Assembly: GCA_016190065.1 (NCBI GenBank)
Contig: JACPRI010000298.1
Location: 1 to 44,117 of the forward strand
Length of the DNA: 44,117 nt
Reading direction: 5' to 3'
Source: Verrucomicrobiota bacterium
Lineage (GTDB): Bacteria; Verrucomicrobiota; Verrucomicrobiia; Limisphaerales; SIBE01
Shown here: positions 1 to 44,117 of the stretch, piece after piece
Numbering within the stretch: the first letter of the stretch is position 1
Layout: each line of letters begins with the position of its first letter
Translations under genes and position numbers: made by a program
Notes under the pieces: generated by a model
Databases searched by the model: none
What the model saw: the letters and a program-made list of their open reading frames with translations, nothing else
What the model was told of the DNA's origin: nothing

Positions 1-66
1 AACCGCCGCGTCTTTGCCCGCAGCGACGCAGAACTGGTTTGCGCTTCGCTGGAGGCGGAGCCGTGA
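1..66 (+). CDS. C-terminal end of a gene entering from the left (tentative)
   Basis: Frame 1 is open from the first base to a TGA at 64-66 and would encode 21 residues ending in SLEAEP. The composition is plausible for a protein tail, but the piece is too short to assign to a family or to be sure it is coding. The bases between it and the next gene (67-184) show nothing recognisable. Confidence 0.25.
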   Translation, partial: NRRVFARSDAELVCASLEAEP

Positions 67-184
67 GTTTTAACGTGGGAGACCGACGCTGCTCGGATTT
101 GTCGCTTTCAAGAATGTTGGAGCGATCATGAAACTTGTTACGAAACAAAGTTGACGGCTCTGCCGTTCTCTTTCAGTGTAGCGC

Positions 185-667
185 ATGAAAAAGCGAAATC
201 GCATGGGGAGGGTTGTCGCCAAGATCAAAATCACCAACTACGGAGACCAGATCGTGCTCGAACGCGGTTTGACGAGGGATAAACCGCGTGCGCTCGAAGT
301 GGAGGCGCTGGTGGACACGGGAGCCACGGAATTGGCGCTCAAGCCCAGCGTCATCAAGGCGCTTGGCCTGGAACCGCTGCAAACCGCGCGCGTTTCAACG
401 GCAACGGGTCCGGCGAGAATCCGCCGATATGGCGCGGTGAAACTGGAGCTGATGAACCGATGGGTGATCTGCGATGTCGCTGAGGTGCCGGAGCGTGTCC
501 CCAATCTGCTCGGGCAGGTGCCCTTGGAGGTCCTTGATTTGGTGGTGGACTGCAAACGGCAACGGCTGATCGGCAACCCGGAACACGGAGGAGTCCAAAC
601 CCTTGAATTGTATTTCCGCGTTGCGCCACGACGGCCACGCAGGTCCCGCCGCGGGCCAGCCGGATGA
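185..667 (+). CDS. Retroviral-type (clan AA) aspartic protease-like protein
   Basis: A 160-residue protein with the motif ALVDTGATELALK near residues 40-52. The DTGA triad is the signature of the single-lobed pepsin/retropepsin fold, which works as a homodimer because one chain supplies one catalytic Asp. The following hydrophobic stretch (VIKALGL) and the later NLLGQVPLEVLDLVVD segment fit the second half of that fold. No signal peptide or membrane segment is visible, so a cytoplasmic location is likely. The Arg-rich tail (about the last 15 residues) is probably disordered. ATG 185 and ATG 203 are both possible starts and neither has a strong ribosome binding site. The substrate is unknown; such proteins are frequent in bacterial genomes but poorly characterised. 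Confidence 0.72.
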   Translation: MKKRNRMGRVVAKIKITNYGDQIVLERGLTRDKPRALEVEALVDTGATELALKPSVIKALGLEPLQTARVSTATGPARIRRYGAVKLELMNRWVICDVAEVPERVPNLLGQVPLEVLDLVVDCKRQRLIGNPEHGGVQTLELYFRVAPRRPRRSRRGPAG

Positions 668-847
668 TCAGTTTCGTTGACGGGCTCTGAGCAACGTGGC
701 TTACGAACGCGAAGGAAACAAGGTTCCGACACTCGGGGACTCGATCCTTGAACCGCGAGGAGTGACAGGGCGCGGAAGGGTCTGTTTTCCACTTCCTCCT
801 TTGCGGCTTTGGCGACCTTTGCGTGAGTTTCTTCTGCAGGCGCACGG

Positions 848-2368
848 CTAGGAATCCGCCCGGTGACCTTTGGGGGAAATCCAGATCGTGGCCAACGTCA
901 ACCCAACTGCGCAAAACGTGAAGGCCAGCGCATTCGGAGTTCGGCTTGTCCATGTGGTCCAAGGCCACGGGAAGTGAAAGAAGGCGTAGTTGAGGCCGAA
1001 GTAGAGCCACGTGCAAATCAGCAACGACCTCCGAGCGAATTCGCCGGCTGATAATTCGCGGTTGGATCCCCATGCAAACCAAATCGCGGCAAGGATCGTC
1101 AGCACGAGTGGCAAGATGCCATACAGCAGCCAGCCGGGCACAAGGCCGATCGCCTGTTCTCGATACACCAGTTGGCGGATGGTTTTGCCGGCGATGGGCA
1201 GAGCCGTGATCGGGAAAACGAGGAAAAAGGGCCACCATCGCCCGCCGGCCACGGCTACCATTGGAATCAATGCCAGAACCAGCCCGAGATCGTAGAAAGA
1301 GCTGATGGCGCGGACTGAACCAAACTCCGCGAGCACGAGCAGCGTCACGTGAAGGCTGACGAGCACCCATTCAAGTGCAAGAGTCACGTGAGAATTCCCC
1401 GTGGACGTAGTCGCTGTTGCCTCGTTCAACGTGAAAGCATGAGCCTCGTTACCTCGGCTGCTACTATTTTCAGGAAGCGCGATGTGCCGGGAATTCAGCC
1501 AGAGTCCAAGGCCGAGGCACGCGCCCATGATTGCACCAAACGTGGTTTCCATCCAATTCCACCAATTCATGACCGGATCAAGGCGCAGCCAGATCCCGGT
1601 TTTGAAGAGTTCCGGATTCCACGCGTGAAAAGCTTGCAGCGATTGACCCAACGGGAAACCGAGCGCGCCGCCCACCATGCCCCACCATTCCAGATTGCGT
1701 GCGAGTCGATCGCGGCGAATCGCGCTGACCCAGGCCCATGCTCCGAGCAGTGCGAACAACAGTCCGCCCCAACATTCTCGCCTTGGCTTGAGATCAGCGC
1801 CCGGTTCCCAGTGCCAGTCATCCGAGAAATAAATCCACGGCAGGGTCTTGTGGGCCGGATCGAAGGGCCGATTCAGCGCCCAGACGCCGAAGGCATAGAG
1901 CGCGAGCATGGCCAGCATGAGGAAGAGAACTTCGCGCGCGCGATATCGAACGCTTCCCAGGCCCATGCCGAGGAAAAGGCCGGCAAACCCGATCCAGATT
2001 CCGCCTTTGATCGCGAGCCCGAACATGCCCCAGCGGAGCGCAGCCCAATTCCCGATGAGCGGCGCGTCGTGGGTCAGCCCGACGGTTTGTCCGTAAGTCA
2101 TCGACCCGCCGAACCCGATCGTGATAGTCCCCATCGCGACAGCGCGAGCAGCGGGAAGCAAAGCGGCTTGAGGACAGAGCAGGAACACGAGCACCAGACT
2201 GACGAGCAAGCCGGCGATCATGGCGCCCGTCTCGTGGCCGTACTGCCCGCGAATACCCCAGCCCATTCCGCCTGCCAGCGCCGCGAGCAGGACGGGCTGC
2301 CAGAGGGGCATGGAGAAGGGCTGAGATTCAGAGCCTGAAGAATCCGTAATTTGGGTGCCTTGGATCAT
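848..2368 (-). CDS. Multi-pass integral membrane protein of unknown function
   Basis: About 506 residues with many hydrophobic segments separated by short Arg-rich loops, for example LLAALAGGMGWGIRGQYGHE near the N terminus, then AMIAGLLVSLVLVFLLC, and further ones to the C terminus. Gly-rich helices with conserved-looking polar motifs (RGQYGHETGAM, GGSMTYGQTVGLTHD) suggest a transporter or enzyme-like membrane core, but I do not recognise the family. I chose ATG 2368 (MIQGTQ) because the 36 residues reachable from an upstream start at 2476 are Arg-rich and unlike a membrane protein N terminus. It is divergently arranged with the DUF1080 gene, so the two probably share the upstream region. 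Confidence 0.7.
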   Translation of the reverse strand: MIQGTQITDSSGSESQPFSMPLWQPVLLAALAGGMGWGIRGQYGHETGAMIAGLLVSLVLVFLLCPQAALLPAARAVAMGTITIGFGGSMTYGQTVGLTHDAPLIGNWAALRWGMFGLAIKGGIWIGFAGLFLGMGLGSVRYRAREVLFLMLAMLALYAFGVWALNRPFDPAHKTLPWIYFSDDWHWEPGADLKPRRECWGGLLFALLGAWAWVSAIRRDRLARNLEWWGMVGGALGFPLGQSLQAFHAWNPELFKTGIWLRLDPVMNWWNWMETTFGAIMGACLGLGLWLNSRHIALPENSSSRGNEAHAFTLNEATATTSTGNSHVTLALEWVLVSLHVTLLVLAEFGSVRAISSFYDLGLVLALIPMVAVAGGRWWPFFLVFPITALPIAGKTIRQLVYREQAIGLVPGWLLYGILPLVLTILAAIWFAWGSNRELSAGEFARRSLLICTWLYFGLNYAFFHFPWPWTTWTSRTPNALAFTFCAVGLTLATIWISPKGHRADS

Positions 2369-2487
2369 TTTCCGAAGAGGTCGTTTGCGCAGTGTTCCCG
2401 TGCGACGGCAATTAACGCTTGAAGGTACACCAGACAGTAAACATGATTTCAGCCCAAAAGTTGCAGCCCGAATCAAATCCAGACTTC

Positions 2488-4032
2488 ATGAACCCAAGAT
2501 TGACTGCCAGAGTCCGCGCACCTTTCCGCTCACACTTATGCTCGCCCCAGGGTGAGGGAAAAGACCGTGTAGGATTTGACAAGCGGGCCAACCGTTCTTC
2601 CACGGCTTCAAAAATCCTGAGAGTAGTTTGCCTCGGTCTTCTGGCGGCGATGCTTCATCCATTGAGCAAAGCTGCAGAGGCTGCAACAGCCTGGAAACCG
2701 CTCTTCAACGGCAAGAATCTAACCGGCTGGGACAGCTTCCTCGCGCCGCCGCCCGGAAGCAAAACGCCGCTCGGCTGGAACAACGATCCGCGCCGCGTGT
2801 TCACGGTCGTGGAGACCGACGGCGCTGCCGCTATTCGTGTTTCGGGTGAAATCTACGGTTCGATTACGACCCAAGAGCAGTTCACCAACTTCCACTTTCG
2901 CGTTGAATTCAAGTGGGGCGAGAAACGCTGGCCGCCGCGCGAGACCGTGGGCCGGGACACCGGCATTCTTTATTGCTGCGTCAACGAGCCGAATCCCCGC
3001 ACCGGCTGGATGACCTCGGTCGAGTGCAACGTCATGGAGAAAGGCGTTGGACAATGGTGGAGTGTCAATGGCGCGATCATCGACGTCGAGGGCTTGCACG
3101 TCACGAAGGAGATGGAACCGTCAATTCCCTATAAGAAGGAGGGAGCCGGCGAGAAAATCATCGTTTACAAGCGCGGTGCTCCGCGAATCGTGGCTGATCC
3201 AAGCTATGGCGTGACGCCGAGCATCGACGACGAGAAGCCGTTCGGACAATGGAACACGGCCGAAGTCGTCTTCTGGGCCGGCAACTGCATTCATTTGCTG
3301 AACGGCAGGGTCAATCTGATCGCGACAAATCCTCGTTACACGGAGGCCGGCCGCGTGATCCCTCTTCTTTCGGGAAAAATCCAGCTCCAGTCTGAGGCCG
3401 CCGAGTGTTACTACCGCAAGGCCGAAATCCGATCCCTCGACGAAATCCCAGCCGAGTTCCTCGACCTGATTCCAAACGCCCAGGATGACGAGGCTGGATT
3501 CAAGCCGCTGCTTGGCCAGAACGCCGCCGACGGATGGGCGCAATGCGGCCCCGGCAATTTCACCGTCGAGAATGGAGTGGCTACAGGGCATGGCGGCATG
3601 GGGCTTTGGTGGCACACGAAACAAACTTACACCAACTTCGTTCTGCGCGGAGAATTCCTGCAGGAGCAGGCCATCGCGGACTCCGGCGTGTATGTGCGTT
3701 TTCCAAATCCTGGCAACGACCCCTGGGTCGCCGTCCGCCAGGGACACGAAATGGAAATTGGCGATCCAAATCCGGAAAAGCCGACTTGGCGCACAGGATC
3801 GATTTATCCATTCAAAGCTTCCACGATCGCCAACACCCAACCGCCCGGCCAATGGAACGCTTACGAAATTGTCTGCATCGGGCAGGATTATTCGGTTCGT
3901 ATGAACGGCCGGCTGGTGACGACCTGGAGTGACGCCAATCAACGAACGCGTGCGGGTTACATCGGCTTGCAGAACTACAATGATGGCAAAATTGTCCGGC
4001 ACCGGAATCTCCGGATCAAGGATTTGCCGTGA
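2488..4032 (+). CDS. Secreted protein with two DUF1080 (3-keto-disaccharide hydrolase-type) domains
   Basis: Two tandem concanavalin-like DUF1080 domains. The first starts at WKPLFNGKNLTGWD and the second at FKPLLGQNAADGWAQCGPGN; each ends with the typical GQWNxxE and IRLQSE/IGLQNY strands. A hydrophobic segment (ILRVVCLGLLAAMLHPLSKAAEA) just before the first domain looks like a signal peptide, so export is likely. The family includes 3-keto-glycoside hydrolases, and such genes often sit beside Gfo/Idh/MocA oxidoreductases, as here. The start is uncertain: the residues before the signal peptide read through repeat-like DNA with a CCAGGGTGAGGG motif, and ATG 2488 gives a long N-region. ATG 2419 is also in frame. 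The substrate cannot be told from sequence. Confidence 0.82.
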   Translation: MNPRLTARVRAPFRSHLCSPQGEGKDRVGFDKRANRSSTASKILRVVCLGLLAAMLHPLSKAAEAATAWKPLFNGKNLTGWDSFLAPPPGSKTPLGWNNDPRRVFTVVETDGAAAIRVSGEIYGSITTQEQFTNFHFRVEFKWGEKRWPPRETVGRDTGILYCCVNEPNPRTGWMTSVECNVMEKGVGQWWSVNGAIIDVEGLHVTKEMEPSIPYKKEGAGEKIIVYKRGAPRIVADPSYGVTPSIDDEKPFGQWNTAEVVFWAGNCIHLLNGRVNLIATNPRYTEAGRVIPLLSGKIQLQSEAAECYYRKAEIRSLDEIPAEFLDLIPNAQDDEAGFKPLLGQNAADGWAQCGPGNFTVENGVATGHGGMGLWWHTKQTYTNFVLRGEFLQEQAIADSGVYVRFPNPGNDPWVAVRQGHEMEIGDPNPEKPTWRTGSIYPFKASTIANTQPPGQWNAYEIVCIGQDYSVRMNGRLVTTWSDANQRTRAGYIGLQNYNDGKIVRHRNLRIKDLP

Positions 4033-4061
4033 ACTGCCCGGAATGGAGAATAGCGGCAGTC

Positions 4062-4140
4062 GGTTCGACGTTCAGCGTTCGACGTTGGATGTTTGTGCCG
4101 CGCAATCTCAACGTCGAACATCGAACACCGAACGCTGAAC
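4062..4140. repeat. Imperfect inverted repeat (GTTCGACGTTCAGCG / CGCTGAAC family)
   Basis: The left arm at 4070-4093 and the right arm at 4110-4140 are nearly reverse complements (GTTCAGCGTTCG..GTT against AAC..CGAACGCTGAAC) and would fold into a long hairpin. Short CGAAC/GTTCG units repeat inside the arms. It lies just after a stop codon and could act as a terminator, although no T-tract follows. Confidence 0.6.
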
Positions 4141-4175
4141 ACGCCATGAAACGCTTCAGCCTGACTCGTTAAGAC

Positions 4176-5294
4176 GTGAAGACTCCGCCTCCCGTCCGCC
4201 TCGGCATCATCGGTTGCGGCAATGTGCTCAGCGCTTATCGAACCGCCATCGACAAGCTGCGCCTGCGTGGCGCGGTTGAGGTGGCGATCGCTTGTGGCCG
4301 CGAGAGCCAGCGCGACACCGCCTGCGCCGCGCTTGGGACTGGCAACTTTACGACAAACCCAACCGACGTTCTCGCGTCGGGCAGGGTCGATCTGGTGATA
4401 ATTCTAACTTCGATGGTTGAGCACGCTCCGTTGGCGCGTGCCGCGCTGGAGGGCGGTAAACACGTCCTCGTGGAAAAACCGCTCGCCACGACGCTCGAGG
4501 AAGCGGCCGCGCTTGCCGAGTTGGCCGGGCGCAGCCGAGGTTTCCTGGTCGGCGCGCCGTTCACGATTCTCAGCCCGACGTTTCAAACCATTTCGCGCCG
4601 AATTCAGCGTGGCGACGTCGGAAAGATTTGCTCCGCGCGCGCGCGCTACGGCTGGTCCGGCCCGTGGTGGAGCGAGTGGTTTTATCGACAGGGCGGGGGA
4701 TGCTTGTTCGACCTGGGTGTCTATTGCCTCACGAGTTTGACCGGATTGATCGGCCCGGCCAAACGCGTCATGGCGATGACGGGCGTGGCGGTCCCGGAGC
4801 GCGAAATCAACGGGAGAAAGATTCGTGTGGAGGCTGAAGACAATGCGCAGATTTTGCTCGATTTCGGCGGCGGAGCGTTCGCCGTGGTTACGACCGGCTT
4901 CACGATCCAACAGTACCGCTCACCGGCTCTGGAAATCTACGGAACCACGGGCACGATCCAGATGCTCGGCGACGATTGGGACCCGGACGGCTACGAGCTC
5001 TGGCAAAATTCCGTCGGCGCGTGGCAAGTGTTCAAGGAAACCGATCCCGATTGGCCCTGGACCGACGGCCTGCGGCATTTGGTTGATTGCATCCAAAAAG
5101 GCACACGCCCACTCCTGACGCCGGAACATGCCTGCCACGTGTTGGAAGTCATGGTCAAGGCGCAGCAATCGGGACGCGAAGGCCGGGCGATGACGATTGA
5201 GACCACGTTCACACGTCCGGTGTTTAAGGAATCCGCAAACTCGGAAGCGGCTCATCTTGTTCATGACCGCACGCGAGAACCCCGGGTGGAATGA
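4176..5294 (+). CDS. Gfo/Idh/MocA-family NAD(P)-dependent oxidoreductase
   Basis: 372 residues starting at GTG 4176. The N-terminal Rossmann fold carries the dinucleotide motif GIIGCGN at about residues 10-16. The family signature EKPLAT follows at about residues 104-109 (GGKHVLVEKPLATTLEEA), where the Lys is the conserved catalytic residue. The C-terminal alpha/beta domain contains GGGCLFDLGVYCL, matching the usual GGGxxxDxGxH region; the usual catalytic His appears replaced by Tyr in DLGVYCL. Members oxidise or reduce sugars, inositols and related polyols. Placement downstream of the DUF1080 gene suggests a joint role in keto-sugar or glycoside metabolism, which is an inference. It is probably cytoplasmic, as there is no signal peptide. 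Confidence 0.93.
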   Translation: MKTPPPVRLGIIGCGNVLSAYRTAIDKLRLRGAVEVAIACGRESQRDTACAALGTGNFTTNPTDVLASGRVDLVIILTSMVEHAPLARAALEGGKHVLVEKPLATTLEEAAALAELAGRSRGFLVGAPFTILSPTFQTISRRIQRGDVGKICSARARYGWSGPWWSEWFYRQGGGCLFDLGVYCLTSLTGLIGPAKRVMAMTGVAVPEREINGRKIRVEAEDNAQILLDFGGGAFAVVTTGFTIQQYRSPALEIYGTTGTIQMLGDDWDPDGYELWQNSVGAWQVFKETDPDWPWTDGLRHLVDCIQKGTRPLLTPEHACHVLEVMVKAQQSGREGRAMTIETTFTRPVFKESANSEAAHLVHDRTREPRVE

Positions 5295-5396
5295 CGAATG
5301 ACGAAGGCCGAATGACGAAAGAAGCCCGAATGACTAATCACCAACTCCGGAGACCTTTGGGCCTTCGGGCTTCGTCATTCTTTCGTTATTGGTCAT
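5291..5396. repeat. Palindromic repeat built from GAATGACGAA units
   Basis: The left side has three near copies of GAATGACGAA (5291-5338). The right side (5366-5396) carries the reverse complement form, GCTTCGTCATTCTTTCG. The centre contains a GGCCTTCGGGCTTCG segment. Together they form an imperfect dyad spanning the start of an intergenic stretch that runs to 5669. I see no gene in that stretch, only this repeat and the hairpin at 5469-5498. Confidence 0.55.
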
Positions 5397-5468
5397 CTTT
5401 CTGGAATTGGGGCTCAAGACTCTGCTGTTGAATCATTGCATGAAACTCAGGATGACGCTTGGATTTCT

Positions 5469-5498
5469 CCCTCTCTTCCCTGCGAAGGGAGGAGAGGG
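5469..5498. repeat. CCCTCTC hairpin repeat
   Basis: CCCTCTC-T-TCCCT pairs with AGGGA-G-GAGAGGG around a GCGA loop. The same CCCTCTCC/GGAGAGGG core occurs at 5904-6010 inside the EamA gene and at 31081-31095 inside the DUF6057-like gene, so it is a dispersed repeat family. Confidence 0.6.
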
Positions 5499-5669
5499 CT
5501 GGGGAGAGGAGGGGCGTCTTCATGGGGCTTCCCCTCTCCTCAATCTCCCCACTCGTTCCTCTGCCTCTGCGGGGCACGCAGACAGGTCGCGGGGAGAGGA
5601 AGAAGATCTGCGGTTCCCGCCTCGCTTAATCCAAGAGCCGTCGCGGCTTTGGAAGAAGGGAGCCCCTTG

Positions 5670-6761
5670 ATGCCTCTCTGGTTCCTTTGGTCGCTTCTCG
5701 CGCTCATTTCCTGGGGAATTTGGGCGCTCATGTCCAAACTTATCGGAGACGCGCTTTCAGCCGCGCAAAGCCAGGCGCTCTCGACGATTGGACTTCTGCC
5801 CATTCTCGCGATGCTCGCGGGCCGTGAGAGGAGTTCATTGATGCGATTCTTGAAGAATCGAGGTGGATCGGTTGGTGGACATCCCTTTTCCCCTCACCCC
5901 GGCCCTCTCCCCAGAGGAGAGGGGGCATCGATCGACACGATTCGACCGTCCGAACGCTCCGCGTTGATCAATGCGCAGGATGCGTCGTCCCCTCTCCCTG
6001 AGGGAGAGGGTCAGGGTGAGGTGGAAGGAGGCACAAAGACTTTAGTTGTGTCCTCCTCTGCGGCGTTGAAAGCCAAACGTGGGTTAGCTTTCGCGGTGAG
6101 CGCAGGTGTTTTGTCCTGTTTGGGCAACGTGGCGTATTACCATGCGTTGAACGTGGGCGGCAAAGCGGCCACCGTGATTCCGCTGACCGCGCTCTATCCG
6201 CTCGTCACGATCGTGCTGGCGCTGCTGTTGCTCGGAGAGCGGCTGAACCGGACGCAAATCGCCGGGGTCATCCTTTCCTTGGCGGCGATCTATCTTTTCA
6301 ACGTTCAGCGCGAGGGCGGTTTCTTATCCACGTGGTTGGCGTTCGCTTTGATTCCCATTGCGCTGTGGGGCGTGGCCGGTCTTTTGCAGAAGCTCGCGAC
6401 CAATCATCTCTCCGGCGAGGTGTCCACCGTGTGGTTTCTGTCGGCGTTCGTCCCCGTGGCCTTTCTGATCCTGCTCACGCAACCGTGGCCTGCAAGTATC
6501 GCCCCGAAAACCTGGCTGCTGGCCGCCGCGTTGGGTTTGTTTTTCGGCCTGGGGAATTACGCCTTGCTCGCCGCGTTTGCGCGGGACGGCAAAGCTTCGA
6601 TCATCACGCCGCTCACCGCGCTGTATCCGGTCGTGAGCGTGCCGGTAGCCGTTTTCTTCCTCGGCGAGAAAGTCGGCGCGCGCGAGTGGGCCGGCATCAG
6701 TTTGGCGCTCGCCTCTGTCGTCGCGCTGTCGTATGAGAAGCCGAACAACGCTGTTAAATGA
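5670..6761 (+). CDS. EamA/DMT-superfamily transporter with an in-frame repeat insertion
   Basis: 363 residues starting at ATG 5670, with an AGGGAG ribosome binding site nine bases upstream. The N terminus WFLWSLLALISWGIWALMSKL is the first helix of an EamA half. Later helices include the tell-tale ALNVGGKAATVIPLTALYPLVT and its second-half counterpart ARDGKASIITPLTALYPVVS, showing the internal duplication of the drug/metabolite transporter superfamily. The N-terminal half carries about 50 extra residues (from about residue 73) rich in Pro, Gly and Glu, encoded by a palindromic repeat. They fall in a loop between predicted helices, so the protein may still fold. The substrate is unknown. Confidence 0.9.
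   Translation: MPLWFLWSLLALISWGIWALMSKLIGDALSAAQSQALSTIGLLPILAMLAGRERSSLMRFLKNRGGSVGGHPFSPHPGPLPRGEGASIDTIRPSERSALINAQDASSPLPEGEGQGEVEGGTKTLVVSSSAALKAKRGLAFAVSAGVLSCLGNVAYYHALNVGGKAATVIPLTALYPLVTIVLALLLLGERLNRTQIAGVILSLAAIYLFNVQREGGFLSTWLAFALIPIALWGVAGLLQKLATNHLSGEVSTVWFLSAFVPVAFLILLTQPWPASIAPKTWLLAAALGLFFGLGNYALLAAFARDGKASIITPLTALYPVVSVPVAVFFLGEKVGAREWAGISLALASVVALSYEKPNNAVK
5888..6021. repeat. Composite palindromic repeat inserted in frame in the EamA gene
   Basis: The outer arms are CCTCACCC (about 5891-5898) and GGGTGAGG (6014-6021). Inside are two CCCTCTCC/GGAGAGGG hairpins, the second being CCCTCTCCCT-GAGGGAGAGGG at 5990-6010. The element is open in the host gene frame and encodes a PGPLPRGEG-type peptide. 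It resembles a small mobile palindromic element. Confidence 0.75.
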
Positions 6762-6882
6762 GTTAGAGGCGTAAATATGGGTTAAATGGGTCAAATCTCC
6801 GGCGACAGAAAAACCATACCGCGCTGCCGGGTCGCACGATTTAACTCATCTAACGTTTTTAACCATTTAACCTCTTCCACCC

Positions 6883-7830
6883 ATGGTGAACTCAATCGAG
6901 ACCAGATTAAAGACGGGCGTGGTGCTGGGCGACGGCGGGTATCTCATCGAACTCGAACGGCGCGGGTACGTGGACAGCGGTTCCGGGCGCGAGAAGGTCG
7001 GCACGGGCAAGGGGAGCGGACAGTTCACGCCGGAAGTGGCGATCGAGCATCCGGACGCGCTGCGTGAATTGCACCGTGAATTCCTCGCGGCCGGTTCGCA
7101 CGTGTTGCAGGCTCTGACCTTCTTTGCCACGCGCGAGAAACTTACTCGTGCCGGGTACGGCGCGCAGACCGAAGCGATCAATCAGGCGGCGGTCAGAATT
7201 GCCAAAGAGGTCGCGGGCAACCAGGCGCTCGTGGCGGGGAGCGTTTCACGAACTCAACTTTTCGAGCGGGAAGGCCCGGCAGCGGCCGGTCACGCGCGGG
7301 ATCTTTTCGACGAACAAATCCGATTGCTCAAAGAGGCCGGCGTCGATTGCCTCATCCTCGAAACTTTTTTTCGCCTGGACGAAATGTTGATCGCGCTGGA
7401 CTGCGCAGCCCGGAGCGGCCTGGCGGTTGTGGCCACCATGAGCTTTCGCCCGATGATTACCAAGTGCAGTGATGATCATACGCCGGCCGAGTGCGCGCGC
7501 GCGATGGCCGAGCATGGCGCATGCGCAGTGGGCGCGAACTGCGAACAGGAGCCGTTGCGCATGCTTCCGCTGCTGCGCGCGATGCGATCGGCGGTGAATC
7601 TGCCGCTCGCGGCGCAACCGGCGGGCTTCCGCACGACGGACGCCTGCCATTGCTTCACGCGCCAGGCCGCGTTTCCGGACGACCTGGAGACCATTCAGGT
7701 GTCGCGGCGGGAGTTTTTTGACTTCGGCAAGCTCGCGAGCGCCGAAGGGATCGGTTACATCGGTGGCTGCTGCGGTTGCAATGCGGCTTACATCCGCGCC
7801 CTTGCGCACGGGTTGTCCGAGGCGAAATGA
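6883..7830 (+). CDS. Homocysteine S-methyltransferase-family protein
   Basis: 315 residues. The zinc-binding cysteines of the homocysteine methyltransferase TIM barrel are visible: GANCEQ (about residue 220), and GGCCGCN near the C terminus, where the adjacent Cys pair supplies two ligands. The N terminus (VVLGDGGYLIELERRG) matches the family start, and LILETFFRLDEM matches the LxxETF(x)D strand. Such enzymes transfer a methyl group from betaine, S-methylmethionine or other donors to homocysteine to give methionine; the donor cannot be told here. No strong ribosome binding site precedes ATG 6883, and the upstream region 6762-6882 shows nothing else. It is probably cytoplasmic. Confidence 0.88.
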   Translation: MVNSIETRLKTGVVLGDGGYLIELERRGYVDSGSGREKVGTGKGSGQFTPEVAIEHPDALRELHREFLAAGSHVLQALTFFATREKLTRAGYGAQTEAINQAAVRIAKEVAGNQALVAGSVSRTQLFEREGPAAAGHARDLFDEQIRLLKEAGVDCLILETFFRLDEMLIALDCAARSGLAVVATMSFRPMITKCSDDHTPAECARAMAEHGACAVGANCEQEPLRMLPLLRAMRSAVNLPLAAQPAGFRTTDACHCFTRQAAFPDDLETIQVSRREFFDFGKLASAEGIGYIGGCCGCNAAYIRALAHGLSEAK

Positions 7831-7865
7831 ATTTGGAACCGGCTGTCGAGAGGGCAGGAGATTTG

Positions 7866-8013
7866 TGAACCACGAATGAACACGAATGAACACGAATGAG
7901 CACTAAGGAAAGATCGTTCCTGAGATTTCCAAAAGGGACAGGACCCGGACAGGACCCTTTCCTCTCCAGAAGCACGGTTCATTAGTGTCTGTTAGTGTTC
8001 ATTAGTGGTTTCC
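7866..8013. repeat. Inverted repeat with ACGAATGAAC tandem units
   Basis: The left arm (7866-7898) holds three AACACGAATG-like units. The right arm (7981-8013) holds the complementary TTCATTAGTG/GTTAGTGTTCATTAG units. A direct GGACAGGACCCGGACAGGACCC duplication sits between. This is a dispersed intergenic repeat, and the alternative GTG start of the next gene falls inside it. Confidence 0.55.
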
Positions 8014-8024
8014 ACCGTTTCAGG

Positions 8025-8981
8025 ATGAATCCGCAGCGTCAAAATGCCGCCCATGGGCTTCCACCCTTCTGCGCCATTGGCGTGGATGTCGGTGGCACGA
8101 AGATCGGCGCGGGACTCGTGACTTTTCCAGAGGGTTCCCTGCGCGCCCGCCGCGTCATTCCCACAGATCCGAAGCGCGGTGGCAAAGCCGTGCTCGCGGA
8201 GGCCCGGCGAGTTGCCGCAGAACTCGCCGCAGAAGCGCGCGCCATGAAGCTGGAACCTCGCGGTCTGGGCATTGGTGTTTGTGAGTTGGTGGACCTTGCA
8301 GGCAACGTCGTGAGCGCAAACTGTGTGGACTGGAAAGGCGTGCCGCTTCAGGAACAGTTCGGTGCTATCGCGCCGAGCGTGGTCGAGGCAGACGTCCGTG
8401 CCGCGGCCCTGGGTGAAGCACTGTTCGGCGCCGGGAAGCCGTTCGACACCTTCCTTTATTTGACCGTCGGCACCGGGATCAGTTCTTGCGTGGTCATCGA
8501 AGGCAAACCATTCAGAGGCGCGCGCGGGGCAACGGGCACGATCGCCAGCAGTCCGCTCAATAACGTCTGTGGGAGCTGTGGCCAAGTCGAGCATCGTTCG
8601 CTGGAGGAGGTCGCGTCCGGACCGGCGCTTGTCCTGCGGTACAATGAGCAGGCGTTGAGCAGAGCCAACTCGGCGGAGGACGTGATTGCCGCCGCTAGTG
8701 CGCGTGATGCGGTGGCCGTCGAGATCGTGCGAACCGCCGGTGAAGTGCTGGGGCGAACCGTCGGTTGGCTCGTCAACGCGCTTGATCCCGAAGCCGTGAT
8801 CATCGGCGGCGGTCTCGGCTTGAGCGGCGCGGTTTATTGGGAAGGCCTGGAAGCTTCGACGCGAAAACAAATCTGGTCTGATCTCCATCGGCAACTGCCC
8901 ATCCTCCCGGCCGGGCTCGGTCGTGACGCAGGGATCGTGGGCGCCGCGGCCTGCGCCTGGCTGAACGCGGATTCTCGCTGA
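8025..8981 (+). CDS. ROK-family protein (sugar kinase or repressor fold), divergent zinc site
   Basis: 318 residues from ATG 8025 with CAGG just upstream. A GTG at 7995 is in frame but lies in a repeat. The N-terminal phosphate-binding loop GVDVGGTKIGAGLV, the YLTVGTGI segment and the C-terminal PEAVIIGGGLGLSG segment are those of the ASKHA/ROK fold. Canonical ROK proteins have a GxxGH..CxCGxxGCxE zinc site. Here the region reads GATGTIAS followed by CGSCGQVEHRSLEEVASG: the His is replaced and the third Cys is absent. It has no N-terminal helix-turn-helix, so a glucokinase-like kinase is likelier than a repressor. The altered site makes catalytic activity uncertain. Confidence 0.85.
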   Translation: MNPQRQNAAHGLPPFCAIGVDVGGTKIGAGLVTFPEGSLRARRVIPTDPKRGGKAVLAEARRVAAELAAEARAMKLEPRGLGIGVCELVDLAGNVVSANCVDWKGVPLQEQFGAIAPSVVEADVRAAALGEALFGAGKPFDTFLYLTVGTGISSCVVIEGKPFRGARGATGTIASSPLNNVCGSCGQVEHRSLEEVASGPALVLRYNEQALSRANSAEDVIAAASARDAVAVEIVRTAGEVLGRTVGWLVNALDPEAVIIGGGLGLSGAVYWEGLEASTRKQIWSDLHRQLPILPAGLGRDAGIVGAAACAWLNADSR

Positions 8982-9119
8982 TCCGTGTCCAAGCGATTCA
9001 ACCGCAACTCGACGCCAAGGAACGCGAGCGAAGACTGGACGTTCGAGCTGAACAAATTGAACAAACGTTGAAGTTTGAACGATTCATGGAGGACCACAGA
9101 AGGCTGATGCACTCCAAAC

Positions 9120-9602
9120 TCAGCAATTCGTCGGCACTTCCTGGAGGACTTCCACGCCATGTGGAATCGCGCCGACCACAAAGCCGAGGCATTCGACCGC
9201 GCCGCTTGGTTTGCCGGGGAGACAGAGGACCAGTGTCTTGTCCACCACGACGGCCAGATTCCGGGAGAGGATGGCGTTCTTGGTGAGCTTCATGGATTCC
9301 AGCCGCATGACCTCTCCAAAGCCGGGCAGTTCGCGAACGGCAATCTCACGGACGGCTTCGGGGGTGACGTCGCGCAACGCCACGCCGGTCCCGCCCGTCG
9401 TGAGCACGAGGTGGCAGCCCTTCGCGGCGTGCTCGCGGACGGCGCGTTGGATGTCGCGTTTCTCGTCCGGGACCAACGATTCCACCACGATTTTCCATCC
9501 GTAGCTTTCCGCCGCCTTGCACAGCGCCGGTCCACCCAGATCGTCGTATTCTCCACGCGATGCGCGATCGGAGATGGTGATAATTCCAACGTGAATTTGC
9601 AT
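9120..9602 (-). CDS. MogA/MoaB-type molybdopterin adenylyltransferase-like protein
   Basis: 160 residues starting at ATG 9602 (MQIHVGIITISDRASRG). The MoCF_biosynth fold is shown by the IITISD start, the nucleotide/pterin loop LVLTTGGTGVALRDVTPEA, and the C-terminal LCLPGKPSGAVECL. These proteins adenylate molybdopterin (MogA) or belong to the related MoaB branch. A TTG at 9623 is an unlikely longer start. It lies 134 bases downstream of moaC on the same strand and is probably co-expressed with it. The gap (9603-9736) holds two oppositely oriented copies of a CGCGAATCGACGC-like repeat. I give no symbol because MogA and MoaB cannot be separated by eye. Confidence 0.88.
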   Translation of the reverse strand: MQIHVGIITISDRASRGEYDDLGGPALCKAAESYGWKIVVESLVPDEKRDIQRAVREHAAKGCHLVLTTGGTGVALRDVTPEAVREIAVRELPGFGEVMRLESMKLTKNAILSRNLAVVVDKTLVLCLPGKPSGAVECLGFVVGAIPHGVEVLQEVPTNC

Positions 9603-9736
9603 TGCGCTATTGTTTGGTAGCAATGGTTGTTTAGGTCAACCGCGAATCGACGCCCATCAACGCGAATAAAGGGATGGGGAATTAGCCGGCAAGGCTGGCG
9701 CGCTTCGGATTTGCGTCGATTCGCGCCCGTTGGCGG

Positions 9737-10204
9737 CTACGGCCCCGGAAGGTCATGTTTCGTTTTCGAGATCAACCGGACATTTGTGATCCGCATTTTT
9801 TTGTCCACGGCTTTGCACATGTCGTAAATGGTGAGCGCGGCGGCGGCCACGGCGGTCAAGGCTTCCATTTCCACACCGGTCTGCGCGGCGATCTTTGCTG
9901 ACGCTTGAATCGCAATCCGGTCGCGGGATTTCGGAATTTCAAAACGAACCTCGCAATGGCTGATGGGCAAGGGATGGCAAAGAGGAATCAGTTCCCCCGT
10001 TTTTTTGGCCGCCTGAATTCCGGCCAGGCGCGCGGTGGCCAGGACGTTGCCTTTGGCCAGAGCGTTTCTCCGGATCAGATCGAGCGTGGCGCTCTGCAAC
10101 CGGATCTCGCCAGTCGCAATGGCTTCCCGCCGTTGAATGGGTTTGGCGGAGACATCGACCATCCGAGCTTCTCCGCGCCGATCAAGGTGTGTAAGATGTT
10201 TCAT
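9737..10204 (-). CDS. moaC: Cyclic pyranopterin monophosphate synthase
   Basis: 155 residues with the MoaC hallmarks LIPLCHPLPI (about residues 76-85) and GVEMEALTAV...DMCKAVDK (about residues 111-135). The latter contains the conserved Glu, Met, Glu and the Lys of the active site. MoaC, with MoaA, converts GTP to cyclic pyranopterin monophosphate, the first stage of molybdenum cofactor synthesis. The start at 10204 overlaps the end of panB by 23 bases, which implies translation from the same message. The downstream mogA/moaB-type gene supports the pathway assignment. It is cytoplasmic. Confidence 0.95.
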   Translation of the reverse strand: MKHLTHLDRRGEARMVDVSAKPIQRREAIATGEIRLQSATLDLIRRNALAKGNVLATARLAGIQAAKKTGELIPLCHPLPISHCEVRFEIPKSRDRIAIQASAKIAAQTGVEMEALTAVAAAALTIYDMCKAVDKKMRITNVRLISKTKHDLPGP

Positions 10205-10967
10205 GATGTTGAATCCCTTCCCGCCAGTCTCGAATCGCGGCGCGCATTTGTTCGGCCGCGTTCAAACGGGGCTTGACGAACTTCGGCGTAAACCAGGGAA
10301 AGGTTCCCAGCAAATCGTTGGTCACCAGGATTTGCCCGTCGCATTCGGGACCGGAGCCAATCCCGATCGTCGGGATTGGAATCGCCTCGCTGATTTCCTT
10401 GGCCACAGCCGGAGTGACGATTTCCAGCACGAGCGCGAATGCCCCTGCTTCGGACAAGACCCGGGCGTCCGCCAGCAACGTTTCGCGCTGGGTTGGAGTC
10501 CGCCCTTTGATCCGATAGCCACCTTCCTCGCGCACGTGTTGCGGTAACATGCCCAGATGGCCGAAATAGGGAATTCCCGCACTCACCATCGCGCGAACCT
10601 GTTCCAGAATCTCCTGGCCCCCTTCCGCTTTGATCGCTTCGGCACCCGCCGCCATCAACCGGCGCGCGTTTGCGACTGCGCTTTCGGCAGTGTCGTAACT
10701 TCGATACGGCAAGTCCGCCGCCAAGAGCGCCCGCGGCCTGGCACGCGCGGCCGCGCGGACATGGTGCTCCATCTCTTCCATAGTGACGAGGGTGGTATCC
10801 GGATACCCCAAGACGAGCATGCCCAAGGTGTCCCCGACGTGAATGAGATCAACGCCCGCTTCATCCAGCAACTTCGCCATCGGGTAGTCGTAGGCCGTGA
10901 GCGCGGCGATCTTCCGCTTGCCTTTCCTCGCGCGGATCGATTCCGCGGTGACTTTGGTCAAACTCAT
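10182..10967 (-). CDS. panB: 3-methyl-2-oxobutanoate hydroxymethyltransferase
   Basis: 261 residues from ATG 10967 (MSLTKVTAESIRARKG), close to the usual PanB length. The family sequence is easy to follow: KIAALTAYDYPMAKLLDEAG, then DLIHVGDTLGMLVLGYPDT (metal-binding region), EGG at the Lys/Glu substrate site, GHLGMLPQ, and the late GIGSGPECDGQILV. PanB forms ketopantoate from 3-methyl-2-oxobutanoate and 5,10-methylenetetrahydrofolate in pantothenate and coenzyme A synthesis. It is the first gene of a short minus-strand group with moaC. The 12 residues upstream of this start (to 11003) look non-native. Confidence 0.96.
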   Translation of the reverse strand: MSLTKVTAESIRARKGKRKIAALTAYDYPMAKLLDEAGVDLIHVGDTLGMLVLGYPDTTLVTMEEMEHHVRAAARARPRALLAADLPYRSYDTAESAVANARRLMAAGAEAIKAEGGQEILEQVRAMVSAGIPYFGHLGMLPQHVREEGGYRIKGRTPTQRETLLADARVLSEAGAFALVLEIVTPAVAKEISEAIPIPTIGIGSGPECDGQILVTNDLLGTFPWFTPKFVKPRLNAAEQMRAAIRDWREGIQHHETSYTP

Positions 10968-11099
10968 GACCTGAGCATGGCACAAATGAAAAATGATTGG
11001 CAATCTTCCGCGCGCTCGTGTAGAAGGAATTCACGATTTACGTGTGATTGCAGACGCACCTCTGAATCCCAGGCGGAACCTGAAACATGATTTCCAATT

Positions 11100-11564
11100 G
11101 TGGATCAAAACCTGTTACTCGAAATTTTTAAGAGTCCGGAACTTCTCGTTTCCTTCAAACCCGGCCAGACCATTTTCCGGGAAGGCGAGGAGGGCGACAC
11201 CATGTACGTGCTGGTCGAAGGCGTGGTTGAGGTGCTCGTTGGCTTCAAGGTTGTCGGCGCCTTCGAGCCGGTCGAAATCTTCGGCGAAATGTCCGTGATC
11301 GACGCTGGTCCCCGGAGCGCCACCGTGCGCGCCAAAGGCTATTGCAAGCTCGCGCCCGTGAACCAGAAGCGGTTTCTTTTTCTCATCCAGCAGAAGCCGC
11401 AACTGGCGCTTCACATCATGAAAATGCTGGTGGAACGGATCCGTTGGATGAATTCCGTCGCCTCCGGCAAGGGTGGTGGACTGCCGTCGGACGAAGCCCA
11501 GGCGAATGCGCTACCCGATGGCGGCACTCCTGCGTCGGCCCCACAGGGTGCGACCGCGGCTTAG
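11100..11564 (+). CDS. Single-domain cyclic nucleotide-binding protein
   Basis: 154 residues from GTG 11100. The CRP-like beta-roll is clear: SFKPGQTIFREGEEGDTMYVLVEGVVEV, the GEMSVIDAGPRSATVRA phosphate-binding cassette (G-E-x-S and R-S-A) at about residues 62-77, and a closing helix LHIMKMLVERIRWMN. There is no helix-turn-helix after it; the C terminus is a 35-residue Gly/Ala/Pro-rich tail. It is therefore probably a stand-alone sensor or regulatory subunit rather than a transcription factor. It is convergent with the MFS gene, which ends 10 bases away. Confidence 0.87.
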   Translation: MDQNLLLEIFKSPELLVSFKPGQTIFREGEEGDTMYVLVEGVVEVLVGFKVVGAFEPVEIFGEMSVIDAGPRSATVRAKGYCKLAPVNQKRFLFLIQQKPQLALHIMKMLVERIRWMNSVASGKGGGLPSDEAQANALPDGGTPASAPQGATAA

Positions 11565-11573
11565 CCGCGGTGA

Positions 11574-12821
11574 TTATTCCGGCAGTGGTTTCCCCTTGGT
11601 CTCCGGCGCAAGCCAGATCAGAAACAATCCCACCAGGTAGATGAGCGTAATCGTTGCCCCGGCCTGGGCGTAGCTTCCGCCGTAATGAGCCACAAGCTGG
11701 CCTTGCCCCAAAGCACCCGCCGCGGCCAGGATGCGCCCGAAATTGTAACTCAAACCCTGGCCCGTGGCGCGCACGCGCGTCGGGAAAAGCTCCGGGAGAT
11801 AGAGCGGAAACCAGCCGTAGAAAGCAGCGGTGACGCAACCGACCACGCCGACCGTGATCAGAAACAGCGCGTTGTATTCGCTCACCGTGCGGAACAAGAA
11901 TCCGCAGGAGATCAAGGAACCGAGGCACAGGATAAAGTAAGCCGGCCGCCGCCCCATTCTCCCGCCGATCCACGGGCCAATGAAACAACCGATGATTGCG
12001 CCCACTCCGGAGAGAATTTGTGTCATCGCTTTGGCGGCTGGCACCTTGCCGCCCGTCATCTGATCGGCCCACAGCGGCAGCCATTGCACTGATCCCCATG
12101 TGCCGATCAAGGCAATCGAAGCAAATCCGATAGCCAGAACGGTGTTGATCAGGAGCGGCTTATTGGAGAACAGGATCTGGAGCGGCTTTTCATTCCCAGG
12201 GCTGCGCTGCACCGAAGCTTTCCATTTCTCGGATTCCGGCACGAAAATCTGAATGAAGAACGTCAGGACAGCCGGAGCGGCACCGGCAATCATCACCCAC
12301 CGCCACGAGGAAGTCGTGATTTTGACAAAGACTCCCAGCACCGCGATGAGCAAAAAGCCCACGTTCGCGGCGGCTCCGATCACTCCGGCCAACAGGGGAC
12401 GATGCTTCTCCGGCCAGCATTCCATGACCAGGGCCACGCCGAGCGACCATTCTCCTCCCATGCCCAGAGCCGCGAAGAATCGCAGCGCCCCGAGGTGCCA
12501 GGGCGCACCCGCGAACGCACACAGTCCGCTGAAGATGGAATACGTGAGGATGCTCAGACTCATGGCTCGGACCCGGCCGATTCGATCGCCGAGCCAGCCG
12601 AAAACCAGTCCGCCCAGAGCGGCTCCAACCAGGAACAAAGCCGTGATGATTCCCATCCACTTCCCCACGTTGGCGTCCCCTGTGACCCCCAGCAAATCCT
12701 GGAGCGCCGGCCGCGCCACGAGCGGGAAAATCCCCATTTCCAATCCATCGAACATCCATCCTAGAAACGCAGCGACGAGCACCAACCATCGCGACCTGGA
12801 CTGATCTGAGTTTTCCGTCAT
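11574..12821 (-). CDS. MFS transporter, sugar/aromatic acid-proton symporter type
   Basis: 415 residues from ATG 12821 with AAAGGAC upstream. Twelve hydrophobic segments can be traced. The loop-2/3 signature GLVFGWLGDRIGRVRAM (G-x-x-x-D-R-x-G-R) and its C-terminal counterpart GPWIGGRMGRRPAYF are typical of the major facilitator superfamily. The first helix, LGWMFDGLEMGIFPLV, carries the D of the acid-symporter/sialate-permease-like branch. LRFFAALGMGGEWSLG and LPELFPTRVRATGQG also match that branch. It is an inner-membrane importer of an unknown, probably anionic, substrate. An open frame extends upstream to 13049 but only through palindromic repeat DNA. Confidence 0.92.
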   Translation of the reverse strand: MTENSDQSRSRWLVLVAAFLGWMFDGLEMGIFPLVARPALQDLLGVTGDANVGKWMGIITALFLVGAALGGLVFGWLGDRIGRVRAMSLSILTYSIFSGLCAFAGAPWHLGALRFFAALGMGGEWSLGVALVMECWPEKHRPLLAGVIGAAANVGFLLIAVLGVFVKITTSSWRWVMIAGAAPAVLTFFIQIFVPESEKWKASVQRSPGNEKPLQILFSNKPLLINTVLAIGFASIALIGTWGSVQWLPLWADQMTGGKVPAAKAMTQILSGVGAIIGCFIGPWIGGRMGRRPAYFILCLGSLISCGFLFRTVSEYNALFLITVGVVGCVTAAFYGWFPLYLPELFPTRVRATGQGLSYNFGRILAAAGALGQGQLVAHYGGSYAQAGATITLIYLVGLFLIWLAPETKGKPLPE

Positions 12822-12913
12822 CGGGCTGTCCTTTCGTTGAGGGTCGCGCGGATAGTAGATGAATTCGGACCGTGAGAGCCACAAGAAACGGTTGTTTCCA
12901 GCAAGTCCCTCCA

Positions 12914-13009
12914 TGAACCCACCTACCCCTTCACCCCTCCCAGGAGGGGAACATGCAATCGGCGCACGAAACGTGGCTCTCCTCCAGGGAGGGGAAGGGG
13001 TGGGTTCAG
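12914..13009. repeat. Palindromic repeat, TGAACCCACC arms
   Basis: The left arm at 12914-12941 (TGAACCCACC..CCCCTTCACCCCTCCC) and the right arm at 12987-13009 (GGGAGGGGAAGGGGTGGGTTCA) are near-perfect complements. They enclose about 45 bases that include CGGCGCACGAAACGTGGCTC. It belongs to the same C-rich palindrome family as the elements at 5888 and 31067. Confidence 0.75.
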
Positions 13010-13044
13010 GGTCCGTGTGCGGTTCTTTTTGGAACAGGTGGCTA

Positions 13045-13137
13045 CCCATGAACCGAACCCCTCATCCCGTCCTTCTCCCTCGCTGGTGGAGAAGCTGTCC
13101 GCAGGACGGTTGAGGGGGAGCGCGATCGGTTCATGGG
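13045..13137. repeat. Palindromic repeat directly upstream of the first selenoprotein gene
   Basis: Perfect 11-base terminal arms CCCATGAACCG (13045-13055) and CGGTTCATGGG (13127-13137), with inner arms CCCCTCA..CCGTCC and GGACGG..TGAGGGG. The GTCC(G)..GGACGG inner structure is shared with the element at 31067-31128. The rest of 12822-13205 holds only the element at 12914-13009 and a 9-base inverted repeat, GAATTGCTG (13144-13152) / CAGCAATTC (13186-13194), in the presumed leader of the next gene. Confidence 0.75.
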
Positions 13138-13205
13138 CGCAATGAATTGCTGTTTGTTTTCCGCCAACGCTCCATTAAGCTGCCGCAGCAATTCGGGCGT
13201 TCGCG

Positions 13206-14273
13206 ATGAATCAGAATTCTTTTTCCTTTGGCATGCGGCACTTGTTGGCTGCCTTCGTTTGGCTGGGCGCAGTGACGAGCGCTTGGGCTCAGTCTTCGAC
13301 TGGTTACGTTGAGACCGGGGACGTGGCCCGAGAATTCACGCTCAAGAACCGCAAGACTGGAGAACCTCTCCGGTTGAGCGATTACGCGGGCAAGATTGTT
13401 GTGCTGGACCTCTTCGCGTATTGGTGAGGCGCTTGCCAGTTGCTCTCGCCGGTCGTCGAGAAAGAAATCAATAAATACTACAAAGCCAGGGAGGGGAATC
13501 CCGCCGGAATTCAGGTCGAAGTGCTGGGTGTCAACACCGACCAGACCAGTTCGGACAACACGGACGAATTCATCGGTGCCGTGGGCTTTGAGGTCGTGGC
13601 GGATGATCCGGACTGGGTGACGTATGGTCAATTCGGCCCCGGCGGCGCGGCGTCGCGTTACGTGATCATCAACGGTGTTGCGGACTCGCCGACGCACAAG
13701 CAGTGGGAAGTTCTGTTCAACGAAACGTTTTTCCAGCCTGGTGATGTCAGTCTCCTGCGTGCGCTGATCGACAAAGTCAAAACGCCCGTGCCCGCGCCGC
13801 CGAAGATTGCCGCGCAACCGCGGCCTCAAGAAGTGCTCCGAGGCGCAACCGTCATCCTCACTGTTTCCGCCACGGGCACGTCGCCGCTGTACTATCAATG
13901 GCACCGGAACGGCGTGCCCATTGCCGGCGCCACGGAGAAGTCACTCCTGCTGACCAACGTCAGTTTAGCCGACGCGGGCGAGTACTCAGCCACGGTCAGC
14001 AATCTCTTCGGCTCCGAAACGAGCCAGTCAGTTACGTTGAAGGTGACGGAGCCGCTTCGGCCTGTCCTTAGCGGCTTGTGGCGCCACGGCGACGGTGGCG
14101 TGGAATTTGTGATGAGCGGCGAGGCTGGCCGTGAATATCACATCGAATTCTCCACGGATTTAAGATTGTGGAAGCGCGTCGCAACGCTGCGCGCCAGCCA
14201 GGCGACTTCGATCTATCGGAATCCTGATACGGTCACAGAACCGCGAGGTTTCTTTCGCGCAGTAAGTGACTGA
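13206..14273 (+). CDS. Exported thioredoxin-fold selenoprotein with Ig-like domain (UGAC motif)
   Basis: Read as one gene through an in-frame TGA at 13425-13427, translated as selenocysteine: 355 residues with Sec74 and Cys77 in the motif YWUGACQLLSPVV. TGA stands exactly where the first Cys of the thioredoxin CxxC belongs, and the same frame continues for 282 codons with clear homology to the next selenoprotein. Residues 1-29 form a signal peptide (..VTSAWAQ), so the protein is exported. Residues about 34-190 are a TlpA/AhpC-like thioredoxin domain, 199-290 an Ig-like domain (YYQWHRNGVPIAGAT..DAGEYSATVSN), and 295-355 a C-terminal module shared with the second copy. The usual cis-Pro position appears to be Ser (ASRYVIIN). 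Its role is probably periplasmic thiol or peroxide redox chemistry. Without Sec insertion only a 73-residue fragment would be made. Confidence 0.88.
13444..13461 (+). promoter_or_regulatory. Bacterial SECIS-like hairpin for the first selenoprotein
   Basis: Stem TCTCGCC (13444-13450) pairs with GTCGAGA (13455-13461), giving six pairs and one C-U mismatch, around a GGTC loop at 13451-13454. Twenty-three bases separate the TGA from the loop, inside the range known for bacterial SECIS elements, and the loop begins with G, as SelB recognition requires in E. coli. The same hairpin and loop occur in the second copy. Confidence 0.75.
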
Positions 14274-14786
14274 GTTGGATCTAATCGCGAATCCACGCGG
14301 TGAAGTTGTTTGCACACCGCTTGCCTTCGCGATTTGAACGCAGGATTGCATGTGCAACAAAGTTTCTGGAATCCGAGAATGAGAGATCCTCGAACTCAAG
14401 ATGACGTGTTGTCCGGATCGAGGGTTGCACCGCGCTGGATTTGCCGATTTCGCTCATCATCGGTTGACCGGCATGATCCGAACAAAACCGCGTTTCGGCC
14501 TATGCCAGACGCTGTTTCCTCTGTGCTCTCCTGTTAAATTCAGCTCGGCGAGTTGGTGCTGGCGAAGAATCTCCTGGACCCATGCCGCATCGGACGCCGG
14601 AAGCGGCGGTTCGAGTTCGGAGCGGTAGCGGAGCAAGTGATAGCGTCCTTTTTCGTGGCAGTGATCGATCAGGGGTTGCAGCCTGGGATACCCAATCGCC
14701 AACCACGGAAAACCACCGGCGCCGTTATTCGGGGTTGTTTCCAGAGCGGAAACAGGTAGATTGTCGGCGGCTTGAGCGCCGAATTC
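14274..14786. other. Intergenic stretch between the two paralogous selenoprotein genes
   Basis: 513 bases with no convincing complete gene. The only coding-like signal is a minus-strand fragment (14457-14760), listed separately. No tRNA-like cloverleaf, SECIS or repeat family member was found here. Confidence 0.5.
14457..14760 (-). pseudogene. Protein-like open fragment of unknown family
   Basis: An open minus-strand frame reads GGFPWLAIGYPRLQPLIDHC, then HEKGRYHLLRYRSELEPP, then AAWVQEILRQHQLAELNL. The residue mix is natural, unlike most antisense frames in this window. An ATG-less start (TTG 14702) and the lack of any ribosome binding site suggest a remnant rather than a live gene. The family is not recognised. 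Confidence 0.3.
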
Positions 14787-15626
14787 ATGAAGCCAGTGGA
14801 CATTGCGAGATCCGAGCGAGGTTTTTCACCGGATGCCGGAAGGCGCTTTCTAGCTTTGTTTGTCTTGCTCCTGGCGTTCGCGCAGGTGACGCTCCCGGCT
14901 AAGGCCGCTTTCGTGCGTGTGGGGGAAATTGCCGCGGACCTTACGCTGAAAAAGCGCAAGACCGGCGAGGCCGTCAGCTTGAGGGATTTTGCCGGAAAGG
15001 TGATTTTCCTCGATCTCTTCGCGTATTGGTGAGGGTCCTGCCAATTGCTCTCGCCGGTCGTCGAGAAAGACATCAACGAATATTACAAGGCCCGGAACGG
15101 CACGTCGGCGGGCGTGGAGGTCGTCGTCATTGGCATCAACACGGACGTCACCAGCCAGGCGAATACGGACAATTTCATCCGGAACGTCGGCTTTGATTTG
15201 GTTCTGGATGATCCGGATTGGAAAAGCTACGCGCAGTTTGGCCCCGGCAATTCGGCGTCGCGCTACGTCATCATCAACGGCCTGGCCGACTCACCCAGCC
15301 ATAAGCAATGGGAAGTTCTTTTCAACCAGGTCTATTTTCAGCCGCGCCAGCCGGAAGTCGTCCGGGCCATCATCGAAAAGGTCAAGCCTCCCCCGGTTGC
15401 CGAACCGATTCGCCCCGTGCTCGGAGGCGTTCGGCGAATCGACTCCGGCGCGGTGGAGTTTGCGTTGAGCGGCGAAGTGGGCCGAAGATACCACGTGGAG
15501 TTTTCTACCGACCTGCGAAGTTGGACGCGCGTGGCCACGCTCACCGCCGGCGCGGAGAAAACCACTCACCGCGACGACCGCGCGGCTGCGGCGGCGCAAG
15601 GTTTTTATCGCGCCGTCAGTGAATAG
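14787..15626 (+). CDS. Exported thioredoxin-fold selenoprotein, paralog without Ig domain (UGSC motif)
   Basis: Read through an in-frame TGA at 15030-15032 as Sec82, with Cys85 in YWUGSCQLLSPVV: 279 residues. It is a paralog of the preceding selenoprotein: FVRVGEIAADLTLKKRKTGE, LDLFAYW, LSPVVEKDINEYYKARNG, QFGPGNSASRYVIING and HKQWEVLFN all have counterparts there. It lacks the Ig domain, so the thioredoxin domain runs straight into the C-terminal module (YHVEFSTDLRSWTRVATL). I chose ATG 14787 because it gives a good signal peptide (RRFLALFVLLLAFAQVTLPAKA). A TTG at 14772 is the alternative. A Ser again occupies the usual cis-Pro position. It is convergent with the phosphotriesterase-like gene, which ends four bases away. 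Confidence 0.88.
15049..15066 (+). promoter_or_regulatory. Bacterial SECIS-like hairpin for the second selenoprotein
   Basis: Identical to the first copy: TCTCGCC (15049-15055), GGTC loop (15056-15059), GTCGAGA (15060-15066), with the loop again 23 bases after the TGA. A 26-base block around it (15045-15070) matches 13440-13465 without a single change, even at third codon positions, whereas codons outside the block differ freely. Confidence 0.75.
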
Positions 15627-15630
15627 ACGG

Positions 15631-16671
15631 CTAGCGACCGCGCACTCGGATCGTAAAAGCATCCCGCGGGTTCATCACAAGCAACCCGCGAACCTCCTCG
15701 TCAGTGAAACCTTCCTTCTTCAGGGCAGGCATGAACGCGGTAAACAGCGGGTCAAACGGGCGAAAGTTTCCGCCCCCCGGTTCGCCCACGTGGTACCATC
15801 CCGCGTCGTGGGAAATGAGGACACGGTTCAGGAATCCGCGGTCGCGCAGCGTTCGGACGAATCTCACGTGCTGGTCGATGCTCTTGGGGGCGATCCCGTC
15901 AAACTCCACCCAGGCCCCGAGTTCGGCGGCTCTGGCGTGCAGGTCGGGATTGGATTCGCTTTGTGCGTGGACCCAAATGAACGCTTCGCTGCGCAAGCCT
16001 TCCTCCTGGATTACACGGAGTTCATCCAGCGCGGCGGCGCCGTTGCCCGTGTGGGCCGCGATGGTGAGCCCTGTTGCCCAGTGCGCGCGCGCCGCGGCTC
16101 GAACCAGTTTGCGATGAACTTCCGAGAGCGGCCCGGCATCGACGCCGATTTTCATGAAGCCGGGCCGAACGCCCGTGCCTTCAATTCCCTCTTTGGCCTC
16201 GCGAATCCAGCGCGCGGCAAGTTGATCCGCGGATTCTGTGAACGCGTGTTCCGGAAGATACTTGTTTTGCGCCGCGCCGTAATAACCCGTGTTCGTGAGC
16301 GCATTCAATCCAGTGGCGCGGGACAGGCGTTGCAGGAGCCTGGCATCGCGTCCGATGTAGGCCGGGGTGCATTCGACCAGTGTCTGACAACCAAGGTCGC
16401 GAATCCGCTGCAGATGCGGAAGCGCGACCTGGAAGACTTCGTCCGGCCGATAACGGGATTGGCTGATCTTCGCGGCGCCGATGAAATCGACCAGAACATG
16501 CTCGTGCGGCAATGTGATTCCAAGCTGGTCGGCACGAATCGGACCAAGAACAGTTTGAATCGCGCCTTGCGAAGGTACGGTCGGACGAGATCGACAAGAG
16601 CTGGCCTGGGCCACCAGACAACCAGTCCCGGCCAATGTGTCGCGAATGAATTCTCGACGTGTCGTGCTCAG
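15631..16671 (-). CDS. Tat-exported phosphotriesterase-like metallohydrolase (CTG start proposed)
   Basis: About 346 residues. The amidohydrolase-superfamily phosphotriesterase motifs are all present: TLPHEHVLVD (metal HxH), FMKIGVD (bridging Lys), IAAHTGNG (His), FIWVHAQSE (His) and LISHDAGWY (Asp). Family members hydrolyse phosphotriesters or lactones with two metals. The frame reaches upstream of TTG 16635 and encodes STTRREFIRDTLAGTG, a twin-arginine signal. No ATG or GTG lies in that stretch, but CTG 16671 has AAGGA five bases before it, so I propose CTG as start. The start then lies one base past the stop of the upstream selenoprotein gene, which makes the two a tight operon. The Cys in the signal region (AQASSC) might be lipidated, but that is weak. 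Confidence 0.85.
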   Translation of the reverse strand: MSTTRREFIRDTLAGTGCLVAQASSCRSRPTVPSQGAIQTVLGPIRADQLGITLPHEHVLVDFIGAAKISQSRYRPDEVFQVALPHLQRIRDLGCQTLVECTPAYIGRDARLLQRLSRATGLNALTNTGYYGAAQNKYLPEHAFTESADQLAARWIREAKEGIEGTGVRPGFMKIGVDAGPLSEVHRKLVRAAARAHWATGLTIAAHTGNGAAALDELRVIQEEGLRSEAFIWVHAQSESNPDLHARAAELGAWVEFDGIAPKSIDQHVRFVRTLRDRGFLNRVLISHDAGWYHVGEPGGGNFRPFDPLFTAFMPALKKEGFTDEEVRGLLVMNPRDAFTIRVRGR

Positions 16672-16672
16672 T

Positions 16673-17542
16673 CTATTCCTTGGCCGCTTCGGCCTCCGCG
16701 ATCAGTTTCTCCAATTCCTCGTCCAATACTTCTCCGCCAGGAGAGCCGAGGTGCTGATGCCGAATGACGCCCTTGTGATCGATGAGGAACAGTGTCGGCC
16801 ATCCGCGAATGCCCCAGGCCTGGGCAATCGGACCGCCGGTGCTCCCTCCGTCCCACCACGAGCGCCAGGTGATGTTCTCTTGCTCCAGAACCTTCCGCAG
16901 CCGTTCCTTCGGGTCGCTGTTGACGCCCAGCAGGACAAACGGGCGGCCTTCCAACCGCTTCACGAGCGACCGCTCGTGCGGGTACATGGCCCGGCAAGGC
17001 CCTCACCAATCCCCCCAGAAATCCACCAGGATAACTTTGCCGCGATAATCGCTGAGCGTAAACTCCTTTCCGTCCACGTCTTCGCCTTCGATTTCCGGGG
17101 CGGCTTGGCCCAGTACGAACTTCTCTTTGGCTGAGGCCGCCGCCGTGATAGCTTTGATTTCCCCGCGAACCAACTCGACGATCTGCGGCGTGGAGTTTTC
17201 GCGGTCGGGCGAGAGCATGGTCAGACGAATGACCGAGCCTTTCGGGCCACGAATCATTTGCACGACCTTGCTCATGTCGAGTCCCGCGGTCTTGACGGCC
17301 GGTTGGTCACCCTGAGCGATGGCAATGATGCGGTCGTTGGCCTTGATCTTGCCGCTCAGTGCCGCCGGTCCGCCGGACAACACCTGCTTCACCACAATAC
17401 CATCGCCCTCTTTGTTCAAGGCGACTCCGATTCCTGCAACGTCCTGTCCGAGGCATTTCACCCCGGCCACAAGGCAAAACATCAGCATGAAAGCGGCGGT
17501 TCCGATGCACGTCTCGCCAGTTCTCAGAAGAATGGATTTCAT
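16673..17542 (-). CDS. Exported PDZ-TlpA/ResA-type thioredoxin selenoprotein (UGPC motif)
   Basis: Read through an in-frame TGA at 17003-17005 as Sec180, with Cys183 in FWGDWUGPCRAMYPHE: 289 residues. WUGPC is the textbook thioredoxin WCGPC with Sec in place of the first, attacking Cys. ATG 17542 has AAGGAAA upstream and starts a signal peptide (FMLMFCLVAGVKCLGQ). Residues about 35-115 form a PDZ domain (GIGVALNKEGDGIVVKQVL..GKIKANDRIIAI). Residues about 145-289 are a TlpA/ResA thioredoxin domain (FTLSDYRGKVILVDFWGDW, then the cis-Pro in GWPTLFLIDHKG). The PDZ domain may bind a substrate or partner peptide. It is followed directly by the phosphotriesterase-like gene. Ordinary homologs have Cys here, so this copy needs Sec to be full length. 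Confidence 0.9.
16961..16978 (-). promoter_or_regulatory. Bacterial SECIS-like hairpin for the PDZ-thioredoxin selenoprotein
   Basis: On the minus strand CACGAGC (16978-16972), loop GGTC (16971-16968), GCTCGTG (16967-16961): a perfect seven-pair stem. Thirty-one bases lie between the TGA and the loop. The GGTC loop and its closing C-G pair are the same as in the two other selenoprotein genes, although the stem sequence and encoded residues are different. Confidence 0.78.
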
Positions 17543-17800
17543 ATGTTTCCTTAGTGAGTTATTTGCGACCTGGAGGCTCATGCCGGAAGGTAGCACAGAA
17601 TGATCGCGGCCAGGAAGAGGAATTGGCTTAGCTCTGAAGATGGACATCCGTGAAAACGATCATCCGGTCTGGAGTGGCCGATTCGGAGTCCAAGCGCGTC
17701 CCTGAAAACGCAGCCGTTCACGCCGGTCGGCGCCAGCATCCAGTGTCGAAACCGGGAAGTTCGCCTGTTGAGATCGACGCGGTTCAATCGCGCCGTTGCT

Positions 17801-20092
17801 TCATCTGCCGGCGTTGGCGCCCGCGCGGTAGCTTTCCAGCCGCGCGGCCATTTTTCTGGCGAGATCGTCCTTGCCTGACGCGCGGGCCAATTGAAGGGCA
17901 TGCTGCGCGGAGCGAATCGCCTCGGTCATACGCCCGGCCTTGGCGTAAGACACCGACAGCCAATCGTGCAGGACCACCGATGAATCGATCTCGGGCTTGA
18001 GCGCCACAGCGCTGGCATGATGTCGAAGCGAATCTTCGAGGACGCCTTGCGCCGCCAAGGCCAAGGCCAGGAGATAATGAACTTCGGCGTTCCCTGAGTC
18101 CAACCGCACTGACTCGTTAAGATGTTCTGAAGCTTCGGCGAAGCGCCTTTGCTGCACCAAGGCGCGTCCGAGATAAAAACGAACCGCTTGGGGCTTGTAA
18201 TGGCTGTCTGCGCTCAACGGCAATGACTCCAAGGCCGCTTTGAGATGGCCGACGGCTTGATCGGTTTTGTTCTGGCTCAGCAAGGCCATGCCCATATCAC
18301 AGCGAGCAAGTCCGTTCCTGGGATCAAGCCGAAGCGCTTCCGCGGTGTGCGCCAGTCCTTCTTGGAATTCATGTTTGGCATTGAACAGCAAGAATCCGAG
18401 CCGCTGATGCGCGTTGACATTCTTCGGATTCAATCCGAGCGCCTGGCGATATTTTTCAATGGCTCGGTCCGGCTCGCCGGAACGATAGAACTCATTGCCC
18501 GCTCGCTCGAAGGAGTAGTCGTCGAGAAACTGTTCCCGGATTTTCACAATCGCGCCGGGAGACAAGTTGACGAATTCAGGAATGTTCGCCGCACGGTCGG
18601 GGGCGGTCATATGGGCCAGCGACACGGCGGGAGAACTCTCGCCTTGCTCGTCAATATGAGTGAGAAACAGTTGGGTGTAGGGCGAATTTGCTTTGGAGGA
18701 GAAGACCAGCCAGCGGCTGTTGGGCGACCAACTGTGCCAGGAATTCATGCGCGCAGTGTTGGCGCGCAACCGGCGGGCTGAGCCGCCACTGGACGGGATG
18801 ATGTAAAGCTCGCTGTCAGGTTGGAGCAGCATGTAGTTGGCGGCGCGGCAAAAAACGATCCATTGGCCATCGGGCGAGTAACGCGGGAAATAATTGCTGA
18901 AACCGTTATTGGATGCGCCCTCCAACGGCTCCGATTTCCCGCCTTTGCCGCCGTTATACGGGAGGCGATACAGATCGAAGCGGAAGGGTTTGCCTTCTTT
19001 GAGGAACTCCCGGCATTCATCCGGCGTGAGCAACACCTTCCCTTGACCGGCGGTGTGGCGGAGGTCGTCGGCCTTCGTCCGAGCGAAAACCAGGTATTGA
19101 CCGTCCGGACTCCACGCCGGATTGCTTTGCACATAGCCCGGATCATCGGCGCCGGGCAACGGCGCGAAGGTCCGCGTCTCGCGGTCAAACACCACCAGGA
19201 TGCCTTTGATCGGAAAGAAAAGCTGCGAGAACGCGAGGTCCGGTTTGGGGACGAACACCGATTTGTCTTTCACCGTGCTGACGACGCGTTTGCCGTCCGG
19301 CGAGACCTGCGACAACAAGCCGAAGGTGAGTTCGCCGTCTTCGCGGCGATAATCGTCCCAGGTGATGATGTCCTTCGGAGCGAGCGTCATCTGGGGCGCG
19401 GATTCGGTAATGACATACGAGCCTTTGCTGTTGGCGTAATCCACGTCCATGCCGAACACCTGGCCGTCACGCGAAAAGGAGTGGCAATTGCCACACACGG
19501 GCAATTTCTCCAAGACGACCGGTGGCGGGTGCGGAGAATCGATCGGCCCAAAGCGCCAGCGAATTTTGCTCGGGTCTTTGACCGCTTCTTCAAAAGGCAG
19601 GTTCACCTCACGATAAAAAAGCGGCGCGCCCACCCGGTCCTTGCTGGTCGCGAACGTGACGGCGCCACGGGAAAGCACGCGACGCGGATGGTTGGGATTG
19701 AAACCCAAGATTGTCACTCGAGCTGGCCGGTCCGTCGAACGTGCTTTGAGGACCTCCCAGGTTTCCGAATCGGGCCGCCACTCGGCCAAGGGCACTGATA
19801 ACTGAAGACTGTTCGAGGCTCCGTGGAATTGCACGTGAACGAGCCAGGCTTCCACGCCGGATTGGTCGTCCGCCCATCGAAAAACCGGCGGCGGCATTTC
19901 CGGCGGGAACAGAGTTGCATCCAGCGGATTGAGAATTTGTATCTGCGGACGGTGGGCTTGTGAGTCAATCGCCGCCAGGGGCGAATCCTCCACCGACTGC
20001 GCTGCGGTGACCGGGAGGCTCAGACTGAGGAGCATGAGGACGATAGCGCTGCCAGGCATTTCACAAGTGGTGGCGAAGCTCACTGCAACCAT
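17801..20092 (-). CDS. Exported monohaem c / PD40 propeller / TPR protein
   Basis: About 763 residues. A signal-like hydrophobic stretch (SAIVLMLLSLSLPVTAA) is followed by a beta-sandwich-like region, then a haem c site in LPVCGNCHSFSRDG (CxxCH, about residue 200). PD40/TolB propeller strands follow (SPDGKRVVS, AWSPDGQYLVFA, RYSPDGQWIVFC, SWSPNSRWLVFSS), and the C-terminal third is made of TPR repeats (NEFYRSGEPDRAIEKYRQAL, AEALRLDPRNGLARCDMGMA and more). Haem attachment implies a periplasmic location. The start is uncertain: ATG 20092, ATG 20059 and GTG 20155 are all in frame and none has a strong ribosome binding site. The middle part resembles the 498-residue protein at 32.5-34 kb. Function is unknown; an electron-transfer or sensor role is a guess. 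Confidence 0.82.
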   Translation of the reverse strand: MVAVSFATTCEMPGSAIVLMLLSLSLPVTAAQSVEDSPLAAIDSQAHRPQIQILNPLDATLFPPEMPPPVFRWADDQSGVEAWLVHVQFHGASNSLQLSVPLAEWRPDSETWEVLKARSTDRPARVTILGFNPNHPRRVLSRGAVTFATSKDRVGAPLFYREVNLPFEEAVKDPSKIRWRFGPIDSPHPPPVVLEKLPVCGNCHSFSRDGQVFGMDVDYANSKGSYVITESAPQMTLAPKDIITWDDYRREDGELTFGLLSQVSPDGKRVVSTVKDKSVFVPKPDLAFSQLFFPIKGILVVFDRETRTFAPLPGADDPGYVQSNPAWSPDGQYLVFARTKADDLRHTAGQGKVLLTPDECREFLKEGKPFRFDLYRLPYNGGKGGKSEPLEGASNNGFSNYFPRYSPDGQWIVFCRAANYMLLQPDSELYIIPSSGGSARRLRANTARMNSWHSWSPNSRWLVFSSKANSPYTQLFLTHIDEQGESSPAVSLAHMTAPDRAANIPEFVNLSPGAIVKIREQFLDDYSFERAGNEFYRSGEPDRAIEKYRQALGLNPKNVNAHQRLGFLLFNAKHEFQEGLAHTAEALRLDPRNGLARCDMGMALLSQNKTDQAVGHLKAALESLPLSADSHYKPQAVRFYLGRALVQQRRFAEASEHLNESVRLDSGNAEVHYLLALALAAQGVLEDSLRHHASAVALKPEIDSSVVLHDWLSVSYAKAGRMTEAIRSAQHALQLARASGKDDLARKMAARLESYRAGANAGR

Positions 20093-20155
20093 CTTAGCGA
20101 GGACAATTTTACGCGTCTTGATCGCAGTCAAAAACCAAGACGCGAGAATTGTCAC

Positions 20156-20601
20156 GGGCGCAGCAATTCTCGAAGAGAGCTTCGATCGTCACGGCCGTTT
20201 CATGTTGTGTTGGCGGCACAACCCTCGGGTGGCTTACCGGAGGTAGGCGTTCCGCGTAGAGGCGATGCTGGAAGGGCCTGATTGTTCCGGCGCTCGGTTG
20301 GCCGTAGCTTCGGATGGAAAGCGAGGATGACTATGAGAAAGCACGGCTTTGTCGCCGGACAACTGGAAAGAACGAACCAGCCGTCACGGAGGATTGAAAC
20401 TTCGCGTTTGCCTGAAGCGACCCGGACCACCGCTGGCGTTGCTCATCACGGCAAGGATGCGCCGGATCGCAGCACAACGGATTCATTCGTGCAAGAGATT
20501 CGCGAACGAGCCAACAAGATCACCGAGGTGATGGAGCAACTCTTGCGTCGATCGAACACCGACCGGCCCTGGGGATTGCACGAGTGACGGCCTGAACGCT
20601 A
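20156..20601. other. Intergenic stretch without a supported gene
   Basis: About 450 bases (from 20093 if the shorter start of the preceding gene is used). Short frames occur on both strands but have unnatural composition and no ribosome binding sites. No terminator, tRNA or clear dyad was found. Confidence 0.4.
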
Positions 20602-22161
20602 TCACCGCCGCAGCACCTCCGGACGGGCAAATGAATTGCCCTTGTTGCGAAGGATGAGCAACGAGGGGCCTTCCTTCTCCCAACGCGCCGTGAGCTTGTC
20701 CGGCGCGCGAAACGGCGTCTTGAACGCCGCTCCCAGCGCCAGGTCGATATCTCCATCGGCATCCAGATCGCCGGCGTCCATGGTCAGCCACCGGCCTCGT
20801 TCGCAATCTGGAAATGTCCGCGCCTCGAACTGAAGGTTGCCGCGGTTCTCCAGATACACAAAACTCTCTTCCGGCGACCGTTCGTAATCGGGAAAAAATG
20901 AAATGGAGGCAATGTCGAGATCGCCGTCCTGATCGAAATCCGCGGCGAGAGCCTTGTAGGCGCCATTCAGAGGAAAGAAAAACACCTCACGAAATTTGAA
21001 CTTGCCGTCGTTGAGGTAAATGCGGACGCCATGGTAACGCTTGGGCGGGCACTCGAAGTCGCCGAGGTCGCCGTTGGCCGTCAACAGGTCAAGGTGGCCG
21101 TCCCGGTTGAAATCGACGATTTGCAGGCTGACAAAACCCCAGGCGGGCGGCTCGGTAATCAGGGGAATCTCAGTGAAATGATCGCCGCCTTCATTGCGAA
21201 AAAGAAAAACGCCTTCCTTCGCCTGGGCGATGAGAGCGATGATATCCAGCCGGCCATCGTGGTTGGAATCCAGCAGCGCGCAGCGCGTGGCGCCCGGCCG
21301 ATCCATCAAGACGTGCTCGGTGTAGTTCGTGCCCCCGCGGTTTTTATACCAGGCCAACTGGCCTGAGACACCGTTGCGATTTCCGTAACTGCACACAACC
21401 AGATCCGATCGCCCGTCCCCGTCCAAATCGCCGGCCGCACAGTCAATGGGCCGGACCAGGTTGGTCAGCACGTCGCGCTCACGGGCAAAGGGCAGTCCCG
21501 TCCGAGAAAAGCGAGTGAGCCGGCCCAGCGGTCGATCATCGGGGACAACCATGCCAATCTGGACGCCGAGCCAGCCGCCAGGTTGACGCAGCAACTGGAC
21601 CAGCGTGCTGTCCACTTTCAAGCTCGCCAGGCCGCGGCCTTGTTGGTCGAGCACGTCCAGGCTGCGAGTCAGCGCGTTGCCGACGTAAATTTGGCGAGTC
21701 TCCGGATCGATCTGAAGCAAGGTAGAGTAGCAGAGACCCTGGCGGTAATGCGGATCCTCGACGCTGAATAGCTTAAGTTCGCGCTGAATCGAGGCTCGCG
21801 GAGCTTGCGGGATGGCCTCCTTGGGAGCCGCCTGGAAATAGTAATCCTCCCACACCGACCACCAGTCCGCGGCGGCCTCCTTGTCGGAGGGATTGGGTTT
21901 CGGATCGAACCCGGCATTCCTGCACATCAAGTGCACCACGTGCGTGCGCCACGTTTTCACGTCGTGGAGATCCGGCTCCGGATAGACATGGCATGGCGTG
22001 CAGTACGTCCGAGAGAGTTCCTGCGCGCGTTTGAATTCCGGGGTTGGCGACGGAATCAACTGGGAGAGGCAACTGGTGCTCGCGGCCAGCCAAAGCGCCA
22101 ACGTAGCGCCGATTTGCAATCTGCCGTATCGATTCCGAGAGCAACATGGGTTCGCTTTCAT
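20602..22161 (-). CDS. Exported monohaem c FG-GAP/VCBS repeat protein
   Basis: 519 residues from ATG 22161, whose ATG overlaps the TGA of the upstream gene as ATGA, so translational coupling decides the start. A signal-like stretch (IGATLALWLAASTSCLSQ) has a possible lipobox Cys. A haem c site (YCTPCHVYPEPDLH) at about residues 51-55 is followed by about seven FG-GAP/VCBS propeller blades with Ca-binding loops (DLDGDGRSDLVV, DSNHDGRLDIIA, DFNRDGHLDLLT, DFDQDGDLDIAS, DLDADGDIDLAL). It is probably periplasmic or on the cell surface, as a small-haem domain joined to a calcium-binding beta-propeller. This layout is common in Verrucomicrobiota and Planctomycetota, but no biochemical role is known to me. 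Confidence 0.87.
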   Translation of the reverse strand: MKANPCCSRNRYGRLQIGATLALWLAASTSCLSQLIPSPTPEFKRAQELSRTYCTPCHVYPEPDLHDVKTWRTHVVHLMCRNAGFDPKPNPSDKEAAADWWSVWEDYYFQAAPKEAIPQAPRASIQRELKLFSVEDPHYRQGLCYSTLLQIDPETRQIYVGNALTRSLDVLDQQGRGLASLKVDSTLVQLLRQPGGWLGVQIGMVVPDDRPLGRLTRFSRTGLPFARERDVLTNLVRPIDCAAGDLDGDGRSDLVVCSYGNRNGVSGQLAWYKNRGGTNYTEHVLMDRPGATRCALLDSNHDGRLDIIALIAQAKEGVFLFRNEGGDHFTEIPLITEPPAWGFVSLQIVDFNRDGHLDLLTANGDLGDFECPPKRYHGVRIYLNDGKFKFREVFFFPLNGAYKALAADFDQDGDLDIASISFFPDYERSPEESFVYLENRGNLQFEARTFPDCERGRWLTMDAGDLDADGDIDLALGAAFKTPFRAPDKLTARWEKEGPSLLILRNKGNSFARPEVLRR

Positions 22162-25100
22162 CTTATCTCGGGTGAATCCCATGTCACCGTGATCTCGCGG
22201 CTGGAAACCGGGACCGGCGTGAGTGTGGTTCTCCCTCCCGGCCAGCGCACCCAGAGATGCGACGCAGGTTCCGGTTGCGCCAGCACGAGCAGCGGGCTGT
22301 CCTGCGACCAATATCCGGAACCGGAGCGCACTTCGCGCGCCGGACCGAAGCGATCTCCAAATTTCAGCCGAACCACCGCGCCAATCACGGGCCCTCCGTC
22401 GCCGCGCTTCTGGAGACGCACTCGAAGGCCAGGGTTCGCCGCACGGTTTCGATAAAGTTTTGTTGCGGCATTGTTTTGTGTCACGACGAGGTCCACGCGA
22501 CCGTCGCCGTCGAAATCCGCGACTGCAGCGCCGCGCTGCTCACCATAGACCGTGACGCCGCTGGCTTGGGCCGGAACGGCCTCGAACTGCGCATGTCCAT
22601 CTCCGCGCAACCAGAGTCCGCGTCCGGCGTCGTCGCGCGAAGTCTCCGTGTCCCGGCCAAAAAAATTCTGGCTTAGGAACACATCCTCCCGCCCGTCGCC
22701 ATCGGCATCCGCTACGCACGCGGCGAACGCCGGAGCAAGCTGCGCTTCGAGAGGAAGCGGCACGGCCTCGAAATGGTCGTGCCGATTCAGCAACACGAGG
22801 GAGGTGCGGCAAACCGTTTCTTTGAATCGCGTTTCGGCTTGGCAATCCTTCAGCACCGTGTCGATGTCTGTTTTGGCCCAGGCTGCATAAGTTGGGAAGG
22901 CTTCTGTCAGGAAGGGCATCGCCCGCGCGTAACGGTCCAGCGATCGGTCCGGTACAAATTTCCCACGCCGGTCGTCAAGGCCGGCTTCGATGATCTCGAC
23001 GATTCCATCACGATCGTAGTCTCCGTAGTACACCCGGACCGCGCGCGGGCCATAATGCTCGAAATAGGAATTGTGGCCCCAATTGGCCGCCAGCAAATCG
23101 AGCGCGCCATCGCCATCAAAATCGCCGCTCGTGATTCCGTTCCACCAGCCGGTGAGTTGGGTGAGAGTTGAGAGTTGAGAGTCGAGAGTTGAGAAATTTT
23201 TGGCCAGCGTCACGGGCCAATTCCAGGGTTTCAGCACGCCGGTTTCGTAGCGAAAGATGAGGATCGGGCCCCATTCACAGGCGAGAATCAGTTCTGGCTT
23301 CCCGTCGCCATCCAGATCGCTGAACAAGGCTCCGCTCACGAGCCCCGTTTTCTCGAGGGTTTTGTTGCTCTCGGCGTCGAGGCGAAATCTCCCGTTGTCG
23401 TGCAGAAAGAGCCGCGACGTCGCGGACTCGGGGTAGCGCCCTGGCACGACTCTGCCTCCGACAAACAGGTCGAGATCACCATCCCCGTCGTAGTCGGCCA
23501 CCGCCAACGGGCCGGTCGAGGATTCAGAGCCGGGGACCAAGGACGCCGGTGCGGTCGTGCGTGCGCTCCAGAGTTCGACCGCCGGTCCGTTGGTCGAACC
23601 AACTTCGTAATTCGAGACACCGACCAACAGGCGGCCTCCTTCCCAGCCGGCGAGTCCGGACTGATCTTGCTCAGCGAGCCGATCCCAGACTCCTCCCTGC
23701 AAGCGCTCGAATGCTCCCTGGCCATTGTTGCGGTATGCCGCAAGTTTCCCGCCACGTCCAGCGCCGACCATCAAATCATCCCGGCCGTCTCCATCCAGGT
23801 CCCACCACGCCACGCCTGGACCGAGCTGGCTGAGACGGCGCGTGAGCAAAGGCTGGCGCGCGAAATCGTCGAACAGCGCGTCTTGGTGCCGATGATTGAT
23901 CCGATCGCTCACGTCCTCGAAAAGCGTGGGGGACTGGGAGCGTGGAGCGTGATCCGTGACGCGTGAGAGAGTTGACGAAGACGCTGCAACGCTCGGACGC
24001 TTGGACGCTTCAACTCCAGGATCGGCACCGGCCAGCGGTTCTTCGATTTCGCAGATGGAATCGGGGCGAACGTCTCGCACGACGCTGCGCTTGCCCCGGC
24101 GCCAGTCCACTTCGATGGTGAGGCGATTCGTCGAAGCGCCCGCCGCGAAGGCTCGTTGGGGTTGATCGCTCGACAAATAGCGCCCACCGCAAATGATCTC
24201 TTGCGATTGGCTGACCGGACCGCCGGTGACGCGGATGCGCGCGCCGATCCCGGCGGTGTTCGGCCGCAAGCCACGCAGGCGCACCGCCACCCGCGGCGCC
24301 GAGCTGTCATTCCGGTAAATCCCGGCGGCGCTGTTCAGATTGTTCAGGACCACGTCCATGTCACCGTCATTGTCCAGATCCGCGAGGCAGGCGCCCTGAG
24401 AAATACCCGCGTCGGCAAAACCCCAGGCTGCGCCGCACTCGGCAAAGCGCAGTTGGCCGAGATTGCGAAAGGCGACGTTGGGCGTATTGAGCACCGGGAA
24501 CAACCGGCGCATGCGAAGTTCCTCGGCGCCGGAAAGTCGTTGAGCCGCTTTGGCGGCATCGATCTGCTTCAGGATATCGAGATTCATGTTGTCGCGGATG
24601 AAACCATTCGGCACGAGCACATCCTCAAAACCGTCTAGGTCCACATCGAGCAGGATGGGGTTCCACGACCACTCGGAAGCTTCGAGGCCGGAATATGGGG
24701 CGATTTCAGCATAGGTGCCGTCGCCGCGATTCAGGAAAACCGTGTTGCGAGGATATTGCGGCCGCGCCTCGATCACGCCCGCGGGCGCAAGCTCGGCGCG
24801 GCTGATGTTGCGCTGCACCAGACGCCGCTCGTGATCCCGGCTGAGCATGTCCACGACAATGACATCATCAAAGCCGTCGCGGTTCAAATCACCGGTATCC
24901 AGCGCCATCGAAGCCAGACTGGTGTGGCGGAAGGTCAACGCCGGGGCGGCGCGAAAGCGTCCTTGGCCGTCGTTCAACCAGAAGCGGTCGGGCGTGCCGA
25001 AATCATTGCACACATACAGGTCCGGCCAGCCATCCCCGTTGAAGTCGCGGAACATCGCGGCCAATCCCCAGTCAAACGGCGACTGACTCAACAGTTGGCC

Positions 25101-25958
25101 GCGCTCGTCACGGAAGGTGCCGCGGTCAAACGGCTCGTGCTTGAAGCCGCCTCGGCCATCGTTGAGAAAAAGGGCGTCGGGCTCGCCTAATTCTTCGTGA
25201 GAGAAACGCCCTCGGCCATCCGATCCCAAAGCGATCTGAACGACGAAACGGTTGGTCCATTCGGGATCGGTCAGGGACTTGCCATTGATCCGATTCAGCA
25301 GGGGCTGGCCATTGACCATTCTGAAACTGAACCGTGTTCCCGGCGCGTCCATGATTGTCGCTGACCGATAGTTCACCACATAGACGTCGAGGTCACCGTC
25401 GCCATCGACGTCAGCCAGAGCCAGGGAAGTGCCCCCGCGGTGCTCGTTCAGCACAGGAGCACACTGCTCGAAGTGTGCTCTGCCGTTGTTAAGGAACAGG
25501 TGCGTTCCGCCGCCGATCGAATTCACGATCAGGTCAAGATCGCGGTCTCCGTCGAGGTCGGCCAGAGCGGCGCCGGTGGCGTCGAGTCCGGCACAGGCCA
25601 CGCCCGCGGCAGCGGTGATGTCCTGAAACCGCCATTGGCCAAGGTTTCGGTAGAGTTTGTTGTCCGAATTGAGGCCGCAGAAATACAAATCGCACCAGCC
25701 ATCGCCATCCACGTCGCCCGCGGCGACCCCGGAACCGTTCGGCAAGATTTGGTTCGTGAGCGAGCGCGAATCCGGGAGTACGTTGGTGAACCCAAGGCCG
25801 GTTTGTTCGGCTGCGAGACGCGTGAAGCCGGTGTGGCCTGAACCAACGGGAACAACTGCCGTGGAGAAGGAATTCTGTCGGTCGAATGAATCACTGGCTC
25901 TGGCAGTCAACCCTGTCAGCAGGAGCAGCAGGGGCCAGACCGGTGCAGCCAGCCGCAT
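22158..25958 (-). CDS. Giant exported FG-GAP/VCBS protein with two ASPIC/UnbV domains
   Basis: 1266 residues from ATG 25958, chosen because it begins a clean signal peptide (MRLAAPVWPLLLLLTGLTA). An open frame continues to 26315 but through repeat DNA. Many FG-GAP blades carry DxDGDGxxD calcium loops (DVDGDGWCDLYF, DLDGDRDLDLIV, DLDNDGDMDVVL and others). Two ASPIC/UnbV-type domains lie in the middle (GIGARIRVTGG..RYLSSDQPQRAFAAG) and at the C terminus (VIGAVVRLKFGD..GYWSQDSPLLVLA), so the protein looks like two fused FG-GAP/UnbV units. It is secreted or surface-attached and coupled by ATGA overlap to the monohaem FG-GAP gene. A short peptide, FSTLDSQLSTLTQL, is encoded by a heptanucleotide repeat, and a Ser-rich linker follows the first UnbV domain. 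Confidence 0.88.
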   Translation of the reverse strand: MRLAAPVWPLLLLLTGLTARASDSFDRQNSFSTAVVPVGSGHTGFTRLAAEQTGLGFTNVLPDSRSLTNQILPNGSGVAAGDVDGDGWCDLYFCGLNSDNKLYRNLGQWRFQDITAAAGVACAGLDATGAALADLDGDRDLDLIVNSIGGGTHLFLNNGRAHFEQCAPVLNEHRGGTSLALADVDGDGDLDVYVVNYRSATIMDAPGTRFSFRMVNGQPLLNRINGKSLTDPEWTNRFVVQIALGSDGRGRFSHEELGEPDALFLNDGRGGFKHEPFDRGTFRDERGQLLSQSPFDWGLAAMFRDFNGDGWPDLYVCNDFGTPDRFWLNDGQGRFRAAPALTFRHTSLASMALDTGDLNRDGFDDVIVVDMLSRDHERRLVQRNISRAELAPAGVIEARPQYPRNTVFLNRGDGTYAEIAPYSGLEASEWSWNPILLDVDLDGFEDVLVPNGFIRDNMNLDILKQIDAAKAAQRLSGAEELRMRRLFPVLNTPNVAFRNLGQLRFAECGAAWGFADAGISQGACLADLDNDGDMDVVLNNLNSAAGIYRNDSSAPRVAVRLRGLRPNTAGIGARIRVTGGPVSQSQEIICGGRYLSSDQPQRAFAAGASTNRLTIEVDWRRGKRSVVRDVRPDSICEIEEPLAGADPGVEASKRPSVAASSSTLSRVTDHAPRSQSPTLFEDVSDRINHRHQDALFDDFARQPLLTRRLSQLGPGVAWWDLDGDGRDDLMVGAGRGGKLAAYRNNGQGAFERLQGGVWDRLAEQDQSGLAGWEGGRLLVGVSNYEVGSTNGPAVELWSARTTAPASLVPGSESSTGPLAVADYDGDGDLDLFVGGRVVPGRYPESATSRLFLHDNGRFRLDAESNKTLEKTGLVSGALFSDLDGDGKPELILACEWGPILIFRYETGVLKPWNWPVTLAKNFSTLDSQLSTLTQLTGWWNGITSGDFDGDGALDLLAANWGHNSYFEHYGPRAVRVYYGDYDRDGIVEIIEAGLDDRRGKFVPDRSLDRYARAMPFLTEAFPTYAAWAKTDIDTVLKDCQAETRFKETVCRTSLVLLNRHDHFEAVPLPLEAQLAPAFAACVADADGDGREDVFLSQNFFGRDTETSRDDAGRGLWLRGDGHAQFEAVPAQASGVTVYGEQRGAAVADFDGDGRVDLVVTQNNAATKLYRNRAANPGLRVRLQKRGDGGPVIGAVVRLKFGDRFGPAREVRSGSGYWSQDSPLLVLAQPEPASHLWVRWPGGRTTLTPVPVSSREITVTWDSPEIR
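23164..23191. repeat. Heptanucleotide tandem repeat inside the giant FG-GAP gene
   Basis: Four units of AGAGTTG (third unit AGAGTCG) at 23164-23191 with a partial unit after it. On the coding strand it reads CAACTCT units and encodes a STLDSQLSTL-type peptide. Because seven is not a multiple of three, loss or gain of one unit would shift the reading frame. Confidence 0.8.
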
Positions 25959-26105
25959 TATTCTCAGCCGAAAGTTTCCAGAGGGAACTGGAGAGCACAT
26001 GCGCCGCGTGTCCCAGCCAGGCCCCGTAGCGCGGATTTTCCATCTGCTGCCTCGTGGAATTGCATGCCGCACGCTTCCGAAAAGGTCGAGCGCCTTGGAA
26101 CTTGC

Positions 26106-26160
26106 CAAAGCATCGCCGATTGAAAATCGGCGATACGGCAGAGTGCAACTCTGCGCTACG
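26106..26160. repeat. Double-hairpin repeat upstream of the giant FG-GAP gene
   Basis: Two adjacent dyads, CGCCGATT-GAAAATCGGCG and GCAGAGT-GCAACTCTGC, within an otherwise gene-free stretch (25959-26372). The rest of that stretch holds only the terminator at 26316-26347. It looks like one more small palindromic repeat. Confidence 0.6.
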
Positions 26161-26315
26161 GCGGAAGGCCCGCTAAACAAATACCCCAGCCGGTCGGATG
26201 GTGGCTGCAATGAGTCAAGTACATGGTGACTCATCGAGACACGCGAGTGTGGTTGGCGAAGGCTCCGACCACAGCACGCAAGGCGGCGTGCGTTCCCCAT
26301 CTCAGGCAAAGTCAC

Positions 26316-26347
26316 AAAAAGAAAAAAGACCGGGCCGAAGCCCGGTC
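26316..26347 (-). terminator. Rho-independent terminator
   Basis: Read on the minus strand: perfect eight-pair stem GACCGGGC-TTCG-GCCCGGTC (26347-26328) with a stable TTCG loop, followed by TTTTTTC and a second T-run. It sits 26 bases after the stop of the Ig/PA14-like gene and ends that transcript. It is the clearest terminator in the window. Confidence 0.93.
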
Positions 26348-26372
26348 TCTTGTTACTTCATGACCGCAAGGG

Positions 26373-29300
26373 TTATTGGCCCTTGACCCGGAAGTACGTG
26401 GCTTGACCGGTCGCGCCGGTGCTGTAGGGCTTGGTGGCGCCAACGTCGGTCCACGGCCCGGTGACGCTCGCGGCCGACTGCAGCGTGCCGTCACCCTCCC
26501 ACGTGATGGAGATATTTGGCTTGGCCCAGGTCACCGTCAAGCGGCCTGGCGCGGCGCCGCCCACTTTGAAGTCGCCGTATTGACGGAACTTCGCCACGGA
26601 CGAATGCCCGACTCCATTGCCGGTTTCGTTGTTGTTCATCTCCGGCGAGTAGTAGATGCCGACGAGCAATTTGTCCGGCATCGGTTCGGTGGTGAACGTC
26701 TGCGCGCCGTAGGAGGTCCAGCTCTTGCCGTCGGCGCTGTAGAAGCCGGTGAACGTCTGGCCGGTCCGCTGCATGCGCATCCAGGCATTCGGATAGCTCG
26801 GAGTTCCGGCGCCGGTGCCGCCGTAATTGCCGCCATCCGTCAGGCGCCAGTCAGCCTCGAATTGGTTGTTGCCGCCGCTTCCGTTCCACTGCACGGCCGG
26901 GTTTGCGCGCAGGAAGTAGCGCTTGGCCATCGTGTAACCGCCATTGACCTGAGCCCGGGTCACGCCTTCATCGGCATTCGGCGTTGCCGCCATGCCCGCT
27001 CGCGCCCATTGGCTGGTCGGATCGTGATACTCGACGCGAACGACTTTGTCGAAGTCGCCGGTCACTTCTTCATAAACGAAGGTGGCTTCGTCGTAGTTGT
27101 TCCAATTCGCCGTGCCGCCACTGACCAGGTCGAAGTCCTGATCGCCCGAGGCGATGGCGTCGTCCGGCCAGAGAGAAGGATCCGGGGCGGCGGTCAAACC
27201 TCCCCCGAGCTCGCCTTCCACGTAGTCGTTGCCGCCCATTGCGGCCCACTTCATCTTTTGTGTCACCTTAATCGATCGGGCTTCTCCGGCGGCCGCAATA
27301 GCGTTGCCCTTGAGGTCTTTGACGTTCTTGGCGGTCACTGTGATGGTGTCGCCTGGGGAGATTCCCGACGTGGTCAGGACCACGGCGTAGCCGTTGAACG
27401 GCCCTTTCGTGCCCACCACGAAATTGGCGGCCTCGCCTTCGTGCGCGAACTGTTGATACCGCACGCCGGTCACGGTGCCCTTGGACAAAGCGAAATTGGC
27501 GGCCGTGCTGGCCGACACTTTTTCCACCGATTCATCGAACCGGAGACCGATCTCAACCGCCGTGCCCTTGATCAACGAGCCCACTCCGTCAAGCTTCGGC
27601 GGGAATGTGTCCGGCACCACCGTCAGCGTCGCCGCTGAACTCTGAGTGGAAAAGGTCGGCACGCTGAGGGCAACTCGGTACTTCGCACCGCTGTCCGCCA
27701 GAGACAGGACTGGCGTTGTGTAAGAACTCGCTGTCGCCCCGCTGATGTCCGAGAATGTCGAGCTGCCGGGCGGCGCCTTTTGCCATTGGTAGCTCACGGT
27801 CGTTCCGTAAGCGGAGGTGCCCGTCGCTCCGACGCTGAGTTTGGCCGTGCGGTTTTCCTGCCCGGTGATGTCTTGCGGTTGCTGGGCAATGGTCACATTG
27901 GCCCCGTTTGGATCGAGGAACGTGCCGATGGCGCTGCCCCGCATTCTCATGCCCGCCGTGCTGGTGGCCGGGTCGGCTTCGCCTTCCTTGATGAATGTGA
28001 CATCCACGCCGTCACCGCCTCCGCCCTCATCAACCAGCGCTTCGATGTAGTACCGCTTGCCGGCTTGGAGGGTGATGGCGTTGCCCGTGGGCCATTCCGT
28101 GCCGGGGAATTGGTCGGAACGCTTGGTGTCCGCGCCGCCACCGTTGGCGGTGAGCCATTGGTACTGGTTGCTCCAACCCGTTTCCTGAGCGACCAACTTC
28201 TTGTTCGCGGGATTTTCGTCCGTGCTCAGATAAACATTGCTCGCGTCATCCGAGGACGTGAAGAAGACAAAGTTGCCGCTGCTGGGTGGGACGAAGAAAC
28301 CCGAGACCCGGGCGGAGTAATTGTCGCGGGCTCCCCAGGGCGCGCCGAACTGGGTCACCGCCGAACTGAAATCCGGCGGACGAATGGAGCCAGCGGTAAT
28401 CGAGTCGGCAAACGCGGTGATGTTTCCGGGATCGCCGTTTTCATTGTGCCAGCGTTCGTAGGTGGCCCACCCGGTCTGAAATTTGTCGGCCAGGAAATTG
28501 AAAGTACTGTTCGCTACAAGGGCGTTGTTGGCGGTGTCTTTCACGTTGCTCACGGTGAGTGTGAGGGTCGCGCCCTCGCTTTGCTTGCTGGTTTTCAGCA
28601 CCACCTGGTTGTCGTTCGGCGCGGCACTCAGTGTGGCTGACGACACGGTAATTCCGCCCGAGAGTTTATAGTTTGCGGCGGCTTGTGCGGTCGTCGCGTC
28701 CAGCGGCTCGGAGAATGTGACCTTGATCGAATCCAAGGTTGCGGAACCAATGGCCGAGACAATCTTGGGCGGCTCAGTGTCCGGCGTCACGGTCACCACC
28801 GAGCTGGCGCTGATGACTTCCTTGCCCGCGCCAAAAAGCCGGGCGCTGTAGGTTCCCGAATCGCTGATCTGCGCCAGCTTGACGGTGTAGGTCGCCGCCG
28901 TCGCCCCTTTGATATCGGTGCCATCCTTGCGCCACTGATAATGAACCGGATCGCCCGTCGCCGCCACCGTGAGCACGAGCGGCTTGTTGGCGTTGATTGA
29001 GACCGTCGAGGCAGGCTGAGTCGTGATGGCGATGGGAACCGCAACGTGCGCATCGAAATTGCTGAACACCGCTTTGCCCCCATTGGGGTCCGCATCATTG
29101 TGGGCCGTCACGGCCAGTCCAAACAGAATAGTCGTCGGCCAAGCCTGGTTGAAAGACGAGGCGTTGTCTGCTCCTGGAGGGCTCGAACCCGCCGTGTCCA
29201 AGAGGGTCGGCTGATACATCGTCCAGTTCTTTCCATCCGTGCTGTAATACAGGTAGAAGACGCTGCCCAGGCGCTCCATACGCAGCCAAGTGTTGGGATA

Positions 29301-29816
29301 GGTTGGCCGGGCGGTCGGGATAGGCCTCCGCCAATCGGATGCGCCGTCCCGTGTCACGCGCCACTGCGGCCCCAATTCATTCTGGCCGGCGGAGCGCGTG
29401 GCCATGTTCGAGATATGCGGGTCGCCGCCTTGAGGCGCGCCCGATCCGTCATCCAGCCGCGCCATCAGTTCGGCCTTGGTCCAGTTGTCGGGCCCTTGCA
29501 GGTCCTCCACCTTGACGATGTAGTCAAAATCACCCGTGGCCTTGAAGTAGGCGTAATGGAAGTTGTCCGAGGTATTCCAAATATCGTTCCCGCCGCCGAC
29601 GATAGTGATTTTGCCTCCGGCGATCGTCATTGTTCCCGGCAGACTCGGAGAACCCACGTCCAGATTGTAAAGGGTGGGAGTCGCTGCGTTAACTTGAGAG
29701 GCCGCGGGTAGGGCTATCGCCGCGGCCAGCCAGAATGCCCACGATCTCGTCCGGGGACGAACGACCGTGGCCGATCCATTCAATAGTTTGAATCTGTCAG
29801 TTGAGTACTTATCCAT
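26373..29816 (-). CDS. Large exported Ig-like / PA14-like protein with concanavalin-type domains
   Basis: 1147 residues from ATG 29816, with AAAGGA six bases upstream. Signal peptide: WAFWLAAAIALPAASQVNA. Order of domains: a DUF1349/lectin-like sandwich (GDFDYIVKVEDLQGPDNWTKAELMAR..YLYYSTDGKNW), an Ig-like domain (VHYQWRKDGTDIKGAT..SDSGTYSARL), a Big/fibronectin-like domain on DTEPPKIVSA, a PA14-like region (FFVPPSSGNFVFFTSSDDASNVYL), a second Ig-like domain, a second DTFPPKLDGV domain and a second sandwich (EVTGDFDKVVRVEYHD..FTGFYSADGKSW). A short C-terminal module (SAASVTGPWTDVG..ATYFRVKGQ) resembles the tails of the first two selenoproteins. It is probably a secreted carbohydrate-binding or surface protein; no catalytic motif is visible. 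Confidence 0.87.
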   Translation of the reverse strand: MDKYSTDRFKLLNGSATVVRPRTRSWAFWLAAAIALPAASQVNAATPTLYNLDVGSPSLPGTMTIAGGKITIVGGGNDIWNTSDNFHYAYFKATGDFDYIVKVEDLQGPDNWTKAELMARLDDGSGAPQGGDPHISNMATRSAGQNELGPQWRVTRDGASDWRRPIPTARPTYPNTWLRMERLGSVFYLYYSTDGKNWTMYQPTLLDTAGSSPPGADNASSFNQAWPTTILFGLAVTAHNDADPNGGKAVFSNFDAHVAVPIAITTQPASTVSINANKPLVLTVAATGDPVHYQWRKDGTDIKGATAATYTVKLAQISDSGTYSARLFGAGKEVISASSVVTVTPDTEPPKIVSAIGSATLDSIKVTFSEPLDATTAQAAANYKLSGGITVSSATLSAAPNDNQVVLKTSKQSEGATLTLTVSNVKDTANNALVANSTFNFLADKFQTGWATYERWHNENGDPGNITAFADSITAGSIRPPDFSSAVTQFGAPWGARDNYSARVSGFFVPPSSGNFVFFTSSDDASNVYLSTDENPANKKLVAQETGWSNQYQWLTANGGGADTKRSDQFPGTEWPTGNAITLQAGKRYYIEALVDEGGGGDGVDVTFIKEGEADPATSTAGMRMRGSAIGTFLDPNGANVTIAQQPQDITGQENRTAKLSVGATGTSAYGTTVSYQWQKAPPGSSTFSDISGATASSYTTPVLSLADSGAKYRVALSVPTFSTQSSAATLTVVPDTFPPKLDGVGSLIKGTAVEIGLRFDESVEKVSASTAANFALSKGTVTGVRYQQFAHEGEAANFVVGTKGPFNGYAVVLTTSGISPGDTITVTAKNVKDLKGNAIAAAGEARSIKVTQKMKWAAMGGNDYVEGELGGGLTAAPDPSLWPDDAIASGDQDFDLVSGGTANWNNYDEATFVYEEVTGDFDKVVRVEYHDPTSQWARAGMAATPNADEGVTRAQVNGGYTMAKRYFLRANPAVQWNGSGGNNQFEADWRLTDGGNYGGTGAGTPSYPNAWMRMQRTGQTFTGFYSADGKSWTSYGAQTFTTEPMPDKLLVGIYYSPEMNNNETGNGVGHSSVAKFRQYGDFKVGGAAPGRLTVTWAKPNISITWEGDGTLQSAASVTGPWTDVGATKPYSTGATGQATYFRVKGQ

Positions 29817-30185
29817 GCGTCCTTTCACTCAGTTGGTGGGATGAGCTTCATGGCGGCGCAGCGCAAGCGCCGTTGATCTCCGCCCCTGTTCGTTTCCCTC
29901 CCGCAAGTGTGTGTTGCGGGAAATCTTTTGTTCTTCATCGGCTTCCGGGCCGCACCATAACGAGAAACACTTCGAAGGCCTTGACCCCTGTCAAAAAACG
30001 GGCCGCATGAATTTGTGATTGGCACGGCAATACTGGGAGACCTCTGATCAAGAGATGGAACTGCGCGGCGGCAGACACCTTCAGTCTGAGTCCGATGGCC
30101 TGACGGTCCCGCCGGGCAAGAAAAGCGAATCGGGCGTTGACGCGGGTCAAAAACCGCTGACGAAGGCTTGGCATCATGCGGGCAA
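29817..30185. other. Divergent intergenic region
   Basis: About 370 bases between divergently transcribed genes, expected to hold both promoters. No convincing -35/-10 pair, operator dyad or small gene could be fixed by eye. A minus-strand open frame at 29935-30369 overlaps the next gene and has no natural protein character. Confidence 0.4.
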
Positions 30186-32174
30186 ATGCGGAAGAGTCAG
30201 AAAGCACGGCTCGCGCTGTCGGCTGGAATTCCTCTGCGCTCCGCCGACGTGAAGGCATGCTCCGGAGACGCGCCAGCGCAGCTTGAAAAATCATCCTTCG
30301 TTTCCACATTTCCAGTTTTGGTTCTATTGCTGTGTTTCTGCATTTACGTCTGGGGGCAGATCGACCCATCGCTCCAGTACCAGGCTGCGGGCCGGACGTT
30401 CATTCTCGGCGCCGAGTTTCTCAAGAGCTACCTCACTCGTCCCGGTGGGATGACCGAGTATGCGACGGTGTTCCTGGCGCAGTTCAATCAGGTCGCCTGG
30501 CTTGGGGCGCTGGGCTTGACGCTTGGGGCCTGGTCAGTGCTTTCCGTCACTCGGCATCTGCTGGACGGGATTGCCGCGCTTCGGCTGGGGCCTGTTTTCT
30601 TCCTGCTCTTGCTGGCCAACCAATACGATTCCGCGCCTTGGCAGACGGTGCTCGAACTGTTCCTTAGCCTCAGCTTTGCGCTCGGCTACGTCGCTCTGCC
30701 TGGGCGGCGCGTGGGGGTGCGGTTCGCCGCATTTGCACCTGGTGCGCTGCTGCTCTATCACCTGGCCGGCGCGGGTCCTTGTTTCCTCTACGGCAGCCTT
30801 TGCGCCCTTTTTGAGTTTGCGCGCACTCGGCACTTTTTGGTGGGGGCGTCCAGTCTCTGCATGACGTGGGCAATTCCGTTTGTGGCCGGCTTTTTGTCGG
30901 GCGTTGATCTCAGCGACAGTTTCAAGCATTGGGGAACGGGAGTTCCATTCTGGCTGGCCGTGGCGTTCTACCTCTTCTTCCCGATCACGGCGTGGCTGGC
31001 CTGGGTCGGGAATGCGAAACGCCGATCGGGCAAGGAGGACTGCGTTCCTCCTCAACGTGAACTGATCCCCCTCACCCCGTCCCTCTCCTCCCGTGAGGGA
31101 GAGGGTGTCCGAAGGACGGGTGAGGGGGATTTCATCCGGCTCCTGGGCCGTGACCAGGTTAAGGCAGATTGCTTCATGCTGGCCCTGTTCCTTCTCATGC
31201 TGGGGTTGGCTTTACTCACGTTCGATCGGAATCGGAAGGCGCGGATGGAGGTCGATCAACTTGCGGAGCGCGGGAGATGGAATGAAGTGTTGGCCACCGC
31301 AGCGAAACTTCACGAGACCAGTCTTTTCTCCGCGCTTCAAGTTGATCGCGCGCTTTTCCATTCGGGCCGGATGGGTGACGAACTCTTCGCCTTTCGTCGA
31401 TTCAAGGGGCTTGATCTTCTGCCCGGCCTGGACAAGGGCCTGGAGCATTGCCGCGCCTTGAGCGCCACCCTTTTGGATCTCGGACACGTTAACCTCGCCG
31501 AACACTTCGCACACGAGGCCCTGGAATTGGAGGGCGAGCGTCCGGTTCTTCTCTGGCTGTTGGCGCGCATCAACGTCCTGAAGGACCGGCCTGACGCAGC
31601 TCGGGTTTTCCTGAATCTGCTGCAGAAAATTCCTTTTCAGCGTGAGGCGGCCGGCCGCTGGCTGTGCGCGCTCGAAGCCGATCCTCAATTGCGGCAGCAA
31701 CAAGACCTGGCGCAAGTTCGTTCTCGCATGGTTGCGGTGGATGAACCCGAGGGCGGTCTGCTCACGGAAACTCTCCTGGAGCAACTCCTGCAAGCGAATC
31801 GTCGGAACCGCATGGCCTTCGAGTACCTGATGGCCCATTGTCTGTTGACTTTCCAACTCGATAAGTTGGTTCAGAACCTTGGCCGGCTGGACGATTTCGA
31901 TTGTCCGACGATTCCCACGCATTACGAGGAAGCGATTCTTTTGCGGCAACGATTCAAAGGAGAAATTCAGATCGATCTCCGCAGCCGAAAAATCAGCTCG
32001 AAGAGCGTGGAAAAGTTTGCGCGGTTCCAAGCGCAAATGGACCGCTTCCAGAACCGACGCGAGGAAGCCCGGACCGCACTGGTGGGCGAGTTTGGCGACA
32101 CCTACTGGTATTACTTTCTTTTCGCGCGAACGGCCGGCCAGAAGGCGACCGCCGTGCAGGAGTCCGAGCAATGA
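30186..32174 (+). CDS. DUF6057-like multi-pass membrane protein with helical C-terminal half
   Basis: 662 residues from ATG 30186 (TTG 30168 is an alternative). The N-terminal half has about ten hydrophobic segments (FPVLVLLLCFCIYVWG, LGPVFFLLLLANQYDSAPW, FWLAVAFYLFFPITAWLAWVG and others). The C-terminal half is soluble and helical, with TPR-like repeats (LAEHFAHEALELEGERPVLL, RFQNRREEARTALVG). The overall plan and the ANQYDSAPW segment recall DUF6057, but I cannot confirm that without a search. Between membrane and soluble halves lies a PLTPSLSSREGEGVRRTGEG stretch encoded by a palindromic repeat. The gene precedes a monohaem PD40 protein and is likely co-transcribed with it. Function is unknown. 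Confidence 0.78.
   Translation: MRKSQKARLALSAGIPLRSADVKACSGDAPAQLEKSSFVSTFPVLVLLLCFCIYVWGQIDPSLQYQAAGRTFILGAEFLKSYLTRPGGMTEYATVFLAQFNQVAWLGALGLTLGAWSVLSVTRHLLDGIAALRLGPVFFLLLLANQYDSAPWQTVLELFLSLSFALGYVALPGRRVGVRFAAFAPGALLLYHLAGAGPCFLYGSLCALFEFARTRHFLVGASSLCMTWAIPFVAGFLSGVDLSDSFKHWGTGVPFWLAVAFYLFFPITAWLAWVGNAKRRSGKEDCVPPQRELIPLTPSLSSREGEGVRRTGEGDFIRLLGRDQVKADCFMLALFLLMLGLALLTFDRNRKARMEVDQLAERGRWNEVLATAAKLHETSLFSALQVDRALFHSGRMGDELFAFRRFKGLDLLPGLDKGLEHCRALSATLLDLGHVNLAEHFAHEALELEGERPVLLWLLARINVLKDRPDAARVFLNLLQKIPFQREAAGRWLCALEADPQLRQQQDLAQVRSRMVAVDEPEGGLLTETLLEQLLQANRRNRMAFEYLMAHCLLTFQLDKLVQNLGRLDDFDCPTIPTHYEEAILLRQRFKGEIQIDLRSRKISSKSVEKFARFQAQMDRFQNRREEARTALVGEFGDTYWYYFLFARTAGQKATAVQESEQ
31067..31128. 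repeat. Palindromic repeat inserted in frame in the DUF6057-like gene
   Basis: The arms CCCCCTCACCCCGTCC (31067-31082) and GGACGGGTGAGGGGG (31114-31128) are complementary apart from one base, with an inner CCCTCTCC..GGGAGAGGG hairpin. It encodes about 21 residues in the loop before the next membrane helix. It is the same family as the elements at 5888-6021 and 13045-13137. Confidence 0.8.
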
Positions 32175-32358
32175 ACCAGAAACTTCCAGTTGAAATGGCC
32201 AAAAGAGAACTCAACACGGTTGACGCATCAAGCAGCGAGATTAGCCACAAAGGAGCGCAAAGATCGCAAAGATACCTACTTCGTATCCGTGCAATCCGTG
32301 GTCGCTTTGGTCGCGGCTCGGCTGCGCTGTGTTCTTTCGCTTCTGGTTTGGACCTTCC

Positions 32359-32460
32359 CATGAACCTGGTAGGGACGGATTCCACTCCGTCCCTGATCTT
32401 ACTCCGCGATCGAACGAGCCATATCGCGGACGCGGTGGAACGCGTCTCTACCAGTTCATG
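32359..32460. repeat. Long inverted repeat, CATGAACCTGGTAGGGACG arms
   Basis: The left arm starts at 32359 (CATGAACCTGGTAGGGACG) and the right arm ends at 32460 (CGTCTCTACCAGTTCATG). An inner dyad reads GGGACGGATT/CCACTCCGTCCC. It fills most of the 32175-32497 gap. The other part of the gap holds a GGAGCGCAAAGATCGCAAAG stretch, a variant of which also occurs near 810-830. Confidence 0.7.
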
Positions 32461-32497
32461 GTCCGTGCGCACGGCTCGAAGGCCGTGGAGGTTTTCC

Positions 32498-33994
32498 ATG
32501 AAAACTTTTCCAGATCGAGTGTTGGTGGCCGCGTGGCTGGCAGTTCTACTTTATTTCGGAGAGTGCTCCGTGGGCCATGCCGCCGACTTCAAGAACACCG
32601 CCCCGGCGCAGCGGCCGCCCCGGATGGTTCCTGACTACAATGGCACCACGATTCCGCCAAACATCGCGCCTTTGAATTTCGTCCTGAACGAGCCGGGCGC
32701 GCGATTTCACGTGCGGATTCATTCGACACAAGGCCAACCTATCGAGGTTTCCAGCCGGAAACCGTCCATCGTCATTCCCCTTAAATCGTGGCAAGAACTG
32801 CTGCGTGCGAATGCGGGCCAGCCGCTCTATTTGGAAATATTCGCCGGCGAGGGGCGAGACCAATGGCTGCGCTTCGACACCGTCACCAATCGCATCGCCC
32901 GCGAGGAGATGGATGGTTACCTCGTTTATCGGTTGCTCAAGCCGCTCTACAACATCTATGTCAACCTCAGCATTCATCAGAGAAACCTGCAGAGCTACGA
33001 GGAGCGCGAAGTCTTGCACAACCGGTCCTTTGGCCGCGATTGTCTCAACTGCCACACCTTCCTTAACCAGAGCCCGGACCACATGGCTTTGAACATTCGG
33101 AGCAAAGCTCGCGGGAGCCCCATGCTCTTGGTGCGCTCGAATACCGTGGTCAACGTCGCCAAGACCGCCGGTTACCTTTCCTGGCATCCGAGCGGGCGGC
33201 TCCTGGCTTTTTCCGCCAACAAGCTTTCCCTGTTCTTCCACACGAAAGGCGAGGAGACGCGCGACGTTTTCGACGCCGAATCCGATCTGGGCCTTTACCG
33301 CGTGGACTCGAACACCGTGGTCATGCCGCCGCCGATCGCCAGCACGAACCATGTCGAGACATGGCCCGCGTGGTCGCCGGATGGCCGGCATCTCTACTTC
33401 TGCCGCACGTCCACGGGGCGCCGCCAGCGCTTCGCCCAGGTGCGTTACGATTTGATGCGCGCCGCTTACGATCTCGACCATGATAAGTGGGGCGAACCTG
33501 AAACTCTGGTGTCCGCCCGCGAAACTCGCTTGAGCGCCGCGCAGCCGCGTGTGTCGCCGGACGGACGATTCCTGCTGTTCTGCCTCAGCAAGTATGGCCA
33601 CTTTCCGATCTACCAACCCAACAGCGATCTGTATGTCATGGATCTGGCGAGCCGGAAGTATTGGCGGTTGGAGATCAACAGCGACCAAGCGGACTCCTGG
33701 CACTCGTGGTCGAGCAACAGCCGCTGGATTGTGTTCAGCAGCAAACGCCGCGACGGATTATTCGCCAGGCCTTACTTTAGTCATGTGGACGAGCAAGGGA
33801 TTTTTCACAAACCGTTTTTGCTCCCGCAAAAAGGTCCGGCCTTCTACGACTCGTTCATCAAAACAGTCAACCTGCCCGAATTCATCCGCGAACCGATCCG
33901 GGTCACGCCCGGCGAACTCGCTCGCGCCATCGTCGCCCCGCGCACCGTGCTGACGCCCAAAAGCGAACCGGCGCGGGGAATTGCGTCTCCCTGA
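32498..33994 (+). CDS. Exported monohaem c / PD40 (TolB-like) propeller protein
   Basis: 498 residues from ATG 32498, with GGAGG seven bases upstream and a signal peptide (VLVAAWLAVLLYFGECSVGHA). A haem c site lies in FGRDCLNCHTFLNQSPDHMA (CxxCH, about residue 180). PD40 strands follow: YLSWHPSGRLLAFS, AWSPDGRHLYFC, RVSPDGRFLLFC and SWSSNSRWIVFSS. The layout and the DSWHSWSSNSRWIVFSSK segment match the larger monohaem/PD40/TPR protein at 17.8-20.1 kb, which has in addition a TPR tail. The frame is open upstream to ATG 32171, which overlaps the stop of the preceding gene, but that N terminus reads only repeat DNA. It is periplasmic if the haem is attached; its role is unknown. Confidence 0.87.
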   Translation: MKTFPDRVLVAAWLAVLLYFGECSVGHAADFKNTAPAQRPPRMVPDYNGTTIPPNIAPLNFVLNEPGARFHVRIHSTQGQPIEVSSRKPSIVIPLKSWQELLRANAGQPLYLEIFAGEGRDQWLRFDTVTNRIAREEMDGYLVYRLLKPLYNIYVNLSIHQRNLQSYEEREVLHNRSFGRDCLNCHTFLNQSPDHMALNIRSKARGSPMLLVRSNTVVNVAKTAGYLSWHPSGRLLAFSANKLSLFFHTKGEETRDVFDAESDLGLYRVDSNTVVMPPPIASTNHVETWPAWSPDGRHLYFCRTSTGRRQRFAQVRYDLMRAAYDLDHDKWGEPETLVSARETRLSAAQPRVSPDGRFLLFCLSKYGHFPIYQPNSDLYVMDLASRKYWRLEINSDQADSWHSWSSNSRWIVFSSKRRDGLFARPYFSHVDEQGIFHKPFLLPQKGPAFYDSFIKTVNLPEFIREPIRVTPGELARAIVAPRTVLTPKSEPARGIASP

Positions 33995-34095
33995 TTTCTG
34001 GCGATCATCCTTTGCCCCACGCTGCTGAATTAAGCAGTGCGCGACCACAGGTCTTCTTCCTCTCCCCGCGAGGAATGAGCGGAGAGAGGACCTGA

Positions 34096-35040
34096 ATGAT
34101 CGACATTCAATTTCCTTCGCAGATTGATCTTCGTTCGTTGAAAACTAGTCGGGTTTCATTCACACTTGCCCGTGTGAAAATCATCACCGACGAACGTTGC
34201 ACGGCTTACTCATCGCCGGGCCATCCGGAACGTCCCGCGCGCATCAGCAAGAGCCTCGAGCGGCTCCGTGGCCAGACCGACCTCGCCATCGCTTGGGCCG
34301 AACCCCTGATGATCGACGAAGAGATACTGCTCCGCGCCCATTCCAAGGAACACATCGCGAGAGTGAAGGCGGCGGCCCATGATTTCGACGGAGACACTCC
34401 CGCGCACGCCAAGATTTACGAGCACGCCTGCCGTTCGGTCGGCGGCGCGCTGCAGGCGCTGAAAGCAGCGCGCAATGGCCAGGCCGCCTTCACTTTGTTG
34501 CGCCCGCCGGGCCATCACGCGACGCGCGACCGGGCCATGGGTTTTTGCTATTTGAGCACGATTGCGATCACGGCTCTCGAAGCGCTGGCGACGGGCACGG
34601 CGAACGTTGCTGTGTATGATTTCGATGTGCACCACGGGAATGGCACCGAAGCAATCCTGGTCGATCATCCGCACGCGGCGTTTTTCTCGATCCACCAACA
34701 TCCGTGCTATCCGGGGACGGGGACAAAAAACGTCGGCAGCAATTGCTTCAATTATCCGGTCGCGCCTCGGACACCGCGAGTCGAGTATCGCAAAGTCCTG
34801 GCACGAGCGCTGGACGATTTGAAGAAGTTCAAGCCGAACCTGGTGCTGGTGTCCGCGGGTTTCGATGCTTACGCGCGCGATCCAATTGCGCAGGAAACTC
34901 TGGAAGCCGAGGATTTTCACTGGCTGGGGGAATCGATCCGGAAACTCAGCATTCCCGCGTTGAGCCTGCTGGAGGGCGGTTACAGCAGCGATCTGCCCGA
35001 GTTGATCCTGGCTTACTTGAAGGGATTGGAAGGGAAGTGA
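34096..35040 (+). CDS. Class II histone deacetylase-family amidohydrolase
   Basis: 314 residues. The zinc-hydrolase motifs of the arginase/deacetylase fold are complete: RPPGHHATRDRAMGFC (His-His), DFDVHHGNGTEAIL (Asp and His ligands), FSIHQHPCYPGTG, and VLVSAGFDAYARDP (Asp ligand), then LEGGYSSDLP with the catalytic Tyr. Bacterial members deacetylate acetylpolyamines, acetoin-linked proteins or other acetyl-lysine substrates. ATG 34096 has GAGAGGA just upstream. The family usually starts at a position matching GTG 34174 (VKIITDERC), so the first 26 residues may be untranslated. It is probably cytoplasmic and not obviously linked to its neighbours. Confidence 0.92.
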   Translation: MIDIQFPSQIDLRSLKTSRVSFTLARVKIITDERCTAYSSPGHPERPARISKSLERLRGQTDLAIAWAEPLMIDEEILLRAHSKEHIARVKAAAHDFDGDTPAHAKIYEHACRSVGGALQALKAARNGQAAFTLLRPPGHHATRDRAMGFCYLSTIAITALEALATGTANVAVYDFDVHHGNGTEAILVDHPHAAFFSIHQHPCYPGTGTKNVGSNCFNYPVAPRTPRVEYRKVLARALDDLKKFKPNLVLVSAGFDAYARDPIAQETLEAEDFHWLGESIRKLSIPALSLLEGGYSSDLPELILAYLKGLEGK

Positions 35041-35113
35041 CAGTGACCGAGACCGAGAAGGGCAATTCCAAAAACATTGTGGGCAGACCGTATTGCCGCT
35101 ACCTTCCAGTATT

Positions 35114-35353
35114 ATGACTGCAGAGGAATTGAAGGAGCTCGTCGCGAGGTCTGCTGTGTCACCCATCCATATTCATACTACAGATGGAGCCATGTATCCC
35201 ATCAATCACCCTGAACTCGCTGTCATATCCCGATCTATGATTGTTATCGGGACGGGGATTGACAACCCGGCGCGTGGCATTCCAGAACGTCTCGCCTTCT
35301 GCCCGATCGCACAGATCACCCGAATCGAAACGTTTCCCCAAAAGGCCGCGTAA
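35114..35353 (+). CDS. Small conserved-looking protein of unknown function
   Basis: 79 residues from ATG 35114 (MTAEELKELVARSAVSPIHI). The sequence alternates strands and turns (HIHTTDGAMYPINHPELAVI, then PERLAFCPIAQITRIET) and looks like a small beta barrel. Proteins of this type, with a TxDGxxYxVxHPE core, are common in bacteria without a known role. There is no signal peptide. It lies 74 bases after the deacetylase-like gene. Confidence 0.72.
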   Translation: MTAEELKELVARSAVSPIHIHTTDGAMYPINHPELAVISRSMIVIGTGIDNPARGIPERLAFCPIAQITRIETFPQKAA

Positions 35354-35482
35354 ATGGCCGAGCAGCGCGTGCGTTGAACGAGTTGCCTCGCCCGACTGGA
35401 GGCTGCCGACCGTATGGCCCGGCGGACCGGAAGGCCGGTGTTCCCAGACTTCAAAAAATCTCACTTTTCGCTTGCCGCACCA

Positions 35483-35525
35483 GGATTACTCGTGTAATCC
35501 TTAGTTGACGTTTACAGATGTAATC
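35483..35525 (+). promoter_or_regulatory. Paired BlaI-type operators overlapping a promoter
   Basis: Operator 1 is GGATTAC-TCGT-GTAATCC (35483-35500), a perfect seven-base dyad. Operator 2 is TTTAC-AGAT-GTAATC (35511-35525). Both contain the TACnnnnGTA core, close to the TACA/TGTA half-sites known for BlaI/MecI repressors. A TTGACG box (35505-35510) lies between them and could be the -35. The blaI start is 11 bases downstream, so autorepression is likely. Confidence 0.8.
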
Positions 35526-35535
35526 TACAAGACGC

Positions 35536-35910
35536 ATGAAACCGATGCCCAAAATCTCCGAAACCGAATGGGAAGTTATGAAGGTCGTCTGGTCCAGGTC
35601 GCCCCTCTCGGCCGCGGAGATCATCGACGCGCTCATGAAAGCGGACTCCACCTGGCATCCGAAGACGGCCAAGACCCTTTTGAACCGGCTCGTGAAGAAA
35701 AAGGCGCTCGGCTTCAAAAAGGAGGGGCGGGCTTATCTCTATCGTCCGCTCGTCCAGGAAGCGGACTGTGCGCTGGCCGAAAGCGAATCGTTTCTGGACC
35801 GCGTCTTTGGCGGCTCGCTCAAACCCATGCTGGCTCACTTTGTCGAACGCCGAAAGTTATCCGCTCAGGAGATTCAGGAGCTAAAGCGGCTGCTCGAGGG
35901 CCGAGAATGA
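35536..35910 (+). CDS. BlaI/MecI-family transcriptional repressor, copy 1
   Basis: 124 residues. The N-terminal winged helix has the family start ISETEWEVMKVVW, and the recognition region reads HPKTAKTLLNRLVKKKALGF, where members use TxxTLLxRLxxKG. The C-terminal dimerisation helices are ESESFLDRVFGGSLKPMLAHF and SAQEIQELKRLL. BlaI/MecI repressors bind their own promoter and are cleaved after a signal from an M56 sensor-protease. Both the paired dyad operators upstream and the M56 gene 19 bases downstream fit that circuit. ATG 35545 (MPKISE) is a possible shorter start. Confidence 0.95.
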   Translation: MKPMPKISETEWEVMKVVWSRSPLSAAEIIDALMKADSTWHPKTAKTLLNRLVKKKALGFKKEGRAYLYRPLVQEADCALAESESFLDRVFGGSLKPMLAHFVERRKLSAQEIQELKRLLEGRE

Positions 35911-35929
35911 AAGCCTGGGAAGGCCAGCC

Positions 35930-38900
35930 ATGACATTCCTCACACTGATTGACTTCACCAGCGGGCTGCTCCGGGTGTCGTTACAGGCCTCGGTTGTGAT
36001 CGGGCTGGTTTTGCTGGCGCAATGGTTGTTCCGGAACAAGCTTTCGCCCCGGTGGCGGTATGCGTTATGGATGGTGGTGTTGCTTCGCCTGGCGTTGCCG
36101 GTTTTGCCAGGGAGTCCGTTCAGCATTTTCAATTATACCCAAGGCGTGGGCATGTTCGCCCGCCGCACCGACGCCTCCGGGGGTGCGCGGCCCGAATTGT
36201 CCGTTCCTGCTCCAACGCCATCCATCCCCGCTCTGACTCCCGCGACGGATGAACGGCTCGCAAACACTTCGAGCCGTGACACGGGTTCCAGGAACCTCGA
36301 TCCAGGCGCGTTGACCGGGGCGAGCGCAGGAACCGCGGCGGGAGAGGAAAAATCGGCGGACCTGGCTGTCCCCGCTGCAAAGCGCTCACGCTCCACGCTC
36401 CCCACGCTCCACGTGTTCCTCTCCTCGCTCTGGCTGACCGGCGTTCTGTTACTGGCCGCACGAATTCTCTCATACCCGAGGCGGCTCAACGCGCAATTGG
36501 CGCAGCACGAGTCGCCGACCCCGCCGGCGCTCTTCGAGGTATTGGAAGAGTCCAAGCGCCTCATCGGGGTCAAGCAGGTGCTGCCAATCGTGCAAAGCGG
36601 CGCGGTGAAAAGTCCGGCATTGCTGGGCTTCATTCGGCCCTGGCTGCTGTTGCCGGAAGGCATGGCGGACCGATTCACGCCGCAGGAATTGCGCCTGGTG
36701 TTCTTGCATGAGTTGGCCCATCTGAAACGCCGCGACATCGCGGTCAACTGGCTGATGACGCTCCTGCAAATCTTGCACTGGTTCAATCCGCTCATCTGGT
36801 TCGCATTTGCCCGCATGCGCGCCGACCGCGAATTGGCCTGCGATGAACTGGCGCTGTCGCACGCACCCGAAGCCGATCGTCAGCCTTACGGGGAGGCCAT
36901 GATCAAACTGTTGGAAAGTTTCACACGCCCCGCGGCCGTCGCCGGCCTGGTGGGCATCCTCGAAGACAAACAACAAATGAAACGGAGAATTGGTATGATA
37001 GCACGGTTTGATGGAGCAATCCGTTGGTCCGCCGTGATTCCTCTTGGGCTGGCGCTCTTACTGGGAATCGTCGGCTTGACGGATGCTCAAACGGATGAGC
37101 AGCGGAAAGACGCGACACCGGAAAAGCCGGTTTCAGCGGTAGTGGTCCGACAAGTTTGGGCGCCAGCCCAGGCTACCGGCGGTACCATCAGCTCGCACGG
37201 GCGCTATCTCTCCTTTTCGGATCCGGAGTCGGGCGACGTGGCCGTTCGAGACTTGACCACGGGAAAGAACCGACGACTCACCGGCAAGGGGTCGTGGGAC
37301 AAATCAAACGAGTTTGCTGACGAAACAGTATTTGCACCTGACGGAAAACGGCTGGCGTATTCATGGTACGACGGCCAGAAATTCTTCGAGTTGCGCACTA
37401 TTTCCCTTGATGATCCCCAACCGCGTGTCCTCGCCAAGGACAACTCGTTTGATGTCTGGGACTGGTCGCCGGACGGCAAGAGCATCCTCGCCACGAGTTG
37501 GGGAGACTATCAAACAAAAGGTAGCCAGTTACTTCTAGTAACCGCTGAGGACGGTGCTATGCGGATGATCAAGTCATTTCGTGGCTCCGGACCCTGGAAT
37601 GCCAAGTTCTCGCCGGACGGGCGTTTTCTAGCGGTTTCCTACAGAAATGATAAATCGGTGGATATTGCGCTCCTCAATATGGAGAACGGGACCGAGCTGC
37701 CGCTCGTGCAGCATCCGGCTGAGGATTTAGTCGTCGGTTGGACTCCGGACGGGGCAAGCGTTTTATTCGTGAGCAATCGGCGCGGGGCGAAGGATCTCTG
37801 GAGCATTGACGTTGAGGAAGGCAGAGCCAAAGGACTCCCGGTTCTGCTAAAGGCGGACTTCGGCGATGTCCATGTTCTTGGGATATCTCAACAGGGCCAG
37901 TTGTGGTACGGCGTCTCGCGGAACTCCGACAACGCAATGGCGGTTCTGGAAATCGATTTCCCAACCGGGAAAGCAAGATCAGGCTTGCGTCAAATCGCGC
38001 ATCCAGCCAACCACTTTCTGCGTGGAATGGCCTTGTCGCCGAATGGGCGCTATTTGGCATTTGCGGCGACCGAGACGCGCAGCGGACCTCCAAAGCAAAA
38101 ATTGTTCGTTCTCGACTTGGAGACCCGCATTCAGCGGGAGGTGACCAACCAAGTTCACCTGGGACGCTGGCTCGCGGACAATCGAACAATCTTTCGAAGA
38201 ATTGGTGCGCCTGGCAAACGCGAGGAACTTTCGTTGCTCGACACCGAGAAGGGTGAAGTCACAGAACTCGGAGGCGACGAGCACGGACCCTGGCCAGGGA
38301 TCGGACGGACGGGTAATTTCATGTTCAATTCCACCGAGCAAGCCCTTCTTTACGTGTGCTGGAGTTCCAAACGGCAAGCCTTTATGGCAAAACGCCGTGA
38401 TCTCCGAACCGGTGACACGATCGAAACCGTCGTAGCAACCGCGCCGGAACCTGACACAGAATACAGTTTTGACATCACCAGCGACCTGAAATCTGTGTTC
38501 TACTCCGCAAACCCAAAGGAAAAATCGTCCGAACGCCCCAGCCGGATATTCCGCTGCGTTCTTGAAACAGAGACGACGGTCGAATGGATGCGTTCCACGA
38601 ATTATCTCAACGCATTCCCTTCGCCAAATCCTTCGCGAATCGCCGTTGCAGAAGCGCCGACCTATTGGGAACGAAACATACGGCTCTACTCTCTGGAAGC
38701 GAATCCTCCCCGGGAACTCTGGACCGCGCATGTGCCACCTCCAGTGGTAGTTTACGGTTGGACTCCGGATGGACAGTATTTGATCTGCCGGGGGCCGGGG
38801 ACGGATGACCACGCTGCAAAGATTGATCCAAATCCGATAACTTTGGTTTCGGCCTCAGGACAGGTAACAAGAACCGACGTCAAGATTCCCCAAATGGGCT

Positions 38901-39019
38901 ATATCGCTGCAGTCCACCCGCACGCTGGCCAAATCTTCATGATACTCCGCGAGCCGCCGGTCCGGGAAATATGGGTCATGGAAAACTTTCTGCCTAAAGG
39001 CAAAATGGCGGCGAAGTGA
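35930..39019 (+). CDS. M56 (BlaR1-type) membrane metalloprotease fused to a TolB/PD40 beta-propeller
   Basis: 1029 residues. The N terminus has membrane helices (VSLQASVVIGLVLLAQWLF, ALWMVVLLRLALPVL), a Pro/Thr-rich loop, another helix, then the M56 gluzincin site VFLHELAHLKRRDIAVNW with HExxH at about residues 260-264, and RADRELACDELALSH with the third ligand region. A last helix (VIPLGLALLLGIVGL) at about residues 365-380 leads to a 640-residue PD40 propeller (VFAPDGKRLAYS, DWSPDGKSILATS, KFSPDGRFLAVS, ALSPNGRYLAFA) ending in REIWVMENFLPKGKMAAK. Where BlaR1 carries a penicillin-binding sensor, this protein has the propeller, probably outside the membrane. Inferred circuit: the propeller senses a ligand, the protease cuts BlaI. 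Confidence 0.92.
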   Translation: MTFLTLIDFTSGLLRVSLQASVVIGLVLLAQWLFRNKLSPRWRYALWMVVLLRLALPVLPGSPFSIFNYTQGVGMFARRTDASGGARPELSVPAPTPSIPALTPATDERLANTSSRDTGSRNLDPGALTGASAGTAAGEEKSADLAVPAAKRSRSTLPTLHVFLSSLWLTGVLLLAARILSYPRRLNAQLAQHESPTPPALFEVLEESKRLIGVKQVLPIVQSGAVKSPALLGFIRPWLLLPEGMADRFTPQELRLVFLHELAHLKRRDIAVNWLMTLLQILHWFNPLIWFAFARMRADRELACDELALSHAPEADRQPYGEAMIKLLESFTRPAAVAGLVGILEDKQQMKRRIGMIARFDGAIRWSAVIPLGLALLLGIVGLTDAQTDEQRKDATPEKPVSAVVVRQVWAPAQATGGTISSHGRYLSFSDPESGDVAVRDLTTGKNRRLTGKGSWDKSNEFADETVFAPDGKRLAYSWYDGQKFFELRTISLDDPQPRVLAKDNSFDVWDWSPDGKSILATSWGDYQTKGSQLLLVTAEDGAMRMIKSFRGSGPWNAKFSPDGRFLAVSYRNDKSVDIALLNMENGTELPLVQHPAEDLVVGWTPDGASVLFVSNRRGAKDLWSIDVEEGRAKGLPVLLKADFGDVHVLGISQQGQLWYGVSRNSDNAMAVLEIDFPTGKARSGLRQIAHPANHFLRGMALSPNGRYLAFAATETRSGPPKQKLFVLDLETRIQREVTNQVHLGRWLADNRTIFRRIGAPGKREELSLLDTEKGEVTELGGDEHGPWPGIGRTGNFMFNSTEQALLYVCWSSKRQAFMAKRRDLRTGDTIETVVATAPEPDTEYSFDITSDLKSVFYSANPKEKSSERPSRIFRCVLETETTVEWMRSTNYLNAFPSPNPSRIAVAEAPTYWERNIRLYSLEANPPRELWTAHVPPPVVVYGWTPDGQYLICRGPGTDDHAAKIDPNPITLVSASGQVTRTDVKIPQMGYIAAVHPHAGQIFMILREPPVREIWVMENFLPKGKMAAK

Positions 39020-39165
39020 GCCGGTCGCCTCGTCTTCGCCAGTCACGTCAACTCGCGGACCGCAGTCCACTGCGGAAGAATTGAGCGCGGCTTACGCGGA
39101 TGGGCACGGAGAAGAGGCTTTATCCGCGTCATCCGCGCGATCCGCGGTTGAAACCGAGGGCTTGC

Positions 39166-39327
39166 GGCACACGGCGAACCGGAAGCCTCGGTTTGGAAAT
39201 GGAAGAACTTCGGGAACCGGTCATCGCTCTGGACGGCAAGAATATCGCCTTCACCGCAGGAGGCATTAAGAGCGAGGTATGGGTCATGGAGAATTTCTGG
39301 CCCAAGGAAAAAGTGGCCGCGAAATAA
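39166..39327 (+). pseudogene. C-terminal relic of an M56-propeller gene
   Basis: The frame reads GSLGLEMEELREPVIALDG, then KNIAFTAGGIKSEVWVMENF and WPKEKVAAK before TAA. It matches the end of the damaged copy (ESLGLEMEAIGDLRVSPNGR..VWIMENFLP) and the last strand of the intact copy. No start or upstream domains remain. The DNA just before it (39100-39160) is a TCCGCG-rich direct-repeat stretch. Confidence 0.75.
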
Positions 39328-39520
39328 GTGCTCCGAACGAGAGTTGGCGATAAGGACCGAGTATGCAGCGACTCCGTAAACACCATTGCGTCGCTCCAGA
39401 GTCGTCATGGTAGGAATCCGAATCGCTAGATAACAACGACAGCTCAATTCGTAGATGGTGAGGCGTGAGAACTCGATAATGGAATTTGCGCCCCATTTCA
39501 ATTCCGGCTAGAGTTGGCTA

Positions 39521-39730
39521 ATGACGGCTGCGAAAGTCATTGAGGAGATCTTGCATCTTCCGCGTGAAGAACAATCACGAGTCCTGGAATTTGCTTTCGA
39601 ACTCGCGCGAAAACGCCAGCTTTCGGGGAAGGAGTTATCCGCATTGGCGCAACGGATGGTGGATTCAGACGACCCTGCTGAAGTGGAAAGACTGAAGTCC
39701 GAAATCACCCGTGGATTTTACGGCGATTGA
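39521..39730 (+). CDS. Small antitoxin-like protein
   Basis: 69 residues: MTAAKVIEEILHLPREEQSR, then a helical VLEFAFELARKRQLSGKE and an acidic C terminus. The TAxxVIEEIxxLPxEEQxxVxxFA pattern is common in small antitoxin-like proteins paired with a second short gene. The next gene starts at or just after its stop (TTGA overlap at 39727 or GTG 39733), so the two are translationally coupled. A toxin-antitoxin role is an inference; it sits between two relics of the M56-propeller array. Confidence 0.65.
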   Translation: MTAAKVIEEILHLPREEQSRVLEFAFELARKRQLSGKELSALAQRMVDSDDPAEVERLKSEITRGFYGD

Positions 39731-39732
39731 CC

Positions 39733-39975
39733 GTGCCGCGTGTTCGGCGACAGAATCTCCCGCGGGACCTCTGGGCGCACCTGTTGGAGCGCATCAAGAG
39801 CCGGCACATTTCCGTTGATCAACTTGGGCTGCTGGCTGACTGGCTGGCAACAGAGCCCGACGTTCCTCAGGGAAAATGGTTCAAGAGATTTCCCGGGATG
39901 ATCGTGTGTGGCGAGGGCGAATTGATCAGAACTTTTCTTCAGATCGGGCAAACTGCGGTCGGTGAAGAATTGTAG
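39733..39975 (+). CDS. Small partner protein, possible toxin of the pair
   Basis: 80 residues from GTG 39733 (VPRVRRQNLPRDLWAHLLER); TTG 39727 is an alternative start overlapping the upstream stop. It has a helical N-terminal half (IKSRHISVDQLGLLADWLAT) and a C-terminal part WFKRFPGMIVCGEGELIRTF with alternating strands. I recognise no catalytic motif. Coupling to the antitoxin-like gene is the main hint of function. Confidence 0.55.
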   Translation: MPRVRRQNLPRDLWAHLLERIKSRHISVDQLGLLADWLATEPDVPQGKWFKRFPGMIVCGEGELIRTFLQIGQTAVGEEL

Positions 39976-40016
39976 TGAATCAAATCATCGTCTCCGGTCA
40001 GTGACGACGAGAGAAA

Positions 40017-40446
40017 TTGGAACTGTTTGAGGTCCTTCGCTCCCTCTCGAACAAGTTCTCCCCTCACGGACATTGGATTGTTTATGATCAGCCTCAAACC
40101 AAGGGGAAGCTCGAACCCGACTTGTATCTGCCCGCAACGCATGGCTCCAGGGAAGTCTCCCGAGTGCAGGGTCTGGCCAACGATCGCGTCATCGGCCGTT
40201 TTCCCAGGCATCCTTGCTTCCGAGTAGGCGCGGGAAGGGAAATCATCTTATTGCGAGCACCAGTCCGTCCTGGTGCGACGCGAGCTCGACGCCGGCGCGG
40301 AAACCAAAGTTCACATTGGTCCAGACAAGTATCGGAGCTTTCCTTCGCCCGATGGCCGGCACATCGCGTTCACCGCCGGCACCTGGAAACACGAGCGGTG
40401 GGTGATGGAGAACTTTTTGCCGGAAGAGAAGGTGGCGGCAAAGTGA
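40017..40446 (+). pseudogene. Degenerate TolB/PD40 propeller relic of the M56 array
   Basis: Two frames together recover a propeller end. The first reads NKFSPHGHWIVYDQPQTKGK, a decayed SPDGRWIVYD strand, to about 40225. After a frame change the second reads VLVRRELDAGAETKVHIGPD, then SPDGRHIAFTAGTWKHERWV and MENFLPEEKVAAK before TGA at 40444-40446. The MENFLP ending is the signature of this gene family in the window. No M56 part or blaI remains beside it. Confidence 0.75.
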
Positions 40447-40466
40447 ACACGGCAATTGGAAGTTAT

Positions 40467-40709
40467 TTACCGCAGCCGGGAGAGCTTGGCGCGTTCTTCG
40501 AGCCGCTTGGCGCGGCGGAATTCCTGGTAAGGACCACGCAACGCTTCTTCGAGCTGTGGCCGAGACAGCCTGGGCCCAACGCCGCGAGCGATCGCCTGGT
40601 CCAGCAATTCGTGGAAGCGGATCAGGAGCGCGTCGTGTTAAGTCTTGGCGCAAGTGTCCAGGTCGAATTTGGCCTGGAGCACCGCTTCCAGTTCAGGATT
40701 CCTCGACAT
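40467..40709 (-). pseudogene. Small gene interrupted by an in-frame TAA
   Basis: From ATG 40709 the frame gives MSRNPELEAVLQAKFDLDTC followed by AKT, then TAA at 40640-40638. The same frame continues as HDALLIRFHELLDQAIARGV, later RPQLEEALRGPYQEFRRAKR and a closing LSRLR before TAA. The 80-codon whole reads as one helical protein with one nonsense codon. TAA is not a recoding codon here, so this is a broken gene or a sequence error. It overlaps the end of the upstream minus-strand gene. Confidence 0.6.
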
Positions 40710-41112
40710 TGAACACGGCCTTCAAGATCTCACGGCGACGCTCCGGCGAGAGGGTGTTCTGATGCCACATCCGATCGTCAATACGCAGGTTCTCGATGGC
40801 CGCTTCCACGTCGGCCAACTTAAAGCTAACGACTCCTTCCGGCAGCCCCCCTTTCCCCTGGACCTCCGTCACCAGACGCTCACCTTCGGCGGTCAGACTG
40901 GAGATCCACGTGCGATGTTGGCGCAGATCGTCCGGCGTCGGATCGTGGAGGTAAAGGTGTTCATCTTCGGCGAGTCGGAACAAGTCCACGGCCTTGAACC
41001 AGGCGACGAGGTCTTCGACCAGCGAGGTGCGCCCGTTCAGGAAGTCGCGCGCGTTTTGGTCGATGACCAAACCAACGGCTTGCCAGCGGGGCGGTTCCAG
41101 CACTTCAGGCAT
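40693..41112 (-). CDS. Hypothetical protein of a two-gene unit
   Basis: 139 residues from ATG 41112 (MPEVLEPPRWQAVGLVIDQN). It contains FLNGRTSLVEDLVAWFKAVD and LYLHDPTPDDLRQHRTWISS and ends SPERRREILKAVFNVEES. The frame is open up to 41388, but the extra N-terminal residues are Arg/Cys-rich and overlap the blaI operators on the other strand, so the shorter start is preferred. The downstream gene (broken) overlaps its end, which implies a joint unit. I recognise no family; there is no signal peptide. Confidence 0.6.
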   Translation of the reverse strand: MPEVLEPPRWQAVGLVIDQNARDFLNGRTSLVEDLVAWFKAVDLFRLAEDEHLYLHDPTPDDLRQHRTWISSLTAEGERLVTEVQGKGGLPEGVVSFKLADVEAAIENLRIDDRMWHQNTLSPERRREILKAVFNVEES

Positions 41113-41359
41113 GGCCTTAGAATGCCTCAATCTCAGCCCGAGGGTCAAACCTCGCAAACTTGGCCCATTCTCTTGAATCGCCTTTTCGCATGCACAACGG
41201 TCTCGGTAAGAAAGGAGGACAACGGGGTCGGTGAGGCCGAGGATGCGCGCCTCCGCGTCGGGCCTCTGGCTGAGGGTTCCGCGACGTGTGCTCTCCGCAA
41301 TGTTCCGACCTCGGCAATGGCGCATCCGCGGCTCGCTCGAAGAAATGGTTAAAAAGTTG

Positions 41360-41405
41360 TTGACACATGCTACGCGTGTAGCATACATGTGCTACATGCG
41401 TAGCA
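41360..41405 (+). promoter_or_regulatory. Promoter with two perfect BlaI-type operators
   Basis: TTGACA (41360-41365) and ATACAT (41383-41388) with 17 bases between form a good sigma-70-like promoter. Operator 1, ATGCTAC-GCGT-GTAGCAT (41367-41384), lies between the boxes. Operator 2, TGCTAC-ATGC-GTAGCA (41390-41405), covers the expected transcription start. Both share the TACnnnnGTA core with the operators of copy 1 but have different flanks (GC in place of AT). The blaI ATG is eight bases after operator 2. Confidence 0.88.
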
Positions 41406-41412
41406 TGAACCT

Positions 41413-41787
41413 ATGAAACACCCCATCAAAATCTCCCAAGCCGAATGGGAAGTCATGACGGTCGCCTGGAAGAAATCGCCCGTCGCCGCCAGCGAAATCG
41501 TCGGGCAACTGGCCCCGAAAAACAATTGGCATCCGCGAACGATCCGCACTTTGCTGGCCCGGTTGGTGGGCAAAAGGGCGTTGCGCGCCGCGCGGGACGG
41601 CAAGCGCTACCTTTACGAACCGAAAGTCACGATGGAGGAATGCGTGCAGCACGAGAGCCGCTCGTTCCTCGAGCGCGTCTTCGGCGGGGCGCCGGCCTCC
41701 ATGCTGATCAATCTGGTCAAGCACGCGGAGCTGAGGCCCGAGGAAATCCAACAACTCAAAAGAATTCTTTCAGAAAAGGAGAAATGA
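41413..41787 (+). CDS. BlaI/MecI-family transcriptional repressor, copy 2
   Basis: 124 residues: winged helix ISQAEWEVMTVAWKKSPVAA, recognition region HPRTIRTLLARLVGKRALRA, dimer helices ESRSFLERVFGGAPASMLIN and RPEEIQQLKRILSEKEK. It is paralogous to copy 1. It appears intact, although the M56 partner directly downstream is damaged. Its TGA overlaps the ATG at 41784 of the M56 gene, and AAGGAG at 41776 would serve that gene. It should bind the two dyads at 41367-41405, so it may now act as an orphan repressor or cross-talk with copy 1. Confidence 0.95.
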   Translation: MKHPIKISQAEWEVMTVAWKKSPVAASEIVGQLAPKNNWHPRTIRTLLARLVGKRALRAARDGKRYLYEPKVTMEECVQHESRSFLERVFGGAPASMLINLVKHAELRPEEIQQLKRILSEKEK

Positions 41788-44117
41788 TCATGGAGACTCT
41801 GAATGCCGTTTTCGCTTGGCTGCTGCGCACCTCCTGGCAGGCGTCGGTGCTGGCCGGTCTGGTGCTGCTGGTCCAATGGCTGTTCCGCAACAAGCTCTCG
41901 CCGGGTTGGCGCTTTGCCTTGTGAAGATTGCAAACAGTGCATGAACCTGCGGACACCCCTCACGGTCATCGAGACACCCGAAGTGAAAAGCCCGGCCCTC
42001 TATGGGTTCGTCCGGCCCCGGCTGGTTCTGCCGCAAGGGACGCTCGCGGCCTTCACTCGGCAGGAGTTGCATTACATCTTTCTGCACGAGCTGGCCCACG
42101 TGAAACGCTGTGACATGGCCGTGAACTGGCTGATCAGCGGCCTGCGCGTGCTCCACTGGTTCAATCCGATCCTCTGGTTTGGTTTCCGGCGTATGGCGGC
42201 CGACCGGGAAGTGGCCGCCGATGCTTTGGCCCTGTCGCGCGCGCCCGATGGCGACCCGCAGCCTTATGGACAAACCATCATCAAACTTTTGGAAAGCTTT
42301 ACCCGCCCGGCCGTGCTGCCGGGTTTGGTCGGAATTTTGGAAGACAAACAACAAATGAAAAGGAGAATTGCTATGATCGCAAATTCAAAAAAACTGCGCC
42401 GTGGCCCGCCTTGGCACCCGTGCTTTTGCTGGCGCTGGGTTTGGTCAGTCTGACCGACGCACAAACGAAGAACGCGGAGTCCAAGAGCGACGCCACCAAA
42501 ACCGCTGAGCATTCCGCGGCAACATTGGCGGGCCCAACACTTCGGCAACTTCAGTTGCCGGAGGATTTCAACTTTCAAGAAGGCGGCGTGTCGCCGGATG
42601 GACGTTACTTCGTTGGAGAGAACTGGCCATCAATGCGGCCAGAAATTCCAATCTTATCCGTGCTTGAGCTTGCCACGGGCACCCAACGACACATCGGCAC
42701 AAATCTCCTTGGGGGCATTTTCTCGCCCGACGGGAAACAAGTCGTAAGCGTGCCGTTGGCAACGAAGCGGCCTCCCAATGAACTTGCGCTCGTTAATGTT
42801 GAAACCAGTGAGCGACGCTCGTTTTACCGGAACGAGAACCTCAAGTCGATCTGGCCGATGGATTGGTCGCCGGATGGTCGGTCGGTTCTCACTCAGCTTT
42901 TGAAAAAAGACGGGACCTGGCAAATTGGATTACTCTCCGCAACCGAGATGTGTATGTCGCCGAGCTTGACCCCGGTTCTGGGAAGGTTACGGGAACACCC
43001 ACAAAACTGAGCGAACGCTTCGAAGGTCACAACCAGATGCCAGACTGGTCGCCCGATGGACGGTTTATCGCATATATCTCGATGCGCGGAGCAGACCAGT
43101 CTTACGGCGTACTCTGCATCCGTGATATGGAATCCGGCACGGAGCGAGATGTGCAGTCCGACACCGGTCCCGTGGCTCATCCGCGCTGGTCGCCTGATGG
43201 GCGATATGTTTTTGCGCGGGGCTACAGCCAGGGCCGAGCCACGCTGCTTCGTATCGACGTGCAGTCGGGCAAATCAACCCTCGTGCTCCGCGAATCCGCG
43301 CTGAACTATGCCCCCAGCCCTTTCGAGTTGGCCGCAGACGGAAAGTCGTTCTACTACCAGCCCGCCTCCCTGAAGGGATTCAGTAACCTCGGCTCGCCAA
43401 TAGTTCGCCATGATATGGAATCGGGTGCGGAGACGCGAATCCACCCCGCAACCAATTCCTGGATGGCACCGTGGGCGCCATCGCCGGACGGCAAATCGAT
43501 TGCTTTTCGCGGTGCCTGGGGAAAACGGAGCTTTGACGAAACATTCGATCTCAACGTGATCTCGACAAGTGGAGGCGAACCACGCGTGTTGCTAAAGGCT
43601 TCTGGAGTAAATCCTCGCTCAGCATTGGCTTGGACGCGCGACGGTCGTTATGTGCTGTTTGCCAAAAGGCTTGGTCCTGGCGCGAAGGTTTCTCTATTGC
43701 GTGTGCCGGCATCTGGCGGTGAACCGGAAAGCCTGGGCTTGGAAATGGAAGCCATTGGCGACCTGCGTGTCTCTCCGAACGGGCGCCAACTCGCATTCAT
43801 CGCCGGCCGACCCAATAACAAACTTCAAGTCTGGATCATGGAAAATTTTTTGCCGGCCAAACAGTCCGCCGCGCGCGAAGCGGGGGCCGAAGAGAGACCA
43901 GGCGAAAAGTCCGAGGCGTCTTCTCGAAAAAGCTCTGAGCCATCCGCGGCCAAAGCGGCAGGTTTAACGCTGCGGAAGCTGACTGAAGGAGGAACCACTT
44001 ACGGGAACAGCCATCCTTCCCCGGATGGACGTTACATCCTTATGCCCTGGCAAAATTCCATGGCGCTCCTCGATGTGACGACTGGAGAGCAACGCGAATT
44101 CGGACCGAATCTTGATG
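41784..44117 (+). pseudogene. Damaged M56-propeller gene, copy 2, running off the window
   Basis: Three lesions are seen against copy 1. First, METLNAVFAWLLRTSWQASV..GWRFAL stops at TGA 41922-41924, and about 160 residues present in copy 1 are missing before the next homologous piece (EDCKQCMNLRTPLTVIE, another frame). Second, after the M56 part (YIFLHELAHVKRCDMAVNW) and KRRIAMIANSKK, a minus-one shift at a run of seven A (42387-42393) is needed to enter LAPVLLLALGLVSLTDAQ. Third, a further minus-one shift near 42903-42935 is needed to enter RNRDVYVAELDPGSGKV, which then stays open to the window end. The first propeller ends at VWIMENFLPAKQSAA (about 43,870) and a second begins (LTLRKLTEGG..SPDGRYIL). 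It is probably a pseudogene, but assembly errors are possible. Confidence 0.75.

Follow-up and report, generated by a model that had tools for sequence, protein, structure and literature searches.

Three genes on a 44,117-nucleotide stretch of DNA from a Verrucomicrobiota bacterium (hereafter the window, meaning the whole stretch that was analysed) each carry one internal in-frame TGA, which replaces the first Cys codon of a thioredoxin-type CxxC motif (Table 1). An initial annotation had proposed these three frames, and we recovered each of them with the motif and TGA position it had given. Genes 1 and 3 would encode proteins of 355 and 289 amino acids, with predicted selenocysteine (Sec) at residues 74 and 180, respectively. 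All three genes matched the Pfam AhpC-TSA family (PF00578) above its 26-bit cut-off, at 34.4, 28.7 and 78.9 bits for genes 1 to 3. The domain layout that had been described also held, with thioredoxin, Ig and beta modules in gene 1, thioredoxin and beta modules in gene 2, and PDZ and thioredoxin domains in gene 3. The beta module of gene 1 was assigned by similarity to that of gene 2; stretches similar to the latter occur in many long open reading frames (ORFs) of the window's order. The frame of gene 2 is open from a TTG at 14772, and the ATG at 14787 is the more likely start.

Table 1. Positions of the genes and predicted elements in the window.
Feature	Position	Strand	Description
Gene 1 (predicted Sec gene)	13206..14273	+	predicted signal peptide, thioredoxin-fold domain with UGAC, Ig (I-set), C-terminal beta module; stop TGA
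Gene 1 in-frame TGA, predicted Sec codon	13425..13427	+	YWUGACQ
Gene 1 predicted SECIS hairpin	13444..13461	+	UCUCGCC-GGUC-GUCGAGA; apical loop 23 nt past UGA; one C.U stem mismatch
Gene 1 Ig domain	13800..14045	+	I-set/Ig_3
Gene 2 (predicted Sec gene)	14787..15626	+	predicted signal peptide, thioredoxin fold with UGSC, C-terminal beta module; stop TAG
Gene 2 in-frame TGA, predicted Sec codon	15030..15032	+	YWUGSCQ
Gene 2 predicted SECIS hairpin	15049..15066	+	18 nt identical to that of gene 1; not the minimum-energy fold in context
Gene 2 C-terminal beta module	15396..15623	+	
Phosphotriesterase-family gene	15631..16635	-	directly after gene 3, same strand; same neighbour in relative G001
Gene 3 (predicted Sec gene)	16673..17542	-	predicted signal peptide, PDZ domain, ResA-like thioredoxin domain with UGPC; stop TAG
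Gene 3 predicted SECIS hairpin	16961..16978	-	CACGAGC-GGUC-GCUCGUG; loop 31 nt past UGA; -10.5 kcal/mol alone
Gene 3 in-frame TGA, predicted Sec codon	17003..17005	-	DWUGPCR
Gene 3 PDZ domain	17219..17434	-	

Structure models placed both modelled proteins among extracytoplasmic thiol-disulfide oxidoreductases. The model of gene 2 (pLDDT 87.5) had DsbE-like proteins and ResA as its top structural matches, with a TM score of 0.83 to 3gl3 chain C, and that of gene 3 (pLDDT 84.6) matched ResA/DsbE structures, with a TM score by target of 0.92 to 4nmu chain D. Both models show an N-terminal helix. All three proteins are predicted to be exported, as judged by eye from signal peptides in their sequences.

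The frames remain open behind the TGA for 281, 197 and 109 codons in genes 1, 2 and 3; in 13 ORFs chosen as ordinary window genes, the stretch open after the terminal TGA is 0-80 codons. However, this openness is little proof by itself because the DNA is GC-rich and long chance frames occur behind TGA; among 188 ORFs of at least 60 amino acids ending in TGA, some stay open for up to 645 codons further. The case for Sec rests instead on homology that extends to either side of the TGA, on homologs with Cys in that column, and on a hairpin behind the TGA. That TGA is an ordinary stop for other genes, as had been claimed, is borne out by the same 13 ORFs and by gene 1, in which TGA is both an internal and the terminal codon (14271-14273). 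Several genes with in-frame TGA could also point to genome-wide reassignment of TGA to an ordinary amino acid such as Trp or Gly. We consider this highly improbable given these terminal TGAs, the position of the internal TGAs at Cys places of redox sites, both in genes 1-3 and in a paralog at G000:C358, and the presence of selA, selB and a tRNA-Sec with anticodon TCA.

Homologs were grouped into family A (genes 1 and 2) and family B (gene 3). The alignment of family A held 13 rows with TGA and 25 with Cys at the Sec position (38 rows), and that of family B held 26 with TGA, 18 with Cys and one other. Over the two families, 39 distinct rows thus had TGA at this one catalytic codon, with homology on both sides. 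Among the aligned protein relatives of gene 3, Cys stood at the TGA position in 95 of 112. The homolog alignment proposed in the initial annotation showed Cys in the TGA column of both families. An in-frame UGA, two-sided homology and Cys homologs, the combination used to recognize selenoproteins, were all present. The alternative that the TGAs are ordinary stops, and the loci truncated genes, pseudogenes or two separate genes, draws on the chance frames noted above and on database entries that end or begin at the TGA. Specifically, of eight gene 2 relatives examined in databases, five start right behind the TGA, one starts at a later point and two have Cys and continue across the site, while 8 of the 120 gene 3 relatives listed (one being the window's own) end right before it. 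The recurrence of TGA at one catalytic codon among homologs that otherwise carry Cys makes ordinary stops very unlikely, as do the selenocysteine machinery in the genome and the fixed synonymous sites behind the family B TGA, both described below.

The genome containing the window is a fragmented assembly of 472 contigs with 67.8% completeness. This fragmentation might favor independent sequencing or assembly errors as the origin of the three TGAs, but the same TGAs recur in separate genomes: those of genes 1 and 2 are shared with G001 and G002, and that of gene 3 with G001, G003, G005, G007 and G061. The chance of independent errors is accordingly negligible, in agreement with the initial annotation, which had called them not credible. 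It had also called the cluster unusual. The cluster is kept in relative G001, where there is one copy of gene 1/2. Gene 3 proved to be one member of a large family whose members come mainly from two phyla.

We searched the same genome for selenocysteine machinery, as had been suggested, and found all of its parts: selA (479.6 bits, cut-off 267.9), selB (321.8 bits, cut-off 242.25), selD (369 bits, cut-off 125) and tRNA-Sec. The selD gene itself has one in-frame TGA. SelA, SelB, SelD and tRNA-Sec, which together serve as the genomic mark of selenoprotein synthesis, are therefore all represented. Of 146 genomes searched, 20 had a Sec form in the examined rows, and selA exceeded its cut-off in 17 of these versus 36 of the 126 others (Fisher p = 2.2e-6, uncorrected for kinship). 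The three Sec-form genomes without selA over the cut-off were 60%, 79% and 85% complete. A DsbD_TM search of the 67.8% complete genome of the window found no DsbD/CcdA-type protein.

A published model of the bacterial SECIS element, as given in PMC13188914, specifies a loop of 3-9 nt with G at its first two places, a stem of 4-16 bp, a spacing of 16-37 nt and an energy of at most -7.5 kcal/mol. The hairpin of gene 3 satisfies these constraints with a GGUC loop, 7 bp, a 31-nt spacing and -10.5 kcal/mol. In genes 1 and 2, the GGUC loop and 23-nt spacing fit, whereas the stem has a mismatch and the energy (-4.2 kcal/mol alone) misses the limit. A GGUC apex is common to all three hairpins, but those of genes 1 and 2 are weak; in gene 2 the pair probabilities are about 0.01 and another fold is preferred. 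Folding of the 50-nt stretches from the three TGAs was no better than that of shuffles (z of 0.81, 0.83 and -0.67), and an Rfam scan of the window at the gathering threshold gave no match. The hairpin signal came only from comparison across relatives.

In family B, a GGU-loop hairpin (score ≥ 9) was present in 26 of 26 Sec rows and 0 of 18 Cys rows, a contrast that is partly kinship because the Cys rows are more distant than the Sec rows. The corresponding numbers in family A were 11 of 13 and 6 of 25 (score ≥ 9), and three of the four family A Sec rows with WWUP sites have loops other than GGUC or GGU. We compared codons among 26 Sec relatives of family B found by protein similarity. Synonymous identity was 1.00 in 25-26 rows at the hairpin codons GAG, CGG, TCG and CTC (E-R-S-L) and mostly 0.2-0.7 at neighboring degenerate codons. 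Six of seven stem pairs changed on both sides among nine distinct hairpins, a degree of change reached by 5 of 500 shuffles; the covariation score was 0.615 versus 0.281 in shuffles (none of 500 reached it) and no more than 0.289 on sliding. The set draws on both families together and contains no more than nine distinct rows. For gene 3 the hairpin shows strong conservation and covariation; for genes 1 and 2 both are weaker.

In the 80 loci listed by a scan for the pattern TGA-N24-YAYGAGCGGTCGCTC, 81 of the 82 matches fall within a thioredoxin frame whose UxxC or UxxU site contains that TGA; as the pattern itself demands the hairpin, the scan tests the protein and not the hairpin. The matches listed came mostly from Planctomycetota and Verrucomicrobiota. 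Among 387 genomes drawn from the phylum, only two of them from the window's order, the exact pattern matched only the window's genome. In the gene 3 family, one and the same hairpin accompanies Sec, Ser and UxxU forms. Because starred branches force only 2 changes per label and the columns are few, we claim no number of Sec/Cys switches from a tree of 234 family B rows, on which at least 15 such changes were needed. We rejected TAA or TAG inside thioredoxin matches as further recoding after reading two such loci, L037 and L046, which had terminal stops behind a normal CGPC, and did not count G000:C116 (weak AhpC-TSA match of 21.7 bits, HWUPLC), which drifts out of homology. The paralog at G000:C358 has a UxxU motif, as does SelL of animals. 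UxxU sequences of the Prx-like 2 family reported in an ocean survey (PMC2398784) share this motif.

Parts of these proteins resemble known systems. Prx-like thiol:disulfide oxidoreductase selenoproteins of PF00578 with UxxC or UxxU, as listed in PMC13188914 and PMC9312934, share with genes 1-3 the AhpC-TSA thioredoxin-type domain, Sec first in the redox motif, and UxxU versions. Ours carry PDZ, Ig or beta modules, and family B has a SECIS that is nearly fixed and occurs mainly in two phyla, features that may set them apart. The nearest Sec-specific model is NF041054 (WAxxUGC_long), for a ResA-like selenoprotein family, against which the scores were 40.1 bits for gene 3 (motif DWUGPC) and 28.7-47.3 bits for six family members, below the cut-off of 300. 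NF041199 (Trx7/PDZ) likewise combines PDZ and thioredoxin-type domains in one selenoprotein, but Sec is second there (CxxU; PMC13188914) and first in gene 3 (UxxC), which gave no match to this model at E 0.001. ResA, DsbE/CcmG and TlpA are alike in the fold of genes 2 and 3, predicted export and the place of CxxC, whereas genes 1-3 have Sec for the first Cys as well as extra domains. Gene 3 fell short of the cut-offs of NF002854 (71.5/170 bits), TIGR00385 (49.5/123.15) and NF047696 (64.9/230), and neither the three proteins nor six further members exceeded any NCBIfam cut-off. The 4-nt apical loop with G at its first two places, 23-31 nt behind UGA, agrees with the SECIS model. In short, UxxC and UxxU members of AhpC-TSA are known, and what appears new here is the set of domain architectures, the near fixation of the SECIS and how widely it is spread; we found no description of the gene 3 family in the open-licence literature searched.

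Given the machinery genes, the Sec/Cys homolog pairs and the hairpin, it is very likely that the TGAs of genes 1-3 are read as Sec with the help of the hairpin 23-31 nt behind each, as the initial annotation had interpreted them. SelB with Sec-tRNA would bind the hairpin, leading UGA to be decoded as Sec, and ribosomes without them would stop at UGA. The predicted N-terminal signal peptides would carry the proteins out of the cytoplasm, where they may serve as thiol-disulfide reductases of the ResA/DsbE type. In this role, attack by the selenol on a client protein, at a disulfide or an oxidised thiol, would be followed by release of the client as the site's second Cys forms a selenenylsulfide. 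Anchoring of the enzymes to a surface or to clients may fall to the Ig and beta modules in genes 1 and 2 and to the PDZ domain in gene 3.

For genes 1 and 2, a reductase role is only somewhat favored. The cis-proline of thioredoxins supports client binding and blocks metal binding. In family A, 9 of 13 Sec rows, those of genes 1 and 2 among them, lack the aligned proline, and 26 of 27 Cys rows have it. The sole Cys row without it, L081, still has a SECIS-like hairpin. Because this subgroup no longer has a residue matching the cis-proline that disulfide exchange requires in thioredoxins, these proteins could contain Sec and yet be selenol peroxidases or binders of metal or selenium. We regard such roles as the less probable outcome, roughly a one-in-several prospect, considering that the UxxC pair is kept and that the best structural matches of gene 2 are disulfide oxidoreductases. 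Moreover, the nine proline-less rows represent few lineages rather than nine events, four Sec rows keep the proline, and gene 3 retains a proline in GWPT.

Taken jointly, our tentative reading is that a large and so far unnamed family of exported Sec-thioredoxins is common to Planctomycetota and Verrucomicrobiota. Its SECIS may have frozen both the codons and the ERSL peptide just past the active site, and an RNA element would thereby dictate part of the catalytic helix. From this family UxxU forms, with one hairpin for two UGAs, and a Ser form with a fossil hairpin may have arisen. Family A has a like Cys form, and its Sec-bound subgroup that dropped the cis-proline may do chemistry that Cys cannot.

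Part of the bacterial selenoproteome is hidden because gene callers cut such genes at UGA, and databases hold their headless and tailless halves. An exported selenol thioredoxin raises the question of how selenols stay reduced outside the cytoplasm. With a nearly invariant SECIS inside the coding region of many genes, the constraint of an RNA signal on a protein becomes testable by comparison alone, as do the gain and loss of Sec through forms that carry the same hairpin.

The initial annotation had described three genes of the window, each with one in-frame TGA replacing the first Cys of a thioredoxin CxxC, and we found the three frames as described. Behind the internal TGA, genes 1, 2 and 3 remain open for 281, 197 and 109 codons, respectively, and the terminal stop of gene 1 is also TGA. 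Thirteen ORFs picked as ordinary window genes ending in TGA have 0-80 open codons behind the stop. However, chance open stretches behind TGA reach 645 codons among 188 window ORFs of at least 60 aa, and we therefore do not base the case on open frames alone.

Coordinates of the predicted selenoprotein genes, their hairpins, the selenocysteine machinery and other features discussed in the text
Feature	Location	Strand	Details
Gene 1	window 13206-14273	plus	TGA at 13425
Gene 2	window 14787-15626	plus	TGA at 15030
Gene 3	window 16673-17542	minus	TGA at 17005
Genes 1 and 2, predicted SECIS hairpin	loop 23 nt after UGA		UCUCGCC-GGUC-GUCGAGA
Gene 3, predicted SECIS hairpin	loop 31 nt after UGA		CACGAGC-GGUC-GCUCGUG, 7 bp, -10.5 kcal/mol alone
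C358 paralog (G000:C358)	L059:827-2119	minus	431 aa, URTU, two in-frame TGAs
selB	C141:7912-9864		321.8 bits, cut-off 242.25
AAA ATPase ORF (PF13304), source genome	L066:10170-11411		between selB and selA
selA	C141:11503-12849		479.6 bits, cut-off 267.9
selD	C408:270-1193		369 bits; own in-frame TGA, read as SCAGUASK
tRNA-Sec	C149:13664-13758		anticodon TCA, 65.6 bits
Beta module of gene 2	window 15396-15623		residues 207-283
DUF6057 protein	window 30168-32174		
BlaR1-type M56 peptidase	window 35930-39019		PD40 repeats
Double thioredoxin	L198:19-2412		two thioredoxin domains
Second ORF near family A gene	L114:704-2497		
Second ORF near family A gene	L118:1956-3824		

The source genome is an assembly of 5.56 Mb in 472 contigs at 67.8% completeness, with the window as contig C234. 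It contains all four components that the initial annotation had proposed as a check: selA, selB, selD and tRNA-Sec. Among the 146 genomes comprising the source genome and its relatives up to its order, 53 had selA above the cut-off. This gene was present in 17 of the 20 genomes with a Sec form of our two families (A, relatives of genes 1 and 2; B, relatives of gene 3) versus 36 of the 126 others (Fisher p = 2.2e-6, kinship ignored), where 20 is a minimum counted among the matches listed and examined. The Sec-form genomes without selA over the cut-off (G007, G061 and G145) are 60%, 79% and 85% complete. In four genomes (G032:C64, G105:C1, G125:C133 and G143:C193), a family B Sec thioredoxin gene shares its contig with selA, at a distance of ~3-4 kb.

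To compare codons at the Sec position, we took the loci numbered L019 and above whose local alignment score exceeded 110, dropping rows with an identical 75 nt from the Sec codon onward. Family A had 13 TGA and 25 TGC/TGT codons, and family B had 26 TGA, 18 Cys and one other. Homologs with Cys at the TGA position, for which a search had been suggested, therefore occur in both families. The protein database holds 21 relatives of gene 2; among the eight read, five start directly behind the TGA, one starts further downstream, and two (P0022 and P0023) are continuous, with YWCPYC and YWCGPC. For gene 3, eight of the 120 relatives listed (from 1,184) stop just ahead of the TGA, the window's own among these, and 112 align across it, with Cys in 95 and another residue in 17 (Ser 5, Tyr 4, Arg 3, and one each of Gly, Trp, Glu, Phe and Asn). 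Judging from the proteins only, Arg in P0042, Gly in P0054, Trp in P0058 and Ser in P0040 are one base from TGA, as if a UGA had mutated. P0100, one of the eight relatives cut at the TGA, begins with MYPHERSLV and ends ahead of a TGA, and hence looks like the middle part of a double Sec-thioredoxin.

In the available text of PMC13188914, bacterial SECIS elements are constrained to a loop of 3-9 nt with G at the first two positions, a stem of 4-16 bp, a spacing of 16-37 nt and an energy ≤ -7.5; the gene 3 hairpin lies within all of these limits. For synonymous sites we used the 26 Sec rows of family B, which had been identified by protein similarity. Within the hairpin, GAG, CGG, TCG and CTC were each the one codon used in all rows keeping the residue (25, 26, 26 and 26, respectively), even though six codons are available for each of Arg, Ser and Leu. 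Synonymous identity was mostly 0.2-0.7 at degenerate codons around the hairpin, 0.84 at its two outer codons and 0.91 at the motif Cys codon. ERSL was present in 25 of 26 Sec rows versus 27 of 95 Cys proteins, a contrast that is partly kinship because the Cys set is more varied. Every Sec row (26/26) and no Cys row (0/18) had a GGU-loop hairpin with a score ≥ 9.

Compensating T-A for C-G changes were seen in the stems of L057, with Val to Met, and L061, where one side of the pair turns His into Tyr and the other is silent. The nine distinct hairpins compared, which mix the two families, show two-sided changes at six of the seven stem pairs, a number that 5 of 500 shuffles reached. The covariation score was 0.615 versus 0.281 in shuffles (0/500 reached it), and slid versions gave at most 0.289. 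Counter to stem conservation, L028 lacks the outer pair and most of the stem differs in the second copy in L026; the outer pair formed in only 56 of 81 pattern-scan rows among the matches listed. In the second of the two thioredoxin domains of L198, the Sec codon is replaced by TCA (Ser) while the 14 inner bases of the hairpin are intact, and this hairpin looks like a fossil SECIS element.

The predicted hairpin of genes 1 and 2 is weaker than that of gene 3: it has one mismatch and an energy of -4.2 kcal/mol alone. For gene 2, a different fold is favoured. Four of their relatives (L072, L075, L077 and L111) have differently paired stems beneath a conserved GGUC apex. In family A, the GGU-loop score reached 9 in 11 of 13 Sec rows versus 6 of 25 Cys rows (p = 5e-4). 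Loops of a different sequence occur in Sec rows L078, L110 and L073, of which the latter two score below 9. One Cys row over this score, L081 (TGC; genome G027, minus strand), has a perfect CUCAGC-GGUC-GCUGAG. Since three other genomes of its family (G078, G107 and G145) have TGA at that codon and G027 has selA, we infer that L081 probably reverted to Cys and retains a fossil SECIS.

We scanned a collection of 84,980 species genomes for the pattern TGA-N24-YAYGAGCGGTCGCTC, estimating ~30 chance matches in the whole collection. At least 119 stretches matched, with 80 loci among the matches listed. In these loci, 81 of 82 matches fell in thioredoxin frames (76 UxxC and 5 UxxU), the sole exception being L134. 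By record titles, 58 loci were from Planctomycetota, 14 from Verrucomicrobiota, two from Bacillota, two from Myxococcota (L134 included), one from Pseudomonadota and three from none, although these counts among the matches listed are not frequencies. Scanning 387 genomes from the window's phylum, two of them from its order, gave no match outside the source genome, which itself had two: gene 3 and the C358 paralog. The latter has a single SECIS-like hairpin, which follows its two UGAs at 31 and 22 nt, respectively; similar forms are L033, L060, L061, L128, L154 and L176. At least five Sec genes are predicted in the source genome (genes 1-3, selD and C358), and family B Sec forms were seen in at least 14 of 146 genomes within the order, among the matches listed.

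G001, a genome of the same genus, shares the gene order of the window, which there runs from an MFS transporter through a single Sec thioredoxin, a phosphotriesterase and a PDZ-thioredoxin to a TPR protein. Given the single Sec thioredoxin of G001 at this place, genes 1 and 2 look like a tandem duplicate, or else one copy was lost in G001. P0005, related to gene 2, and P0012, related to gene 1, lie on contigs of equal length (150,439 bases), and these two genes are perhaps a second tandem pair. The gene 2 model (pLDDT 87.5) combines a thioredoxin fold with a beta module, its closest structural matches being ResA and thiol-disulfide proteins from Bacteroides and Chlorobium, and the gene 3 model (pLDDT 84.6) combines a PDZ with a ResA-like domain. 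No Pfam match covered the C-terminal beta module of gene 2, a module also present in numerous long ORFs across the order, in frames of up to 8,919 aa. In family A, 9 of 13 Sec rows, among them the two window genes, have lost the residue aligned with cis-proline, which 26 of 27 Cys rows retain. Near several family A genes in other genera lies a second ORF of ~540-670 codons (L114, L118 and others) with its own Cys thioredoxin domain; two that were tested had no Pfam domain beyond thioredoxin.

The available text of PMC13188914 and PMC9312934 already lists PF00578 selenoproteins with UxxC and UxxU, and that of the former a Trx7/PDZ selenoprotein family with CxxU. Since these forms are known and, among the matches listed, no NCBIfam model scored above its threshold for any of the three window proteins or six further members, we took the genes as a variant within a known selenoprotein type. 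Two Planctomycetes with selenoproteins appear in the available text of PMC4807772, and the main text of a 2026 review is without any word starting Verrucomicrob or Planctomyc. Further literature, as available in part, includes PMC5029168, PMC12013277, PMC2398784, PMC1794560 and PMC1088965.

The codon, machinery genes, homology and hairpin conservation are direct observations. No DsbD_TM protein was found in the source genome at its 67.8% completeness. In the mechanism we propose, Sec would be inserted at UGA in a SelB-dependent manner and the proteins would be exported. The selenol would reduce extracytoplasmic disulfides with Cys as the resolving residue, and Ig, beta or PDZ modules may serve as anchors.
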